64,000 nt of DNA. Origin: Vulcanisaeta souniana JCM 11219 (GTDB lineage: Archaea > Thermoproteota > Thermoprotei > Thermoproteales > Thermocladiaceae). Positions 1-64,000 of the stretch are shown piece by piece. Within the stretch, counting starts at the first letter, position 1. Every line of letters begins with the position of its first letter. The notes beneath the pieces are model-generated. The model was not told the DNA's origin and ran no database searches. It was given only the letters and a program-made list of their open reading frames with translations. Location of the stretch: the NCBI RefSeq assembly GCF_026000775.1, contig NZ_AP026830.1, forward strand, positions 620,001 through 684,000, given 5' to 3'. The position numbers were made by a program, and so were the translations under genes.

Positions 1-365
1 AGGAAATCTCCTTTGTGAGGGATCTCGATAACTCCATGCTTTTGCTGACAAGGGATATTAAGCTTATGGAAAGTTATGAGCTCAGGAATGTAATAAGGGA
101 TTCGCTTGGTAGTTATCCTGGGCCTATTCATTTAAGTATTGATGTTGATGTTCTTGATCCATCAATAATGCCTGGCGTCGGCAATCCAGAGGGCTTTGGG
201 CTTAGTTACGGTGAGCTCTTGAGGGTTATTAGGGCCGTCCTTGATTACGGTGGTTTCAGAGTTAAGGCTGTGGATCTCGTTGAATACTCACCGCCTAATG
301 ATCCAGGCTTAATGTCGCTACCTGCAATGGCTAGGTTGATCCTTGATGTACTTAATTATCTATGA
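1..365 (+). CDS. Agmatinase/arginase (ureohydrolase) family protein, 3' part only
   Basis: The gene is cut by the left edge; it is open from the first bases and stops with TGA at 363-365. It encodes the C-terminal part of a ureohydrolase, which hydrolyses a guanidino compound such as agmatine or arginine to urea and an amine. The visible segment carries the family signature SIDVDVLDPSIMPG, whose aspartates are ligands of the binuclear manganese centre, followed by PEGFGLSYGELL and the VEYSPPNDP stretch typical of the last catalytic loop. Agmatinase is the likelier activity in archaea, where agmatine feeds polyamine synthesis, but the substrate cannot be decided from this fragment. Confidence 0.85.
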   Translation, partial: EISFVRDLDNSMLLLTRDIKLMESYELRNVIRDSLGSYPGPIHLSIDVDVLDPSIMPGVGNPEGFGLSYGELLRVIRAVLDYGGFRVKAVDLVEYSPPNDPGLMSLPAMARLILDVLNYL

Positions 366-368
366 AAA

Positions 369-380
369 TTTATTTAAATA
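369..380 (+). promoter_or_regulatory. TATA-box promoter of glyS
   Basis: The AT-rich element TTTATTTAAATA is centred about 28 bases before the ATG at 403, so the transcript should begin at or next to the start codon. The same spacing appears before many genes in the window and points to leaderless transcription. Confidence 0.65.
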
Positions 381-402
381 TGCCCAGCAGTTACCGTGTT
401 GA

Positions 403-2178
403 ATGGACATCGAGAAATTTATGGAGTTAATGAGCGAGAATGGATTCTTCTACCCCAGCTTTGAGATTTATAGGAGTAAGGCTGAGGTAGGTGGGTTCTA
501 TGACTATGGGCCACTTGGTGTGGAGTTCAAAAGGAATGTCATTGAGAAGTGGCGCAGGGTCTTCATTTATCCGTACCAAGACCTCATAGTCGAGATAGAG
601 ACGCCTATTGTTATGCCGAGGATTGTTTTTGAGGCCAGTGGGCATCTTGAGCATTTCACGGACTCGATTGTTGAATGCACTAAGTGTGGTCGTAGATTCA
701 GGGCTGATCACTTGATAGAGGAGGAACTCGGTAAGAGGGGTATTTCCGTGAAGACTGAGGGACTGAGCCTTGAGGAACTTGATGAGTTAATTAAGAAGTA
801 CAATATTAAGTGCCCGGCCTGCAATGGTGAATTGGGTAACGTCAAACCCTTTAACCTATTGTTTCAAACCACAATAGGGCCCTACAGCGACAACATTGGT
901 TACCTTAGGCCTGAGACGGCCCAGGGAATGTTCGTATCATTCCCAAGGGTATTTAACCTAGTGGGTAGGAAACTGCCGTTTGGTATAGCGCAGATTGGCA
1001 AGGTTGGTAGGAATGAGATATCGCCCAGGCAGGGCCTGATAAGGCTTAGGGAATTCACCCAGATGGAGATTGAGTTCTTCTTCGATCCAGAAAATGCCAA
1101 GTGCCCATATCTTGATGAGTTGGATGTTAAGTTGAGGATAATACCGGAGAAGGATGTTGCCGCCGGCGTTAAGGAGCCCAGGGAGTTCAGGCCTAGGGAG
1201 GTTGTTGAAAGCGGTATTGTACCTAATGAGTGGATGGCGCTCTTCATGGGCCTCGCCACAATATACATGAATGAACTCGGTATACCACTCGATCACCAAT
1301 ACTTCCTCGCCAAACTACCTGAGGAGAGAGCCCATTACTCAGCGGCCAGCTTTGACCAGATGGTTTATAGTGAGAGGTTTGGTTGGGTTGAGGTTAGCGG
1401 CCATGCGTACAGGACTGATTATGACCTCAGTAGGCACGCAAAGTACAGTGGTTATGACATGAGTGTTGACAGGAGACTGGCCATACCGAAGGAAACTGTT
1501 GAGGCTAGGGTTTACCCGAATCCGCAGAGGATTAGGGAGGTTTTCGGTAATGAAATGTCTAGGGTTATGCAGGCCCTTGGAAAGGCCGACCCTAATTGGC
1601 TAATTAATGAACTCAATAGTAGGGGTAAGGCGGTTATTGATGGCTACACGATAACCAGCGATATGGTTTTCATAAAGGAGGAGAAGAGAAAGGTTCATGT
1701 TGAGAGATTTATTCCACATGATATTGAGCCATCCTTTGGCGTTGACAGGATCATCTATGTCGCTCTGGAGCACGCATATACTGAGATTAATGGCAAACCA
1801 TTACTTAAGTTGCCACCTGATCTTGCGCCAATTAAGGTTGCCGTGTTACCAATAATAAGAAAGCAGGAATATGTGAGTATAGGCAGGAGTATATATAGGG
1901 AATTGTCAATGTTTGGAATTAGGGCTATTTATGACGATGATGGCGCAATAGGGAGTAGGTATGCTAAGTATGACTCGATTGGTGTACCATTTGCTATAAC
2001 CATAGATGATAAAACGCCTGTTGACAATACGGTTACAATAAGGGATAGGGATACGAGGGCCCAGGTCAGGGTTGGTGCTAATGGCGTTATTAGGGTAATG
2101 GAGGAGGCAATCTCGAAAAAACTGTCTGTTAATGACATAGCCAGGTTAATGGGGCTTCAAGTTATTGTTAGGGAATGA
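403..2178 (+). CDS. glyS: Glycyl-tRNA synthetase (archaeal/eukaryotic class II type)
   Basis: This enzyme charges tRNA-Gly with glycine in the cytoplasm. The 591-residue protein has the usual length of the archaeal/eukaryotic single-subunit form. The N-terminus (FYPSFEIYRSKAEVGGFYDYGPLG) is characteristic. Zinc-binding-like cysteine pairs follow (CTKCGRR near residue 95 and CPACNG near 140), then the class II core with LRPETAQGMF and the arginine motif RNEISPRQGLIRLREFTQ. The C-terminal anticodon-binding domain begins near residue 480 (APIKVAVLPI). The start at ATG 403 matches the TATA spacing. It is a single gene between the ureohydrolase and rpl14, each of which appears to have its own promoter. 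Confidence 0.97.
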   Translation: MDIEKFMELMSENGFFYPSFEIYRSKAEVGGFYDYGPLGVEFKRNVIEKWRRVFIYPYQDLIVEIETPIVMPRIVFEASGHLEHFTDSIVECTKCGRRFRADHLIEEELGKRGISVKTEGLSLEELDELIKKYNIKCPACNGELGNVKPFNLLFQTTIGPYSDNIGYLRPETAQGMFVSFPRVFNLVGRKLPFGIAQIGKVGRNEISPRQGLIRLREFTQMEIEFFFDPENAKCPYLDELDVKLRIIPEKDVAAGVKEPREFRPREVVESGIVPNEWMALFMGLATIYMNELGIPLDHQYFLAKLPEERAHYSAASFDQMVYSERFGWVEVSGHAYRTDYDLSRHAKYSGYDMSVDRRLAIPKETVEARVYPNPQRIREVFGNEMSRVMQALGKADPNWLINELNSRGKAVIDGYTITSDMVFIKEEKRKVHVERFIPHDIEPSFGVDRIIYVALEHAYTEINGKPLLKLPPDLAPIKVAVLPIIRKQEYVSIGRSIYRELSMFGIRAIYDDDGAIGSRYAKYDSIGVPFAITIDDKTPVDNTVTIRDRDTRAQVRVGANGVIRVMEEAISKKLSVNDIARLMGLQVIVRE

Positions 2179-2186
2179 ATTAGATA

Positions 2187-2198
2187 AGCTTATAAAAC
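2187..2198 (+). promoter_or_regulatory. TATA-box promoter of rpl14
   Basis: The element GCTTATAAAACC lies about 27 bases before the ATG at 2220, again fitting a leaderless transcript. It is only about 10 bases downstream of the glyS stop codon. Confidence 0.6.
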
Positions 2199-2219
2199 CA
2201 AGCCCTATTCTCACTGCCG

Positions 2220-2654
2220 ATGGCGAAGAGGGGTGGTGCACGTCAGGTAGGTGTTAGCTGGAGATTCCATAAGACTCCCGGCATATTCATGAATAGCCTA
2301 GTCCCTGTTGCGGATAATAGTGGTGCTAAGCTTGTTAGGATAATTGGTGTAATTGGGCATATAGCAAAACCCGTTCATAGGGAGGTTCCTGGCGCCTCAG
2401 TGGGTGATATGGTGGTTGTCAGTGTAGTTGAGGGCAAGCCGGAGGTTAGGAAGCAGATACTTAGGGCAATTGTTATTAGGCAGAGAAAGCCGTACAGGAG
2501 ACCTGATGGTACCTGGATAACCTTTGAAGATAATGCGGTGGTGATTACTGATGAAAACGGCGCCCCAAAGGGTAGTGAGATACATGGGCCAGTGGCTATG
2601 GAGGCAGCCCTAAGATGGCCGGGTATATCGAATTTAGCAACAATAATAATTTAA
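2220..2654 (+). CDS. rpl14: Large-subunit ribosomal protein L14 (uL14)
   Basis: uL14 is a component of the 50S subunit at the interface with the 30S subunit, where it contacts 23S rRNA. The 144-residue product has the typical archaeal length. It shows the L14 core [15 protein letters not shown] and the later segment [22 protein letters not shown]. The short N-terminal extension rich in Gly and Arg is normal for archaeal L14. In many archaea this gene lies in the large ribosomal protein operon; here it stands alone between glyS and an unrelated opposite-strand gene. Confidence 0.97.
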
Positions 2655-2673
2655 TCTAGTTTTAACCTAACGA

Positions 2674-3348
2674 TTAAGACTTCTTCTGGAGAACTACCCT
2701 AAGTACGTTTGCTTTTGCTTCCTCGGACGCGACCTCGTAATCATATTGTGCAACGAACCCCCTAATAAACGATGTGAGTGCCTTATTGCCAGTATCAGTG
2801 GCTCCACTGGGTCCTATCGCCATTAACTCAATTGCGTTTGGACCCAACTTCTTAATCTCGACATGCCTAACTGCTAATAATCGACTTATTCTTGAAACCG
2901 CCTCAAGGAGTTCCTCTAGGTCTTCAAATTCCATCCTGACCAATGCACCGACCTGGTGGCCATACTTCTCATAAATGCTCCATAACTCACCCAGGGCCTT
3001 ACCTGCATTTTCCCTAATATCACTTGGTATATTATTGTTCTTGTATAGGTCAATTAACAGGGACGTCATATAGGAGCAAACCTCCTCAATTAATTTCATG
3101 GGCATTGGTATTACGTCCATGGAACTAAGCACTTTATATAACCTCCAGAAGTAAACTAAGTCCGATGGTTCAAATCCATCTTTAATTAATTCGGCGGTTA
3201 ATTTGAGTCCTTCGCCAGCAACATGAAATAAGGTTCTTCCCCTGGATTTGGCGACGCGTGATAGGTCAGAGGCTATGTTCTTAGGAACCATTATGGTTGT
3301 CCTTGAGTAGGTCTCCTCGGTCCCCTGTTCCGTGTTGTCCTTAGCCAT
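2674..3348 (-). CDS. Conserved protein with ribbon-helix-helix-like N-terminus, function unknown
   Basis: The 224-residue product is not recognised as a named family. After an acidic leader, residues about 17-55 (TTIMVPKNIASDLSRVAKSRGRT) resemble a ribbon-helix-helix fold of the kind used for DNA binding, with a short beta-like strand and two helices. The remainder is helical, with a C-terminal alpha/beta stretch around residues 155-215. A TATA-like element (TTTATAAG read on the minus strand, near 3384-3392) precedes the ATG by about 38 bases. The gene is convergent with rpl14. It could be a transcription factor or a small regulatory protein; only the N-terminal resemblance supports that. Confidence 0.55.
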   Translation of the reverse strand: MAKDNTEQGTEETYSRTTIMVPKNIASDLSRVAKSRGRTLFHVAGEGLKLTAELIKDGFEPSDLVYFWRLYKVLSSMDVIPMPMKLIEEVCSYMTSLLIDLYKNNNIPSDIRENAGKALGELWSIYEKYGHQVGALVRMEFEDLEELLEAVSRISRLLAVRHVEIKKLGPNAIELMAIGPSGATDTGNKALTSFIRGFVAQYDYEVASEEAKANVLRVVLQKKS

Positions 3349-3441
3349 AAGTACTCAATTATTTATGTGAATGCATTAGAATACTTATAAACCTTATTGC
3401 ACACAATCCATGGTATCGACGTGGAACATATTATAGTGAAA

Positions 3442-5106
3442 TTAAAGCGTAATGGCTCCCTCAAGCCTGTACCTCTCTCTAGCCAGCCTGAATAATTTCC
3501 TCCATAGGAAAACACTCAGCAGTATCACATTTATGGCGAGTATTAGACTCATGGCCTCAAGTCCAATGATATTCCCTATAGCCGTGTAATAATCCATTAG
3601 GGCAGTGTATCCATTAACCATGTAGATACGCCCATTAAGTCCCTGGATATACTCAGCAACTTCAAGTCCTCCCCATGTCGAACCCACCGTACTTGCTAAA
3701 CCCGTTATTGTGGCAGGCATGGCGCCCGGAATCGCCAACCTTCTAAGTCTCTGCCAGGTACTTAACCTCAGGTTTTCCGCCACGTCCCACAAACTCCTGG
3801 GAATAGTCTTCATGCCCACGTACATGTTATAAATCACGTACCAAGCAGTACTTAGGTAGGCAACAATGAAAACAAGTACTTCAAGCGACATATGCAGACC
3901 AAGGTTCATGGCTAAATACGTTATGAAGGGTATGGCAATCAACGGCAAGTAAGCCGATACAGGTATTGATGCAAGATCCTCAAGGATTGGCAATAAAATA
4001 GCTTCAATCCTCCTATGTGTCACCATTAGGTAATTAACGGGAATGGCCGTCAGAATTGCCGAGGCTGTGACCAGGACAACCCTTAACCAATCAAGCCCGA
4101 GGTAATAAAGGTAAAGTAAACCGTATTTGTATAGATCATTTATGATAGGGACCCAGGTGGTTTCCCAGGATTCATAAATCGAATAAGTAATTAATCCAAT
4201 AATTAGAACAGCAATGCCTATGCCAATATACCTCTCAGACTGAGTTACTATGTTCCTAGGTCTAGGTCTTACCAGTAATCTATGCCTAACGGCATAACTC
4301 GATGCCCTAATGAATATGGGCATTATGGCGTCTTCAACAGCCGTTACCCTCCTTAAATACCTAATGTTCCTGGCTGCCAGGGACCTAACGCGACTGGTTA
4401 TTATGGGCCTCCTGATCCTGGTTCTTGTTATTTCCATAAATGGGTCATAACTATACTTAACCGCCCAATCAACGAATGGCCTAAGTATTCCGAATAGTAC
4501 TGCGGTTACCATAATCACCAATACACCAAGTCCAGTAAGTGCAGCTGTCCACTCACCCCTACTTGTCCATGATGCCACCAACGCCCCTATACCAAACACT
4601 GAGTATTGTGTCGTGCCTAGGGTAACGACCTCGCTGACCACTATGTAGAACAATGCATCAGCGAAACTTACTAAGACATTACCGGCAACCCTAGGCATTG
4701 TAACAGGTATGTATAGATACCTAAACTTACCCCAGAAGCCCAGGTTAAGCATTTCTGTGGCATCCTCGAGTGACTGGGGCGCCGTCTTAATGGCCTCATA
4801 CTCACCAACCCATATATTCCAAACAACCGCAGTGAAAACAAGAAAGTCAACAGCCAACTCGGTCCCTATGTAACCACCTATTGACTTAACGAAGAAAATC
4901 AGGACTATTGGAAAGAAGGTTATGACAGGGACAGACTCAAGGGTCTGCGTCAATGATAGGAACACTCTCTCAAAAAGCCCATTTTTTGCAGCAGCATAAC
5001 CAAGAAACCAACCAAGCACTATACCCAGCATTATGGTGAGGGCAACCCTACCAAAGGTCGCAAGTGTTGCTAGAAACGCCAACAGCACCACTGACCATAG
5101 TACCAT
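3442..5106 (-). CDS. ABC transporter permease, duplicated anion (NitT/TauT-like) type
   Basis: The 554-residue membrane protein contains two consecutive binding-protein-dependent permease domains in one chain (about residues 10-220 and 300-545), with around twelve hydrophobic segments. Each half has the cytoplasmic EAA-like loop: EAIKTAPQSLEDATEMLNLG in the first, and GMKTIPRSLWDVAENLRLS in the second. This arrangement matches the duplicated anion-transport permease family (COG4986-like), related to nitrate, sulfonate and taurine permeases. It lies 10 bases downstream of the ATPase gene and is probably cotranscribed with it. No substrate-binding protein is adjacent, so the substrate is unknown. 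Confidence 0.85.
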   Translation of the reverse strand: MVLWSVVLLAFLATLATFGRVALTIMLGIVLGWFLGYAAAKNGLFERVFLSLTQTLESVPVITFFPIVLIFFVKSIGGYIGTELAVDFLVFTAVVWNIWVGEYEAIKTAPQSLEDATEMLNLGFWGKFRYLYIPVTMPRVAGNVLVSFADALFYIVVSEVVTLGTTQYSVFGIGALVASWTSRGEWTAALTGLGVLVIMVTAVLFGILRPFVDWAVKYSYDPFMEITRTRIRRPIITSRVRSLAARNIRYLRRVTAVEDAIMPIFIRASSYAVRHRLLVRPRPRNIVTQSERYIGIGIAVLIIGLITYSIYESWETTWVPIINDLYKYGLLYLYYLGLDWLRVVLVTASAILTAIPVNYLMVTHRRIEAILLPILEDLASIPVSAYLPLIAIPFITYLAMNLGLHMSLEVLVFIVAYLSTAWYVIYNMYVGMKTIPRSLWDVAENLRLSTWQRLRRLAIPGAMPATITGLASTVGSTWGGLEVAEYIQGLNGRIYMVNGYTALMDYYTAIGNIIGLEAMSLILAINVILLSVFLWRKLFRLARERYRLEGAITL

Positions 5107-5116
5107 ACTCCATCAC

Positions 5117-5899
5117 CTAAACCTTGAGACTTATGGATAATAATGAGTATAGTCTATCTAGGTAGTCCTGGAACTCCACATCCCTGGTATTCCTGGGTCT
5201 CGGTAGTCTTACCTCAACCTCGGCTATAATACTCGCCGGTCTCCCACCGAGTATTATAACCTTGTCACTTAATTCCACGACCTCCTCTAAATTGTGGCTG
5301 ACCATCACGATCGCCTTCACGGTGGACTCCTCATTAAACACCATATTGTATATCTCGGCCCTTAAACCCTCGGCCGTTATTGCATCAAGGTTTGCAAAGG
5401 GCTCATCCATCAACAAAACCATTGGCTGGGCAGCCAATGCCCTTGCAATAGCGACCCTCTGCTTCATACCACCGCTCAATTCCCTTGGATAATAATCCTC
5501 AAATCCACTGAGACCAACTAACTCAAGGTACTTCCTGGCAATTTCCTTCCTAACCTCCTTACTGAGGTCCTTCCTATGGAGTAGGGCTAATTCCACATTC
5601 TCAAGTGCCGTGAGCCAGGGATAGAGGGCGAAGTCCTGGAATATCATGGCAAGCTTGGGTGTTGGACCCCTGACCTCCTCACCCATGAGGATGACCTTAC
5701 CACTGTCAGGTTTTCTTAGGCCAGCTATTATCTTGAGCAGGGTTGTTTTTCCCGTGCCAGTGGGTGCGACTATTGATACGAATTCCTGGGAATAAACCTT
5801 GAAACTTATGTCCTTGAGTACAGGTATGGGGCCCTTCTCAGTCTTATAGCTATAATTAATGTTAATTACCTCAAGGACTGCTTCCTTTAATGTTGCAAT
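5117..5899 (-). CDS. ABC transporter ATPase, NitT/TauT type, without a canonical start codon
   Basis: This is the ATP-hydrolysing subunit of the importer encoded with the downstream permease. The reading frame is open up to a TAA at 5918-5920. It shows a complete Walker A (APTGTGKTT), the signature LSGGMKQR, Walker [14 protein letters not shown] and the switch histidine in MVSHNLEE. The first in-frame ATG is at 5686, after Walker A, so it cannot be the true start. No ATG, GTG or TTG occurs in frame between 5687 and the upstream stop. The best candidate is ATT at 5899, which gives about 260 residues, the usual family length. A TATA-like element at 5930-5938 lies about 35 bases upstream of it. 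Confidence 0.85.
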
Positions 5900-5968
5900 G
5901 GTCCCACCGACTGACGATTAAGGAATTACTTAAAAAACTTATTCTGTGAAAACTGGCGCCATACCTAA

Positions 5969-6676
5969 TCACATCAATTCATTAATACTCGCGTCCTTAA
6001 TGCGAAATTCTCTGTATGATTCTTGGAAGTAGGTTTTAGGCATATCACCAAGCTCCTTACCAAGTAACCTAGTTTCAATTAACCGAATTAGGTGGGCTAG
6101 TCTAAACTTACCGAACATCAGTGTCTCATTGGCAATATCAATAATATCCCTCAATTTATCTATATCCGTAATCAACTTGCCGTTGATGACTAGAGGCACC
6201 TCAAAGCGATCCTCGCCTTGAACCTCAACCACAACGCCATCACGAGTCACCGAGTAAATACCACTATGTTTAAACCCGGTCTCCCTAGCTATTCTCAGGA
6301 TCTTCAATGCGCCATTTAAATCCCTGGCTATGAAGTGCATTATTGGTGCCCTAACGAGTAGCCATACGTCATCATCACTAATCCCGTTAATAACATTAGC
6401 AACCTCACTATAAGTAACCGGCCTATGCCATTTAGTAATGAATTTAAATAGCCCTGAACCCTTTGAGTAACTGAGTCGTGTGGCCTTGGCCAGGGCAATA
6501 CGACCACTACAACTACTTGTCGTGTAGTAATCACTCAATGACTTATTAAAGGCCAGTAGGAAGTCATAAATGTCAAAATCAACTCTACGCTGAATCCCCT
6601 CCTCAATCAATCTCTTGACGAATATAGACTTGCGAGCATCGAAGTTTGTCCTTACCATTTTATGCAGTATTTCCAT
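5969..6676 (-). CDS. taw3: tRNA wybutosine/wyosine biosynthesis protein Taw3 (TYW3 family)
   Basis: Taw3/TYW3 proteins are S-adenosylmethionine-dependent methyltransferases acting on the modified guanosine at position 37 of tRNA-Phe in the wyosine pathway. The 235-residue product has the family hallmark DYYTTSSCSGRI near residues 50-61. Further matches are WLLVRAPIMHFIARDL around 105-120, GFKHSGIYSV near 133, and the closing EVPLVINGKL. Length and motif order fit the archaeal family. The start is ATG 6676, preceded by an AT-rich promoter-like stretch. The ABC ATPase gene follows 69 bases downstream on the same strand and is functionally unrelated. Confidence 0.9.
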   Translation of the reverse strand: MEILHKMVRTNFDARKSIFVKRLIEEGIQRRVDFDIYDFLLAFNKSLSDYYTTSSCSGRIALAKATRLSYSKGSGLFKFITKWHRPVTYSEVANVINGISDDDVWLLVRAPIMHFIARDLNGALKILRIARETGFKHSGIYSVTRDGVVVEVQGEDRFEVPLVINGKLITDIDKLRDIIDIANETLMFGKFRLAHLIRLIETRLLGKELGDMPKTYFQESYREFRIKDASINELM

Positions 6677-6754
6677 GTTAAATTAATTTAAAAATACTTT
6701 ATGTATTGTCAATTACGTGAATTAATGGGTATGCTATCTTAAAATAAGCGCATT

Positions 6755-7879
6755 ATGGACCATAACGTAATGAAGGCCGGCATAGTAATGTCGATAATAA
6801 TCTCATTAATAATGGGCTTATTAATAGGGTACTCAATACCATCAATTCAACACGCACAGCAGGTAACTAAGACCACGACCCAGCAATACCTAAGCGTAAT
6901 CACCGCCTCACTCTACTCGCAGCTATTTAAGAAGGCGGGCAATGAGTTGGGAATTAACATGGCCGTGACGGGTATGGGTTCTGTGCAAGCCGCAAGGCAA
7001 GTCATCCTCAACCCAAGTGGATACTCAATTTATGCAAGCATAGACCCATACATATTAACGTCACTTCTATACCCAAGTAATATAACGAGTTGGTACATAG
7101 CCATCGCCAGCGATCAAATGGTCATCGCATACTCACCCAACATGCCCAAACCATTACTGAACACGGTTAATAACCTAACGATGACCGAGGAGGCGGCATT
7201 GAGGGATGGTAATTATACCGAGGCCATAATCATAACTAAGGAATTCCTCGACTTAATATTCTCCAACGAAACTCTTGACTTGGCACATGATTACGGCACC
7301 TATGCCATAGGCATGTCTAACCCGAATACGGATCCCGAGGGCTATAGGGCATTAATGGTGCTTCAGTTAACCGGCATTTACTGGGGGTTAGGGAGGAATT
7401 ACTACGTTAGCCTATTCAATTATGCTAATAGCACGGGCAATGTCTACGAGGTACTCGCCGGCAGTGAGTTGTTTGGTCCCGTTGAGACAGGCAAGGTTTG
7501 GTTTGACATCGCGATTTACAAATCATCGGCCGAAAGTGCTGGGTTGCCCTACTTCCCACTGCCGCCTCAGGTTAATTTAGGGGACCCTGCATACTCAGGT
7601 TATTACAGTGAGGCTTACGTCACCATAGTAGTTAATGGGCAGAGCTTAGTGGTTAAGGGCGCGCCCATTCAGCTTGCCTTGACAATACCCAACCAGGCAC
7701 CTAATAAGGTGCTTGCTGAGGAATTGATAATATACCTATTAACGCCGGGTGGGCATGAATTAATGAAAAAGCTCGGTATTGAGCCATTAACGCCGGCGAT
7801 ATTCTACGGCAACGTAAGCGCTGCACCACCTCTGATTAGGATCCTTGTTAATTCCTCATTACTTGAGTATGGCGGTTAA
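6755..7879 (+). CDS. Tungstate/molybdate-type ABC transporter substrate-binding protein
   Basis: The 374-residue protein begins with a hydrophobic segment (about residues 8-29) that should anchor or export it, followed by a periplasmic-binding-protein fold. The segment LSVITASLYSQLFKKAG resembles the start of the mature WtpA/ModA family, which binds tungstate or molybdate outside the cell. The C-terminal part (NQAPNKVLAEELIIYLLTPGG) has the usual pattern of this family. It overlaps the permease gene by 11 bases, so the two are translationally coupled. No lipobox cysteine is visible. Tungsten uptake would suit a thermoproteal lifestyle, but the ligand is inferred from family resemblance. Confidence 0.75.
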   Translation: MDHNVMKAGIVMSIIISLIMGLLIGYSIPSIQHAQQVTKTTTQQYLSVITASLYSQLFKKAGNELGINMAVTGMGSVQAARQVILNPSGYSIYASIDPYILTSLLYPSNITSWYIAIASDQMVIAYSPNMPKPLLNTVNNLTMTEEAALRDGNYTEAIIITKEFLDLIFSNETLDLAHDYGTYAIGMSNPNTDPEGYRALMVLQLTGIYWGLGRNYYVSLFNYANSTGNVYEVLAGSELFGPVETGKVWFDIAIYKSSAESAGLPYFPLPPQVNLGDPAYSGYYSEAYVTIVVNGQSLVVKGAPIQLALTIPNQAPNKVLAEELIIYLLTPGGHELMKKLGIEPLTPAIFYGNVSAAPPLIRILVNSSLLEYGG

Positions 7880-8696
7880 CGGGGTGGTTGGGTTGGATAA
7901 TTCGAGATACGCATTTACGCCATTCATAATACTCATCTCATTAATGCTATTACTGCCAATGGCCGTATTACTTTATGAGGGCCATGGGTACTTAATGAGT
8001 GCCTTCACAAGTACGTTATTCATAGAGGGCGTTACTGTGACGCTACTTGGTGCTATGATAGCCGCGGCACTAACCTTGATCCTTGGATTACCGACCGCTT
8101 ACGCCATATCCCGTGGGTTAATACCGAGACCAATCGATAGCATTGTTGGTGGTCTTTTAACAAGTCCATTAACAATACCTCACACTATAGTTGGTCTATC
8201 GCTTTTAATACTCGTATCGCCGATATCCCCAATACCCATAATACGTAGGTTACCACTCGTGGACACCATATGGGGCTTAGTGGCTGCGTACTTCATAGTC
8301 TCGGCACCAATAACCATAGGCGCCCTCAGGCAGGTATTTGATGGGCTTGATCCCGTATATGAGTATGTGGGCCTAACCCTGGGGTTAACTAGGTGGGGAG
8401 TATTTACGAAAGTTGTCATTCCAATGGCACGGAGAGAGTTAATATCCTCATTTCTTCTCTCTTTGAGTCGAGCCCTAAGTGAGTTTGGTTCAATAGTTAT
8501 CCTGGCCTATTACGTAATTAATCCACCATTATTCAATTATGTATATCCACTGCCAATACTGATTTGGTATTCATACGAGGTTTACGGCCTGCCCTTAGCC
8601 CTTGGTTATGCATCTGCATCATTGATAATCTCCATAATAATCATAGTACTGATTGAACTGATAAGTGGCGGTACGACCAGGTTTAGGCTTTGGTAA
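7869..8696 (+). CDS. Tungstate/molybdate-type ABC transporter permease
   Basis: This is the membrane subunit paired with the binding protein just upstream. About six hydrophobic segments are visible. The EAA loop is read as EYVGLTLGLTRWGVFTKVVIP near residue 165, and RALSEFGSIVIL follows, typical of ModB/WtpB permeases. ATG 7869 is chosen because it overlaps the upstream stop; an in-frame TTG at 7845 would add eight residues. No ATPase gene follows: the next gene, on the other strand, ends at 8698, so the energising subunit must be encoded elsewhere or borrowed from another transporter. Confidence 0.8.
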   Translation: MAVNGVVGLDNSRYAFTPFIILISLMLLLPMAVLLYEGHGYLMSAFTSTLFIEGVTVTLLGAMIAAALTLILGLPTAYAISRGLIPRPIDSIVGGLLTSPLTIPHTIVGLSLLILVSPISPIPIIRRLPLVDTIWGLVAAYFIVSAPITIGALRQVFDGLDPVYEYVGLTLGLTRWGVFTKVVIPMARRELISSFLLSLSRALSEFGSIVILAYYVINPPLFNYVYPLPILIWYSYEVYGLPLALGYASASLIISIIIIVLIELISGGTTRFRLW

Positions 8697-8697
8697 T

Positions 8698-10686
8698 TTA
8701 CTCACCGGTAAACCTCGGTCTTCTCTTCTCTAGGAAAGCCCTGACACCCTCTTGTGCATCCTTAGTCGATATTGCCACGCCAAATAATGAGGCCTCATTG
8801 CTTAGTGCGCTCCATATTGGGGCTTCATAACCGTAATTGATTGCGTACTTGGCGAGCATAAGCGTTAGTGGTGGCTTTGAGACTAGTTCCTTAACCCACC
8901 TCATCACCTCATACTCAAGGGCGTGCCTTGGCACGACCCTATTAACAATACCGTACTCAAGAGCAGCCTTGGCACTTACCTGCTTACCCGTGAGTATTAA
9001 CTCCTTACTAGTGCCCAGGTTTGTTAACCTAGTAAGCCTCTGCGTTCCTCCTGCGCCCGGTATTATGCCCAGGTTGATCTCGGGCTGGCCGAGTAATGCA
9101 TCCTCACTGGCAACCCTAATGTCGCATGCCATGGCGATTTCTAGGCCGCCGCCAAGGGCATAACCATTTATTGCCACTATCACGGGTTTCGTGTAGTACT
9201 CGATCTCCAGAGTCATTGAGTGGTAATGCCTCATCGCCTTGAACATCTGCATTGGCGTTGCATTCTGGAATTGATTAATATCAGCACCCACACAGAATGC
9301 CCTGCCACTACCCGTGATAACCACAACCCTGACCCTTGGATCATCCTCAACACTCCTCAGCGCATTGACAATCTCGTCAGCCATCTTCGGAGTCAATACA
9401 TTCAATTTATCGGGCTTATTCAGGATTATCCAAGCACCTGGCGGATCAATCCTGAGCATTATCTCTTCATACCTCCTAAACTCAACCTCAGGATACTCCC
9501 TGAAACCCCTACCACTCTTTCTACCCAACCTACCCTCCTTAACATAGTTAGTCAGCAATGGGTCTGGCTCATACTCCTCCCAGCCACTGACGCCCTTAAG
9601 TTGCGTTAATGCATCGACAATATTATCAATGCCAGCCTCATCAGCGAACTCGGATAATCCCCATGGATAATTAAGGCCGAGTTTCACGCTCTTATCGGTA
9701 TCCTCTACCGTGGCCACGCCCTCTCTAACAAGCCAAGCCAACTCATTAATGGCCGGGGCCATCAACCTTACCGGGTCAAGCTCAAGGCCTTGTTCAGGTA
9801 ATACCTTAGGCTTTACGTACTGGCCAGGGCCTGGATATTTGTAAAAGCCCTCGCCAGACTTAACACCGAGCTTACCCTTACTCACTAATTCCTCGAGTAA
9901 TGGGCAGGGATGAGCCTTAAACCCCCTCTCAGTCATTGCCTTAACTATGAAGAGACTTGTGTCAAGGCCTATGTAGTCAAGGAGTTCGAAGGGACCCATT
10001 GGCAGACCAAGCACATTCCTCGCCATGGCGTCTAGGTCAATTATCTTAATGCCTTCCTGCACCACCTCACGGCAAGCCTCAAGCATAACCCTAAACAACA
10101 CCCTATTAACTATGAATCCAGGCACATCCTTATTAACAACGACGGGCTCCTTATTGAGTATCCTAGTCAATTGAACAGTTATGTTAACAGTCTCATCACT
10201 TGTGTACCTACCTCTCGTTATCTCCACAAGCTTCATGAGAGGCGGGGGATTCATGAAATGAAGTCCTAAAAAGCGTTCTCTACGTGATGTGGCCTCGGAT
10301 AGCTCGGTTATTGGTATGGTACTTGTATTAGATGCGAATATTGCATGTGACGGCGCATATTGATCAGCTTCCCTAAACATGCTCTTCTTTAAATCAGCGT
10401 TCTCAGGTACGGCCTCTACCAGGAAGTCAATATTCTTTACAGCCTCAGCGACCTTAGTGGTTGTGTGTATCCTGGATAATACAGAATCAACACTATCCCT
10501 TAACTTGCCCCTCTTGCTGAGTCTCTCGAGACTGTCCCGAATCCTATTAAGGGCATTCCTTAATATATCATCAGATATATCCATGAGGTTAACCTCAAAA
10601 CCAGCTATTGCGAAGACCTCGGCTATACCGTGACCCATAGTACCTGCCCCCAAAACAGCGACTCTTTTAATGTTAAGACTTGACAT
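8698..10686 (-). CDS. Bifunctional crotonyl-CoA hydratase / (S)-3-hydroxybutyryl-CoA dehydrogenase
   Basis: The 662-residue protein fuses two enzymes. Residues 1 to about 385 form a 3-hydroxyacyl-CoA dehydrogenase with the NAD-binding GAGTMGHGIAEVFAIAG, the catalytic-region ASNTSTIP and HFMNPPP, and a duplicated C-terminal dehydrogenase domain. Residues about 405-660 form a crotonase-fold enoyl-CoA hydratase with NGYALGGGLEIAMACD and the oxyanion/catalytic region GIIPGAGGTQRL. In autotrophic Thermoproteales such a fusion converts crotonyl-CoA to acetoacetyl-CoA in the dicarboxylate/4-hydroxybutyrate cycle; beta-oxidation is the alternative role. It is a stand-alone gene on the minus strand, 54 bases downstream of the prpB-like gene. 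Confidence 0.92.
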   Translation of the reverse strand: MSSLNIKRVAVLGAGTMGHGIAEVFAIAGFEVNLMDISDDILRNALNRIRDSLERLSKRGKLRDSVDSVLSRIHTTTKVAEAVKNIDFLVEAVPENADLKKSMFREADQYAPSHAIFASNTSTIPITELSEATSRRERFLGLHFMNPPPLMKLVEITRGRYTSDETVNITVQLTRILNKEPVVVNKDVPGFIVNRVLFRVMLEACREVVQEGIKIIDLDAMARNVLGLPMGPFELLDYIGLDTSLFIVKAMTERGFKAHPCPLLEELVSKGKLGVKSGEGFYKYPGPGQYVKPKVLPEQGLELDPVRLMAPAINELAWLVREGVATVEDTDKSVKLGLNYPWGLSEFADEAGIDNIVDALTQLKGVSGWEEYEPDPLLTNYVKEGRLGRKSGRGFREYPEVEFRRYEEIMLRIDPPGAWIILNKPDKLNVLTPKMADEIVNALRSVEDDPRVRVVVITGSGRAFCVGADINQFQNATPMQMFKAMRHYHSMTLEIEYYTKPVIVAINGYALGGGLEIAMACDIRVASEDALLGQPEINLGIIPGAGGTQRLTRLTNLGTSKELILTGKQVSAKAALEYGIVNRVVPRHALEYEVMRWVKELVSKPPLTLMLAKYAINYGYEAPIWSALSNEASLFGVAISTKDAQEGVRAFLEKRRPRFTGE

Positions 10687-10740
10687 ACTGAATTACCTTA
10701 GTTTCAATGTATTTTAGTATTACCGTGTGATTACGTGCTT

Positions 10741-11688
10741 TTAGTGTTGTTCCTTAAGTCGTATTTTTCCCACGAATTCCTTGTTTACTCTCTCATTCAA
10801 TTCCTTATCCCAATTCTCATAATCCCAGTAATGAATAACCTCATACTGCTCCTGCCTACTAATCATTTTACTAAGCAGGTCCTTCTGGGTACCCTTCTCC
10901 TTAAGTTCAATTAACGCATCTCTGACGGCTTTCATGGCAACCCTAAATGTCGTTACTGGAAATATCACTATCCTATAACCCATCTCCTCAAACTCCTTAG
11001 CCGCTATATAGGGCGTTTTACCAAACTCTGTCATGTTAGCAAGCAACGGCGCCTTAACCTCCCTGGCAAACCTAGCAAACTCCTCCTTATTCTCGAGAGC
11101 CTCCGGAAATATTATATCCGCGCCAGCCTCAACATAAGCCTGAGCCCTCCAAATAGCTTCATCAAGCCCATAAGTACCACGAGCATCTGTCCTTGCGATT
11201 ATTAAGAAGTTCCCATCTCTCCTTGCCTCGACCGCCGCCTTAATCTTCTTAATCATTTCATCAGCAGGCACCACATGCTTACCACTCAAGTGACCGCACT
11301 TCTTGGGTAGTTCCTGGTCCTCAATGTGTATTGCCGAGGCACCTATTGATTCGAATTCCCTAACAGTCCTAACCACATTTAGGGTCTCGCCAAAGCCCGT
11401 GTCCGTATCAACAATGACGGGTATGTCCACGGCATCCGTAATATACTTAGTAAACCTAACCAACTCATCGAGCGTAAACACGCCAAGGTCAGGCAGGCCC
11501 AGGGAGCTACTGAAGGCTGCACCGGAGACGTAGAGAGCCTCGAAACCAAGCTGTTGAATCATTAAAGCGACGAATGCGTCGAAAGCCCCTGGGGCAATGA
11601 CAATGCCAGGTCTTGACAACCTCTCCCTGAACCAAGCCCTAACCTCCCTCGGGTCTCTTTTGTTCCTCCTTAGCAATACGGCATCCAT
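10741..11688 (-). CDS. prpB: Isocitrate lyase/PEP mutase superfamily enzyme, methylisocitrate lyase-like
   Basis: This TIM-barrel lyase of about 315 residues most resembles PrpB, which cleaves 2-methylisocitrate to pyruvate and succinate; related archaeal enzymes can act as isocitrate lyases. The superfamily catalytic motif KKCGH is near residues 130-134, the metal-binding DTDTGFGETLNV near 95-106, and the IEDQE segment just before the catalytic cysteine. ATG 11688 (or GTG 11691) lies 26 bases from a TATA-like ACTTATTAAG on the minus strand near 11708-11717. It points away from the nucleotidyltransferase gene at 11732. The gene name reflects family resemblance only; substrate specificity cannot be read. 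Confidence 0.82.
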   Translation of the reverse strand: MDAVLLRRNKRDPREVRAWFRERLSRPGIVIAPGAFDAFVALMIQQLGFEALYVSGAAFSSSLGLPDLGVFTLDELVRFTKYITDAVDIPVIVDTDTGFGETLNVVRTVREFESIGASAIHIEDQELPKKCGHLSGKHVVPADEMIKKIKAAVEARRDGNFLIIARTDARGTYGLDEAIWRAQAYVEAGADIIFPEALENKEEFARFAREVKAPLLANMTEFGKTPYIAAKEFEEMGYRIVIFPVTTFRVAMKAVRDALIELKEKGTQKDLLSKMISRQEQYEVIHYWDYENWDKELNERVNKEFVGKIRLKEQH

Positions 11689-11731
11689 CACAGCGCCTAA
11701 TCAATAATCCCTTAATAAGTAGTTACAGGAC

Positions 11732-12571
11732 GTGATTGGCCGAAACTCAGCCTTATTACCCACCTTAATTCACTATAGTAGTGACATAATGTGCAACGCT
11801 AGGTCAATATTTGACAGAAGGGGTATACGTAGGCTGCCGCCGGATCGAGTTAAGGAGAGACTTGAGATGATTATTGACCTATCACGCGCCATAGCGAGGA
11901 GGGATCATGTACGCATTACCAATGATCACATGATTGTGAATGATTGGTCATTATTCACCCGCTATCTCATTAATTGCATTGATAATAACTGTGCATTAAT
12001 GAGTATTAGGGTTGATGGTGGGCAGGGAAACTCATTGCTGAATTTCCTTGCGAGGATTAATGATAGGCTTGAGTCTGAGGGTGTGGGTAGGGTCATCATT
12101 GTCGGCGGCTTTGCCGCAGAACTGTACAGTGGCGGGGTTTACAGGACTGGGGATGTTGATGTAATTATTGACTCCAGGGATCCCAAGAGAGCCATGGATA
12201 TACTCCATGAGGAATTAAGAAGCATAAACGCTAGGAGGGAGGGTAGGGTGTGGGTCAGCGATTACTTTGGTGTGTTAACCCTAGACGTGGTTGGTGTAAC
12301 ATACGTGGGTAGGATTAAGGTGTTGAGAGTGGGTGATGGACACGTTTATGTTGAGTCGCCTGAGGACAATGTGATTACGAGCCTGAATGCATGCGTTTAT
12401 TTGTCTTCAGACGCTGACTGCGAAGGGGCCGCAGCGGTTTTAGCCGCGCAGTGGAGTAACGTGGATTGGGATTACCTAATTGATAGGGCTCGGCATGAGG
12501 ATGTTCTTGATAAATTGAATGAGATAAAGAGGGTGATAGAAGATAGGTACGGGAAGAACCAAGAAAGGTGA
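11732..12571 (+). CDS. Nucleotidyltransferase-fold protein (minimal nucleotidyltransferase type)
   Basis: The 279-residue product has an uncharacterised N-terminal region. A domain from about residue 120 then shows VIIVGGFAAELYSGG followed by TGDVDVII, the glycine/serine plus paired-aspartate pattern of the DNA polymerase beta-like nucleotidyltransferase fold. Similar domains occur in toxin-antitoxin systems and tRNA nucleotidyltransferase relatives, but no HEPN-type partner is adjacent. The start is uncertain: GTG 11732 gives the longest protein, while ATG 11789 is the first methionine. The gene diverges from the prpB-like gene with a very short intergenic space. Its target is unknown. Confidence 0.6.
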   Translation: MIGRNSALLPTLIHYSSDIMCNARSIFDRRGIRRLPPDRVKERLEMIIDLSRAIARRDHVRITNDHMIVNDWSLFTRYLINCIDNNCALMSIRVDGGQGNSLLNFLARINDRLESEGVGRVIIVGGFAAELYSGGVYRTGDVDVIIDSRDPKRAMDILHEELRSINARREGRVWVSDYFGVLTLDVVGVTYVGRIKVLRVGDGHVYVESPEDNVITSLNACVYLSSDADCEGAAAVLAAQWSNVDWDYLIDRARHEDVLDKLNEIKRVIEDRYGKNQER

Positions 12572-12616
12572 GAAGAGGAGGAATTCCTTTTACTGCTTGC
12601 GGTTAATTACTTAATA

Positions 12617-13375
12617 ATGGGCAGGCTCAGGGATAGGGTTATATTAGTTACGGGGGCTTCCCGGGGTATCGGCAGGGCCATAGCCAGGGCAGTTGCTGAG
12701 GAGGGTGCCAGGGTAATAATAAACTATAGGTCCTCAGCCAAGGAGACTGAGGAATTAATGCTTGAGTTAAGGAGGAACGGCTTTGATGCATCTGTGATCA
12801 GGGCCGACGTATCCAGGGAGGACGAGGCCAAGTCAATGTTCGAATTAATTGAAAGGGATTACGGGGTACTGCATGGTGTGGTTAACAACGCGGGCCATGG
12901 CTCCGCAACCATCTGGAATAAGAGACTCCATGAATTAACATGGGGTGATTTTGAGGAAGTAATAAACGTTGACCTTAAGGGCACATTCCTATGCAGCAAA
13001 CTTGGTGTTGAGTTAATGAGGGATGGTGGTTCCATAGTTAATGTGGCCTCGATAACGGCAAGGACCGGCGATACCACGGGCATACCCTACCTAGTCGCCA
13101 AGTCGGGGATAATAGCCCTCACCAAGTCCATGGCCCTCTCACTGGCGCCAAGGATTAGGGTAAATGCCGTGATACTCGGCAGTATAGAGACCGGATGGGT
13201 CAATTGGTTGGGTAGTGATGAGGTTAGGAAATTGATTAGTTACATACCCATGGGTAGGCTGGGCAAGCCCGAGGAGGTGGCTAGGGCAGTGGTTTTCCTG
13301 CTTAGCGATGACTCATCATTCATAACCGGGCACACGATCGTAGTCGATGGCGGTGAATGCACAGCATGCGACTAA
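12617..13375 (+). CDS. Short-chain dehydrogenase/reductase (SDR, FabG-like)
   Basis: The 252-residue classical SDR oxidises or reduces a carbonyl/alcohol using NAD(P)H. It has the Rossmann motif TGASRGIGRAIA near residue 12, the NNAG motif (VVNNAGHGSA) near 90, the catalytic serine in IVNVASITA, and YLVAKSG containing the catalytic YxxxK. The C-terminus (DDSSFITGHTIVVDGG) is classical. An arginine in INYRSS after the second strand hints at NADP preference. ATG 12617 sits about 29 bases after a TATA-like CCTTTTAC. The substrate cannot be assigned; family members include glucose dehydrogenases and 3-oxoacyl reductases. Confidence 0.85.
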   Translation: MGRLRDRVILVTGASRGIGRAIARAVAEEGARVIINYRSSAKETEELMLELRRNGFDASVIRADVSREDEAKSMFELIERDYGVLHGVVNNAGHGSATIWNKRLHELTWGDFEEVINVDLKGTFLCSKLGVELMRDGGSIVNVASITARTGDTTGIPYLVAKSGIIALTKSMALSLAPRIRVNAVILGSIETGWVNWLGSDEVRKLISYIPMGRLGKPEEVARAVVFLLSDDSSFITGHTIVVDGGECTACD

Positions 13376-13413
13376 GCACTCCTTTAATAAGTATCCCCGT
13401 AAGGCGATGTTAA

Positions 13414-13884
13414 ATGCGTAGAGATGTTGCATTGTTAATTGCGTCAAGGGCCATTAGGAGCCTGGCCTTTGGTTACTTAACCTTCGTAATACCACTGTAT
13501 TTAAAGTCTATTGGATTCTCGGCAGCCATCATCGGCCTCTACTTCCTTGTTACCTCAATATCCTCAGCAACCCTGGTACTTGCCTCTGGATTTCTCGGTG
13601 ACTTAATAGGTAGGAGAGACGCCCTCATCATAATGTCAAGTCTCTTCGTAATTTCCATGGCCATCTTCAGCGTGACCAATAATAAGGCCCTACTCTTCAT
13701 AACGTCAGTATTCGGCACAGCCACAGGAAGCGCCGGTCTACTTAGCTTCAAAATTAAATTAACACGATATACCTCATCACTCGGCAATGTATTAAACATT
13801 AACTACTACAACTACTACTACGCCCATGCCCGAGGAAACTTTATTCATGGCACATCCGTATTGGCTTCCGTGCCTCGTCCATAG
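13414..13884 (+). pseudogene. Truncated major facilitator superfamily transporter
   Basis: The first 110 or so residues are a good MFS N-terminus with about four membrane segments and the loop 2-3 motif GFLGDLIGRRDAL. After residue 115 the sequence stops looking like a transporter: it becomes a polar, tyrosine/asparagine-rich tail (NYYNYYYAH) and ends at residue 156, whereas a complete MFS protein has about 400 residues and twelve helices. The promoter (CTCCTTTAATAAG, about 29 bases before ATG 13414) looks intact. A deletion or insertion probably removed the rest. The downstream DNA to 14350 holds no recognisable remainder. A functional four-helix protein is unlikely. Confidence 0.7.
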
Positions 13885-14350
13885 TAATTCAATATTAACT
13901 CTTGCTCATATGCTCATATAATAATTAAATTTATAATTTATAAAGTTTAGTGTTAATGTTTAGGTGATTAAGAGCACTGTGGTTTCATGGATTCATTATG
14001 TGGATTAGCGGCTTTAATGTACTTGTAATGTTTATGGCGTTAATGATTAGTGCTGTGGTAACAGTATGACATAATTACTCGCTAAATAACTCGATTAAGC
14101 ACCTTATTACTCTGTCCAAAGTTACAGCATACTCGCTTACTTATCTCCGCATATACACTTCACCTTAACGGTCTTTGGCTCGTTACTTAGTGCTTTTACC
14201 CTTCCTAATTATTCTGATTTATCTATTAAGTACCTCTAAGTGGTAATACTAAAGCACTCCATGCTTCTTTCAATTAAGTACTTAAATTAATTCAGTACCG
14301 GTTCATCAGTGGCTTATTAATCACGTTGTGAGTATTACTTAGATATTTCC
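13885..14350. other. AT-rich gap between truncated MFS and PaRep2b genes
   Basis: No convincing gene is seen. A TATA-like ATTTATAATTTATAAAG lies near 13929-13945. After it, a short hydrophobic reading frame ending with TGA at 14067-14069 encodes a single membrane-like segment (ATG 13998, 23 residues). This may be a chance ORF or a scrap of the missing transporter. Confidence 0.4.
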
Positions 14351-15853
14351 ATGACTCTCAGCTTAAGAATATGCTGGGGTAAAAGGACAAGGGGCTCGGA
14401 GAGACTTAAATGCGGTGAGGAGATCGAAGACCCTAAAATAATTGAGGAGGTAAATAAATTAATTAATGAGTTTTTAGCGCGAGTCGAGAGGTACAGAGAC
14501 GTGTTATTAAACGACGAGAACACACCCTTTGATTATGCGATTAATGCTCTGAGTGATTGGTTACTGGAAATCAAGGCAAGGGCTAATAGAGGTGATGATG
14601 ATATTACTAGGTTGAGGAAGGCGGTATATAAAATAGGCATGAAGATGCTTAAATTGGTTAATCGAACAAGGGAGGGTTGGCTAAAGATTTATCGAAAAGA
14701 GCTTAAGGAATTAATTAAAAAGCTAAGAAGCGGTGAGGTGAAGATTGCAATAAGCGGAGATCCGATCAACGCTGCTAAGTCATTCATAGCACACCTATAC
14801 ACGGAACACCTAGCAATTAGTGTAAAAAGGACCGCTAAGTCAGGTAGTATAATAATTAGATTAACCTTGAATAATCTTAAAGGTATTCACATAGATATAC
14901 CGAGATTCTTTGATGATTTGCTTAGACCAATGCAGTATGGTTTAATGCTCACGGATGGTTCAATCCATGAAAGAGGCTATCCCGTGATGGGCACAAACTA
15001 CCTCTGGCAGGTCATTGCTTGGCTAATGGCTTGGCCTGGCAAAAATTATATGCGCATACATAACTTAAACATTAATGAAAATAGCGATGTGAAGATTACG
15101 TGGCAATTAATGGCTATCGGGCATAAGCTCGGGAGTAAAGTAAAGATTGCCAAGGAGGTACTCGCGTTAAATAACGATGGATTCGCAATGTTTCTGCTCT
15201 TCGCAATATTAGGTGATGGTAGCATCAACACCAAGGAAAAGATAATTATGCTCATATTAGGTAAATCAAAGTATGAGTTGTGGAAAGACATCATCAAAAG
15301 AATGATGGGTTTAAACTTTAAGGATTACGATAATAAGTATAAGAAAGAAATTAAAGTCTATTCGTCAAGAGCTGTCACTCTAGCTCAGAGTTGGCTTAGT
15401 GAACCTAGGGTTAGGACTTTGATTGAAGATCTAAGCCGACTGCCTGATGCGGAGAAGCTTAGGAACTTAATCGAGCTAACTAAAACGAGGATTAAGCCGT
15501 TGGGTAGGTCGATGGTTGAGGTCATTAGCGGCGTATGGATGAACACGCACGTGAAAGATGCTGGTCGTGTTGAGTTAAGGATTAAGCGCAGTAGGCTAGA
15601 GGATGCGGTAGCGATCCAGGATAGACTTAGAAAAGCTGGCTTTAACGCTAGGTTAAGAGGGCATAACGGCAAATTCGAAGTCTATATAAATCAAGACGAG
15701 GTAAATAAACGCCCAGAGTTAATTATCAAGGTTTGCGAGGTATTGAAAAGTATGTATGAGGAGACATTAAACGAAAACAACATTAAGAGGATAAAGAAGA
15801 TAATAGGGGCAATGACTAGGTTTAACTGTCAAGACTGCACCCAAGGCCCATGA
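14351..15853 (+). CDS. PaRep2b-family protein
   Basis: The 500-residue product resembles PaRep2b, a repeat protein family first named in Pyrobaculum and multicopy in Thermoproteales. Family-like segments are YGLMLTDGSIHERGYPVMGT near residue 200, LWQVIAWLMAWPGKNYMRIH just after, and FLLFAILGDGSIN near 285. The repeated DGS patterns recall LAGLIDADG-type homing endonuclease folds, which is only a structural suggestion. The first 150 residues are charged and helical. The gene sits beside a truncated transporter and a TnpB gene, consistent with a mobile or recombining patch. The function of the family is not established. Confidence 0.7.
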   Translation: MTLSLRICWGKRTRGSERLKCGEEIEDPKIIEEVNKLINEFLARVERYRDVLLNDENTPFDYAINALSDWLLEIKARANRGDDDITRLRKAVYKIGMKMLKLVNRTREGWLKIYRKELKELIKKLRSGEVKIAISGDPINAAKSFIAHLYTEHLAISVKRTAKSGSIIIRLTLNNLKGIHIDIPRFFDDLLRPMQYGLMLTDGSIHERGYPVMGTNYLWQVIAWLMAWPGKNYMRIHNLNINENSDVKITWQLMAIGHKLGSKVKIAKEVLALNNDGFAMFLLFAILGDGSINTKEKIIMLILGKSKYELWKDIIKRMMGLNFKDYDNKYKKEIKVYSSRAVTLAQSWLSEPRVRTLIEDLSRLPDAEKLRNLIELTKTRIKPLGRSMVEVISGVWMNTHVKDAGRVELRIKRSRLEDAVAIQDRLRKAGFNARLRGHNGKFEVYINQDEVNKRPELIIKVCEVLKSMYEETLNENNIKRIKKIIGAMTRFNCQDCTQGP

Positions 15854-16060
15854 GTTTTCAAAAACGAAATTTAATAATTTCAAGAATCAAGAAATTTAAG
15901 TCTCAGGGCTTGTCCGTAGGGTTCCGTATGGCCTGGGTAGCACGATAGCAGGCTTGTTAATGGATTATGCAGAGTTTTCGTTATCAATGATCCTAGGGCT
16001 GAATCCTTTTTCATGTTAATAGAAATCTTTTTACATTCATTTATTATCAACTGAGGTTGT

Positions 16061-17134
16061 TCATTGTTGTTTTAGTCCTTTCAGGGCTATGAGGTATGCT
16101 GATGCCGTGTGTCTGTCTAACCCATACCTCCTCATCACCTCATCATGTTCTCTAGAATTTGATGTACCCTTTGGATTTGCCAGATACACTCTGAAACCGT
16201 ACTTCATAGCCATAACCAAGCCATGCCGTAACAATTCTCCTTTTGCAAATCTTGCTATCTTGCGATTTGCAATTCTATTCCTGCCAAAAACTCTCTTTTT
16301 AACGGCAAACAAATTCTCAAAGACAACAACACCAACACCATGATAGTAGGCATACCTAAGCAATTTCGAGAGTGCTTCAAGCCTCCTCGTCTTGGCTTTG
16401 TTTCTTGGGAATCCATGGGATGTCACCTCCGGGAACCACGCAGTCCCGGTGTCCCTTATCCTCCCGCACTTATCGACTATCACCATGTTTATCCTATCGC
16501 TGTTCAAGTCGAATCCCGCAACAAGGCTTCCCCCAGCCCCTCCCTTCCTAAAGAACTTTAGGTATAGCTCTAACGGCACAGAGAGGTGCAGATATATCCT
16601 ACCATCCCTAAACACTACTCTAGCCCCATAGCTAACCCTCTTCTGCCTAGCAAGCTCCACCAGTTCTGCAACTAGCGGTAAGTACTCTCTGCCGAATAAA
16701 GCTTTGAAGGTGAGCCATGAGCTATCGTAGGGATACTTAATCTTGACTACACCTACAGACTCTAACCTAATGTTTCGGTTTCCAAGCCTAGATGCTTCAC
16801 CATCGCTTACAATGAAAAGCCTCTTTATCTTGATATGCCTTGGATTGCCATTGCTATATTCACATCCTTCTACAATTGCCTTTGCAACCTTGTACGCTGA
16901 GTCACCATAAGCCTTGTTAAGCATTGACCTGAGTTCCCTGAGGATAGAGTTAGCATCTATGCCTTTGGCTATCATTCTTGTGGCGTAAAGTACCGCTTTC
17001 TTGAAATCATATGCCAGCCTAACTAACTTCATGTAGTCCTCCGACGAAATGGGGACTAGTCTACCGATAACGGTAACATACTTTATAAGTGGTGTTGCAT
17101 CAACCACATCATCACTCATCTGGTACTGTGACAC
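16061..17134 (-). CDS. tnpB: TnpB-like RuvC protein lacking the zinc finger
   Basis: TnpB proteins are RNA-guided nucleases carried by IS200/IS605-type elements. This 357-residue protein has the three RuvC acidic positions: D209 in GFDLNSD, E273 in VVFENL, and D340 in YGLDRHTASAYL. Between the second and third motifs the usual paired CxxC zinc finger is absent; NPKGTSNSREHDEVMRRYG occupies that place and no cysteine occurs after C223. The start is GTG 17134 behind a Shine-Dalgarno-like GGAGAGAGGTG, with a leader of about 130 bases from a TATA element near 17292-17302. No tnpA is nearby, and no GC-rich guide-RNA-like structure follows the 3' end. Confidence 0.85.
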   Translation of the reverse strand: MSQYQMSDDVVDATPLIKYVTVIGRLVPISSEDYMKLVRLAYDFKKAVLYATRMIAKGIDANSILRELRSMLNKAYGDSAYKVAKAIVEGCEYSNGNPRHIKIKRLFIVSDGEASRLGNRNIRLESVGVVKIKYPYDSSWLTFKALFGREYLPLVAELVELARQKRVSYGARVVFRDGRIYLHLSVPLELYLKFFRKGGAGGSLVAGFDLNSDRINMVIVDKCGRIRDTGTAWFPEVTSHGFPRNKAKTRRLEALSKLLRYAYYHGVGVVVFENLFAVKKRVFGRNRIANRKIARFAKGELLRHGLVMAMKYGFRVYLANPKGTSNSREHDEVMRRYGLDRHTASAYLIALKGLKQQ

Positions 17135-17289
17135 GTATTATCACCTCTCTCCTATGTAGATGTTGCATCTTCGAGCTGAGCCCCTTCGGTATGTATATGC
17201 ACAGTAGTCCGTGGCTCGTTTTCGAAATCCTAGCGTGAAACACGTATTCTTCAGGCATAGTTCTCTACACCACGAAGAATTACTACAGA

Positions 17290-17304
17290 AAAACTTATAA
17301 ACTC
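17290..17304. promoter_or_regulatory. Near-symmetric TATA element between tnpB and RNA candidate
   Basis: The sequence AAACTTATAAACT reads as a TATA box on both strands (ACTTATAAACT / AGTTTATAAGT). On the minus strand it fits the tnpB leader. On the plus strand it would start a transcript near 17320-17325, just before the GC-rich RNA candidate. Confidence 0.55.
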
Positions 17305-17321
17305 TTCTGTAAAAAGTGATA

Positions 17322-17475
17322 TTATAGCAGGGATGAACTCGATGAACTAGGTGAGGGGGACCGTGGCATGAACCGCTCTTCGCCGATGGGAGCACAGCTC
17401 CCGCAGGCGGGGGGCAGGGGATTGAGGAGCCGTGATGAACCCGAGGGTGGTCAAAACCACTCCCGGGCAAACGGT
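17322..17475 (+). ncRNA. GC-rich structured RNA candidate, omega-RNA-like
   Basis: This stretch is much richer in G+C than its surroundings and has no good reading frame. It begins about 25-30 bases after a TATA element. It contains a perfect hairpin GGGAGC-ACA-GCTCCC (17388-17402) enclosed by CGCC/GGCG (17381-17384 with 17406-17409). A long terminal hairpin pairs 17440-17451 with 17456-17467 around a CAAA loop. The motif GATGAAC occurs three times (17332, 17341, 17434), with a shortened ATGAAC at 17368. A terminal CCCG-type hairpin after GATGAAC is how guide RNAs of TnpB elements often end. Here, however, the RNA would diverge from tnpB rather than overlap its 3' end. It could also be the relic right end of another element, or an unrelated small RNA. 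Confidence 0.55.
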
Positions 17476-17515
17476 AGCATAGCATTGCTTGATCCGGTAC
17501 TTTACTACGTGTTCT

Positions 17516-17557
17516 TTAGGCGTTATGATAGTAAGTAAGTGAGTAGTTAGGCGTTAT
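17516..17557. repeat. Short direct repeat TTAGGCGTTAT
   Basis: TTAGGCGTTAT occurs at 17516-17526 and again at 17547-17557, 31 bases apart, just upstream of the cbiG promoter. It may be a regulatory repeat or a trace of an insertion; nothing else supports either reading. Confidence 0.35.
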
Positions 17558-17592
17558 CTATTAATTCCGGCGTGTATTTATAAGCTTATAAA

Positions 17593-17608
17593 TAGGATTG
17601 CTATCCTA
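17593..17608. promoter_or_regulatory. Cobalamin-regulon operator upstream of cbiG
   Basis: The perfect inverted repeat TAGGAT-TGCT-ATCCTA directly follows a palindromic TATA region (TTTATAAGCTTATAAA, 17578-17593) and ends 4 bases before the GTG start at 17613. A protein bound here would cover the transcription start. The same element precedes other transcription units of the locus. Confidence 0.8.
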
Positions 17609-17612
17609 TATC

Positions 17613-18596
17613 GTGTCTATCCTGGAGAGATTATGGAGGGGTGTGCTCATTGTTTATGCGAGCGATTCCGGTGCTGATACCGCCAATAGGCTATTTAGGT
17701 TGTTGAGGGGGGCTGGCGTGCCGACGGCGATGATTAAGTACGACGGTGATTTGGGTAGGTACTGGGACTGCTTTGACGCCATAGTCCTGGCGATGGCGTT
17801 GAGTGGTGCCGTCAGGCTGGTCTGTAAGTATGCTAAGTCTAAGGTTGTGGATCCAGCAGTGGTTGTGATTGATGATGGGGGTAGGTACGTAATACCCATA
17901 TTGAGCGCCCATTGGGGCGCCAATGAGGTTGCCGAGGCGATTGCCAGGCTAATGGGAGCTGAGGCCGTGATAACCACAGCCGCCGAGTACATGGGCGTCA
18001 CAAACATTGAGGAGTTGGCTAGGCTACTTCATTGTGACATTGCCAACACAGAGGAGTTGCCGAACTTCTACTCGGCGCTCCTTAGTAATAAGCCCATATG
18101 CATCATCGGCATTAATGAATTGCCAAAGAAAGTAAGGGGTAGCTACGTGATTGGGGTTAATGCAGGGTGTAAACACGCCATCGTCGTGGGCGATTCCCAT
18201 CAATCGTTGAAGGGCATCAGGGTGCTGCAGTGCGTGCCGTATAAGGTAGTCATTGGGGTTGGGCTTATGAATGAGGCCGGTATTGATGAGGTAATTAAGG
18301 CCATAAGAACTGCGTTAGATAGGCTCGGTATTGGGGCTGATAGGGTCTTGGCCGTGGTCTCAATAAAGCCGAAGGTTGGTGAAGCAGCTAAGGCGTTAGG
18401 TCTGCCCTTTAGGTTAGTGAGTATTGATGAATTGGAGAGGGTAAATCATGGGTGCGCCACACCGCCGAGTGACGAATTGAGGAGGTTAGGCGTTAGGGGT
18501 GTTGCTGAACTCGCGGCGTTGGCTGCTGGAGGGACTTCACTGCTTCTTAGGAAGATAGTTGTTGGTAGGGTTACGGTAGCCGTAGCGAGGGTCTAA
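17613..18596 (+). CDS. cbiG: Cobalamin biosynthesis protein CbiG (cobalt-precorrin-5A hydrolase)
   Basis: CbiG opens the delta-lactone of cobalt-precorrin-5A and releases acetaldehyde in the anaerobic corrin pathway. The product has the N-terminal CbiG region (SAHWGANEVAEAIARLMGAEAVITTAAE). The C-terminal domain shows IGVGLMNEAGIDEVIKAI, where the classical motif is GxGxxxG(T/A), and closes with GVRGVAELAALAAGG. GTG 17613 is preferred because it lies about 27 bases from the TATA centre and just after the operator, like the other units; an in-frame TTG at 17598 falls inside the operator. It is the first gene of the cobalamin cluster and apparently monocistronic. Confidence 0.9.
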   Translation: MSILERLWRGVLIVYASDSGADTANRLFRLLRGAGVPTAMIKYDGDLGRYWDCFDAIVLAMALSGAVRLVCKYAKSKVVDPAVVVIDDGGRYVIPILSAHWGANEVAEAIARLMGAEAVITTAAEYMGVTNIEELARLLHCDIANTEELPNFYSALLSNKPICIIGINELPKKVRGSYVIGVNAGCKHAIVVGDSHQSLKGIRVLQCVPYKVVIGVGLMNEAGIDEVIKAIRTALDRLGIGADRVLAVVSIKPKVGEAAKALGLPFRLVSIDELERVNHGCATPPSDELRRLGVRGVAELAALAAGGTSLLLRKIVVGRVTVAVARV

Positions 18597-18628
18597 CGCT
18601 TAAAAGCCGGGCATAGAACCATGCTTGA

Positions 18629-19300
18629 ATGCTTTACATAATCGGCGTGGGGCCTGGCGATCCAAGGTTGATAACCGTTAAGGGTCTTGACATACTACGT
18701 TCAGTTAACGTGGTGGCTGGTTGGGGCAGTGTGCTTGATAGATTCAGCGAGTACTTAATCAATAAGAAGGTCATAAAGCTCAGCTATAAGGATGAGACCG
18801 AGGGCCTTAGGGAATTGATAGCGAATGCGGTTAATGACGACGCAGCACTGCTCATGCATGGGGATCCCTCCGTGTCGGAGTCGCAGCTAATGGCAAAGGT
18901 CACGCGGCTGTGTAGGGAGTACGGAGTTACATACGAGGTTGTGCCAGGGGTCTCCTCGGTAAATGCGATATTAGGAATGCTTGGTATCGACCTGGACTCC
19001 TCCGTGTTAGTATCATTGCATGTGAGGGGTTCTCTAGACGATAGGCTTGAGGAGCTTAAAACCATACTAAGGGTACTGAGGAGATACATAATTGTATTAC
19101 CGCCCCCATACCCACACGGCCCACAGCTCATCGCCAAGGCACTACTAGACCTGGACTGCGACCCTGAGACCACAATAATTGAGAGAGCCACATACAATAA
19201 TCAAAGAATTACAAGGACCAGGGCTTCGTACATATTAAGTCTGAGTAATGAGTTTAGTGATTTGACGATAATGGTGATACCGCCCTGTGACCGTGATTAG
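18629..19300 (+). CDS. cbiE: Cobalt-precorrin-7 (C5)-methyltransferase CbiE
   Basis: This 223-residue SAM-dependent tetrapyrrole methyltransferase begins with the family signature MLYIIGVGPGDPRLITVKG. It continues with the GDPSVSESQ loop near residue 75 and the EVVPGVSSV motif near 105, where SAM and substrate are bound. Length and the order of motifs fit CbiE, which methylates C5 late in the ring pathway; the matching decarboxylase/methylase CbiT is encoded further down. A TATA-like GCTTAAAAGCC centred about 26 bases before the ATG suggests its own promoter. That promoter lacks the operator seen at other units. Confidence 0.82.
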   Translation: MLYIIGVGPGDPRLITVKGLDILRSVNVVAGWGSVLDRFSEYLINKKVIKLSYKDETEGLRELIANAVNDDAALLMHGDPSVSESQLMAKVTRLCREYGVTYEVVPGVSSVNAILGMLGIDLDSSVLVSLHVRGSLDDRLEELKTILRVLRRYIIVLPPPYPHGPQLIAKALLDLDCDPETTIIERATYNNQRITRTRASYILSLSNEFSDLTIMVIPPCDRD

Positions 19301-19313
19301 TAATTCTTTTAAA

Positions 19314-19329
19314 TAGGATTTCTATCCGG
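19314..19329. promoter_or_regulatory. Degenerate cobalamin operator (first of tandem pair)
   Basis: TAGGAT-TTCT-ATCCGG has one perfect arm and a partly decayed second arm. It follows TTTTAAA and lies 8 bases before a second, perfect copy, in front of the cbiX-cbiC fusion gene. Confidence 0.65.
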
Positions 19330-19337
19330 GTTTTAAG

Positions 19338-19353
19338 TAGGATATGAATCCTA
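19338..19353. promoter_or_regulatory. Cobalamin operator overlapping the cbiX-cbiC start
   Basis: TAGGAT-ATGA-ATCCTA is a perfect copy, and its spacer contains the annotated ATG (19344). In the other units the start codon comes 4-7 bases after the right arm. Here that position is an in-frame ATA at 19359, which raises a question about the real start. Confidence 0.78.
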
Positions 19354-20381
19354 TATCGATACTTATAATAACCCACGGGTCCCGTAGGTCTGAGTTCCTG
19401 GATTGGTTTAATGACTTAGAGAATTATGTTGAGGATCGGCTCAGTGGCTTGGGTTTAATAGCACGTGTAAGCATTGCCCATAATGAATACTCAAGCCCCA
19501 ATTGGAGGGATGTGCTAAGGGAGCATCTAAGCCGTGGTATTAAGCGCATAATCATTGCTCTGGCATTCCTAGGCCCGGGGAATCACGTGATTAAGGACAT
19601 AATGGGGTCCTTAAGCATTCAGGAGTTTAATAAGTGGGTTAGGGCATCGTGGGGCGGTTACGAGTTTGAGGCTTACGTTACCAAGCCATTAATTGACTCC
19701 GTACTTGTTAGGGAGGCGTTGCTTTCAAGGATAATCAATGCCCTGGACGTACCCACGTACTTGACTAGGTACGTCATGGATTCTGAAGAAATTGAAAGAA
19801 ATAGCATGAATGAAGTGATTGAATTAGTCCGTAGGGAGCTTAATACTGATGACCAGGTACTCATTAGGCTAGTGGCAAAGGCAGTATTTGCCACGGGCAA
19901 CCCAGCCCTTGTTAAGTACGTCCATGTTGACCCAAGGGTACCTGACGTGTTTAAGGAATTAGTGAACAACGGCGTCACGGTGGTTGCCGATACTAAAATG
20001 GTGATGGCAGGCCTTAGATGGGGCAACACGGTGACTTTAATAGATGATGCAGAGACCATTAAATTGACAAATGAGCTCGGCATCACGAGGGCTGCGGCGT
20101 CAATGAGGATAGCACTGAGTAAGTACAAACCCGCAATGCCCATCATTGGTAATTCACCCACGGCCCTCGTTGAAGTACTTAGGTTAATTAGGGAGGGTCT
20201 CGAGGTCCCCATGGTAATTGCATCACCGCCAGGATTTACCAACGCTGCGAACGCCAAGGAGGATTTGATCAAAATTGGAATACCAAGCATAGTCGTGAGG
20301 GGCACGTACGGAGGTAGTAATGTGGCTGCGGCCGTATTCAATGAATTAATTAGTATGGTGAGGAGGAGACATGGTTGGTAA
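19344..20381 (+). CDS. Fusion of CbiX-type cobaltochelatase and CbiC precorrin-8X methylmutase
   Basis: Residues 1 to about 125 form a CbiX-like sirohydrochlorin cobaltochelatase, which inserts cobalt: ILIITHGSRRSEF has the catalytic-type histidine, and ALAFLGPGNHVIKDI has the second one. Residues about 135-345 form a CbiC domain, which migrates the C11 methyl to C12 (VKYVHVDPRVPD, VADTKMVMAGL, IIGNSPTALVEV, and a glycine-rich C-terminus). The segment corresponding to the usual VIHATG around the catalytic histidine of CbiC/CobH reads AVFATGN, with phenylalanine in its place. The gene leads an operon with cbiH, cbiD, cbiT and cbiL and overlaps cbiH by 11 bases. The start is ATG 19344 or possibly ATA 19359. 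Confidence 0.88.
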   Translation: MNPISILIITHGSRRSEFLDWFNDLENYVEDRLSGLGLIARVSIAHNEYSSPNWRDVLREHLSRGIKRIIIALAFLGPGNHVIKDIMGSLSIQEFNKWVRASWGGYEFEAYVTKPLIDSVLVREALLSRIINALDVPTYLTRYVMDSEEIERNSMNEVIELVRRELNTDDQVLIRLVAKAVFATGNPALVKYVHVDPRVPDVFKELVNNGVTVVADTKMVMAGLRWGNTVTLIDDAETIKLTNELGITRAAASMRIALSKYKPAMPIIGNSPTALVEVLRLIREGLEVPMVIASPPGFTNAANAKEDLIKIGIPSIVVRGTYGGSNVAAAVFNELISMVRRRHGW

Positions 20382-21102
20382 GCTCTATGTAGTCGGCATT
20401 GGACCGGGAAGCCCTGAACTAAGGACTGTGGCTGCCATTAACGCCATTAGAGATAGTGACGTGGTTATTGGCTATAACACGTATGTAAATCTAATTAGCG
20501 ATTTAATCAATGGTAAGGAAGTGGTTAGATCGAGAATGCATGAGGAGGTCATGAGGGCTAGGCTAGCCATTGAGAAGGCTCTCGATGGCCATGTGGTATC
20601 GCTGGTGAGTGGTGGTGATCCCCAGGTCTATGGGTTGGCGAGCCTTGTCCTCGAGTTACTAAATAAGGAGGGGCTCGACCTAAGGCCTACCATAATACCA
20701 GGAGTCACCGCGGCCCTCGCAGCGGCCGCTAGGTTGGGCGCGCCCTTAAACATGGATTTCGCGGTCATAAACCTAAGCAACCTATTGGTTAATGATGAGG
20801 AGATCATGATGAGGGTTAAGGCAGCCGCGGGCGGTGACTTCGTGATTGCCCTGTATAACCTGATCAGTAAGGACGTGCTTGTTAAGGCCATGAACCTAAT
20901 ATCCACGTTCAGAAGTGCATCAACGCCAGTGGGCATTGTCAGGAATGCCTATAGGGATGGCGAGTTCGTGCTAACGACAAACCTAGGTAACTGGATGAGG
21001 TATTTGGAGGCCGTGGATATGAATACGACATTAATAATAGGTAACTCAAGAACCTATGTTTACAGAGGGCTCATGATAACGCCGAGGGGCTACAGGGTAT
21101 GA
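20371..21102 (+). CDS. cbiH: Precorrin-3B/cobalt-factor III C17-methyltransferase CbiH
   Basis: CbiH methylates C17 and drives ring contraction in anaerobic corrin synthesis. The 243-residue protein has the tetrapyrrole methylase signature KLYVVGIGPGSPELRT at its start, VSLVSGGDPQVYGLASLV near residue 70, and IIPGVTAALAAAARLGAPL near 108. The stretch ALYNLISKD near 170 resembles the ALYNPxSxxR motif typical of C17 methylases, with leucine for proline. It overlaps the upstream fusion gene and the downstream cbiD, as expected for a translationally coupled operon. Confidence 0.9.
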   Translation: MVGKLYVVGIGPGSPELRTVAAINAIRDSDVVIGYNTYVNLISDLINGKEVVRSRMHEEVMRARLAIEKALDGHVVSLVSGGDPQVYGLASLVLELLNKEGLDLRPTIIPGVTAALAAAARLGAPLNMDFAVINLSNLLVNDEEIMMRVKAAAGGDFVIALYNLISKDVLVKAMNLISTFRSASTPVGIVRNAYRDGEFVLTTNLGNWMRYLEAVDMNTTLIIGNSRTYVYRGLMITPRGYRV

Positions 21103-22151
21103 GTGTGATTGATTACTTTAAACGCTTTGGCATAACCACGGGGGCTGCCGCCGCGGCGGCCGCGAAGGCGGCGGTTATAGCATTAATTAAAGGCGTAATG
21201 TCCAACAGCGTCACCATACCAACACCCGTTGGCCTCAGGCTTGAGGTAGCCGTCGATAGGGTCTTCACGGAGGGCGGCTATGTATGTGCTGATGTGCGTA
21301 AAATCGCCGGTGATAACCCCGACAAGCTGGATAACGCCGTGATCAGGGCCTGCGTGCATCCAATAGGCGAAGGGACAATAAGGATTGTAGGTGGGCGTGG
21401 CGTGGGTAAGGTCGTGAGGCCAAGCTTAAGCATTCCTATGGGTGAGTCAGCCATTAGCCCCACGACTAAGCTCATGATTGAGAATGCGGTTAGGGAAGTC
21501 GTAAGCTCGGGTGTTGAAGTAATCATTGAGGTGCCCAACGGTGAGGAGTTGGCTAGGTTCACGATGAATGAGGATGTCGGTATAATCGGTGGCATATCCA
21601 TACTCGGGACGACGGGTATCGAGTGGCCCGTAAGTGATGAGTCCTTCATACAACACATAAAGGTTCAATTAATGGCTTTAAGGAGGGATAGTGATGGCGT
21701 GGTGATCGCCTCAGGCAATAGGGCTGTTAACTTCGCCAAGGCCATTTACGACCTACCCGTGGTCAAGGTCGGCGATTTAGTAGGCGCCTCGGTTAGGGAG
21801 GCCATTGGGCTGGGCTTCCGTAAGGTAGTCGTGGCATCGTTGCCAGGGAAGGCCGTTAAGCTCGCGGCCGGTTTACTAAATACGCACAGCTCAGCTGGTG
21901 ATGCGAGAATCGAGACAATCACCTGGGCCGCAGTAATGGCTGGGATCAATGGTGAGGCCCTACGTAAGATCGCCTCCTCTAAAACGGTCGGCGAGGCCTT
22001 GCATTACCTCGGTGATGCCGCGGGTAGGGTTATGGGGATAATAGCCGAGAGGGCGCTTACCAGGTTAAGGAAGTTGGGCAATGCTTCCCTCGAGATTGTG
22101 ATATTTAGCGATAATGGTGAGGTACTCGCGAGGGTTGGCGACCATGAGTAA
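21099..22151 (+). CDS. cbiD: Cobalt-precorrin-5B C1-methyltransferase CbiD
   Basis: CbiD methylates C1 of the corrin ring in the anaerobic route. The 350-residue product starts with FGITTGAAAAAAAKAAV, the family's TTGxxAAAA signature. It continues with GGRGVGKVVRPSL, GGISILGTTGIEWPVS near residue 165, and the C-terminal AGLLNTHSSAGDARIE. The ATG overlaps the cbiH stop codon (ATGA). Local G+C is higher than in the flanking accessory DNA but similar to the rest of the cobalamin locus. Confidence 0.95.
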   Translation: MSVIDYFKRFGITTGAAAAAAAKAAVIALIKGVMSNSVTIPTPVGLRLEVAVDRVFTEGGYVCADVRKIAGDNPDKLDNAVIRACVHPIGEGTIRIVGGRGVGKVVRPSLSIPMGESAISPTTKLMIENAVREVVSSGVEVIIEVPNGEELARFTMNEDVGIIGGISILGTTGIEWPVSDESFIQHIKVQLMALRRDSDGVVIASGNRAVNFAKAIYDLPVVKVGDLVGASVREAIGLGFRKVVVASLPGKAVKLAAGLLNTHSSAGDARIETITWAAVMAGINGEALRKIASSKTVGEALHYLGDAAGRVMGIIAERALTRLRKLGNASLEIVIFSDNGEVLARVGDHE

Positions 22152-22803
22152 TCCTCTCTGGCGGTACGTAACCCCTGGAATACCTGACGAATTATTTGAA
22201 CGTGTTGGGGTAATCCCAATGACTAAGGAGGAGGTTAGGGCGTTGGTGATTTCGAAGCTTAGGCTGAGGGAGGACTCGAGGGTGCTGGATATAGGTTCGG
22301 GAACAGGCTCGGTGACTGTGGAGGCCGCCCTAATGGCCAGGAGAGGCCTCGTTTACGCCATCGATAGTGACGAAAATGCCGTGGAACTCACGCGGAGAAA
22401 CGCCATTAGGTTTGGTGTGAGTGATAGGGTCATTGTCATACATGGTGAGGCACCTGAAGCATTAAATCAAGTGCCTGGTGAGGTGGATGCCGCGTTCGTA
22501 GGTGGTAGTGGTGGTAGGTTGAGGGACATAATCGTGGGCGTGTGTGGTAAATTAAGCGTGGGCGGTCGCCTAGTAATTGATGCAATAACCCTGGAGAACG
22601 CATCGCTGGCCCTGGCGACCATGGCCGAGTTAGGCTTCGTGAACGTGGAGGTCACAGAAGTCGTTATAGCCAAGGGCCTGAGGACTGGCGTTGGCACCGT
22701 AATGCTCTCGAGAAACCCAATATTCATAATAGCTGGCGAGAAGAATAGGTGTGGGCGGGTATCCTCGGTGGTAAGCATTAAGGACGCCATTAAACAGCGG
22801 TGA
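22144..22803 (+). CDS. cbiT: Cobalt-precorrin-6B decarboxylating C15-methyltransferase CbiT
   Basis: CbiT methylates C15 and removes the C12 acetate carboxyl. The product has a class I methyltransferase fold: VLDIGSGTGSVTVEAALM near residue 47 (SAM-binding motif I), AIDSDENAVELTRRNA, and AFVGGSGGRLRDI near 115, a CbiT hallmark. The start is ATG 22144 because PGIPDELFERVGVIPMTKEEVRA, the usual N-terminus, follows directly. That start overlaps the end of cbiD by 8 bases. It partners functionally with CbiE, encoded at 18.6 kb; the two are fused in CobL of aerobic bacteria. Confidence 0.93.
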   Translation: MSNPLWRYVTPGIPDELFERVGVIPMTKEEVRALVISKLRLREDSRVLDIGSGTGSVTVEAALMARRGLVYAIDSDENAVELTRRNAIRFGVSDRVIVIHGEAPEALNQVPGEVDAAFVGGSGGRLRDIIVGVCGKLSVGGRLVIDAITLENASLALATMAELGFVNVEVTEVVIAKGLRTGVGTVMLSRNPIFIIAGEKNRCGRVSSVVSIKDAIKQR

Positions 22804-23510
22804 TTAGGGTGGGCAAAGAGCTTAGTAATGAAGTGCCTAAGCTATACGTCATTGGGTTAGGGCCTGGCGATCCAGGATTAATCACGGTCATGGGTGCCGA
22901 GGTACTTCGTAAGGTTAAGCTTGTGTTCATACCTTACTCCACTAGTAGCAATAGGAGTTTGGCGTACACCATAGTCAGTAAGTACATTGGCCCAGACACC
23001 CAGGTGGTGTTCCTCGGTTTTCCCATGGTTAAGGAACCAAGTAAGGAGGTATTAATGGGGAATGCCAGGGCCATATGCGATGGGTTACGTAGGTATGGTA
23101 GTGCGGCGTTTGTGGTGCTTGGTGACTCATCTCTATACAGTACCTTCTATAGGATTAAGCCATTCATTGACTGCGATTACGAACCCATAATTGTGCCTGG
23201 GGTCTCCTCAATAATGGCATGCGCTGCCAGGGCCGGTGTTAATTTAGCGGTTGGTGATGAGTCGATAGTCATACTTGTGGGTGACGATATCGAGGGCTTA
23301 ATGAGGGCTACGGGCTTTGCCGACACGATAATAGTACTCAAGGGGAGTGCGGACATGGGCAGGGTCGCCTCGCTACTTAGGAATTATGAGTATTCCGTGA
23401 CTTACGCCAGGCGGTGCTATATGGATGGTGAGTTAATAATTAATGAGCCAAGTGGTGAGTTGCCTAGGGACTACTTCTCACTAGTCATAGCTAGAAGGAT
23501 TTATAAGTAG
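22800..23510 (+). CDS. cbiL: Cobalt-factor II C20-methyltransferase CbiL
   Basis: CbiL methylates C20, the first methylation after cobalt insertion. The 236-residue protein shows KLYVIGLGPGDPGLITVMGAEVL, FIPYSTSSNRSLAYTI near residue 41 (a CbiL-typical P-x-x-S-x-x-R-S pattern), GDSSLYSTFYRI near 103 and IIVPGVSSIMACAARAG near 124. The GTG start at 22800 overlaps the cbiT stop; a second in-frame GTG is at 22809. It is the last gene of the cbiXC-H-D-T-L operon. The cbiF promoter begins within its final codons. Confidence 0.9.
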   Translation: MIRVGKELSNEVPKLYVIGLGPGDPGLITVMGAEVLRKVKLVFIPYSTSSNRSLAYTIVSKYIGPDTQVVFLGFPMVKEPSKEVLMGNARAICDGLRRYGSAAFVVLGDSSLYSTFYRIKPFIDCDYEPIIVPGVSSIMACAARAGVNLAVGDESIVILVGDDIEGLMRATGFADTIIVLKGSADMGRVASLLRNYEYSVTYARRCYMDGELIINEPSGELPRDYFSLVIARRIYK

Positions 23511-23523
23511 GATAATGATCCTA
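23508..23523. promoter_or_regulatory. Cobalamin-regulon operator upstream of cbiF
   Basis: TAGGAT-AATG-ATCCTA is a perfect inverted repeat following TTTATAAG (23500-23507) and ending 5 bases before the ATG at 23529. The TATA box lies inside the last codons of cbiL, so cbiF can be transcribed separately. Confidence 0.8.
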
Positions 23524-23528
23524 CATCG

Positions 23529-24329
23529 ATGGTTGGGAAGGTGGTCTTCGTTGGGGCCGGGTCTGGTGATCCGGAACTCATTACCGTGAAGGGTATGAAG
23601 TACCTGCAGCAGGCCGACGTAGTTATTTACGCGGGCTCCTTGGTAAATCCGGATGTGCTTAGGTGGGCTAGGCCAGGCGCGGAGATTCATAATAGTGCTT
23701 CAATGACGCTTGAGGAGATCGTGGATATAATGGTCACCAGGGCCAGGGAGGGTAAGCTGGTGGTTAGGCTTAAGTCGGGTGATGCGAGCATATACGGCGC
23801 ACTACTTGAGGAGATTATCGCGCTTAGGGAGGCCGGCATACCGTATGAGGTGGTGCCTGGGGTCACCGCGGCGTTGGCCGCGGCCGCCGTGCTGGGCATT
23901 GAGTTAACCTTACCCAAGGTTGCCCAGACCCTAATCATAACCAGGGCCTCGGCTAGGGTGACGATGCAGGGCTCAATAAAGGACTTCGCCAAGGCAATGC
24001 TCATAGGCGCGACGATGGCCATATACACCGGTGTTCACCTAATCGATAAGGTGGTTAAGGAGTTGAGGGAGGCCGGCGTGCCCGATGATACGCCGGTCGC
24101 GGTGGTTTACAAGGCGACGTGGCCCGACCAAGTGATAATTAGGGGAACACTGTCCGACATCGCCGAGAAGGTCAAGAGGGCTAGGATAACCAAGGACTCC
24201 GTGATAATAGTGGGTAAGGCCGCAGACCCATCCATCCTGGACACGCCGGTAAGATCGAGCGTCTACGACCCAAGGCACACCCACAGCTTTAGACCAAAGC
24301 CTAAGATCAACAGCGTAGACACTGAGTAA
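23529..24329 (+). CDS. cbiF: Cobalt-precorrin-4 C11-methyltransferase CbiF
   Basis: CbiF methylates C11 of cobalt-precorrin-4. The 266-residue protein has GKVVFVGAGSGDPELITVKGMKYL, the highly typical DVVIYAGSLVNPDVL near residue 33, VVRLKSGDASIYGALLEEI near 80, and YEVVPGVTAALAAAAVLGIELTLP near 105. These identify CbiF/CobM among the methylases. A dedicated promoter with an operator precedes it. It is followed by about 550 bases without a clear gene and then the corrinoid importer genes. Confidence 0.94.
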   Translation: MVGKVVFVGAGSGDPELITVKGMKYLQQADVVIYAGSLVNPDVLRWARPGAEIHNSASMTLEEIVDIMVTRAREGKLVVRLKSGDASIYGALLEEIIALREAGIPYEVVPGVTAALAAAAVLGIELTLPKVAQTLIITRASARVTMQGSIKDFAKAMLIGATMAIYTGVHLIDKVVKELREAGVPDDTPVAVVYKATWPDQVIIRGTLSDIAEKVKRARITKDSVIIVGKAADPSILDTPVRSSVYDPRHTHSFRPKPKINSVDTE

Positions 24330-24863
24330 AACGGTGGACTAAGGCATGAAAAGCTCAATACATGTCATTGTAATAAGTAAAAACGTGGACATGGCTTGGC
24401 TAAAGCCGAGATAAATGGAGTTGGTTCAGAGCCTTGCGGATGCAAGCTTAATGAGGTGATGTACTAATAAGCACAAGATCACTTGGGGAAGTCATTAAGC
24501 TTAGCTTATCGTATGCTAAATTAAGCCTATATGGTGGGGAGGGTTACGTAGTCACAGAGATAATTAACGACCTACTAATCGACGTATCATAATTAACCCA
24601 GAAACCAGAGCATTGAAAAACAGGCCTAACAGCCGTATGGTAGTTATAAAGCTCAGTAATGATTAAGGACCAAACCTAATTATTAATTACACAATGAACA
24701 ACGCAAGTCATTTTCTAGCATTAACAGTTCAATAAGCCCACAAACACTTTACATGCTGAGGTTGTAATCATGGATTAGTCGCTCGAAATGACTGCTGTAA
24801 ATTAAGGAGTAAATTTACGGTGATATAATTGATAAAAATTCTGCGAATGGAAAGGCTTTTAAA
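24330..24863. other. Gap after cbiF with a possible coding remnant
   Basis: No complete gene is seen in these 530 bases. A reading frame at 24455-24592 encodes about 45 residues that look protein-like (LISTRSLGEVIKLSLSYAK, then YVVTEIINDLLIDV). It has no upstream start codon, because TGA at 24452-24454 precedes it directly. It may be the 3' remnant of a decayed gene. A small hairpin, CTTGC-GGAT-GCAAG, is just upstream at about 24433-24446. I do not recognise the family. Confidence 0.35.
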
Positions 24864-24879
24864 TAGGATGCGTATCCTA
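24864..24879. promoter_or_regulatory. Cobalamin-regulon operator upstream of the corrinoid importer operon
   Basis: TAGGAT-GCGT-ATCCTA is a perfect inverted repeat placed after TTTTAAA and 4-7 bases before the start codon (GTG 24884 or ATG 24887) of the binding-protein gene. It would control the whole importer and chelatase operon. Confidence 0.82.
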
Positions 24880-24886
24880 CTACGTG

Positions 24887-26005
24887 ATGTCGGTCGTCAT
24901 GTCGAGGATAGGTAAGGTAACTGCAGCATTACTCACAATAATAGCGGTGGCAATAGCCCTTATAGCGACAATAACACTGTATGAGTGGAGTGCGCATAAG
25001 TCTACAACCCAAGTCGTCTCTTACGTCTACTACTCATCGCCTAATTTCGAAATCGTTAGTTACAATGGTACCTCCATTACTGTTGAGAATTATGGGTCTA
25101 ACGTAACCATGAAAATACCCGTTAAGAGAATCGTGGCCGATAACACCGTCGCCATGCAGATACTAATCGATATAGGGGCTGGAAACACGGTGGTGGGTAT
25201 TGAGGGCTACGCTAAGGAGCTTCCCTGGCTCTTTGGGAACTTAACGACACTACCGGCCGTGAGTCAAGGAATGTGGTCATGGAATTACGAGGAGATAATT
25301 AACCTAAAGCCCAACCTAGTCATAGAGTGGAGCTACGGTGTCCAAACAGTGAGGGGTAAGCTAAGCCCATTTGGCATTCCAGTGATTGGTTATGGACCTC
25401 AGGATAACTTATCATCATTCATATACCTCCTCGGGTTAATCACCAACCACACTGGCAATGCCGTGAAACTAATCGACTTCATTAACAATGTGCACCAGGT
25501 ATTGCAGAGGGGCTTGAGTAAAGTTCCCACTAGGTATAAGGCCTACGTAATTTTCGATTACGAATACAGCTTATGGTTCACATCAGGCCCCTCTGGAGAC
25601 CCGTATTGGGCGGCCGTCAATGCCGGCCTACAGCCATGCTTCAATAAGTCAATGCAGGTTGAGCCCAGTGCCGTGCTCCAATGTAACCCAGACGTCATAA
25701 TCGCAGTGACGTGGAGTTTAAACCCGCATTCACTGAACGCCACGGCCTACTGCGAATCAATAATTAACTCAATAAGGAGCAACCCAATACTCAACACAAC
25801 TAATGCCGTTAGGTACGGCAGGGTCATCGTAATACCCGGTTACTTAACCGAGGGACCGCCGCAGTTAATAGTCTCGTTATACATAGCCAGCCAAGTATAC
25901 ACGAATGCCTTCGGTGGCGTTAACGCCACTCAATACCTTAACCAATACTTCGAGGAGTTCCTAAGGACTGCTAAACCGGGTGGTACTTGGTGGTGCAGTG
26001 GGTGA
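24887..26005 (+). CDS. Corrinoid/iron-type ABC transporter substrate-binding protein
   Basis: This BtuF/FecB-like binding protein should capture a corrinoid or metal chelate outside the membrane. A hydrophobic N-terminal segment (about residues 10-32) acts as signal or anchor. The binding domain includes KRIVADNTVAMQILIDIGAGNTVVGI, the EEIINLKPNLVIEW segment typical of class III binding proteins, and later PSAVLQCNPDVIIAVTWSL. Operon position with BtuC/BtuD-like genes, ChlID and CobN, behind the cobalamin operator, makes a corrinoid or cobalt ligand likely. ATG 24887 is preferred; GTG 24884 is possible. It overlaps the permease start. Confidence 0.85.
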   Translation: MSVVMSRIGKVTAALLTIIAVAIALIATITLYEWSAHKSTTQVVSYVYYSSPNFEIVSYNGTSITVENYGSNVTMKIPVKRIVADNTVAMQILIDIGAGNTVVGIEGYAKELPWLFGNLTTLPAVSQGMWSWNYEEIINLKPNLVIEWSYGVQTVRGKLSPFGIPVIGYGPQDNLSSFIYLLGLITNHTGNAVKLIDFINNVHQVLQRGLSKVPTRYKAYVIFDYEYSLWFTSGPSGDPYWAAVNAGLQPCFNKSMQVEPSAVLQCNPDVIIAVTWSLNPHSLNATAYCESIINSIRSNPILNTTNAVRYGRVIVIPGYLTEGPPQLIVSLYIASQVYTNAFGGVNATQYLNQYFEEFLRTAKPGGTWWCSG

Positions 26006-27042
26006 GGTGGGGGTTAATAATGGCCGGCGGCTTGGCATTATTTCCGTTAATGATACTTGACATGATGATTGGAGCCTATGGAGTTAGCCCCATTGTCGTT
26101 TTGAAGGCAGTCATTGATGCGGTGGACCCCATATTCAATGTTCCTCACGACACATACCTAGTGGTATGGCAAATAAGGCTCCCCGAGACCTTAGCGTCAC
26201 TAATACTTGGCGCATCGCTTGCATCGGCAGGGTCCGTACTGCAGGGGATTTTAAGGAACCCGCTGGCATCAACGTACACACTTGGTGTCTCAGCAGCGGC
26301 GGGTTTTGGGGCCGCCGTCGCCATACTCCTCGGCGCCGGCTACGTCATTAAATACTACCTACCTGTAATTACCAGGCCCTACCTAGTAATCATTGCCGCA
26401 TTCATAGCGTCCTCACTCGCGGCATTGCTCGTCTACTTCCTATCCTTCATTAAGGGCGCGTCGCCCATCACAATAATACTGGCCGGCGTGGCTGTGATGT
26501 TTATATTCAGCACGGGGACATCTCTCATTCAGTACTTCTCCGGTAACCCCGACGTTAGTCATGCCATTGCCATGTGGATGCTTGGTAGTGTGTCTAACGT
26601 AACCCTCAACTACATACCATACATGGCACTATCCCTACTTGCAATACCCTATTACGTCTTAATATCCTGGAGACTAAACGCACTCAACCTAGGCGACGAT
26701 GTTGCCCATAGCCTCGGCGTTAACGTTAGGAGTACAAGACTTACAGTAATGCTCGTGGCGGCATTCCAAGCAGCAGCCACAGTAAGCTTCGTTGGCTTAG
26801 TGGGCTTCGTCGACCTAGTGATACCAAACATAGTGAGGGCGATCATCGGTAACGACAATAGGTACTTAATACCGGCCTCGACACTCATGGGCGCCGACGT
26901 TACTGTGTTGGCTGACGTAGTTTCAAAGGCCTTGGTGCCGCCGTACGTGATACCCATAGGCGTTGTACTTTCAATGATTGGCGCACCATACCTACTGGCC
27001 ATCATCATATCGAGGGGGACCCAGTATGGTTATGGGCAATGA
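26002..27042 (+). CDS. Corrinoid/iron-type ABC transporter permease (FecCD/BtuC family)
   Basis: This is the membrane subunit of the importer, with about ten hydrophobic helices. Family motifs are IRLPETLASLILGASLASAGSVLQGILRNPLASTYTLGVSAAAGFGAAVAI near residue 60 and SFVGLVGFVDLVIPNIVRAIIGNDNRYLIPAS near 260, where the usual sequence is FVGLIVPHIVRxxxGxDHR. Here the normal PH becomes PN. GTG 26002 overlaps the upstream TGA and is preferred over TTG 25987. It overlaps the ATPase gene at its 3' end. Confidence 0.88.
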   Translation: MRWGLIMAGGLALFPLMILDMMIGAYGVSPIVVLKAVIDAVDPIFNVPHDTYLVVWQIRLPETLASLILGASLASAGSVLQGILRNPLASTYTLGVSAAAGFGAAVAILLGAGYVIKYYLPVITRPYLVIIAAFIASSLAALLVYFLSFIKGASPITIILAGVAVMFIFSTGTSLIQYFSGNPDVSHAIAMWMLGSVSNVTLNYIPYMALSLLAIPYYVLISWRLNALNLGDDVAHSLGVNVRSTRLTVMLVAAFQAAATVSFVGLVGFVDLVIPNIVRAIIGNDNRYLIPASTLMGADVTVLADVVSKALVPPYVIPIGVVLSMIGAPYLLAIIISRGTQYGYGQ

Positions 27043-27790
27043 CGTGCTCGAAGTGAGGGATCTCACGTGCGGCTATGAGAAGCCAGTAATTAAGGACGTA
27101 AGCGTTAATGTTAGGGATGGAGAATTAGTGGCTTTAATGGGCCCCAACGGTGCTGGTAAATCCACATTGATTAGGTGCATTCTGGGCATGGCCAGGGTCT
27201 TCAGGGGCTTCATTAGGATTGATGGTAGGGATGCAATGAGGATGAACAGACGTGAAATCGCCAGGCTCGTTTCCTACGTACCCCAGGGTTACGTAGTTAC
27301 ATACCCAATTAGGGCATTTGACGTTGTCCTGATGGGTAGATTACCATACATGGGACTTAGACCAAGCAGCTTCGACGTGGACATCGCCATTAACACAATG
27401 AGGAGACTCGGCATTGAGTATTTAGCTAATAGAATGATTAATAGGCTGAGTGGTGGTGAGGCACAGCTTGTCCACATAGCTAGGGCCATCGCGCAGGGAG
27501 GCGTTTTGATGCTTCTTGATGAACCAACGAGTAACCTGGACATTAAGCACCAGGTTATGGTAATGGAAGTGCTATCGAGGATAGTACGTGAGGATGGAAT
27601 TGCTGTATTAACCACAATGCATGACATAAACCTAGCCCTTAGGTATGCGGATAGGATTTACGTAATGCACAATGGTAGGGTGGTTGCCGAATTCAGCCCA
27701 GGTAATCTCAGTCCAAGTATTATTGAAGAGGTGTACGGCGTTAAAACCACCGTGATCGAACATAACGGTAGGCCAGTGGTGATAGTGTGA
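27026..27790 (+). CDS. Corrinoid/iron-type ABC transporter ATPase (BtuD/FecE family)
   Basis: This subunit hydrolyses ATP to drive the importer encoded by the two upstream genes. It has Walker A MGPNGAGKSTLIRC, the Q-loop VPQGY, the signature LSGGEAQLVHIARAIAQ, Walker B LMLLDEPTSNLD and the H-loop TTMHDINLAL. ATG 27026 (or 27032) overlaps the end of the permease gene. The stop overlaps the GTG start of chlID, so translation of the five downstream-coupled genes is probably linked. Confidence 0.9.
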   Translation: MVMGNDVLEVRDLTCGYEKPVIKDVSVNVRDGELVALMGPNGAGKSTLIRCILGMARVFRGFIRIDGRDAMRMNRREIARLVSYVPQGYVVTYPIRAFDVVLMGRLPYMGLRPSSFDVDIAINTMRRLGIEYLANRMINRLSGGEAQLVHIARAIAQGGVLMLLDEPTSNLDIKHQVMVMEVLSRIVREDGIAVLTTMHDINLALRYADRIYVMHNGRVVAEFSPGNLSPSIIEEVYGVKTTVIEHNGRPVVIV

Positions 27791-29730
27791 GCCGCCGCGT
27801 CGTCTTTCCATTTCCAGCCATCGTGGGGATGGACAAGGCCAAGTTAGCGCTTATCGCCGTTGCCGTTAACCCACTAATTGGCGGTGTCCTGCTTAGGGGT
27901 GATAAGGGGACAGGAAAGACCACGTTGGTTAGGTCCTTCGCAGACGTCCTCCCAGAGATTGAGGTGGTGGCTGACTGCCCATTCAATTGCGATCCACATG
28001 ACCCGCAGCTAATGTGCGATTCATGCTATGTAAGGTATCAACGCGGCGAGAAGCTACCTATAACGATAAAGAAGATGAGGGTAATTGACTTACCCCTCTC
28101 AATAACCGTCGATAGGCTTGTCGGCACGCTGGACATCAAGAGGGCAATAACGGAGGGCGTGAGGGCACTCCAACCTGGCCTTTTAGCTGAGGCCAACAGG
28201 AACATCCTATACATTGATGAGGTTAACCTACTCGATGATTACATAATCGACATACTCCTGGACGCAGCCGCCTACGGCTGGAACGTGGTGGAGAGGGAGG
28301 GCGTGTCCGTCAAACACCCGGCCAGGTTCATACTAGTAGCCTCCATGAATCCCGAGGAAGGTGAACTCAGGCCTCAACTTCTCGATAGGTTTGGCCTCAT
28401 CGTAGATGTAGAGGCTCCCAGGGACCAGGAGGTGAGGGCTGAGATTGTTAGGAGGGTTGAGGAATTCAATAGGGACCCCGAGGGCTTTTACAGAAGGTGG
28501 GAACCGGAGATTAAGAAGATTAGGGAAGGGATTAGGAAGGCCAGGGAATTGGTGAAAAGGGTTGAGATGCCTGATGACCTACTCAAGACCCTAGTTGAGA
28601 CTATAATTAAACTGGACATAAGGACAAGCCGCGCCGAGATAGTCACGACAAAGACCGCTAAAGCATTAGCGGCGTTGGAGGGGAGGACTAGGGTCACCAT
28701 GGAGGATTTACAGAGGGCCATGGAACTTGCACTACCACATAGGCTCAAGGCCCGGCCATTCGAGAGGCCCAAACCACCGATACTCCCTCAACCATTGATT
28801 AACGATAATGACACACGGAATGAACAACCAGGGCAAACACCTAACCAGCGAGGTGGCATGTCGAGGGATGGCATGAGCACGGCACAAGATGAACACAGCA
28901 ATGCAGGTACTGGAGGTAATGTAGGCGGTGCGGACGGTAATTCCAGGAGGTATGGGGTAGCCAGCGTGGGTATTCCAGTGGAGTTTAGGAAGGAGTTCAT
29001 ACACGCTGGAAGCCATGGGCTGGGGTCAAGGTCCTCCTTCAGGAGGATTGTTGGTCAGCCTCACGGTATTCCATACATGTACCTACCAATTAGTAATAAG
29101 GAGGGCTCGGCTGATGTTGATTTAACGGCATCGATCGTGCACGCAGCGCTTAGGGGTGCGGGGTTGCCGATTAAGGTTGATTGGGGAGACCTAATGGTTA
29201 GGGTTAGGAGGGTTAGGGCCCCGAGGATCTCGCTGATAGTCCTTGACGCCAGCGGTAGTATGAACTTCATGAGAAGGATTGAGGTAGCAAAAGGACTGGT
29301 AAGGAGAATAGCCGAGGAGTCTTACGTGAAGAGGAGTTACGTAGGTCTCATAAGTTTCAGAGGCCGTGGCGTGGACGTGATTATCGAACCAACGAGGAAT
29401 TACTGGCAGGTATTAAGTACTCTAGAGGGGTTACCAAGCGGTGGCGCGACGCCGTTATCTGCGGCACTCGCCTGTGCCGTTGACCTAATTAAGAGGTTGG
29501 GCCTTAAGTTGAGGGGTGATTACTGGGTCTACGTCATAACTGACGGTAAGGCCAACGTACCTTTAATGAGGGATGTCAGGGAGGAGCTCGAGAGCTTCAT
29601 GGTCGAGTTAAGTAGGTTGGCTAAGGTGGTTATTTACAATACAAGGCCGCAGTTGATTTATGACCCATCGATAACGTACATTGACGTACTCAGTAAGTAC
29701 GCGGTGGATACTGTCAGGGTTGGTGACTAA
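27787..29730 (+). CDS. Fused ChlI-ChlD-type chelatase AAA/vWA subunit
   Basis: This 647-residue protein joins the AAA+ motor and the integrin-like subunit of a magnesium/cobalt chelatase. The AAA domain (1 to about 320) has Walker A GDKGTGKTT (38-46), Walker B LYIDEVNLLD (141-150), and a cysteine set C64, C68, C77, C80. A flexible Gln/Gly/Asn-rich linker spans about 335-390. The vWA domain has the metal-ion site DASGSM (487-492), with GGATPLSAAL and VITDGKAN further on. In cobalamin synthesis such a protein would power CobN, encoded 2 bases downstream. The GTG start overlaps the ATPase stop. Confidence 0.9.
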   Translation: MSRRVVFPFPAIVGMDKAKLALIAVAVNPLIGGVLLRGDKGTGKTTLVRSFADVLPEIEVVADCPFNCDPHDPQLMCDSCYVRYQRGEKLPITIKKMRVIDLPLSITVDRLVGTLDIKRAITEGVRALQPGLLAEANRNILYIDEVNLLDDYIIDILLDAAAYGWNVVEREGVSVKHPARFILVASMNPEEGELRPQLLDRFGLIVDVEAPRDQEVRAEIVRRVEEFNRDPEGFYRRWEPEIKKIREGIRKARELVKRVEMPDDLLKTLVETIIKLDIRTSRAEIVTTKTAKALAALEGRTRVTMEDLQRAMELALPHRLKARPFERPKPPILPQPLINDNDTRNEQPGQTPNQRGGMSRDGMSTAQDEHSNAGTGGNVGGADGNSRRYGVASVGIPVEFRKEFIHAGSHGLGSRSSFRRIVGQPHGIPYMYLPISNKEGSADVDLTASIVHAALRGAGLPIKVDWGDLMVRVRRVRAPRISLIVLDASGSMNFMRRIEVAKGLVRRIAEESYVKRSYVGLISFRGRGVDVIIEPTRNYWQVLSTLEGLPSGGATPLSAALACAVDLIKRLGLKLRGDYWVYVITDGKANVPLMRDVREELESFMVELSRLAKVVIYNTRPQLIYDPSITYIDVLSKYAVDTVRVGD

Positions 29731-29732
29731 CC

Positions 29733-32700
29733 ATGCCAAAATGCCGTATACTGTTGATTACCAGGTCTTTAATGACTGAGGGATTTTATGAGGCATTAAA
29801 CGAAGCATTAAGCGGAATCGATGATGTGGAATTCAACACAATTTATCTGGAGAGTTACGACATATATGAGGTTTCGAGGCAGTTATCCGCCGTGGCAAGG
29901 CCAGACATAGCGCTGCTAAGCCTAATGGGTGATCACCCAGAGCTGTTGAATTACCTAGGGAACTGGTTGCGCGAGGCGCCTGTCGTCATTACATTAAGCA
30001 CTGGCCTAGAAACCGTAATGCTTACAAGAATTCACAATTATAAAATGGGGGATTACCTAATCGCCTCGTTATCTCCACGTAATGGTCCCACCCAGTCTAT
30101 TAATTACTTCGACCCGAAAACCGTTTCCCACGTGCTTCATGAAATGTCTAAATCCCTTCCTAACCCTGTATCACGCCACCTTAAGAATTGGGCATTACTG
30201 ATTGATTACTGGAGAAATTGGCGTAGGGAGAATATAATTAATATGGTACGGCTAGTACTCAGGGAATACTGCGGTATTGAGGCGCCAGCGCCGAGGCCGC
30301 CCATCGAGTTGGGGGATTACTGGATTGAGGATGATGAGGGCAACGTATATCACGGAATTAATGGACTCATGATGCGTAGGAGGTTAAAGGCGCCGTTCAT
30401 AGTATTGTTAGCCTACTCGGGGCAATCGTACGATAAGGCCAGGAAGGTGATTACCCACATAATGAGGGGTAGGGCCGATGTAGTCCCGCTCCTTTCCAAT
30501 TACGGCTACACACTGAGGGGCCTAAGGGAGTTGCTTAGCAGTGCGGGCGTTGGGGCTATACTCAACCTACAGTGGTTTAGGTTGGTTAGAAACCGTGAGG
30601 ATTCCGACGTATTGCCTAAGTTCAACGTCCCCGTTATGAGTCCCGTGGCCATGTATGGTAGGGACGCTGACGCATGGATTAGGGACCCAACGGGGCTCAG
30701 CCCAATCGAGGTCATATACGCCGTGGCCATGCCTGAGGTCGACGGCGCCATAGAGCCCATCCCAATAGCGGGCCTTGTCAATAGAAACGGTGTTAAGGCT
30801 ATGGAGGTAATCCAGGACAGGGTTGATAGGGTACTCAGCAGGGCTGATAGGTGGTTAACCCTTAGGCAAAAGCCCAATGCCGATAAGAGGGTCGTTATCA
30901 TAATATATAATTACCCACCTGGCGAGGAGAACATAGGTAGGGCTTCATACCTCGACACGCTTAAGTCGGTTGAAGTATTACTGAGGAGGTTGTCGGAGGA
31001 GGGATTTAGAGTTAAGCCCGTCACTGCCGATACCATTAAGGAGTTCTTCGTGAGAAACCCAAACTCAGGCAGGTGGTCGGCCGGCGCCAATTATGTACTG
31101 GTCGATAGGGCTACGTACATGAACCTATTCAGTAAATTAAGGCCGGAGCTTAGGGAGAGGATCATTAAGCAGTGGGGTGAGCCCCCTGGCAATGTTATGA
31201 CTAGGAATGGAGGCCTTGCACTGCCAGTGCTTGACTTAGGTAATGTAGTGATTGTATTGCAACCAAGCAGGGGCTGGCATGAGGATCCCAGCAGGATTTA
31301 CCATGACTCAGAACTATATCCACATCACCAATACGTCGCACTGTACAGGTGGCTTGAGGAGGCTTGGCATGCAGATGCCGTTATCCATGTTGGGACTCAC
31401 GGCACGCTCGAGTTCCTCCCAGGTAAGCAGGTCGGTCTATCCTCCAGCTGCCCTCCAGACGCACTTCTTGGGAATTTACCAAACGTGTACATTTACTACG
31501 TGGTCGTCGTTGGCGAGGGCACGATCGCCAAGAGGAGGTCATATGCCGTACTAATTAGCCACCTCTCGCCCAGGATAACCGAGGCGGGCCTCAGCGATGA
31601 GCTAAAGAGACTGCGTGACTTAATCGATGAGTACAGGGAGGCGAGCGTTATCGACCAGCCCAGGGCAAGCGCGGTGCTCAAGTCCATAGAGAGCATTGCG
31701 GGTAAGTATGGGTTGGAGGTGAAAGACCTCGAAGCCCTTTATGATGAGCTTATGAGGATGGAGCGCTCGGCAATGCCGTACGGGTTGAGGATCCTCGGCG
31801 TGGAGTTGAGCGATGATGAGGTCGTTGATTACCTAATGCTGGCGTTAAGGCGTGATAGGGGCGTTGTTAAGTCACTACATAGGCTCCTGGCCGAGGCAAT
31901 GGGGTACAACTATGATGACTTACTCGAGCATCCAGGTAAGTATGCGAATATCCTAAGGTCAATAGACAAGGGGGTTAGGAGGATTGTCAGAGCATTGATT
32001 GTGGGTGGCGTTGATTCGGCGATTAAGGTGGCGGGGGAATGTGGTATTAAGGGCGATGATGCCAGGGCCGTGCTGAATTACGCGCGTGATGTGGTGGAGA
32101 GGTTAAGGCTATCGCCTAAGCTTGAGCTTGAGAACGTAATTAGGGCGTTGAATGGGGAGTACATACCGGCCGGTGTCGGTGGTGATTACGTGATGGACCC
32201 CGACGTCCTACCCGCCGGGAGGAACTTCTACGCGCTCGACCCACTTAAGATACCCAGCGAATCGGCGCTTGAGTTGGGTGCGAGGATTGCCGAGGAGAGT
32301 ATTAAGAGGTACCTGGAGCAGTATGGTAGGTATCCTGAGGCTGTCGGCATTGTTGTTTGGGGAGGCCAGGAGTCGAGGACTAGAGGGGTCAGTATTGGGC
32401 AGGCATTGCGTTACCTCGGTGTTAAGCTTATTCATAGGCCAGGTAGTTGGGACCCCAGGTTGGAGGTAATACCTATTAAGGACCTCGGTAGGCCCAGGAT
32501 AGACGTTGTTGTGACAATGAGCGGCGTGTTCAGGGACATGTTCCCGCACTTAATCTCGCTCATTAATAAGGCAGTTAGACTAGTCGCGGGGTTAGATGAG
32601 CCGGTGGATGTGAATTACGTCCGTAAGCACTACCTCGAGTTAAGGAATAGGTATGGTGAGGCCTCGTTAGTAAGGACGTTCAGCGAGAGGCCTGGTGACT

Positions 32701-33395
32701 ACGGGAATAAGGTTAATCACCTAGTAGAGACGTCGAGGTGGAGGGCGGATACAGACATCGCCAGTGTTTATACCATGTACATGGGCTTTGGTTATGACGG
32801 TGACATGCGCGGTATGAGCTCGAACGAGCTCAAGGACCTATTTAAGGCATTACTGAGTAGGGTGGATGTCACTAGTCAGGTTCAGTCCAGCGTTGATTAC
32901 TCAATAATCGACATAGACGACTACTACGCATACCTAGGCGGCCTATCAAAGGCCGTCGAGGTGTACTCGGGCAGGAGACCTCTGGTTCTCTACATAGACC
33001 TAACCCAGGACAGGCCTAGGATGATGAGCGCCAGGGATGCGGTGGGGTTCTACGTGAGGACCAGGCTACTCAATCCCAAGTGGATCGAGGGTATGAAGAG
33101 GCATGGTTACATGGGCGCCCAAAACATTTCGAAGCGTGTTGAGTATGTCCTCGGCATAGCCGTGACCATGAATGCGGTGGATGACTGGGTTTGGGATAGG
33201 GTTACGGAGACGTACGTGCTTAATGATGATATGAGGAAGTGGTTTATTGAGGTTAATCCCTATGCACTTGAGCAGATCATTAAGAGGCTGTATGAGGCGT
33301 ATGAGAGGAGGTTGTGGCGCGCTTCAGAGGGCGTTATACGTAAATTAAGGGATATATACACTGAGTTGGAAAACGCGTTGGAGGGAGTTGGTTAA
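29733..33395 (+). CDS. cobN: Cobaltochelatase large subunit CobN (CobN/BchH family)
   Basis: The 1220-residue protein is the catalytic subunit of an ATP-dependent chelatase that inserts a divalent metal, here presumably cobalt, into a tetrapyrrole. Typical segments are SRGWHEDPSRIYHDSELYPHHQY, the core HADAVIHVGTHGTLEFLPGKQVGLSSSCPPDALLGNLPNVYIYY near residues 548-592, and the C-terminal WGGQESRTRGVSIGQAL and TMSGVFRDMFP. The length is normal for CobN. Its AAA/vWA partner lies upstream and a membrane protein is coupled downstream (TAATG). A CbiX-type chelatase domain is encoded in the same locus, so two metal-insertion systems coexist. Confidence 0.93.
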   Translation: MPKCRILLITRSLMTEGFYEALNEALSGIDDVEFNTIYLESYDIYEVSRQLSAVARPDIALLSLMGDHPELLNYLGNWLREAPVVITLSTGLETVMLTRIHNYKMGDYLIASLSPRNGPTQSINYFDPKTVSHVLHEMSKSLPNPVSRHLKNWALLIDYWRNWRRENIINMVRLVLREYCGIEAPAPRPPIELGDYWIEDDEGNVYHGINGLMMRRRLKAPFIVLLAYSGQSYDKARKVITHIMRGRADVVPLLSNYGYTLRGLRELLSSAGVGAILNLQWFRLVRNREDSDVLPKFNVPVMSPVAMYGRDADAWIRDPTGLSPIEVIYAVAMPEVDGAIEPIPIAGLVNRNGVKAMEVIQDRVDRVLSRADRWLTLRQKPNADKRVVIIIYNYPPGEENIGRASYLDTLKSVEVLLRRLSEEGFRVKPVTADTIKEFFVRNPNSGRWSAGANYVLVDRATYMNLFSKLRPELRERIIKQWGEPPGNVMTRNGGLALPVLDLGNVVIVLQPSRGWHEDPSRIYHDSELYPHHQYVALYRWLEEAWHADAVIHVGTHGTLEFLPGKQVGLSSSCPPDALLGNLPNVYIYYVVVVGEGTIAKRRSYAVLISHLSPRITEAGLSDELKRLRDLIDEYREASVIDQPRASAVLKSIESIAGKYGLEVKDLEALYDELMRMERSAMPYGLRILGVELSDDEVVDYLMLALRRDRGVVKSLHRLLAEAMGYNYDDLLEHPGKYANILRSIDKGVRRIVRALIVGGVDSAIKVAGECGIKGDDARAVLNYARDVVERLRLSPKLELENVIRALNGEYIPAGVGGDYVMDPDVLPAGRNFYALDPLKIPSESALELGARIAEESIKRYLEQYGRYPEAVGIVVWGGQESRTRGVSIGQALRYLGVKLIHRPGSWDPRLEVIPIKDLGRPRIDVVVTMSGVFRDMFPHLISLINKAVRLVAGLDEPVDVNYVRKHYLELRNRYGEASLVRTFSERPGDYGNKVNHLVETSRWRADTDIASVYTMYMGFGYDGDMRGMSSNELKDLFKALLSRVDVTSQVQSSVDYSIIDIDDYYAYLGGLSKAVEVYSGRRPLVLYIDLTQDRPRMMSARDAVGFYVRTRLLNPKWIEGMKRHGYMGAQNISKRVEYVLGIAVTMNAVDDWVWDRVTETYVLNDDMRKWFIEVNPYALEQIIKRLYEAYERRLWRASEGVIRKLRDIYTELENALEGVG

Positions 33396-34321
33396 TGGGG
33401 CAGGTAATTAATTTGAATATTTACGAGCTTCATTACCTGGCATTCACGATATTGGGCATAACATTGGGCGTCCTCACGATGTACTACATAATGAACAGAA
33501 GGGCCGTAATGATGTACATAGGCAGATTGGGGCAGTGGATCACCACGTTGTCCGGGCTACCCAGTTATTGCTCCTTACCGTTTATGGTCTCCTTCGTTAG
33601 TCCATCCACCGCGTCCTCAATGCTCGTAACCATGTATAAAGACAGTAAATTAACACGTAGGGAGCTATACATAGCATCTCTTATTAATGCATTCCCAGCC
33701 TTGCTCTCGCACCTAAGAACCCTCATACCCGTACTACTGAGCACCATGGACATGTACGGTTTACTATACCTCCTGATCCTCATGACCATTGGTTTCATTC
33801 AAATGATCATATTCGCAGTCCTCGGAAGAAGAGGTTCAAGTGAGCACAAGAACATAGACAGCGCTGCAAAACATACCGAGCAGGTTGTGGGTAGCTCACT
33901 CAATTTAAGGAGGGCCTTAAAATTAATTATGAGGATCGTATTAGTCACATCAATAACAAGTGTTGTGTTCGCTGTGCTTGAGGTTCTTGGGTTTAATAAT
34001 TACATTAATGATTACCTATCCCACGAATTCAATGTCCTAAATCCATACTTAGCAAGCCTAATAGTGACCTACATCATTAGCGACAACGCAGCCTTCGCTG
34101 CCGCGGGTACGCTCATTAATGAGGGGTTCAACGGCATTTTAGTCGTAAAGTGGTTGTTGATTGGTTACGTGGCCTCATCATTAATACGTGGGATCAGGCA
34201 TAATGCGCCTTATTACCTCGGTATTTATGGGCTTAGGGATGGCATCACCATAATGCTCATATCCACACTAACTAGGGCGCTCTTGGCATTGCTAATCCTA
34301 GGAATCCTCTACCTTATTTAG
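33395..34321 (+). CDS. Membrane protein, nucleoside-recognition/Gate-domain-like, cobalamin-linked
   Basis: The 308-residue product has about eight hydrophobic segments. It resembles the uncharacterised archaeal membrane proteins (COG3366-like) related to Gate/nucleoside-recognition domains: GLPSYCSLPFMVSFVSPSTASSML near residue 52 and SHLRTLIPVLLS near 108. The start ATG overlaps the cobN stop, and the gene is the last of an operon controlled by the cobalamin operator. Transport of cobalt, a corrin precursor or the product across the membrane is a reasonable guess; the sequence itself does not prove transport. The charged loop at about 143-165 separates two halves. Confidence 0.6.
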   Translation: MGQVINLNIYELHYLAFTILGITLGVLTMYYIMNRRAVMMYIGRLGQWITTLSGLPSYCSLPFMVSFVSPSTASSMLVTMYKDSKLTRRELYIASLINAFPALLSHLRTLIPVLLSTMDMYGLLYLLILMTIGFIQMIIFAVLGRRGSSEHKNIDSAAKHTEQVVGSSLNLRRALKLIMRIVLVTSITSVVFAVLEVLGFNNYINDYLSHEFNVLNPYLASLIVTYIISDNAAFAAAGTLINEGFNGILVVKWLLIGYVASSLIRGIRHNAPYYLGIYGLRDGITIMLISTLTRALLALLILGILYLI

Positions 34322-34348
34322 GACTTTTATGGACGCAGTGCTTATTAA

Positions 34349-34364
34349 TAGGATGCTCATCCTA
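34349..34364. promoter_or_regulatory. Cobalamin-regulon operator upstream of cbiZ
   Basis: TAGGAT-GCTC-ATCCTA is a perfect inverted repeat after TTATTAA, ending 7 bases before the ATG at 34372. It is the last copy seen in the locus. Confidence 0.8.
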
Positions 34365-34371
34365 CTACGTA

Positions 34372-35112
34372 ATGAGCGTCGCGTTTAGGGAGGTCTGGTC
34401 TCGCGATGGTATGATGGCTCGAATATACTATCAAAGCTATAGCGATATCAACGTTAAGACGCTACTCATTGACCTAACACAGAGAAGGCGCGTGCTCAGT
34501 ACAATGCATGGCATGGTTTACGTACGCTTCGTATGCAATAACTACGCACCACCGGATCTATGGTGCGCACTACATAGTCAGGGCCTTCGTGAGAAATACC
34601 TAGATTCCCTAATGAATCAGTTGGGGATAGCTCCAGGCGACTACGCATGCCTAGGCACCGGGGTGGACATGGATGACTTAGCGGTGGTAAGTGATGAGTA
34701 TAGGGACGTGTGGGTGACGGCATTCACTACCGCCGGTGTCGAGTCAAACGCATTAAGGGTGGGCGTGGATAGGGCATCTACGTATGAGGTTAATGGTAGG
34801 TTTGAGAGGGTAGGCACTATAAACACAATACTGCTAACCAACGCCTCATTGACGGAGGCCGCCATGGCTAGGGCATTGATAACAATAACGGAGGCTAAGT
34901 GCGCGGCGCTCCAGGACCTCGGAATCACGAGTAGTTATACGCCTAGCCTAATAGCCACGGGGACGGGCACAGACAACGTAATGGTAGTTCCAGGCAACGG
35001 CATACGCATAACATACACAGGCGGCCACTCCAAAATCGGAGAATTAATTGGGAGGGTGGTCTATGAATCCGTCAAGGGGGCAGTGAGTAGGCATAGGGCA
35101 AACAGGACATAG
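34372..35112 (+). CDS. cbiZ: Adenosylcobinamide amidohydrolase CbiZ
   Basis: CbiZ removes the aminopropanol side chain from adenosylcobinamide so that scavenged corrinoids can re-enter synthesis. The 246-residue product has the family features GTGVDMDDLAVVSDEY near residue 96, VTAFTTAGVESNALRVGVD near 118, GTINTILLTNASLTEAAMARALITITEAKCAALQDL near 155, and the C-terminal ATGTGTDNVMV and YTGGHSKIGELIG. Its own operator-bearing promoter places it in the same regulon as the importer, consistent with salvage of imported cobinamides. Confidence 0.93.
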   Translation: MSVAFREVWSRDGMMARIYYQSYSDINVKTLLIDLTQRRRVLSTMHGMVYVRFVCNNYAPPDLWCALHSQGLREKYLDSLMNQLGIAPGDYACLGTGVDMDDLAVVSDEYRDVWVTAFTTAGVESNALRVGVDRASTYEVNGRFERVGTINTILLTNASLTEAAMARALITITEAKCAALQDLGITSSYTPSLIATGTGTDNVMVVPGNGIRITYTGGHSKIGELIGRVVYESVKGAVSRHRANRT

Positions 35113-35142
35113 GTCCACCTAACCCCTTACAACCGCCAGCCC

Positions 35143-35940
35143 TCAGTACATGTGGACTGAGCCCTCCCTGAGTATTCTCGTGAAGGCATAACTAGATAGG
35201 GTAATCCCAATCACTATGTATATTACTGCCAGGGTAGCCAATGGCCATAGGTAGTTAAGGAGTTGTTGAATACCGTAACCACTAAGCATGGCACCCCTAA
35301 GTCCTGATAATGCCCAGGTTAAGGATAATGAGTAACTTATGTACCTAAGCCATGTCGGTAGTACTGAGATGGGGAATACGACGCCACCCAGTAGGTTTGA
35401 GGCCACTGAGGTGAATAGGGCTATGGGATTGCCCTGCTTAACGATTAGGACCACTGCACCGGCAATTAGGTTTAGGCCGATTATTGATGCCAGGTAAAGT
35501 ATTAGGAATATAGCCGTAGACAATGCATTGACTTTATACGGCACACCGAGTCCAAGCCCAATTAATAGGACCGTGATAGCACTTATCGAGTTTATAACTA
35601 ACCCCCACACAGTACTATACATCATCAACGTCATAGGCCTCAGCGGCGCTGCTATTAGATATTCAAGAGTCCCAATCAATTCCTCATTCCTTATACGACC
35701 AGCCAGCGTCGTCACTGATGCAGAGAAGTAGCCCTGGAATGCCGTACCTACGACCATGAATGCCGTGTAATCCCTAATGGTACTCAGCCTCCCAAACCCT
35801 AGAGTAACACCAATGAAGAAGTATATGAATACTGGGATGACCCAATTAATCATCGTAAGCACGACCTGGGTCTTATACGAAACCCACATCTTCCAACCTC
35901 TAATCACAACAAAGCCATACAGCCTATCAACAATGCCCAT
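35143..35940 (-). CDS. ABC-2 type transporter permease
   Basis: This 265-residue integral membrane protein has about six hydrophobic segments and the layout of ABC-2 exporters, including RIRNEELIGTLEYLIAAPLRPMTL near residue 75 and GGVVFPISVLPTWLRYISY near 188, which are family-typical. The start is ATG 35940, whose TGATG overlap with the upstream ATPase stop indicates coupling; a GTG at 35949 is in frame. It forms a two-gene export system of unknown substrate, possibly a drug, lipid or polysaccharide. It converges on cbiZ and is unlikely to belong to the cobalamin regulon. Confidence 0.85.
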   Translation of the reverse strand: MGIVDRLYGFVVIRGWKMWVSYKTQVVLTMINWVIPVFIYFFIGVTLGFGRLSTIRDYTAFMVVGTAFQGYFSASVTTLAGRIRNEELIGTLEYLIAAPLRPMTLMMYSTVWGLVINSISAITVLLIGLGLGVPYKVNALSTAIFLILYLASIIGLNLIAGAVVLIVKQGNPIALFTSVASNLLGGVVFPISVLPTWLRYISYSLSLTWALSGLRGAMLSGYGIQQLLNYLWPLATLAVIYIVIGITLSSYAFTRILREGSVHMY

Positions 35941-36848
35941 CACAACCACCCCTCCCTCCTCCTCATAACCCTCTCCACCCTCCTGGCGTTGCCCTCGGCC
36001 ACCGCAACCTCAACATCTATATCCATAACCCTGACCCTACCATTATACATGGCTAACTTACTCATTAACTCATTAAACCTATCAATTGTTGTTACTATTA
36101 CGTACTCATCATTGCCAACACCCTCCACACTAAATTCGCTAAGCCCATCCACGGAGCCCTTAACTAGGACCTTAACGATCTTAAGGGCTGGAGCCTCATT
36201 GAGAATCCTCCTATTTATGTAAATGACCATGTCAGCCAACTCGATCTCCTGAGGATCATGGGAAGCCAAGATAACCGTTTTCCTACCCCTAAGGCCCTTA
36301 ATGAAATTAAGTATGCTGTGCTTGGCATCAATGTCAATACCACTCGTCGGCTCATCAAGTAACAATACGTCTGGGTCATGCATCAATGTTCTGGCGATCT
36401 CGAGTCTCCTCATCATACCAGTACTATATGTTGCAACCCAATCATTAATCCTCTCACCTAGTCCTAATTCCTCAAGTAATTTCTTGGCTCTTACCCTAGC
36501 TTCCCTAAGTGATAAGCCATATAATGTGCCGAAGAAGACTAGGTTATCCATGGCTGTTATCCTCCAGTAGACCCCGCGATCCATGGGGGTCATAAGCCCA
36601 ATCCTCCTCTTAGCCCTAATATCAGTTGACTCATAACCATAAATAAAAATCCGCCCACTGTCAGGAACCAATATACCAGCAGCAAGCCTAAGAAGTGTAG
36701 TCTTACCTGCACCGTTAGGACCAACGAGAACCACTATCTTACCCTCAGGAACCTCGAGGTAAACATCCTCAATAGCCACAATACGCCCAAACCTCTTAGT
36801 AACATGATCAAATAGGACGGCAGACACGAAGCCGTTATCGGAAAGCAA
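35940..36848 (-). CDS. ABC-2 exporter ATPase
   Basis: This is the 302-residue ATP-binding subunit for the adjacent ABC-2 permease. It shows Walker A VGPNGAGKTTLLRLAAG near residue 39, the signature YSTGMMRRLEIARTLMHDP near 140, Walker B VLLLDEPTSGID and the switch LASHDPQE. The C-terminal 80 residues form an extra small domain common in export ATPases. The signature deviates from LSGGQ to YSTGM, which is usual in this subfamily. The gene starts at ATG 36848, upstream of the divergently placed tRNA gene. Confidence 0.88.
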   Translation of the reverse strand: MLSDNGFVSAVLFDHVTKRFGRIVAIEDVYLEVPEGKIVVLVGPNGAGKTTLLRLAAGILVPDSGRIFIYGYESTDIRAKRRIGLMTPMDRGVYWRITAMDNLVFFGTLYGLSLREARVRAKKLLEELGLGERINDWVATYSTGMMRRLEIARTLMHDPDVLLLDEPTSGIDIDAKHSILNFIKGLRGRKTVILASHDPQEIELADMVIYINRRILNEAPALKIVKVLVKGSVDGLSEFSVEGVGNDEYVIVTTIDRFNELMSKLAMYNGRVRVMDIDVEVAVAEGNARRVERVMRRREGWL

Positions 36849-36924
36849 TTAATAACACTTTCTCAAGGTGGAAAATAACCATTACGAGAAAATCCTTAAA
36901 AGACCCAGCAATGAAATGACAATT

Positions 36925-37027
36925 GCGGGGGTGCCCGAGCCTGGTCAAAGGGGGCGGACTTAAGGTCATAGAATGAGAAATCCGCTGGCGAAGGCCTGCG
37001 TGGGTTCAAATCCCACCCCCCGCACCA
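36925..37027 (+). tRNA. tRNA-Leu (anticodon UAA) with 15-base intron, CCA encoded
   Basis: The acceptor stem GCGGGGG (36925-36931) pairs with CCCCCGC (37017-37023). The T arm GTGGG-TTCAAAT-CCCAC is perfect, and a long variable arm marks a class II tRNA. The anticodon stem GCGGA/TCCGC encloses CT-TAA-G; TAA is at 36961-36963. A 15-base insertion (36965-36979) follows position 37, the canonical archaeal intron site, leaving A38 at 36980. CCA (37025-37027) is encoded. Splicing by the archaeal endonuclease would give the mature tRNA. Confidence 0.93.
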
Positions 37028-37224
37028 GGATATTATTTTTGTCACTATATTTGATTTAACCTAGGTTAATAACGGGTCTTCATCAGGAGGCATTGAGGGA
37101 CCCCATGCTATTTTATCATAATTATTGATTCCTCTGTAAACAATAATGCATTTATAATCATTTTATTATAATATTTTACTTATCTATGGAAAAACTTTAA
37201 AACAATTTATATGAATGCATTTAT

Positions 37225-38556
37225 GTGGGTGTCAAAGAGGGATATTATCCTGTAAGGTCTGCGGTAATGGCATCAATCTCCCAGTGGTTGGGTTATGGCA
37301 TGGATGCCTATGATATGACGCTCGTGATAGCATTAACACCTATTCTAAATAAGGTGTTTTTACCGGCTGCGATATCACCGTTTCTCGCGAGTACCATTAC
37401 GCTATTAGGGTATGCATTGACGCTGTTATTTAGACCCATTGGGAGTGCCTTGTTTGGGCATTTTGGAGATAGGATCGGTAGGAGGGATACCTTATTAATA
37501 ACCCTGGGTGGTATTGGTGCTGCGTCGGCATTGACTGCGGCGCTACCTACGTATGCCCAAGTTGGTTTAGTGGCCTACGGGTTATTCGCAATGTTAAGAG
37601 CTATATTAGGGATATTTGCTGGTGGTGAGTATGCGGCTGGTCATCCCTTTGCCATGGAGCAAGTCACGCCTAGGTGGAGAGGGTTATTCTCTGGTTGGGT
37701 TCAGAGCGGTTGGCCTCTTGGCAGTGGCTTTGCTGGGTTGGTTGTGCTTGCGTTTGAAGGCTGGCTAGGGCCTGCCATGTACAGCGTGGGTTGGAGATAT
37801 GCGTTTCTCACGGGATTAATACCTGTCGTCTTAGGACTGGCAGTAAGGCTAGCGATGAACGACACACCATTATTCCAAGAACTAAAGAAGGCCGGTAAGG
37901 TGGAAAAGGCGCCATTCTTTGCCTTATTTAAACCGCCAACATTATGGAACTTTCTTCAAGTGTTAATTGTGACGACGGCAGCTTTGATTAATTATTACGC
38001 GATAGCGATGGGTATGGTGAATTTAATACCAGCGGCGGCTAAAGCCAGTGCTGAGGTTACCGCAGTACTGCTGCTAATAACCGGGTGGGTTGGGCTTCCC
38101 CTTGATGTATTGGCTGGACTCATATCGGATTTCACAGGTAGAAGACGTTTGTTCATATATACATCAATAATATTCGCAGTATTATCCATACCAATACTAT
38201 ATGCCTTTGGCGTATTAGGCTTTATACGAGGTATTGTAGGCTATACCTACCTGGGGGTTTCCATAATGATGCTGTCAAACGCACTCTTATGGGGTCCAAT
38301 ACCTGCTTACCTAACTGAGCGTTTCCCGACCAGTAGGAGGGCCAGTGGCGTTGGCTTTGGCTATAGTCTCGGGCTTGTAATACCTGCATTCACATCAGTA
38401 TACATATACTACCTACATAAGGCATTCCTACCAATTGAGGGGTCAATACCCTGGTTTACAGTTGCCATATACTTCATAATAAGCTTCGTACTTTTCGGAA
38501 TAGGGGCATACCTAGGGCCTGAAACAAAGGGCGTGGACCTAAGAGAAATAACATAA
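37225..38556 (+). CDS. MFS transporter, metabolite:H+ symporter type
   Basis: The 443-residue protein has the full twelve-helix MFS pattern and resembles the metabolite:H+ symporter group: the N-terminal ASISQWLGYGMDAYDM, the loop 2-3 motif GHFGDRIGRRDTLL near residue 78, GEYAAGHPFAMEQV near 135, and the second-half motif DFTGRRRLF near 302. The C-terminus GPETKGVDL is typical of sugar/organic-acid carriers. The start is GTG 37225, about 27 bases after the TATA-like ACTTTAAAAC, implying a leaderless message. The substrate is unknown; organic acids are typical of this group. Confidence 0.85.
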   Translation: MGVKEGYYPVRSAVMASISQWLGYGMDAYDMTLVIALTPILNKVFLPAAISPFLASTITLLGYALTLLFRPIGSALFGHFGDRIGRRDTLLITLGGIGAASALTAALPTYAQVGLVAYGLFAMLRAILGIFAGGEYAAGHPFAMEQVTPRWRGLFSGWVQSGWPLGSGFAGLVVLAFEGWLGPAMYSVGWRYAFLTGLIPVVLGLAVRLAMNDTPLFQELKKAGKVEKAPFFALFKPPTLWNFLQVLIVTTAALINYYAIAMGMVNLIPAAAKASAEVTAVLLLITGWVGLPLDVLAGLISDFTGRRRLFIYTSIIFAVLSIPILYAFGVLGFIRGIVGYTYLGVSIMMLSNALLWGPIPAYLTERFPTSRRASGVGFGYSLGLVIPAFTSVYIYYLHKAFLPIEGSIPWFTVAIYFIISFVLFGIGAYLGPETKGVDLREIT

Positions 38557-38649
38557 TCCATATGCATAATAAACTTAAAAATCATTAACTTATTTAGACC
38601 TATTAAGCAATACCAATAAAGGTTTATATTAGACTTAGTACCGATTTAG

Positions 38650-38730
38650 ATTAGCCTTGCGTCGATGAGACCCGCGGAGTGCGGGCCTGTGAATCGATAT
38701 CCGTCGGGCATGGAGCCCGGCACATTTTTA
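38650..38730 (+). ncRNA. Small structured RNA candidate with k-turn-like loop and 3' ACA
   Basis: A GC-rich island sits in AT-rich DNA about 27 bases after GGTTTATATT (38621-38630). TCGAT (38662-38666) pairs with ATCGA (38693-38697). Inside, CCCGC (38671-38675) pairs with GCGGG (38681-38685). The asymmetric loop between these stems has GA on both strands, as in a kink-turn. A second hairpin GGGC-ATGGA-GCCC (38706-38718) is followed by GGCACA and a T-rich run (38725-38733) that could end transcription. A terminal ACA after a hairpin suggests an H/ACA-type guide RNA, but the usual architecture is not fully met. It does not fold as a tRNA. Confidence 0.55.
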
Positions 38731-39753
38731 TTTGTCTCGGCACACTTCATTAATTACATTCGTTATTATCTTCATGGCATTCTCAAAGTCATCCCTCGTA
38801 ACGGACCCTAAACCAACCCTAATGCCATCATCTCTGCCGAAGTACTGTCCAGGCACGGTGAAAACATCCCTAGTTAATAATTTATTTGCGAGTATGTTTC
38901 CACTGATTCCTCGGCATTTAGCCCTAATGTAAAGTATGGGCATGTACTCCACATAACTAATATCAACATAATCGCTAACTTCATGAGTGATCCTCCTCAT
39001 GATGTCGACGTTAGGTATTATTATGCCTAGGTTTCTCTCCCTAACCCAATTCCTATTTCGTAGTAGTATTGAAGCATATCTTAGGTTGAGGTCGATGACC
39101 AGCGGACTGACTAGGTCGAGTACTCCATTAACCTCTCTGATCACGTTCTCATCACCAATGACCCAGCCAACCTTAGCCTCACTCATTGTGTAGAACTTGG
39201 AAGTACTGAAGGTGAAGACCATGTTCTCCATGGGTAAGTCCCTGAGGTTGCTCTCCACGAATTCCAGGAATATCGAATCAATTACGGCATAGGCATTCCT
39301 CCTCCTCAGCTCGTCGCTTAATTCCCAAAGCAATTTCCTACCTAGGAATATGCCGAGTGGGTTGTTTGGATTTGAAAAGAGGAGTACCGAGTCTCTTTCA
39401 ATATGGTTAAGTAATTCGGTTAGTGATTCCTTAATGTTCAATTCTGTTTGCCTTAAATGAAAGAACTTCGGCAATACCCTTATTGGTTCATACTCGGGTA
39501 TTACAGTAACCACATTATCAATCCTACCTAATTCCCTCAATGCTGTCAAAGCGGCGAAGTTCCCCTCCTGTGTTCCATGGGTTATTGCCAGGTTTTTCCT
39601 ATCAACACCGTAGATGCCCACTAAATCATCAATGAAATTACCAGCCTCGCCAAGCTTTACAATGTCATTTAGCGGTATTGGCTTAACACCACTACTCGAC
39701 ACATCGTACCTAGCCCTATGAGTCCGTAACCATATGAAGTGCCCGATCTCCAC
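38728..39753 (-). CDS. PLP-dependent aminotransferase, class I/II
   Basis: The 341-residue fold type I enzyme transfers an amino group using pyridoxal phosphate. It has ITHGTQEGNFAAL near residue 57, the SNPNNPLGIFLG motif near 126, AVIDSIFLEF with the cofactor-contacting aspartate near 157, and FSTSKFYTMSEAKVGWVIG near 182, where the lysine should form the Schiff base. The C-terminus has GIRVGLG with the substrate-carboxylate arginine. It is slightly short for the family. It is a monocistronic gene, divergent from glpK; the natural amino donor is not evident. Confidence 0.85.
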   Translation of the reverse strand: MEIGHFIWLRTHRARYDVSSSGVKPIPLNDIVKLGEAGNFIDDLVGIYGVDRKNLAITHGTQEGNFAALTALRELGRIDNVVTVIPEYEPIRVLPKFFHLRQTELNIKESLTELLNHIERDSVLLFSNPNNPLGIFLGRKLLWELSDELRRRNAYAVIDSIFLEFVESNLRDLPMENMVFTFSTSKFYTMSEAKVGWVIGDENVIREVNGVLDLVSPLVIDLNLRYASILLRNRNWVRERNLGIIIPNVDIMRRITHEVSDYVDISYVEYMPILYIRAKCRGISGNILANKLLTRDVFTVPGQYFGRDDGIRVGLGSVTRDDFENAMKIITNVINEVCRDK

Positions 39754-39835
39754 GGCTAATAAGATTATGCATTAATTATTAAGTAGTATCTATTTTGGGT
39801 AAACCCTAAATACTATATGCTGATGATCAGTTCAT

Positions 39836-41407
39836 ATGTATGAAAAGAGATTTGTATTGGTCATAGATCAGGGAACCACCGGCACAAGAGCTGCCTTGGT
39901 TTCTCACGACGGTTCAATAATGGGTTATGCATATCACGAGCATACACAGATTTACCCAAAACCTGCCTGGGTTGAACATGACCCGCTGGAGATTTGGGAG
40001 AAGACAAGACTCGTGATTAAGGAGATACTTAAGTTTGCTAAGGTTGATCCAAGGGAGATAGCGGCAATTGGAGTTACTAATCAGCGTGAGACCACGATTG
40101 TTTGGGACCCAAGGAATGGCCAACCTATTTATAACGCCATTGTTTGGCAGGATAGAAGGACATCGCCACTCGTGGATTACCTAAAGCAGAACTACATCAA
40201 TGTTATCCAGGAGAGAACCGGCCTCGTACCTGATGCCTATTTTTCTGGGACAAAGATTTGGTGGTTACTTGATAACGTACCTGGACTTAGGGATAAGGCG
40301 AAAAAGGGCGAGGTTATCTTTGGTACCATTGATACCTGGATAATTTGGAACCTTACCAGGGGTAATAAGAATGTATTAACGCCTGAGAGAGTTGGTGCAC
40401 ATGTTACTGATTATAGCAACGCGTCCAGGACTATGATATTCAATATTCATAGGCTTGATTGGGATGATGAACTTCTCGAGATTGAGGGCAAGATTCCCCG
40501 GGACATTCTGCCTCTGCTGAGACCATCAAGTGACAAGAGTATATATGGCTACACAGGTCCCGAGGTTTCCCAATTACTGGGTGGTGTGAGTATTCCAGTT
40601 TGTGGTGACGCTGGTGATCAGCAGGCAGCCTTGTTTGGACAGGCTGGGTTTGAAGTTGGTGAAGTTAAGTCGACATACGGCACCGGTAATTTCATACTGA
40701 TGAATATTGGGGATGCACCAATAAAGTCTAAGGCGAATTTATTAACAACAATATATTACTCGGTTGAAGAGGGCAAGACTAAGTATGCACTTGAGGGTAG
40801 CATATTCATTACGGGAGCGGCTGTCCAGTGGTTGAGGGATGGTCTTAAGATAATAGAGGTTTCCGATGAAATAGAGCCGTTGGCAGCCTCTGCAAATGAT
40901 ACGGGTGGCGTCTACTTCGTGCCTGCATTCACTGGACTTGGGGCGCCCTATTGGGATCAATATGCACGTGGTCTAATAATAGGTATTACGCGTGGCACTG
41001 AGAGGAAGCATATTGCCAGGGCTGTGCTTGAGGCAATAGCCTACCTGAATAGGGATGTGCTTGAGGCGATGATTGGCGATACTGGGATTAAGATACCTAG
41101 GATTAAGGTTGATGGTGGTGCGGCTAGGAATAACTTCCTAATGCAGTTCCAGGCGGATATAACAGGTATTGAGGTTTGGAGACCGGCGATATTTGAAACT
41201 ACATCGCTCGGTGCCGGTTATTTAGCGGGCTTGGCTGTTGGTTTTTGGCATGATCTTGATGAGATTAAGCAGAATTGGAAGTTAGACAAAGTATTTAAAC
41301 CAAGGATGGATCCAGAAACACGGGAAAGGCTTTACAGCGGTTGGAGGGCTGCTGTGCAGAGAGCCCTGGGTTGGGCTAGGGATGTGCCCTGGGCATATGG
41401 ATTGTGA
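39836..41407 (+). CDS. glpK: Glycerol kinase
   Basis: GlpK phosphorylates glycerol to sn-glycerol 3-phosphate using ATP. The 523-residue product carries the FGGY-kinase signatures: [18 protein letters not shown] at the N-terminus, the active-site-region [14 protein letters not shown] near residue 82, IVWQDRRTS near 102, [14 protein letters not shown] near 255, and the second signature [21 protein letters not shown] near 423. It opens a cluster of glycerol and phospholipid catabolic genes on the same strand. ATG 39836 follows a TATA-like CTAAATACTATA by about 25 bases. Confidence 0.96.
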
Positions 41408-41484
41408 ATAACCATTTAGGGCATTAAATATAAGGGTATTACACCGGAGCAATGCTTTAAAAACTGTGTTCTATTGTTAATTAT

Positions 41485-42904
41485 ATGAACAGCCAAAGAG
41501 TACCTAGAAGAAGTACATATACCGTTTTGTCAGCAATGGGATACTTCCTTGATGGTTATGATTTAAGTGTAATCAGCGTCTTCACCTACGCCCTTCTTCA
41601 GTATAAGTTCTGGCATTACACAAGCCTGGAACTGGGTTTTGTGAGTGGTGCGGCGTTGTTGGGGGCCATGGTTGGTGCAATAATTTTCGGTCCATTATTC
41701 TGATAGACTTGGTCGTAGGTACTTATATGTCTGGGATTTGTTGTTTTTCGTAATATTTGCCATACTTAGTGCGATTGCTAATGATATAATTCAATTAATT
41801 ATTTTTAGATTCTTTGTTGGTTGGGGTGTTGGTGCTGATTATTCACTGAGTCCTGTGTACGCTACTGAGATGTACCCAACGGGTAGGAGGGGTATGGGCT
41901 ATGGCTGGGTTTGGTCCTTCTGGAGTATTGGAGCGCTGGTTTCCTTCTTGATCGGGTATTATCTCTATATTTGGAATCCCATTATTGGGTGGCGTTGGGC
42001 TCTCGGCCTTGGCGCCATACCAGCCCTAATTACTGTAGTACTAAGGGCTAGTATGCCTGAGTCTTCGAGATGGAGGGTCGCTGTACAGGGTACTGAGGAT
42101 GCTGTTACAGAGGCAAAGAGACTTTCTGTGGTTACCGGCTTAACTGAGGAGGAGTTGAGTAAATTAATAGAAATTGAGAGGAAATTAATGGATCAGGTAA
42201 GACCAGGTGATTGGCGTTGGCTATTCAAGGGTGATTTTGCTAAGAGAACGGCCATTGTGTGGACGCAGTGGATACTATATGATATCGGCTCCTACGGATT
42301 TGGACTATACTCACCCGCGATACTTGCAATGCTGGGATTTAAGGGCGCACTAGCCATACTTCTCTCGTCATTACTCTACGTACCTGGCTTCCTGGGCGCC
42401 CTGGGCGCTGCATACCTAAATGATGTTTGGGGAAGGAGAAGGCTTCAATTGATTGGCTTCGGCGGTTCTGCCCTTGGTATGTTATTTGTTGCCCTGGCTG
42501 CTCTTTGGCAAAGTACGCTTGCCCTCGTGGCGATATTCATTGGCATAATAGGACTTATATTGTGGTATGGAATCGGCAACTTAGGTCCTGGGAATACCAT
42601 GGGACTTTATGCAATTGAGTTGTTCCCAACTAAGCTAAGATCGACATCGATGGGTTCCGCGACGGCAATAACGAGGTTCGTATCGTTCTTAAGCGCCTTT
42701 GAATTTCCATACATTGCGCTAGCCATTGGTAAGTTATCCTTCTTTGAGTTCTTGTTTGTTGTGACGCTTGTTGCGTTTATTTTCACAATATTCTTTACAC
42801 CGGAGACCAAGGGTATTCCTCTTGAGCTTATTGCCATAGCCAGGACAAGGGCGCCAAGCCTGTATCCTAAGCTTGAGATTCCTAGCGTTGAGAAGCGCCA
42901 GTAA
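41485..42904 (+). pseudogene. MFS transporter with a +1 frameshift (putative glycerol/glycerol-phosphate carrier)
   Basis: Two frames together encode one complete sugar-porter-type MFS protein of about 470 residues. The first (41485-41703) ends ...GAIIFGPLF with TGA at 41701; the second, frame-shifted by +1, continues DRLGRRYLYVWDLLFF. Skipping one base at 41701 joins them as GPLF-DRLGRR, the exact loop 2-3 motif of the family. The later part is intact (GADYSLSPVYATEMYP, WGRRRLQL, FTPETKGIPL). Its position between glpK and the phosphodiesterase suggests glycerol or glycerophosphodiester uptake. It may be a recent mutation, a sequencing error, or a translational frameshift at a stop codon. Confidence 0.8.
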
Positions 42905-42947
42905 TATTTAATTGCCCTGAATTATACTATTTAAAACGATAAAGGGT

Positions 42948-43673
42948 ATGGTTTTGGTTTTCGGCCATAGGGGTGCCATGGGTTATGCCCCTGAGAATAC
43001 GTTGCCTTCGTTTAGGATGGCTGTTGATATGGGTGTTGATGGTGTCGAGCTAGACGTTCACATGACTAAGGATGGAGAGATCGTGGTTATTCACGACTTT
43101 ACTGTAGATAGGACAACGAATGGCAGCGGTTATATTAAGGACTTAACCCTGGCGGAAGTTAAGAGTTTTGATGCGAGTGCTAGGTTTGGTGGTAAGTGGC
43201 GTGATGTTAGGGTGCCAACGCTTGAGGAGGTCTTTAGGGAGTTTGGTAGGAGGATTAAGTATAAGGTTGAGATTAAGCGTGGCAGTGATTACTACCCTGG
43301 TATTGAAGGTAAGGTTGTTGATTTAATTAGGCGTTATAACGTTGATGCTCAGGTAATTTCCTTTGATTTTGATGCCCTAGGTAATGTTAGGGCTATTGAT
43401 AAGGATGTGGAGATTGGTGTAATATTTGTTGGTAGGATTGCTTGGTTCATTGATATTGCTAAGAAGTTGGATGCGCAATGGCTACATGCATCTCACGATC
43501 TAATAGATGAAAAAGGTGTTGAAATGGCACATAGATTTGATTTAAGGGTTGGTGCGTGGACTGTGAATAATGAGGATTATGCAAGACATTTAGTGAGAAT
43601 TGGTGTTGATGACATTACGAGTAATTACCCAGATAGGATCCTTCGTGTTGTTAAGACCGGTAAGGTGATTTAA
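42948..43673 (+). CDS. ugpQ: Glycerophosphodiester phosphodiesterase
   Basis: The 241-residue TIM-barrel enzyme hydrolyses glycerophosphodiesters to sn-glycerol 3-phosphate and an alcohol. The catalytic region is complete: GHRGAMGYAPENTLPSF near residue 6 gives the first histidine and the ENT glutamate, and ELDVHMTKDGEIVVIHD near 34 gives the metal ligands and second histidine, followed by RTTNGSGYI. No signal peptide is visible, so it acts in the cytoplasm on imported diesters. It lies 1 base before the dehydrogenase gene, so the two are cotranscribed and the product feeds directly into the next enzyme. Confidence 0.93.
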   Translation: MVLVFGHRGAMGYAPENTLPSFRMAVDMGVDGVELDVHMTKDGEIVVIHDFTVDRTTNGSGYIKDLTLAEVKSFDASARFGGKWRDVRVPTLEEVFREFGRRIKYKVEIKRGSDYYPGIEGKVVDLIRRYNVDAQVISFDFDALGNVRAIDKDVEIGVIFVGRIAWFIDIAKKLDAQWLHASHDLIDEKGVEMAHRFDLRVGAWTVNNEDYARHLVRIGVDDITSNYPDRILRVVKTGKVI

Positions 43674-43674
43674 C

Positions 43675-44961
43675 ATGGAGTTTGATGTTGCTGTAATTGG
43701 TGGTGGAATTAATGGCTTATTCACGGCACTAGACATGTCCTTAAGGGGCCTGAAGGTGGTGCTTCTTGAGAGGGGTAGTATTGGTGGTGGGACTAGTGGT
43801 AGGATGCATGGTTTATTGCATAGTGGCGCTAGGTACGTGGTTACGGATCCAAAGGCTGCCATCGAGTGCGCCGAGGAGAATAGAATAATCGCGAGAATAG
43901 CTCCTCATGCAGTTGATGACACTGGTGGTTACTTCGTGGCCATCACTAAGGATGACCTAGATTTCCAAGAGGAATTCATTAGCGGCCTGAGGAGAGCTAA
44001 TATTGATTATAGAGAGGTTGATGCTAGGGATGCGGCTAGGGAGGAACCTAACCTAAACCCTGAGGTTAAGGCCGTTATTGAGGTCCCCGACAAGGTAGTA
44101 TACGCTAGGGAGTTATTGATGAGTACTGCTATTTCTGCATATAACGAGGGTGCATTAATAATACAGAATGCTGAGGTTATTGGCTTTGATATTAATGGTA
44201 ATGAAATAACGAATGCAAGGGTCAGGGATGACGCTACAAGCAATATTAGACGTATTAATGCAAGGGTTTTTGTCAATGCTGCCGGTCCCTGGGCTGGTCG
44301 AATTGCCAGTATGGCTGGTATAAATGTTGATATTATGCCCACGATGGGCGTTATGGTGGTTTATAGGCATAGACTAACCAGGAGAGTTATGAATAGGATG
44401 AGACCTCCGTCCGATGGAGACATACTACTACCCTATGGTTCTGAGTCTATAATGGGTACAACGGCGGTCATTGTGGAAGACCCGGACAACCTAGCAATAA
44501 CTAAGGATGATATTGATTTCCTAACGTCCGAGGGTTTTCAGATGGTTCCTGCACTGGCCAAGGAGCCTGTTGTCAGGGCATATGCCTCGGTTAGGCCATT
44601 GATAAGTGTACCGTGCGCTACGGGTAGGGAGGTAACCAGGGATTTCATGGTTATTAAGCATGAGAAGCCCAGTAATCTTGTTTCTGTTATTGGCGGTAAA
44701 TTCACCACAGGTAGGTTAGTGGGTGAGAGAATTGCTGATGAGGTTTCAGGAATACTTGGTGCCAATAAAGCATCAAGGACCAGTAGCTATGTGTTGTTTG
44801 GCGCTGATTTAAATAGGGATGTTAAGGATCTCGATATTGAAGCCAAATCAATAATACAATCATTTAGGGGTAGTGTTGATGAGGAGCGCGGATTAATCGC
44901 CGCGTTGTCATTAATACTTTATCAAGCCTCACGTAGAGGTAGATCATTGCTTGGGTGGTAA
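43675..44961 (+). CDS. glpA: FAD-dependent glycerol-3-phosphate dehydrogenase
   Basis: The enzyme oxidises sn-glycerol 3-phosphate to dihydroxyacetone phosphate and passes electrons to the membrane. The 428-residue protein starts with the FAD-binding VAVIGGGINGLFTALDMSLRG, followed by GGGTSGRMHGLLHSGARYV near residue 37, NAAGPWAGRIASMAGI near 201 and SVIGGKFTTGRLVGERIAD near 339. It resembles the GlpA/GlpD group, but it lacks the C-terminal BFD-like iron-sulfur domain and no GlpB/GlpC genes follow. The electron acceptor is therefore unclear. The gene overlaps the CoxG-like gene at TAATG. Confidence 0.88.
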   Translation: MEFDVAVIGGGINGLFTALDMSLRGLKVVLLERGSIGGGTSGRMHGLLHSGARYVVTDPKAAIECAEENRIIARIAPHAVDDTGGYFVAITKDDLDFQEEFISGLRRANIDYREVDARDAAREEPNLNPEVKAVIEVPDKVVYARELLMSTAISAYNEGALIIQNAEVIGFDINGNEITNARVRDDATSNIRRINARVFVNAAGPWAGRIASMAGINVDIMPTMGVMVVYRHRLTRRVMNRMRPPSDGDILLPYGSESIMGTTAVIVEDPDNLAITKDDIDFLTSEGFQMVPALAKEPVVRAYASVRPLISVPCATGREVTRDFMVIKHEKPSNLVSVIGGKFTTGRLVGERIADEVSGILGANKASRTSSYVLFGADLNRDVKDLDIEAKSIIQSFRGSVDEERGLIAALSLILYQASRRGRSLLGW

Positions 44962-45434
44962 TGATGATGAAGGAATTACACTATAGTGGTTCGTTTACCG
45001 TGAATAAACCGCCAAGTGATGTTGTTAACTTCATAACTGATTTACCAAGGGCCATTATCTGCATACCTAATATAATTAATTACGAGGTTTTGAGTAAGGA
45101 TAAAGCTAGGGTTAGATTTAGGGTTGACTTGGGTAATGAGGTGCCCATTGCAGAGCTAAGGAGGGTGACTACCGATGCGCATATTGAGTTGGTCAGCGCA
45201 TCTGGTAACGAGATTAGGTATAAGGTTGATGGCAGGGCTGCGGGTAGCACAATAAGCATTTCCCTGGTTATAAAGGTCGAGGGTGTTAATAATGGCTCTA
45301 GGATTAATTGGGATGCCACGGCTAACCTAGGTAGATTACTTCAAATGATAGGTAGGTTCGTTAATATTGATTCCCTGGTAAAGAGTATCTCGGAGGACAC
45401 GATTAAGGGGTTTATAGGATGCTTGTCAAAGTAA
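44961..45434 (+). CDS. CoxG/SRPBCC-family protein
   Basis: The 157-residue protein has the helix-grip (START-like) fold of the CoxG family: YSGSFTVNKPPSDVVNFITDLPRAIICIPNI at the N-terminus, followed by beta strands and the DATANLGRLLQMIGRF region. In carboxydotrophs CoxG recruits the CO dehydrogenase to the membrane. Here no CO dehydrogenase is near. Its coupling to glpA by a TAATG overlap suggests instead that it helps place the glycerol-3-phosphate dehydrogenase at the membrane or in an electron-transfer partner; this is inference. ATG 44961 is preferred over upstream in-frame TTG/GTG codons. Confidence 0.75.
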   Translation: MMMKELHYSGSFTVNKPPSDVVNFITDLPRAIICIPNIINYEVLSKDKARVRFRVDLGNEVPIAELRRVTTDAHIELVSASGNEIRYKVDGRAAGSTISISLVIKVEGVNNGSRINWDATANLGRLLQMIGRFVNIDSLVKSISEDTIKGFIGCLSK

Positions 45435-45484
45435 GTAATCTATATAAGGTCTATCTTTAAAAATTAATTAATAAAAATCAAATA

Positions 45485-46318
45485 ATGCCTCAAATTATTG
45501 AAGATAAAATACAACTAAGTACTGGCATTAATGTCCATTACAGGTGTTGGCTTGCAGATAAGCCCCTGTCCCTTGTTGTTGGAGTCCACGGATTCGCAGA
45601 ACACAGTGGCAGGTACTCTAACTTCGGATCTTACTTATCAGGCAATGGATATTCATTTTGCATGCATGATCTGAGGGGCCACGGATTAACCGCTGGGCCC
45701 AATAACCTAGGCTATGTTGACAGCTTTAACCTGTTTCTAAACGACCTAGAAAACTTCATAGAATTAATGCTTAAGAAAACAGGCTTTAACTCTGCAATCC
45801 TATTCGGACACTCAATGGGTGGTCTAATAGTGCTTCATTACTTGGGCAGGATTAGTAAGGGGATACATGCGGCAATAACAAGTGGCGCAGCGGCAATTGT
45901 GAACATAAGTACAGGTTCTTGGTTAATGCTTTCCCTACTTAACGCATTATCGCCAAGGTATAGGTTGAACCTGCCAATAAATCCTGAATTCCTAACGCAT
46001 GACAAGAGGGTTGTGGAGGAGTACATAAATGATCCGCTTGTTTATAAGAAGCCCACAGCTAGAATGCTACATGAGCTTATTAAGGCTTCAAGAGACATAT
46101 GGAAGTATATAGGTAATATATCGGTACCCATAATGATGATGCATGGCGGCGAGGACAAGGTGGTGCCACCAAAGGCCACGCAGGATGCATTCAACAGATT
46201 AAGGGTTAGTGATAAGGTGATCAGGATATACAATGGCATGTACCATGAAATACTTAACGAATTAAACAAGGAAATAGTTTACAAGGATATACTGGACTGG
46301 CTAAGGACCCATACTTAA
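45485..46318 (+). CDS. Alpha/beta hydrolase, monoacylglycerol lipase/lysophospholipase-like
   Basis: The 277-residue serine hydrolase has VHGFAEHSGRYSNFGSYLSG near residue 36 and HDLRGHGLTAGP near 60. The nucleophile elbow is LFGHSMGGLIVLHYL near 103, the acid MMHGGEDKVVPP near 221, and the base histidine is in MYHEILNE near 251, so the triad is complete. These match the monoacylglycerol lipase group, which releases glycerol or glycerophospho-compounds from monoacyl lipids. It is separated by 50 bases with its own TATA-like CTTTAAAAATT, but lies on the same strand as the glycerol genes, which suits a supply role. No signal peptide is seen. Confidence 0.87.
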   Translation: MPQIIEDKIQLSTGINVHYRCWLADKPLSLVVGVHGFAEHSGRYSNFGSYLSGNGYSFCMHDLRGHGLTAGPNNLGYVDSFNLFLNDLENFIELMLKKTGFNSAILFGHSMGGLIVLHYLGRISKGIHAAITSGAAAIVNISTGSWLMLSLLNALSPRYRLNLPINPEFLTHDKRVVEEYINDPLVYKKPTARMLHELIKASRDIWKYIGNISVPIMMMHGGEDKVVPPKATQDAFNRLRVSDKVIRIYNGMYHEILNELNKEIVYKDILDWLRTHT

Positions 46319-46747
46319 ACACGCTGCCATTAATGTTAATATCATGGATCTAGTGGTAAGCTACCGTGTGCGCATGCCAATGAATATAGCTATTCAGTAA
46401 AACTCACTTTTACGGCTTTTTAATACCTATAAGAGCTTTAGTAATGGATCGCTTACCACATAAAGAACGAGGCCTAAGATACACGAAGTCGGGCCGAACT
46501 CAATCAGTGCACCTCGGTTTAAGGACCAGGTTGTTCGCCCAAGTTTTATTCATCATTAAGTGATTTATCCTTGGGTGTTATCCCCATGAATAATCATGTT
46601 AATGATCAATGTAGTACTATTGTGCATATTGCCCTGAATTATACCTTGTTCTATTTTAAATAAGGTTTTACTAGTACACTTGCATTCTTAGTGTATTATT
46701 AATTATTGTAAGTATGCGGTAATTTTATTACATAGAATTAATGTCAA
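46319..46747. other. Intergenic stretch without a clear gene
   Basis: These 430 bases contain only very short frames, such as a 25-codon one at about 46586-46663. One 17-base segment (46628-46644) repeats exactly a segment upstream of the phosphodiesterase gene (42911-42927). An AT-rich promoter-like region lies just before the ATPase gene. Nothing else is recognisable. Confidence 0.4.
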
Positions 46748-46750
46748 TTG

Positions 46751-47401
46751 ATGGATGAGAATGATTATGTGATTAATTGTAGGGAGGTTAATGAGAATTC
46801 CCTGATTGGTTCGTCTATTAGGGAGATTGTTAATTGGGCCATCAATAAGGTGGTGAATAATGAAAGGGCGCTGACCATAATGGGTGAAGCAGGAAGCGGT
46901 AAGACAACCGCACTCCTGCTAATAATGAATAAACTGAGGGAGCTGGGTATATCCACGGCTTATGTAAATACGTATAATGAGCTTGGACTCAGGGCTATTA
47001 AGATGATTAACTGCCATAGTGATACCAATGCAAGAGTTTTGCTTGTTGATGATATAGATGCAGTGTTTACAATGCCAAAAATGGCCCAAGGATTCATTAA
47101 TAAAGTGATCGGCTTCAGGGGAACGGTGATCGCTTCATTAACGATACCGTTGCTCATAGGTAATGAATTGGAAACCCTCGAGCCATTAGTAAAGTTTCTA
47201 TATTCGGCTTCAAGAATGATCATTAAATATCGTGATGATGAAATAAGGGCCTTTGCAAAAAGAATTGGTGTTACCAGTATGGAGCCTACCATGAGGACCC
47301 CTGGGATGGTCCTAAGGAATTTCAGGAGGTGGAGTGGGAGTAATGGTAATTCCTTAATTAATAAGGTGCTTAGTGATGGAAGTAATGAAGTGGTGTTATA
47401 G
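46751..47401 (+). CDS. P-loop ATPase, AAA-like, function unknown
   Basis: The 216-residue protein has Walker A (MGEAGSGKTTALLLI, near residue 43) and Walker B (RVLLVDDIDAVF, near 97), with the segment FRGTVIASLTIPLL where sensor 1 would be. It resembles short archaeal AAA-type or ORC/MoxR-related ATPases, but no partner domain is present and a C-terminal lid is minimal. ATG 46751 is chosen; TTG 46748 is also open. Its last codons overlap by 6 bases the 3' end of the opposite-strand gene, so the two converge tightly. The role is unknown. Confidence 0.65.
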   Translation: MDENDYVINCREVNENSLIGSSIREIVNWAINKVVNNERALTIMGEAGSGKTTALLLIMNKLRELGISTAYVNTYNELGLRAIKMINCHSDTNARVLLVDDIDAVFTMPKMAQGFINKVIGFRGTVIASLTIPLLIGNELETLEPLVKFLYSASRMIIKYRDDEIRAFAKRIGVTSMEPTMRTPGMVLRNFRRWSGSNGNSLINKVLSDGSNEVVL

Positions 47402-48334
47402 GATTCCGTGAAATTCCTCCCTCATCTTATCAATAAGTAACCTAGCGCAATCAAGGATGTTTGTGCTACCTAGGTCAATTAGGTTAATCCCAATTCCATT
47501 GATCCTGAAGGACTCTAGATCGATCCAAGTGACTCTCAGCAGATCTTGATTTATGCTACCCTGTACTATTGATACTGCAAGCACAGGATTCCCATTAATG
47601 ATATACTCCACTATGTTATCTTTCTCATTGGTACTAACATCAAAGTAATCCCTAAGTAATTCAAGGTCCTTCCTTAACACGTAAACCTTAATGATATCTT
47701 CACTAAGCTTGTTCACGCTTATGAGGTAATCCGCAGCATCCGTATTTGTCGGTACCCTATTCAAGCCCTTAGACAATAGATGTATATAACTATCCGCAAG
47801 GATCTCAAGACCTAAGTGCGCTGGATTAATTACGAAGTACAGAGGTAAGTTTATCAAGCTTTCAATAATAATACTAGTTGGGTTCTCGAAGACCTTCTCC
47901 AGGGGCATCAGTGGTTCACCATCCATGGGTTTAACCCTAATGTTAACTCCGTACTTCCTCAATAAGGTCTTGTCAAGATAAACTACCCTCTCTCCCTCAT
48001 AGATGTGCTTGTCCTTGCATGTTATTGATAGAGTCCCCTCACCAATGCCTATCGATATACAGTCATTGAATTCTGCGTATCTTATATTGTCAATGGCCCA
48101 ATTATTAATCTTGGCTAGGTCAGCCAGTAGGGCTACTGCGTCCTCGGTAATTACGTAATCAATGTTCTTTCCATCAATCCTATAGTCATAGGCATTATAT
48201 GGATATAGCTCAATTATGTCTTCAGTACTTAGTGAAAGGATCGAATTCTCCTTAATTGCCTTAACTATGAATGTTTCCTTGATCATATCCTCAGCGATCC
48301 TCTTGATCCTTACAAGGACCTCAAGTGCATTCAT
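47396..48334 (-). CDS. Uncharacterised protein
   Basis: I do not recognise this 312-residue product. It looks soluble, is rich in isoleucine, leucine and acidic residues, and has no clear metal-binding, nucleotide-binding or membrane motif. Two halves can be sensed: an N-terminal alpha/beta region (residues about 1-140, with SIGIGEGTLSITCKDK) and a C-terminal one containing SINQDLLRVTWIDLESF. ATG 48334 is preceded by an AT-rich minus-strand promoter-like stretch. It is convergent with the P-loop ATPase gene and divergent from the phosphatase gene. Confidence 0.5.
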   Translation of the reverse strand: MNALEVLVRIKRIAEDMIKETFIVKAIKENSILSLSTEDIIELYPYNAYDYRIDGKNIDYVITEDAVALLADLAKINNWAIDNIRYAEFNDCISIGIGEGTLSITCKDKHIYEGERVVYLDKTLLRKYGVNIRVKPMDGEPLMPLEKVFENPTSIIIESLINLPLYFVINPAHLGLEILADSYIHLLSKGLNRVPTNTDAADYLISVNKLSEDIIKVYVLRKDLELLRDYFDVSTNEKDNIVEYIINGNPVLAVSIVQGSINQDLLRVTWIDLESFRINGIGINLIDLGSTNILDCARLLIDKMREEFHGIL

Positions 48335-48450
48335 TTCATTTAATGATTGAAATTTAAATTTAAAAACTTATCAAGTATAATTCACCATTATTATGACAAT
48401 GAACCAGCACCCAGAACCCAAGTATAACTTATTTAAATCCATGAGTAAAA

Positions 48451-49284
48451 ATGCTAAACGTGGATATCCTTACAATTAAGGAATTCTTCAAGGAAAAACT
48501 AAGCAACATATATGATGCATTCAGCGCCTATGAACCATTACTTAGAATAAATACGGACAGGGCTGTAATAATCGGTGATCTACATGGTGATGTCGAAACA
48601 TTACAAAGGATAGTAAACAAGTATCCGCCGGATAAATGGACCTACATAATGCTTGGGGATTACGTAGACCGAGGGGAAAATCAAGTTGAAACCCTATACC
48701 TCGCATTAAGGTTGTTTCTTGAAAACAGGGCAATACTACTTAGGGGAAACCATGAGTCACCACTCACAAATTACGATTATGGCTTCTACCTAGAGTTGCT
48801 AAGGAAACTTGGTCCATACGACGGAGTTTCAATATATGATAAGCTTAAGGATGTATTCTCGCAAATGCCAATATCCGCAGTTCTAAATGACAGGTACTTC
48901 CTGGTGCATGGAGGCCTACCCATAAATAATGCAAGTATAGATAGTATAGCAAAATTACCAAAGCCAGATGAAATACCCAGTAATGAAACCACATTTCAGT
49001 TACTATGGAATGACCCATCAGATAATGTAAAGTACTACGACGAAAACAGGGCCAGGGGGCCGGGTACTTATGTATTTGGTTCATCAATAACCGAGAACTT
49101 CCTTAACGAGAGCGGATTACGAATGATAATCCGCGGTCATGAATACGTACTCCAAGGCTTTAAGTGGAACCATGGAAATAAGGTGCTGACAGTATTTACA
49201 TCAAGGGCAGGACCATACAGTAATGTTAATCCACGTATAGCATTAATTAATGGAGATGCACTTGACATAGTGGATGCATCGTAG
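48451..49284 (+). CDS. Serine/threonine protein phosphatase (PPP metallophosphatase)
   Basis: The 277-residue protein has all the PPP-family metal-binding motifs: GDLHGD near residue 32, GDYVDRG near 64, RGNHE near 91, the histidine in LVHGGLP near 152, and RGHEY near 229. It should dephosphorylate phosphoserine or phosphothreonine in cytoplasmic proteins, as do the related PP1-arch enzymes of crenarchaea. It is a single-domain protein. A TATA-like ACTTATTTAAA lies about 20 bases upstream of ATG 48451; an in-frame GTG nine bases further in would give the more usual spacing. Confidence 0.92.
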   Translation: MLNVDILTIKEFFKEKLSNIYDAFSAYEPLLRINTDRAVIIGDLHGDVETLQRIVNKYPPDKWTYIMLGDYVDRGENQVETLYLALRLFLENRAILLRGNHESPLTNYDYGFYLELLRKLGPYDGVSIYDKLKDVFSQMPISAVLNDRYFLVHGGLPINNASIDSIAKLPKPDEIPSNETTFQLLWNDPSDNVKYYDENRARGPGTYVFGSSITENFLNESGLRMIIRGHEYVLQGFKWNHGNKVLTVFTSRAGPYSNVNPRIALINGDALDIVDAS

Positions 49285-49334
49285 TATCTTGGAATTTGTA
49301 TAAAGGTTGATGCCCAGGCATTAAGTCATTGATG

Positions 49335-49395
49335 TACTCAGTCTGGGGCTTGGCTCGGTCATTGATCCCAATCAGAGGTGGTCATCATCAGGCCG
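49335..49395 (-). ncRNA. Weak C/D box sRNA candidate
   Basis: Read on the minus strand, this intergenic stretch has a C-box-like ATGATGA (complement of 49382-49388), a CTGA D'-box (49372-49375), a weak C' box and a second CTGA (49338-49341), about 50 bases in all. The segment between C and D' is short for a guide and no terminal stem is obvious, so this is tentative. The surrounding 49285-49487 has no other clear feature. Confidence 0.25.
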
Positions 49396-49517
49396 TGGTT
49401 AGGGATCCTCGATCTCTCTAGGGCTGGGAACTTACGTGGTGCTATCTAGCTTATTTAATTAGCTAACTGTACTAGAATGATTTATAAAGGGGTCTCCTTT
49501 CATTATCCTGTAAGGCG

Positions 49518-49853
49518 GTTACTACGTCCGAATCCGAGAGACCAAGAAGGAGAAGCTTCCAAAGAGGTAGAGGTAGGGGTCCACGAGGCCCCAAGCCAGT
49601 AAATGTTGGTGACGTGATAGAAGTAAGTATAGTGGAAACATCAAAGAGGGGCGATGGCATAGCCAGAGTAAAGGGTTTCGTGATCTTTGTGCCTAATACG
49701 AAGCCAGGGGATAAGGTTAAGGTTAAGATAACTAGGGTAGGTAGGTCATACGCAGTTGCTGAACTTACCCAGGAAGGAGCAGAGACCAGTTCGCAACCGG
49801 AAAGTGTTGAGGAAGGCGAAGCAGAGGGTTTTGAGGAGGAATCCGAGGAATAG
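49518..49853 (+). CDS. TRAM-domain RNA-binding protein, start codon unclear
   Basis: The TRAM domain is complete (VGDVIEVSIVETSKRGDGIARVKGFVIFVPNTKPGDKVKVKITRVGRSYAVAEL) and is followed by an acidic Glu/Ser tail. In archaea small TRAM proteins act as RNA-binding, chaperone-like proteins. Upstream, in frame, a basic Arg/Gly-rich leader (RPRRRSFQRGRGRGPRG) looks genuinely coded. However, no ATG, GTG or TTG occurs between the stop at 49485-49487 and GTG 49614. A start at 49614 would drop the first residues of the domain. TTTATAAA (49481-49488) is a good TATA box. GTT 49518 or ACG 49524 are possible unusual starts; the left boundary is a guess. Confidence 0.7.
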   Translation, partial: VTTSESERPRRRSFQRGRGRGPRGPKPVNVGDVIEVSIVETSKRGDGIARVKGFVIFVPNTKPGDKVKVKITRVGRSYAVAELTQEGAETSSQPESVEEGEAEGFEEESEE

Positions 49854-49879
49854 GCCCTTTACTTACATTAAAGTCATAA

Positions 49880-51025
49880 TCAAAATTCTCCGTTTAATAT
49901 CCTTTTCAGAACTTCCCTTGGGCCCTTCGTTATGGAGAACCTTAACAAGGACAATGGAACCTGCGAGTACCAAGTTTTTCCGCTCATGATCCTCCTGATC
50001 AAACCCCTGGTATTAGGCATGGAGAAAGCGCTTATTCCTAATCTACCCATCGCTAGGTGATCAATTCCATAAACACTTAATGACAGGTAGTATGCCAACG
50101 ATAAATTTTTGATTACAGGTTCAATTAGTCTCAGGTAATTTCTCGAGAACTCACTAGGATTACTGGAGCGTCTTAGTGCAAGGACTGCTAGGGTACCCGT
50201 GTACATGGCATAAAATATACCCTCACCCGTTGTTGGATCTGCGAACCCACCAGCATCACCAGTTAGCACTATTCGCTTTGATGTTAATATTTTACGGGGC
50301 CTAATTGGTATCGGGTGACCCAATACTACACCGGCATTTAATCCTACTTCACTTACATATTTAATTAATTGAGTCCTGTAGTTAGACCATAATATTGAGC
50401 CGATCCCAACATCATACTCGTTACCGCCTCTTGGGAAAACCCATGAATAGCCCCACTTAATCCGCGTCATGTCTATCATGCATAGATCATCGTAGTTTCC
50501 ATGCGATATAGTCATGTATGCTATGGCATTGTATTTCCTTATATCATTACCAAGTCTCTTTGCAATTATGGAGTTAGCGCCGTCAGCAGCTATTACGTAT
50601 TTACCAATATACGTATTGCCAACGCCAACCACATTAACATGATCGTTACCAACATTGAACGAGGTTATCCTATCAATAACGTAATCAGCGCCTTCCTCCA
50701 GGGCGCTCGTTAGTAGGTAATTATCAAATTCGTTCCTAGAAACCACACTTATTATTGGTTCATTATCTGTTAGAACGAAGGAACCGGCATTATTAATGAC
50801 GGCAACTCTACGGCATTCATACTTAATAACGCTACTTAGGTCAATGCCGAGGTTCCTTAATAATAGAGATGACTTTTGAGTTAATCCACCACCGCAAGGT
50901 TTCATCCTTGGGAAGCGAAATCTGTCGATAATAAGTACTCTAAGGCCGAGTCTTGCAGCCACATAGGCAGCCGTAGAACCCGCTGGTCCAGCGCCAACTA
51001 TCACTAGGTCGTATGCCTTGTCCAT
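49880..51025 (-). CDS. Geranylgeranyl reductase family FAD-dependent oxidoreductase
   Basis: The 381-residue flavoprotein reduces isoprenoid double bonds, most likely in archaeal diether/tetraether lipid synthesis. It begins with the dinucleotide-binding LVIVGAGPAGSTAAYVAARLGLRVLIID, followed by PRMKPCGGGLTQKS, the PCGGG motif diagnostic of the family, VIAADGANSIIAKRLG near residue 145, and VLTGDAGGFADPTTGEGIFYAMYTG near 270. It is slightly shorter than some family members. It lies downstream of the glycosyltransferase gene on the same strand with a gap of about 50 bases. Confidence 0.9.
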   Translation of the reverse strand: MDKAYDLVIVGAGPAGSTAAYVAARLGLRVLIIDRFRFPRMKPCGGGLTQKSSLLLRNLGIDLSSVIKYECRRVAVINNAGSFVLTDNEPIISVVSRNEFDNYLLTSALEEGADYVIDRITSFNVGNDHVNVVGVGNTYIGKYVIAADGANSIIAKRLGNDIRKYNAIAYMTISHGNYDDLCMIDMTRIKWGYSWVFPRGGNEYDVGIGSILWSNYRTQLIKYVSEVGLNAGVVLGHPIPIRPRKILTSKRIVLTGDAGGFADPTTGEGIFYAMYTGTLAVLALRRSSNPSEFSRNYLRLIEPVIKNLSLAYYLSLSVYGIDHLAMGRLGISAFSMPNTRGLIRRIMSGKTWYSQVPLSLLRFSITKGPREVLKRILNGEF

Positions 51026-51075
51026 ACTTCACTGTAACCCACATGGTCTGCTTTTTATTACTATACCCAAATTGC

Positions 51076-52656
51076 CTAGTGGTTTTGTGGCACTATTAAC
51101 CTGAGCCCGTACATCATTATGGCCACTATACTCGCTATGTATATAGTCGTTAATAATTGCTTATTAATTACGAGAACTATCATAACCATTACAAGAATCG
51201 AGATAGCTAAGATCTCATGTATTAAGTCCTGAAGTAATGCATTCCTATGTATTGCATGTTGGAATGAAGTTCCCTTTGGTGTTGGTACCCATTCCCAGTC
51301 ATCAGTCAGCAAGGATTCCACTGAGTATATTAGCATTGGGAATGATAGGAATACCATGATTAATGCGCTCTTGACAGCATTTGATATGGAGTCCCATGCA
51401 TTATAACCTACGTACTTGCTTATGGATAGCAATGCTATGATAAGGGGAAACGCGATTAATATATTGGTTATCTCAAGAAATAGTATTGGCATTGGCGGTA
51501 TTAAAACACCTATTATTGATAGAACCACGGTGATCAATATAGATAATGCTGCAAATGATATGCTGGGAAATTGAAGCATCCAGAGGAGACCATCAACCTT
51601 TTCCCAAACAGTAGTGCCTTTTGAGGATAATAGTAAACGTAGATTATGCTTCATATTCCATATGCCATTAAACAGCCACCTACTGAACTGCCTTTTCAAT
51701 GATGGGTAGGTATACGGAACCTCACAATAAACCACAGAATCCAGCAACCCCACCCTGTAACCCATTGCCCTCAACTTTATGCTTAGGTCAAGGTCCTCAC
51801 CCGTGCACCTACAGAACCCATTAACGGAACTAAGAACTCTTCTCCAGATCACGAGGTTATTGCTACTTATAGCAGGGAAACCACCGCCAAGGAACCTACC
51901 CCTAATGAACGTCTCGTTATAAACATCATACATGAACTTCATAAGCCTCGCAATTGAATTACTAACCGTGTAATAGCCCTTCCAAACGGCGGTGACAGCA
52001 TCATAGCCACCAAATAATGCCTCCACGGCCTTCATTAAATAATCACTTGGCAATATCGTATCTACGTCAAACACTGCAATAACATCACCCACAGCATACT
52101 CAAGGCCAAAATTCAACGCACCGCCCTTGTAACCCGTATTGTCCTCCCTACGTAGAATCCTGACATTGAGTCCCAATCTACGTACCATTGGTTCCACGTA
52201 CTCGATAAGGCTGTTTACGTAATGTTCAGGATCATCACTAATGTATATAACCTCAATTAGGTTCCTGGGATAATTAAGCCCTGCAATGTTTTGAAGGCTT
52301 CTCTTTATTGTTACTGCATCCTCGTTTTTTATTGGTATTAATATTGATACAAGGGGTAATTTACGGAATCCTGCGCCATTACCTACTGTATTGCTTCTTC
52401 TTCTCGGGTTCTTCGTATACCTTAATCCAATCATACTGTACCTTACCAATACCGCTATTTGTATGAGACTTAATGCAAGCATTGCTATTGTCATTATGTA
52501 TGTCACAAACAGTATTGACATTGACACGGGGGTTAACGGCCTTGTTATTACTCCCCAGGGATACTGATTCATTACGTATTGCTGAATTACCTGTCTAACA
52601 AGCTCCTTAATTTCAAGGTATTCACTAGCACTCATTATGTAATGCATGCCAGACAA
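51076..52656 (-). CDS. Membrane-anchored processive glycosyltransferase family 2 protein
   Basis: The 526-residue enzyme is a cellulose-synthase-like GT2. One membrane segment near residues 48-72 precedes the catalytic domain, and about four follow it. Catalytic motifs are VSILIPIKNEDA near 104, FDVDTILPSDY (the DxD-type site) near 196, GEDLDLSIKLRAMGY near 283 with the general base, and the QFSRW motif (QxxRW) near 316. Such enzymes polymerise sugars from nucleotide sugars at the membrane, perhaps making a surface polysaccharide. Two related genes flank it only by strand, so no pathway is visible. Confidence 0.88.
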   Translation of the reverse strand: MSGMHYIMSASEYLEIKELVRQVIQQYVMNQYPWGVITRPLTPVSMSILFVTYIMTIAMLALSLIQIAVLVRYSMIGLRYTKNPRRRSNTVGNGAGFRKLPLVSILIPIKNEDAVTIKRSLQNIAGLNYPRNLIEVIYISDDPEHYVNSLIEYVEPMVRRLGLNVRILRREDNTGYKGGALNFGLEYAVGDVIAVFDVDTILPSDYLMKAVEALFGGYDAVTAVWKGYYTVSNSIARLMKFMYDVYNETFIRGRFLGGGFPAISSNNLVIWRRVLSSVNGFCRCTGEDLDLSIKLRAMGYRVGLLDSVVYCEVPYTYPSLKRQFSRWLFNGIWNMKHNLRLLLSSKGTTVWEKVDGLLWMLQFPSISFAALSILITVVLSIIGVLIPPMPILFLEITNILIAFPLIIALLSISKYVGYNAWDSISNAVKSALIMVFLSFPMLIYSVESLLTDDWEWVPTPKGTSFQHAIHRNALLQDLIHEILAISILVMVMIVLVINKQLLTTIYIASIVAIMMYGLRLIVPQNH

Positions 52657-52684
52657 TAAAACCCTTAATTTGCATTTCTCTCAC

Positions 52685-53308
52685 TTATTCAATCAATTCC
52701 TGAAGCCTTAACAATGCATGCTTATAATCCATTGATAACACCAGTAACTCTGTGTCTCCATACCTTGATAATAGTCCTTGCTCAAGCAAGTCCTTAATGC
52801 TATCCTTAATACCCTTCCCAGTTAGTAATGAGTATATTGCTATAACTCTCTTGGCCTGTGCTGATATTTCCATGTCGATCATTTCACCGTATACCCTGGA
52901 CAATTCCTCGGCAATACCCACCAATTCCTCAAGGGTGGTACTACCCACAATCCTTATTTTGGAGCCCTCCATCTCAGCATTAATGCCCTTCATGTGAAGA
53001 ATATCAATTACTAGGTCAATTGGTATGGCAGCACTGAGCCTAGCCTTGTTCAGTATTATCGATATGTCATATGTATAAACACCGGATTTACCTCTCATTA
53101 ACTTAATGTCGTTATAGATCTTCCTGATTTCCATGGAATAAAGGCTAACTTCATGGGGCTCACCCTGTATTGAAACCCAAACCCTTATACCGTTGCCAGT
53201 ATCATATCGAATAAGTATCTCCTTGCTCTTGATCTTACTCGTTACCATTTCCATGAATGTTAATGCCTCATTCATATTATTAAATGTAAAAACGATCTCC
53301 CTACGCAC
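52685..53308 (-). CDS. Conserved archaeal protein, possibly DUF2067-like
   Basis: The 207-residue soluble protein has an N-terminal alpha/beta region (REIVFTFNNMNEALTFMEMV) and a central alpha/beta stretch with MEGSKIRIVGSTTLEELVGIAEELSRVYG. A helical C-terminus with GIKDSIKDLLEQGLL follows. The layout recalls the archaeal DUF2067 family of unknown function; I cannot confirm it. It precedes the glycosyltransferase gene by 28 bases and may be cotranscribed. The remnant of a TnpB gene lies immediately upstream. Confidence 0.5.
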   Translation of the reverse strand: MRREIVFTFNNMNEALTFMEMVTSKIKSKEILIRYDTGNGIRVWVSIQGEPHEVSLYSMEIRKIYNDIKLMRGKSGVYTYDISIILNKARLSAAIPIDLVIDILHMKGINAEMEGSKIRIVGSTTLEELVGIAEELSRVYGEMIDMEISAQAKRVIAIYSLLTGKGIKDSIKDLLEQGLLSRYGDTELLVLSMDYKHALLRLQELIE

Positions 53309-53399
53309 TACCGATCACACCCAATAATGAGGCGTGAGTTATAAGGGTTTGGGTCCGGTCATTACTTAATATGTTCCTCCTTCTTTATGTTCATCTCTG

Positions 53400-53605
53400 C
53401 ACTTCCGTTGGGCTTCACATATCGCCACTGAAGAGTTAAGATTTAATCCTGATAACTCCGCGTTTGCAATACCCTGAGAGGAATATTCGTAGCTCCAATA
53501 GAGTCTTTACTAACCATGAAGCCACACCTAACTCTTGATTGCAAATTGGGCACGTTGTTGATGTGCCTTTCATATTGATGAATATCATCAGTATGTGAAA
53601 GCCAA
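53400..53605 (-). pseudogene. Decayed TnpB remnant (zinc-finger and RuvC-III region)
   Basis: Read on the minus strand, 53526-53571 encodes MKGTSTTCPICNQEL, the first half of a TnpB zinc finger. In another frame the adjoining stretch encodes VRCGFMVSKDSIGATNIPLR, matching the second half and the RuvC-III DxxGAxNI region. The two pieces need a frameshift, and nothing upstream to 53691 restores an ORF, so this is a dead copy. Downstream, GTGAAGCCC and GATGAAC recall the start of a guide-RNA right end. The element was of the classic zinc-finger type, unlike the intact TnpB at 16-17 kb. Confidence 0.65.
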
Positions 53606-53691
53606 TAGCAAAAACGTGATTAGAAATGCCATCAGTTGATCATTATCAATCATAAGTGTTAATAAAAAATTGAAGATCCATAGCGATAATT

Positions 53692-55119
53692 TTAGGTTTC
53701 AGGTAGTACTGATACGGTAATGTGGTGCGGCATACTATAGACCTTGGCTATCTCATTCTCGATCTCGGTGGCGATATCATGGGCCTTAGATACACTCATA
53801 TCAGGCGGTAAGTAAACAAGTATCCACATAACGCTCATTCCCTCTATATTAATAACGTGGACATCACCAACATGACCACCATATTTAGAACTAACGGCTT
53901 CAGCCATCTTCCTGATCTCGGTAATATTAATATCCTTATTATCAGGTTCCAAATGAACCCAAACCCTTGCGTTAGGCACAGCCTGCCTGATGTTATTCTC
54001 TATATTTCCTATAACGCGGTTAATGCTGCTTAGCCTAGCATTACTCTTTACGACAACGTGCATACTAACTATTATGCCTATTTCATGGGAATTTATTATG
54101 TCCAGGTCGTGAATATTAACGATCAGCGGATCCCTGATCCCAGCAAGTATTTTCTCAATTTTTTCACGAAGTTCAGGTTCTACGTGAACCATGACAATGG
54201 ATTGCCCGATTTCATGCTTTACGGCAGATTCAACATTATCAGCCACGTCATGAGCCTCTGAAATACTTAAGTGATCTGAAACGCTGATTGTTACCTCCAC
54301 GTGAGCCATGGAACCCACCCTTCTGGCTCTAACGTCCTTCACAGAGGCAACACCAGGTACCGAGCTAGCTATATTCATGACCCTCCTAACAAGATCCTCG
54401 GACGTCCTATCCATTAACTCATCTATTGACGTCCTCATTAGGCGAATACCAATTATTGAGAAGTAAATTACTATTCCAAAGGCCACCATGGCATCAAGCA
54501 GCGTGCCCCACCTATCAAACAATCCAGTGTTGAACCTCTCTATTATTAATCCAACGATCATGAGAACCACCACGGAAGCCGAAATGGCAATATCACTCAT
54601 GAAATGATAGGAATCAGCCTCAAGAGCCCTGCTATTCCACTTAACAGCCATTCTTCTCAGTGCCCTTGATCTATTGGTATCAATTATTATCGCTATGGAC
54701 ATAACAATAATGGCCACGACATCAGGGCTAAATGGAACCTTCATTATTATACGCTCAGCGCTCTCATAACCAATTAGTATGCCAGCTATGATTATGAATA
54801 AGGAGCCAAAGAGCCCGCCAATGCTCTCGGCCTTACCATGGCCAAACGGGTGCTCCCTATCGGGAGGCTTAGAGCCGACACTAACTGCAATTAGTGTTAT
54901 TGTAGTTACTAGGATATCGAGAAATGTATGCATTGCCTCGGCTAGTACGGCCAAGGAATTCGTGAGTAACCACGCAGTGATGTTCATTATTGTTATTAAT
55001 ACAGAGGCAAGTAACGAGAGGAGCGCCACCCTGGTCTTCTCATTCCTCATATACGAGGATAGGCTTCTCATGCTTACTTCCCTATCGTCTGAATCATTAA
55101 TTAATCTATCTTTATCCAT
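53692..55119 (-). CDS. Cation diffusion facilitator transporter with three C-terminal ferredoxin-like domains
   Basis: This exporter removes divalent metal ions in exchange for protons. The 475-residue protein has six hydrophobic segments in residues about 30-235, with the two transport sites AEAMHTFLD and DSYHFMSD. The cytoplasmic part is unusually long: three consecutive dimerisation-type units can be read, near 255-320, 332-395 and 408-473. Each has the pattern V-x-D-V, a central hydrophobic strand and a SxxxAHDIA/IExxI helix. Ordinary family members have one. A perfect palindrome lies just upstream of the start, and the divergent gene is a second metal-transporter-like protein. Confidence 0.88.
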   Translation of the reverse strand: MDKDRLINDSDDREVSMRSLSSYMRNEKTRVALLSLLASVLITIMNITAWLLTNSLAVLAEAMHTFLDILVTTITLIAVSVGSKPPDREHPFGHGKAESIGGLFGSLFIIIAGILIGYESAERIIMKVPFSPDVVAIIVMSIAIIIDTNRSRALRRMAVKWNSRALEADSYHFMSDIAISASVVVLMIVGLIIERFNTGLFDRWGTLLDAMVAFGIVIYFSIIGIRLMRTSIDELMDRTSEDLVRRVMNIASSVPGVASVKDVRARRVGSMAHVEVTISVSDHLSISEAHDVADNVESAVKHEIGQSIVMVHVEPELREKIEKILAGIRDPLIVNIHDLDIINSHEIGIIVSMHVVVKSNARLSSINRVIGNIENNIRQAVPNARVWVHLEPDNKDINITEIRKMAEAVSSKYGGHVGDVHVINIEGMSVMWILVYLPPDMSVSKAHDIATEIENEIAKVYSMPHHITVSVLPET

Positions 55120-55126
55120 GTTCTCT

Positions 55127-55154
55127 AAATCGATATTAAATTTGATATCGATTT
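55127..55154. promoter_or_regulatory. Palindromic operator in the CDF transporter promoter
   Basis: AAATCGATAT (55127-55136) and ATATCGATTT (55145-55154) form a perfect 10-base inverted repeat with an 8-base spacer, 8-35 bases upstream of the CDF start and covering its promoter. This is the expected place for a metal-responsive repressor. Confidence 0.6.
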
Positions 55155-55193
55155 AAAAAACTAACTCTTGGGAAGGGTTTATTAATCCCTACT

Positions 55194-55208
55194 TTAGGGT
55201 AACCCTAA
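55194..55208. promoter_or_regulatory. Palindrome at the start of the NiCoT-like gene
   Basis: TTAGGGT-A-ACCCTAA is a perfect inverted repeat with a one-base spacer whose last base is the A of the ATG at 55208. The TATA-like TTTATTAATCC (55178-55188) lies about 27 bases upstream, so the palindrome sits on the transcription start. A similar GGGTAAACCCTAA occurs before glpK. Confidence 0.5.
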
Positions 55209-56218
55209 TGAACATTAATACACACGCCAGCTTAACACCAATGATGAACCTTGCAATTCTGGGAGTGGTTGCAACAATACTTGGACTCGGGATATTCAAC
55301 ATAAACTTCCTACTACACCCAACAGGCCAATTAACAGTAACCGAGATACTGGTAGTATCCCTATTTCTAGGAATGCTCCATGGCATAACGCCTGACGAAC
55401 ACACATGGCCAATAACCTTCAGCTACGCAGTCGGCGAGTATAGTAGTAAGGGTGGCATGAGGGCAGGGTTCCTATTCTCCCTTGGTTTCACGCTACAGAG
55501 GGCGCTCCTAACTACGCTGGGCTACATAGGACTTGCCTACATCTACATGAGGTACAACCTAGATGGGCCAGTCTACTTCATAGTTGGACTGGTAATGGCA
55601 ATAGCAGGTTCATACATCTTGAAGGGCAGGTACTTCCACCTACCAATCGATGTATTGCTTGGCGGTCATCAACACCACACCAATGAAGCCAGAAGAATAC
55701 CACTTCATGAGGCTCATCCCAGGGAGGTCCCAATAAAGATGACCATTGTACATGGACTAATAGCGGGCTTTGGCTTTGGGGCTTACGCATCAATAATAAC
55801 ATTTGTACTCGCCCCAGAAATGCCAAGCATCTGGTATGCACCATTACCTGGTTTAATGTTTGGAATAGGCACAATGATAATGCAGATAATACTCGGCGCG
55901 ATCTTTGGTGGATTGTTAAGGGCTAAGAAGTTCACCGAGGAGGAGGTCAAGTACGTTGGTAGGAAGACCGCAGGAATTACACTGTACTATGGAGGAATTG
56001 TATTTGCACTGGTTGGTTTATTAATAATCTTCCTGCCGCAAATTGATGCATGGGCAATAAGTACCGGAATACCAATACCAAACCTTGATGCAATAGACAT
56101 AGGCTTCTTACTGGTGATCTCGGTTGTCGGCATAATCGGACTCTACGGCATAATAAAGTCATACAGAGAAGCGGTCAAAGTCCATAGGATAAACTCAACT
56201 AACCCAAACTCTAGTTAA
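55208..56218 (+). CDS. Polytopic membrane protein, NiCoT/UreH-like metal transporter
   Basis: The 336-residue protein has about eight hydrophobic segments. The motif GMLHGITPDEHTWPITFSYAVGEYSS (residues about 58-83) recalls the histidine-aspartate signature of nickel/cobalt transporters (HAxDxDH), and GLIAGFGFGAYASI near 183 recalls their second conserved region. A cytoplasmic or external loop near 155-170 is rich in histidine (GGHQHHTNEARRIPLHEAH), suited to metal binding. The divergent CDF exporter and the palindromes in between strengthen a metal-homeostasis role. Nickel or cobalt would be natural substrates in a cobalamin-making organism. Confidence 0.65.
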   Translation: MNINTHASLTPMMNLAILGVVATILGLGIFNINFLLHPTGQLTVTEILVVSLFLGMLHGITPDEHTWPITFSYAVGEYSSKGGMRAGFLFSLGFTLQRALLTTLGYIGLAYIYMRYNLDGPVYFIVGLVMAIAGSYILKGRYFHLPIDVLLGGHQHHTNEARRIPLHEAHPREVPIKMTIVHGLIAGFGFGAYASIITFVLAPEMPSIWYAPLPGLMFGIGTMIMQIILGAIFGGLLRAKKFTEEEVKYVGRKTAGITLYYGGIVFALVGLLIIFLPQIDAWAISTGIPIPNLDAIDIGFLLVISVVGIIGLYGIIKSYREAVKVHRINSTNPNSS

Positions 56219-56256
56219 TTAAAAACTAATTTTTACCAATAAGGTAAAATAAAAAT

Positions 56257-56820
56257 CTACGACTTTGACTCGGTCTTTATTAGTGCCAGCGCTTGGACAA
56301 CCCTCCTCACGAGCTCCAGGTCGGCCTTAACCCTGGCATACACATCATCAGGTACCTCACCCCTTGTCTTACTATCCTCAAGCTCCTTTATCATGCCGTC
56401 TACCTGGTCTGTAGTAAGTGTTGTAACGTCCATCGACCTAAACCAATGCTCCTTAATGCCCTTGTCAATCTCATCAATCTTTGACTTAACTTCTTCATAC
56501 ATGCTGGTTAATTTCGTAAGTGTGTCGGTCAACTCGGTGGATGATCTTGAGTACTCCTCTTCATCAATGAGTCCAAGCTCCTTCTTGACTTTAAGCATGT
56601 CGAGTTCTTCTCGTATTGAATCAATGCTTGCCTTTAGTTCATTAACCCTAAGCGCCAGTAGTATATTGTCTACGTCCCAGTTCCGCTTGACGTTACCTAC
56701 GGCGGTCTTGTAGTCAGACCACATATTATTTAATCGCTTGATCTGCTCTATGTAATTATCATAAGTCTTGTTTATTTGTTTAAGTAATTCTCCATAGATC
56801 TTCAGCATTTCATCGCTCAT
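56257..56820 (-). CDS. Coiled-coil protein, function unknown
   Basis: The 187-residue product is almost entirely helical and highly charged, with heptad-like runs (NELKASIDSIREELDMLKVKK, LTKLTSMYEEVKSKIDEIDKG). It is related in build to the gene directly upstream, whose stop overlaps its start (ATGA, 56817-56820): both contain a GLIDEEEYS/GLIGDDTYN-type segment and a DGKISKEVYEKLKAEI/RGEVPDDVYARVKADL-type C-terminus. This suggests duplication and probably a heteromeric rod. No enzymatic motif is present. Function and partners are not recognised. Confidence 0.6.
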   Translation of the reverse strand: MSDEMLKIYGELLKQINKTYDNYIEQIKRLNNMWSDYKTAVGNVKRNWDVDNILLALRVNELKASIDSIREELDMLKVKKELGLIDEEEYSRSSTELTDTLTKLTSMYEEVKSKIDEIDKGIKEHWFRSMDVTTLTTDQVDGMIKELEDSKTRGEVPDDVYARVKADLELVRRVVQALALIKTESKS

Positions 56821-57599
56821 GAGATCACCCCCTCAATCTCAGCCTTCAATTTCTCATAAACCTCCTTACTAATCTTACCATCCCTATACATCTCCTCAAG
56901 CTTCGCCAGAGAAAGCTTCAACTTACTGATCTCAGGCGTTACGGTAGTTAACAGTAGCCTCCTGTAGTGCTGGATTATTGTTGATTCAACCTCTTGATAC
57001 CGCGTATTTAACTCCTTAAGCTTATCATCAACCTTACTAAGCTTCTTCTGAATGTCATCTTTAAGCTTGTTATACGTATCATCACCTATCAAGCCCATGC
57101 TCCTCCTAAGCTCAACCTCCTTAAGATCCTCGCTATACTTATTACGAATCCTCTCAAGAATAATCATGTACCTCCTCAACTTAGCCTTCTCGGTCTCCCA
57201 ACTCTGCCTTGTGGATTGAACAGAACCCTCGTAATCTTTCCATTTATCATTAAGTGCCTTGGCACTACCCTCGAATTTGGAAATTATTACCTCACTATTT
57301 CTAATTAATTCATCCTCAGCCTCGCCAGTAACTTCCACATGGGCTGGGGCAACCACGGTGGGGGCAGTGGTAACCTGCTGTGTCTGTTGAGTCTGCTGCT
57401 GCAACGGTTGGATAGTCTGTGACGGTTTTACCTCCGCCTTTGCCTGCGGCCCCTTTGACTTCATATATTGAACATATATTGGGCATTCAAAATAATCGCC
57501 AAAGCAATACCATTGAAATGGATTTATCGGTCGTTGCGCGTATGTACATATGTAACCATTCGCGGTCCTCTCAAGTCCTGGACAAACAGCCCTAGACAT
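56817..57599 (-). CDS. Protein with N-terminal four-Cys domain and coiled coil
   Basis: The 260-residue protein has four cysteines in its first 40 residues (C6, C18, C32, C39), spaced as a possible zinc or iron-sulfur site. A Gln/Thr/Pro-rich linker (about 50-90) follows, and then a long coiled coil to the C-terminus. The C-terminal region resembles that of the coupled downstream protein. It could be a scaffold in which the Cys domain contacts a partner. The gene probably has its own promoter in the 54 bases before it. No known family is recognised. Confidence 0.6.
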   Translation of the reverse strand: MSRAVCPGLERTANGYICTYAQRPINPFQWYCFGDYFECPIYVQYMKSKGPQAKAEVKPSQTIQPLQQQTQQTQQVTTAPTVVAPAHVEVTGEAEDELIRNSEVIISKFEGSAKALNDKWKDYEGSVQSTRQSWETEKAKLRRYMIILERIRNKYSEDLKEVELRRSMGLIGDDTYNKLKDDIQKKLSKVDDKLKELNTRYQEVESTIIQHYRRLLLTTVTPEISKLKLSLAKLEEMYRDGKISKEVYEKLKAEIEGVIS

Positions 57600-57653
57600 T
57601 ATTACTAACCTGTTATTTTAATTACTTATATATGTTGCGTTCATTGATTTTAT

Positions 57654-58334
57654 TCAGGTTATCAACGCCGTAGCGTAATCCTGAGGCACACCAAGATCCA
57701 CGTAATTACCATCTGTCAAGAATACCATTATCCTTAAACCCAACGCCTTAAGCTCCTCAATGTACTTATTCATGTCAAGTCTCTCCTTATTCAACTTCTT
57801 AATAAGAGAACCTCGCATTAAGTAAATGCCAGTTACTATGGGAAGCGTCATTACTGGCTTTTCCAACCAACCCCTAAACTCACCGCTGGGACTAATATCA
57901 AGCACGCCATACCTAGCCGTTAACCTATACCTAATGGACGCTATTGTGATATCAGCATTATTGGACTTATGGAAATCCAACGCCTTGGCCAAGGGTAGGT
58001 CAGTTAGTACATCGCCGTTTATCACAATCACATCGTCATCATCATTTACCAGGTCCCTAACATACCACAGTTGCCCAGCAGTACCCAATAATTGATCTGC
58101 AACAACGAACTTGACCCCGGGCAACGCATCTCCAAGCAATGAGACGACCTTATCAGCCATGTATGCTGTAACAACAATAATGTCAGTATAATTCAACCCC
58201 TGCTCCCTAACCCAATTCAATATATGCTCTATTATTAGCCCATTACGGAGCGGCAAGTATGGCTTTGGAACAAGGTACGTGAGCGGCCTTAATCTTTCCC
58301 CCAAACCAGCAGTTAGGATAATCAGCCTCAGCAT
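57654..58334 (-). CDS. Sugar-phosphate nucleotidyltransferase (NTP_transferase family)
   Basis: The 226-residue enzyme activates a sugar phosphate with an NTP. It has the family signature TAGLGERLRPLTYLVPKPYLPL at the N-terminus, VINGDVLTDLPLAKALDFH near residue 104 (the metal-binding GD), and GWLEKPVMTLPIVTGIYLM near 155. It lacks the C-terminal left-handed helix, so it is the short form, like mannose-1-phosphate guanylyltransferase or glucose-1-phosphate thymidylyltransferase catalytic domains. The stop lies 55 bases before the start of the coiled-coil gene, and the Cys-rich protein gene lies 9 bases upstream. Confidence 0.85.
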   Translation of the reverse strand: MLRLIILTAGLGERLRPLTYLVPKPYLPLRNGLIIEHILNWVREQGLNYTDIIVVTAYMADKVVSLLGDALPGVKFVVADQLLGTAGQLWYVRDLVNDDDDVIVINGDVLTDLPLAKALDFHKSNNADITIASIRYRLTARYGVLDISPSGEFRGWLEKPVMTLPIVTGIYLMRGSLIKKLNKERLDMNKYIEELKALGLRIMVFLTDGNYVDLGVPQDYATALIT

Positions 58335-58343
58335 TTTTAATAC

Positions 58344-58682
58344 CTACATGTAATCCTTAAGTCCAAGCTTTTTCAAATGCCTGTTAATTACCGAGGCCTG
58401 CTTATCAAGCTGCTTAGCCTCCTCAACAATATCCCTATCCTTTGACTCCATATTCTTGAGATCAAGTAGGCACCTGCCATCAGGGGCCATCACATGAGCC
58501 TCACAGACCGCATACTGACACTTATACCCAATGCAGGATCCACCGAATAATGTACATTGCGTAGTGACCTTACTACCCTGCCTAGTAATCTTTAGGGCCT
58601 TCTTTGCGCATCTAAAGTATTGGAAATTACACCAGGTACCATCGCAATACTTAGCCCTTACCTGAACATTAACCCTAGACAC
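58344..58682 (-). CDS. Small cysteine-rich protein, function unknown
   Basis: The 112-residue protein has eight cysteines in its first 70 residues (two in YCDGTWC, then near 25, 42, 49, 55, 60 and 70), enough for two four-Cys metal sites. A charged helical C-terminus follows (KNMESKDRDIVEEAKQLDKQ). No match to a named zinc-ribbon or ferredoxin is seen; the spacing is irregular. It begins an apparent operon with the nucleotidyltransferase gene 9 bases downstream. A TATATATAAG-type element lies near 58717-58727. Its Cys domain may be distantly like that of the 260-residue neighbour. Confidence 0.55.
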   Translation of the reverse strand: MSRVNVQVRAKYCDGTWCNFQYFRCAKKALKITRQGSKVTTQCTLFGGSCIGYKCQYAVCEAHVMAPDGRCLLDLKNMESKDRDIVEEAKQLDKQASVINRHLKKLGLKDYM

Positions 58683-58752
58683 AGTGATCCCCCTTAACTC
58701 CTAACTACTTACTTACCCTTACATATATAAGTTTTTTCCATTACTAATAGAA

Positions 58753-59712
58753 CTACTTAAATCGAATCAACACTTCACCAACCAACTTCGCATAGCCAAG
58801 GGAGTTCAGGAAATCAAGAACCTCATTAAGCCTTGGTGATGAACGCGCACCTCTCCTGGTGACCTTAAGCGATGCAGCTGCATTAGCGAAGACAAGCTTA
58901 TCTATGGGATCCAAGTCCAGCATCGTGGCCGTGATGTAGGCTGCTGCAAAGGTATCACCAGCGCCCGTGGTGTCCACGGGAGTTACCTTAAAGGCATCCG
59001 AGTACTTAACCTCACCATCCTTAAGCAGTAACGCCCCGCGGGAGCCCAACGTAACTATCAACTCCCTAACCTTAACCCTACCCACAATATTTTCAGCCGC
59101 CCTAACAACACTCTCAGAACGCCCAAGCTCCCTCGCTTCAAAACTATTCATAAACCAAACATCAACGTCATTAACCACATCCCTAATTACATCAAGTCCC
59201 TTCTTGGCAAGCGCCGTTCCACCATCAATGGATATCGTTAACCCCATGGACCTAGCAGCGCGCTTTGCAGACTCTATAATCTCAGTCCTGCCCAAGGCAA
59301 CATGTATGTGCGAGACGCCATTAATCACCTCGTTAATTACATCACTGGGGGTCAGGCCAAGGTTAGCACCAGTATATCTAATCATTCGTTTAGAACCATC
59401 AAGACCAACAATGACTATTACCGTGCCCGTCCTCTCATGACTAATGCGCTTTATGAACCTAGTATCAACACCCTCAGACTCCAACTCCTTAATTAACATG
59501 TTGCCAAATTGATCATTACCCACGGACCCAAGAAACCTAGAGCCAAGCCCAAGCCTGGCCACTGCAACGGAGAAATTAGCCGCAGAACCACCGCCACCCA
59601 TGTAGGTTTCATACGCATCAACTGCTTCATCAGGCCTCGGTATTGCATCAGCCTTCACATATATATCCAGGTTCAGGTTACCCATTGAAAGTACTACTAT
59701 CTTTTTGTTCAC
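58753..59712 (-). CDS. PfkB-family carbohydrate kinase
   Basis: The 319-residue ribokinase-fold enzyme phosphorylates a sugar or nucleoside. It has the N-terminal substrate-binding GGGGSAANFSVAVARLGLGSRFLGSVGND near residue 39 (PfkB signature 1 region) and the C-terminal VDTTGAGDTFAAAYI near 246, which carries the catalytic aspartate and anion hole. The specificity is open; ribose, fructose, 2-keto-3-deoxygluconate and nucleosides are all used by this family in archaea. It is divergent from the small coiled-coil gene at 59749. Confidence 0.88.
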   Translation of the reverse strand: MNKKIVVLSMGNLNLDIYVKADAIPRPDEAVDAYETYMGGGGSAANFSVAVARLGLGSRFLGSVGNDQFGNMLIKELESEGVDTRFIKRISHERTGTVIVIVGLDGSKRMIRYTGANLGLTPSDVINEVINGVSHIHVALGRTEIIESAKRAARSMGLTISIDGGTALAKKGLDVIRDVVNDVDVWFMNSFEARELGRSESVVRAAENIVGRVKVRELIVTLGSRGALLLKDGEVKYSDAFKVTPVDTTGAGDTFAAAYITATMLDLDPIDKLVFANAAASLKVTRRGARSSPRLNEVLDFLNSLGYAKLVGEVLIRFK

Positions 59713-59748
59713 GAGTAGCTTTATTAACCGGGCCTATTAATTTTTGAT

Positions 59749-60288
59749 GTGGATAATGCAGACGTAAAGAAATTGCTCGAACTCAGGGATAAGCTGGATA
59801 ATAGGATTAGGGAACTCCAGGAGGAGCTTAATTTATTGAATGAAATAAAGAACGTCCTTGATAACATAATAAAGTCACAATCAATAGTACCAGCCACCGA
59901 GCTTGTAGGCAAGCCCCAGGATCTAGGCAGGTTAGTGGAGACCAGGGAGATCAGGTCTAGGACCAATAATGAGCTGTTGGGCACGGTTGAGATCTACGAG
60001 GGAGGAGTCAGTATTAAGCCAATAAAGCCCTTTAGTAAGGATGTAACGGCGTTCAGGAGGTTCTTCAGGGATAAGATACTCGAGGGTTTTAAACAGGAGG
60101 ATGATAAGTTAGTTAGGGATGGGCAATTAAGGCGTGAGGAGGCCTTCAATTACGAAATCAAGCTCGACGGTGATAACGTCGTTAATATAATCATTAGGAA
60201 CTACAGGAACGATGAGAGACTCAGGGAAATAATTAGGGCAATTAGATGGACCCTTGAAAGGGTTCTGAAGATGGAAGGAAACGAGTAG
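59749..60288 (+). CDS. Conserved protein with N-terminal coiled coil, function unknown
   Basis: The 179-residue product starts at GTG 59749 with a short coiled coil (VKKLLELRDKLDNRIRELQEELNLL, residues about 5-40). A compact alpha/beta region follows, with VEIYEGGVSIKPIKPFSKDV near 92 and NVVNIIIRNYRNDERLREI near 150. It looks like a cytoplasmic protein with a helical hairpin and a mixed domain. I do not recognise the family. The stop lies 6 bases from the 3' end of the DNA ligase gene on the other strand. Confidence 0.6.
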   Translation: MDNADVKKLLELRDKLDNRIRELQEELNLLNEIKNVLDNIIKSQSIVPATELVGKPQDLGRLVETREIRSRTNNELLGTVEIYEGGVSIKPIKPFSKDVTAFRRFFRDKILEGFKQEDDKLVRDGQLRREEAFNYEIKLDGDNVVNIIIRNYRNDERLREIIRAIRWTLERVLKMEGNE

Positions 60289-60294
60289 TAAATC

Positions 60295-62115
60295 CTAGGG
60301 ATTAGCCCCCTCCTCTATCTTAACCTTCTTCTGCCCCCTATACATCTCAAGTATCTCGTCAACCGTGGTTGCTTGCTCAGGTGACTTATCCGTCCTATAG
60401 CGCCCTGTGAACCTTGGGAACCTAATGGCTAAACCAACGTCTGGTCTAACGGTTCCCATGCAACAGGTATGGAGCGGACTTAGGGTTATTTCTGCACCGA
60501 TTATTTCAAGAACGACGGCTGGTACGAACCACACGTCGGGTTCCATTTTAGAGACAACCCTTGGGTGCCTATGAGGTATCCTGTATGGATCGAGCATTTG
60601 CTTGAGCTTCACCAAGTCCTCATCGGTGAATCCACTACCCACCTTGCTCACTGTATAGAATTGATCAGTCTTCGGATCATAAGCCGCAATCAATAATGCT
60701 CCGTAGGCCCCAGCCCTCTTTCCACGTCCCCAAAAGGCACCAACAACCACTAAGTCCAGGGTATCCGTCAACTCACTCCTGTAGTCACGCTTGTACTTAA
60801 TCCAGAGCCAGCCCCTTGCTCCCATTTCATAGACTGAGTCGGCCTTAATGGACTTGCACATGACCCCCTCACAACCATCGCTTATGGCCTCATGGAAGAA
60901 CTTATCAAGCTCCTCTGCATCATTAATCACTCTCCAGGTAGCTAGATGAACGTAATCACTTGGCTTGAGGATCTCGAGTAACTTTCTCTTCCTATCAATC
61001 AGTGGTAGGTTCGTTAAATCCTGCCCATCTACATACATAGTATCAAACAGGAATATATTGACTGGATACTCCTTCATAGCCTCCTTAATATCATGCTTCC
61101 TCTTCCTATGCATCAACTCCTGGAAGGGCCTAAACTCACCCGTGTCCGGGTCAATGGCAATTATCTCACCCTCAACAATGAATTCCTTGGCATCAATGGC
61201 CTCCTTAACATACTCAGCAACGTCTGGATAAGCATACGTAATATTCTCAAGTCTCCTACTGAATATCCTAACCTCGCCATCCCTAGTCCTATGCACCTGT
61301 GCCCTCTCGCCATCATACTTATACTCAACCATTGCAACACCACCGAGTTTAGCCAGGATCTCAGAGGCCGTACTCAATCTCTCTGCAAGCATTGGCTGGA
61401 TGGGTACACCCGGCGTCACATGGATCTTGGCCAGGGCATTCTGGCCCTCTCGGGCAACCATCTTAGCTATATAACCGAGGTCCGGGTAAATATGGTAAGC
61501 CCTCTCTAGGGCATCTCTAGGCACCTTGTAGGCGTCTGACAATGCATCCAGTATAGTCATGTCGGCAACCCCGAGCCTCAGCTTACCAATTACAAACCTT
61601 GCAATATACTTGGCCTCCTCAGGCTTAGCCCTTGAGAATAGGTATGTTAGAAGCTTAACCTTAGTATCCTGAGCACCCTCACCACTCGCCCTGGCTATAG
61701 ACATCAATGTATCATAAACCTTACCCATAGTTAACTCCTCACCACCTCCGCCGCCAAAGAAGTCCAGTATTGACTTACCACCACCCTGCTGAGGCTTACT
61801 ACTCATTATCCTCTTTGCGGTTTCGCCAATATCGCCAAGCTTCTTATATAAATCTTCTACTTGCTTAACAGAGGCCCCAGTGGCATTGGCAATAGACCTA
61901 AAGGTGAATTTCTCAGCAACACCAAGTTCTACACCCTCCCAATCAGGCCTTAACTGGCCAAGTATGAAGTAAATAACCTTATCAATAACATCCGGTGGCG
62001 ACTTCTTTAGGAGGGAGGATAGTAACTTGGCCATGACAGTCCTTTGGGTAGTCGCCTCAATACTCTCAAGAACTCTCACAACATCAATGAACTTAATATC
62101 ATTACCACTAGACAT
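60295..62115 (-). CDS. lig: ATP-dependent DNA ligase
   Basis: The ligase seals nicks during replication and repair. The 606-residue protein has an N-terminal DNA-binding domain (1 to about 220), and the adenylation domain with the nucleotidyl-lysine motif [12 protein letters not shown] (K266). Further nucleotidyltransferase motifs are [27 protein letters not shown] and [11 protein letters not shown], and an OB-fold C-terminus ends with [19 protein letters not shown]. Around 113-125 a flexible Gly-rich segment carries KSILDFF, similar to a PCNA-interaction motif though without the usual glutamine. Length is normal for crenarchaeal ligases. Confidence 0.96.
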
Positions 62116-62232
62116 AGCAATTACAATATTCTATTAGGAGGTTAATTAAACCACCGCCCCGTAATACCCAAAGAATAGGCTGAGTAGGCAGGGCACTAAA
62201 GCTTTAATAGATAAGTCGTTAGTTCTCAGTAA

Positions 62233-63525
62233 ATGTCGATGGACCCAGACTCAGTATTAAGTAAGGTATTAGATGTGGTGAAGACACACAATAAATGGCG
62301 TAGGTTAGAGGCAATAAATCTCATACCTAGTGAAAACGTGATGTCGCCATTGGCGGAATACGTGTATTTAAATGATATGGAGGGAAGATATGCAGAGGGC
62401 ACATTGGGTAGTAGGTACTATCAAGGGACTAAGTATATTGATAAGCTTGAGGGACTTCTTGCGGACTTAATGGGGCAGTTATTTCACGCAAGGTTCGTTG
62501 AGGTTAGACCTATTTCAGGCACTATAGCCAATGCCGCGGTTTATGCAGCACTTACACAGCCTGACGCCACTATAATGTCTGTCCCACTTAATTCAGGTGG
62601 GCATATAAGCCATAAGACAACAGGCGCGCCAGGAATTTTTAGATTGAAGGTTGTGGATTTGCCGTGGAACAATGACGAATTCAACATTGATGTTGACAAG
62701 AGTATTAAGTTAATTAAGGAGGTTAAACCAAAAATCGTGATTTTAGGAGGTTCCGTGTACTTATTCCCACACCCTATTAAGGAACTTCTTGATGCTGTTC
62801 ATGAGGTCAATGCCGTATTACTTCATGACTCAGCCCATGTGCTTGGATTAATAGCTGGTGGGGCATTTCCAAATCCGCTTGATTTAGGCGCTGATGTCAT
62901 GACATCATCAACGCATAAGACATTTCCCGGTCCTCAGGGTGGCGTGATCTTCACAAATAGGGAGGATTTATTTAGGAACATTCAAAAGGCTGTATTTCCT
63001 GGCTTAACATCTAATTATCATCATCATAGGTACGCCGCAACTGCCGTGACGGCAATAGAGATGATGAAGTTCGGTAGAGCATATGCCGAACAAGTTGTTA
63101 ATAATGCACGGGCATTAGCAGAGGAATTACATGCTCTTGGATTTAGTATTGTGGCTGAGAATAAGGGGTTCACGAGGACTCACCAGGTTCTTGTTGATGT
63201 TTCGAGGGTTGGTGGTGGCACGAAATCCGCTGTTTTGCTCGAGGAGGCTAACATCATTGTAAATAAAAACGCGCTTCCCTGGGATAGAGGATTTAGGGAC
63301 CCAAGTGGGCTTAGGCTTGGTGTTCAAGAAATGACTAGATTTGGCATGGGTAAGGACGAAATGAGAATTATCGCGGAATTTATGGCCCGTGTCCTCATAA
63401 AGAGGGAGGATCCAAGTAATGTTAGGAGGGAAGTGATGGAATTTAGAAGGGAGTTTACGCAGGTTAAGTATGGCTTAACGCCAAAGGATGTTGGTATTGA
63501 TTTCAATATAAGTATACTAATGTAA
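62233..63525 (+). CDS. glyA: Serine hydroxymethyltransferase
   Basis: GlyA interconverts serine and glycine with a pterin one-carbon carrier; in archaea of this type the carrier is a modified folate. The 430-residue PLP enzyme has [12 protein letters not shown] near residue 25, the [19 protein letters not shown] region near 50, and the Schiff-base lysine in [15 protein letters not shown] near 228. Archaeal forms differ from bacterial ones in the N-terminal half, as here. ATG 62233 lies about 28 bases after a TATA-like GCTTTAATAG. The next gene, mptE, makes the pterin for such carriers. Confidence 0.95.
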
Positions 63526-63582
63526 GTGGCAGGTTCATCAGTAATTAAAACTAGATCTTATGTGGTTAATCGAGGAAGCTCT

Positions 63583-64000
63583 ATGCGCAGTGGTATTGTT
63601 CTTGATCCAATGGAGTGGTTACTAGTTAGGAGTTATTATACGGCATTACTTCCTCAATTAAACTTTGATGGTGATTATCTGGCGGCTGAATTGGCACCTA
63701 GTTTCTGTAATTATGATGGTGATTTAAGGGAGTTTAAGTGGGATGTTGTTAATATTGTGATGCCACCAATCGAGGTAAAGCCCAGTGATTATGGTTTATT
63801 AATCGCTGTTGAAGGTTACTCCGTTAAGTTACTTCATGATTGGGGGTTAAGTCCTGACATTGTTGTTACGGACTTTGACTTTAAACCTGAGGAGATAATT
63901 AATTGTGATTGTCTAGTGCTTGGTCATGCGCATGGTGATAATATTAGTTACTATCCTAAATATGCATCCAGGGTTAGGAAATTGCTACCCACAGTTCAGG
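63583..64000 (+). CDS. mptE: 6-hydroxymethyl-7,8-dihydropterin pyrophosphokinase MptE-like, 5' part
   Basis: The gene runs off the right edge. The first 139 residues match the archaeal MptE (DUF115) family, which adds pyrophosphate to 6-hydroxymethyl-dihydropterin in the pterin cofactor pathway. Matching segments are MEWLLVRSYYTALLP near residue 10, the LSPDIVVTDFDFKPEEII region near 96, where the family usually has a TDLDG-like motif, and LVLGHAHGDN near 115. ATG 63583 is chosen; GTG 63562 is also in frame. Its proximity to glyA (57 bases) links one-carbon metabolism and carrier synthesis. Confidence 0.85.
   Translation, partial: MRSGIVLDPMEWLLVRSYYTALLPQLNFDGDYLAAELAPSFCNYDGDLREFKWDVVNIVMPPIEVKPSDYGLLIAVEGYSVKLLHDWGLSPDIVVTDFDFKPEEIINCDCLVLGHAHGDNISYYPKYASRVRKLLPTVQ

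What the first reader, a model, noticed from the sequence alone, without database searches (positions are those of the whole stretch)
17290..17480. GC-rich, strongly folded RNA candidate transcribed divergently from a zinc-finger-less TnpB
The stretch has its own TATA element and several perfect hairpins. It has three GATGAAC repeats plus one ATGAAC, and a long terminal CCCG-type hairpin preceded by GATGAAC, similar to the end of TnpB guide RNAs. TnpB guide RNAs normally overlap or follow the 3' end of tnpB on the same strand; here the RNA is upstream and on the other strand, and nothing like it follows tnpB. It may be a trans-acting guide RNA from a rearranged element, a domesticated RNA-protein pair, or a leftover right end of another element.
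Basis: partly seen in the sequence, partly recalled or inferred. Interest (0 to 1): 0.72.

Follow-up and report, generated by a model that had tools for sequence, protein, structure and literature searches.

The report
Divergent guide-RNA gene beside TnpB
In heat-loving archaea, a family of small mobile elements carries the gene for its predicted guide RNA back-to-back with the gene for its TnpB-like DNA-cutting enzyme, instead of at the enzyme gene's tail, and often as a tiny element without the enzyme, so guide and enzyme are genetically uncoupled much as in CRISPR systems.

Summary
In detail: a GC-rich, strongly folded RNA candidate with its own TATA box lies divergently upstream of a TnpB-like gene that lacks the zinc finger. 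It is not a one-off rearrangement. Empty alleles put it inside one mobile element, about 15999-17474: left end, inverted tnpB, a 48-aa AbrB-like ORF, a shared divergent promoter, the RNA (+, about 17322-17474), right end. The RNA's 3' end coincides with the right end, so the flank supplies the guide, as in TnpB omegaRNAs. The RNA covaries, including a closing helix AGCCGT/ACGGY that becomes GGGGT/ACCCC in distant relatives. A covariance model finds it in 52 of 397 Thermoproteota genomes; wherever a tnpB flanks it within the element (46 loci) tnpB is divergent. Many copies have no tnpB, at least 23 of them with a matching left end: 225-310 bp guide-only mini-elements. In Sulfolobales the RNA matches Rfam Sso133, a Sulfolobus small RNA, which supports transcription. 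The left end is 90% identical to that of an autonomous IS607 element in the same genome. Best reading: an omegaRNA gene uncoupled from tnpB mRNA. No cleavage or expression was tested for this copy, and key papers were not in the library.

The parts
15996..15998 (.). GGG of the target immediately left of the element (TAM-like; consensus RGGG in relatives)
   Evidence: Left flanks of about 15 copies end in RGGG(G); window flank compared with uninterrupted orthologues L063-L065
15999..16060 (.). Left end (LE) of the element; 54 of 60 nt identical (alignment includes the flanking CTAGGG) to the left end of an autonomous IS607 element in the same genome
   Evidence: Local alignment score 95 versus best shuffled 26
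16061..17134 (-). tnpB-like gene, 357 aa, RuvC triad intact, no zinc finger, inverted relative to the RNA
   Evidence: Alignment A4; AlphaFold2 pLDDT 89.9, pTM 0.83; Foldseek to Cas12k, Cas12f and TnpB structures
17112..17258 (-). 48-aa AbrB-like ORF overlapping the tnpB start; candidate regulator
   Evidence: An ORF in this position in 29 of 33 relatives; AbrB/MazE (PF04014, E down to 1e-10) or RHH (9e-5) in other members; the window protein itself has no Pfam hit
17284..17311 (.). Dyad TACAGAA-N14-TTCTGTA around the TATA box 17295-17300; candidate shared divergent promoter and operator
   Evidence: Sequence; dyad exceeds shuffles in only part of the relatives
17322..17474 (+). Guide-RNA (omegaRNA-like) scaffold; start inferred from TATA spacing, 3' end equals the element's right end
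   Evidence: Covariance model and homologues; empty alleles
17332..17347 (+). GATGAACTCGATGAAC, conserved 5' motif of the RNA
   Evidence: Near-invariant in alignment A3
17373..17418 (+). Central long hairpin of the RNA (CCGCTCTTCGCC...GGCGGGG with GGGAGC/GCTCCC tip)
   Evidence: Helices 2-4, 95.8-98.0% of cells paired; corresponds to the part matched by Rfam Sso133 in Sulfolobales
17428..17475 (+). Terminal structure: closing helix AGCCGT/ACGGT, GATGAAC bulge, hairpin 17440-17467 with variable tip
   Evidence: Covariation over 32 loci, 64 of 70 paired against permutation mean 44.3; helices 5 and 6
17475..17494 (+). Flanking DNA that would supply the 20-nt guide (target gene sequence right after the insertion point)
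   Evidence: Position relative to the element end; inference from TnpB biology
15905..15998 (+). Left remnant of the interrupted MFS transporter gene (right remnant 17475 to about 17540)
   Evidence: Contiguous orthologues in L063-L065

Best explanation
The stretch is the guide-RNA (omegaRNA-type) gene of a mobile TnpB element in which tnpB is inverted relative to the element ends. The RNA is therefore made from its own promoter, divergent from an AbrB-like-ORF plus tnpB operon, and not cut out of tnpB mRNA. Its scaffold ends exactly at the element's right end, and read-through into the flank adds the guide, which matches the uninterrupted target beside a left-side motif (RGGG here, TGCC in Sulfolobales). 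TnpB plus this RNA would cut empty alleles and so favour retention of the element. Movement would be by an IS607-type serine transposase acting in trans. Shown: the element boundaries, conserved divergent layout, covarying RNA structure, RuvC triad, guide-matching empty alleles, shared IS607 left end. Supported by an Rfam match: expression in Sulfolobales. Inferred: transcript ends, binding to TnpB, cleavage, regulation by the AbrB-like protein, mobilisation in trans.
For: Three copies in the genome all keep the layout. Ten loci in other species were found from the protein alone; every one with usable flank and a full-length gene has the RNA divergent, and so do distant relatives. The covariance model hits 52 of 397 genomes; 38 of the 119 hits examined have a listed tnpB within 2 kb, divergent on the RNA 5' side, 8 more were found on fetching flanks, and the one exception is a mini-element inserted into a tnpB gene. 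Structure: 94.3% of cells paired, 23 double-changed cells against 7.6 in shuffles; closing-helix covariation, 0 of 10000 permutations. Empty alleles: L003 against G086/G395/G371, window against G371/G395/G383, Sulfolobales L040 against G405/G403/G361/G173; in L040 the first 20 nt of flank are identical to the G405 empty allele directly after TGCC. The definition that the RE marks the omegaRNA 3' end and the flank is the guide comes from PMC10278001. The predicted structure matches Cas12k, Cas12f and TnpB. Rfam Sso133 hits the same divergent RNA in 7 Sulfolobales loci above threshold. The IS607 left end is shared, and the RGGG flank agrees with the G-rich IS607 TnpB TAM 5'-GAGGG in PMC11061315.
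Against: No RNA-seq, pull-down or cleavage data exist for this copy. The window junction does not rejoin exactly: the left G-run is 2 nt shorter than orthologues imply (1 nt in L003). No Pfam family matches the protein, and NCBIfam TnpB models score below cut-off. Sso133 covers only the central hairpin. The transposase is not in the element.
Confidence: 0.84

Rival explanations
1. It is only a DNA end: the right-end hairpin and palindromes are transposase recognition sites, and any RNA is incidental.
For: The right end resembles that of IS607 elements (...ACAAACGG) and the left end is shared with one; hairpin tips and left ends differ between sister copies.
Against: Conservation and covariation run more than 150 nt inward with a TATA box upstream; mini-elements lose tnpB but keep the whole RNA and TATA; the Sulfolobales copy matches a small-RNA family.
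Confidence: 0.08
2. It is a leftover or rearranged right end of another element that happens to lie beside this tnpB.
For: In canonical elements the guide RNA overlaps the 3' end of tnpB (PMC12817955).
Against: The same arrangement is found in several orders and in all tnpB-bearing loci examined; empty sites show one unit including both.
Confidence: 0.02
3. It is a regulatory leader of the downstream cobalamin genes (cbiG and following), such as a riboswitch.
For: The cbi genes begin about 120 bp downstream.
Against: Other copies lie beside unrelated genes; the RNA ends inside a broken MFS gene; relatives without the element keep cbiG; no riboswitch family matches.
Confidence: 0.01
4. A TldR-like or otherwise domesticated RNA-protein regulator, not a mobile nuclease system.
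For: A DNA-binding-type ORF sits in the operon; the element has no transposase of its own.
Against: The catalytic triad is invariant in 31 relatives; the elements are mobile and multi-copy.
Confidence: 0.05

Closest known systems
TnpB-omegaRNA (reRNA) systems of IS200/IS605 and IS607 elements
   Same: TnpB/Cas12 fold with RuvC triad; structured RNA whose 3' end is the element right end; guide from the flank; motif at the left flank, G-rich as in IS607 TnpBs
   Different: The RNA is divergent from tnpB with its own promoter instead of overlapping the tnpB 3' end on the same strand; no zinc finger; an AbrB-like or RHH-like ORF in the operon; guide-only mini-elements
Rfam RF02814 Sso133 (Sulfolobus sRNA133)
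   Same: Matches the central hairpin of the RNA in seven Sulfolobales relatives above the gathering score
   Different: Rfam lists it as an sRNA; the window copy itself is too diverged to match; no text linking it to TnpB was found in the library
IS607-family insertion sequences
   Same: Left end 90% identical to an IS607 copy in the same genome; right end ...AAACGG; G-rich target
   Different: No serine transposase in the element; tnpB orientation reversed
Standalone guide RNAs (IscB omegaRNAs in Ktedonobacter; PATE-type elements), recalled from memory
   Same: Guide-RNA copies without an adjacent nuclease gene
   Different: A TnpB-type RNA here, built as a promoter-bearing mini-element; comparison not tested because those papers are not held

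Membership tests
TnpB / OMEGA RNA-guided nucleases | TnpB/Cas12 fold with intact RuvC catalytic triad | tested here: met
TnpB / OMEGA RNA-guided nucleases | omegaRNA 3' end coincides with the element right end and the guide lies in the flank | tested here: met
   Empty alleles; definition in PMC10278001. Window junction inexact by 2 nt, L003 by 1 nt
TnpB / OMEGA RNA-guided nucleases | Motif 5' of the target at the left flank | tested here: met
   RGGG in about 15 copies; TGCC in a Sulfolobales copy with empty alleles. Requirement for cutting not tested
TnpB / OMEGA RNA-guided nucleases | omegaRNA overlaps or follows the 3' end of tnpB on the same strand (canonical form) | tested here: not met
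   Divergent and upstream wherever tnpB flanks the RNA within the element. This is the sense in which it is a variant
TnpB / OMEGA RNA-guided nucleases | C-terminal zinc finger | tested here: not met
   No cysteine pairs; common but not defining
TnpB / OMEGA RNA-guided nucleases | RNA-guided DNA cleavage | not testable with these tools
   Needs biochemistry
IS607 family | Serine transposase TnpA in the element | tested here: not met
   Element holds only tnpB and the small ORF; two IS607 copies elsewhere in the genome
IS607 family | Shared terminal sequences | tested here: met
   54 of 60 nt at the left end; ACAAACGG against GCAAACGG at the right end
Rfam Sso133 | Covariance-model match at or above gathering score | tested here: inconclusive
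   Met in 7 Sulfolobales relatives (52-100 bits), not met by the window copy
Type V CRISPR-Cas (Cas12) | CRISPR array supplying guides | tested here: not met
   Rfam finds no CRISPR repeat in the window. An array near L038 is outside that element
TldR | RuvC active site inactivated | tested here: not met
   D209, E273 and D340 invariant

The most novel reading that the evidence does not exclude
A TnpB lineage of Thermoproteota that has genetically separated guide from nuclease: promoter-bearing guide RNAs, controlled together with TnpB by an AbrB- or RHH-type repressor, spread as tnpB-free mini-elements that collect new genomic guides and are served in trans by one TnpB, a dispersed guide repertoire resembling a step towards CRISPR-Cas12.
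Probability: 0.4. Interest if true: 0.87.

Novelty: new variant of a known kind. Interest (0 to 1): 0.73.

Why it matters
Known TnpB guide RNAs are bound up with tnpB mRNA, which limits how guides could become independent, as they are in CRISPR. Here the guide has its own promoter and exists as nuclease-free mobile units, giving a natural, testable example of guide-nuclease uncoupling. It also gives a proposed identity to an orphan Sulfolobus small RNA (Sso133) and points to small TnpBs (about 357 aa, no zinc finger) from hyperthermophiles with G-rich or GCC target motifs.

Tried and rejected
Cobalamin riboswitch (no Rfam match, copies elsewhere lack cbi genes). RNA on the - strand (weaker fold; covariation was tested on the + strand only). 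Variable hairpin tip as the guide: tempting because sister copies differ most there, and tips resemble the left end in places, but distant relatives and the closing helix show it is a hairpin tip inside the scaffold; why tips resemble left ends stays unexplained. Exact 2-bp core of integration: G-runs at the junctions disagree by 1-2 nt between copies, so a serine-recombinase GG core is suggested, not shown. Operator dyad: significant only in part of the loci. Relatives in plasmids, phage records and viral contigs: none found. Papers such as Altae-Tran 2021 were not held; ten full-text searches found no description of a divergent TnpB guide RNA, which is weak evidence of novelty.

Full report
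What was checked. The + strand folds better than nearly all shuffles (z -3.2) and the - strand does not. The tnpB-like gene (16061-17134, -) has no cysteine pairs.

It is one mobile element. The genome has three copies of the tnpB gene, and all three carry the RNA upstream and divergent. Uninterrupted alleles in related genomes define the unit. For copy L003 the empty site GTCTGGGGGTGAGG is seen in G086 and G395 and, with small differences, in G371. For the window, the MFS gene is intact in G371 and G395 (and over the junction in G383), placing the element at about 15999-17474. For the Sulfolobales relative L040 the empty site CCTTTGCC|TTCCTCAAA in G405 is exact, without duplication, and G403, G361 and G173 also lack the insert. 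The window and L003 junctions differ from exact by 2 and 1 G, in a G-run.

The RNA belongs to the element and is conserved as RNA. Loci fetched only by the protein show the RNA in the same place in Desulfurococcales, Staphylothermus, Geoarchaeota and Bathyarchaeota genomes, and more distant relatives including Sulfolobales do too. In 13 close relatives 94.3% of cells of the consensus structure pair, with 23 double changes against 7.6 in shuffles and a sharp fall when partners are slid. The closing helix at the RNA 3' end changes from AGCCGT/ACGGY to GGGGT/ACCCC, GGTGG/CCACT and GGAGT/ACTCT while staying paired.

Side and strand. A covariance model found hits in 52 of 397 Thermoproteota genomes. 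Of 119 hits examined, 38 have a listed tnpB within 2 kb, divergent on the RNA 5' side (some of these are the sequences the model was built from); the one apparent exception, G367 C102, is a mini-element inserted into a tnpB gene. Flanks of 61 further RNAs gave 8 more divergent cases (five with only the last 24 codons of tnpB, one with the last 17) and 53 without a tnpB hit. Several of those 53 lack enough upstream contig, and at least two have sequence gaps. Of 54 such loci with enough upstream sequence, 23 have the family's left-end motif within 300 nt, against none in control stretches; their lengths are about 210-310 bp. These are guide-only mini-elements; whether they act in trans is not shown.

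The protein. Thirty-one relatives share the invariant D209, E273, D340. No Pfam model matches any of them. The AlphaFold2 model is confident (pLDDT 89.9, pTM 0.83) and matches Cas12k, Cas12f, ISFba1 TnpB and ISDra2 TnpB structures.

The small ORF and promoter. In 29 of 33 loci a 40-70 aa ORF directly precedes or overlaps tnpB. In several it is a clear AbrB/MazE-type protein, in one a ribbon-helix-helix protein by a sub-threshold but significant match. The window protein is 47% identical to an intermediate member but has no Pfam hit. It and the RNA share a TATA region inside a dyad TACAGAA-N14-TTCTGTA; the dyad is convincing only in part of the family. Joint repression of guide and nuclease is an inference.

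Mobilisation. An IS607 element in the same genome (serine transposase plus TnpB, L098) has a left end identical at 54 of 60 positions and both IS607 copies end in ACAAACGG, as the window element ends in GCAAACGG. Known IS607 TnpBs use G-rich motifs such as 5'-GAGGG (PMC11061315), which agrees with the RGGG left flank here. Trans-mobilisation is therefore likely but untested.

Expression. In Sulfolobales relatives the central hairpin is Rfam Sso133, a Sulfolobus small RNA (52-100 bits, gathering 44). PMC12558985 reports circular RNAs at the 5' end of IS200/IS605 transposases in S. solfataricus, compatible with this RNA, though the text does not give the strand.

Mechanism. In TnpB elements the right end marks the RNA 3' end and the guide is the flank (PMC10278001). 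Here the same geometry holds, on the strand opposite tnpB: left motif, element, RNA 3' end, guide. In L040 the first 20 nt after the RNA equal the empty allele of G405 right after TGCC. The likely function is cutting of empty alleles to retain the element.

Novelty. The parts are known; the conserved divergent layout, the co-encoded regulator and the promoter-bearing mini-elements were not found described in ten full-text searches, but several central papers are not in the library, so prior description cannot be excluded. It is filed as a new variant of TnpB-omegaRNA elements.

Noticed in passing
13414-15998 and 17475-17540: The MFS transporter gene hit by this element appears to be interrupted a second time: a 500-aa ORF (14351-15853) without Pfam match lies between its 5' part and the remnant beside the TnpB element.
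   Followed up: no
16055-17452 versus L002 286-1683: Two copies are 100% identical over about 1 kb in the middle, but the left end and the tip of the terminal RNA hairpin differ, suggesting gene conversion or exchange of ends.
   Followed up: partly
L105 (G367 contig 102): A guide-only mini-element is inserted inside a tnpB gene of a related family, so its guide would be tnpB sequence.
   Followed up: partly
L003 and L002 hairpin tips versus left ends: The variable tips of the terminal hairpin resemble the left-end sequence of the same elements, in direct or inverted orientation; unexplained.
   Followed up: partly
L038 3428-4025: A Sulfolobales copy lies directly beside a CRISPR array (RF01338 repeats).
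   Followed up: no
36925-37024: Rfam finds a tRNA gene of 100 nt (probably intron-containing) that ARAGORN misses.
   Followed up: no
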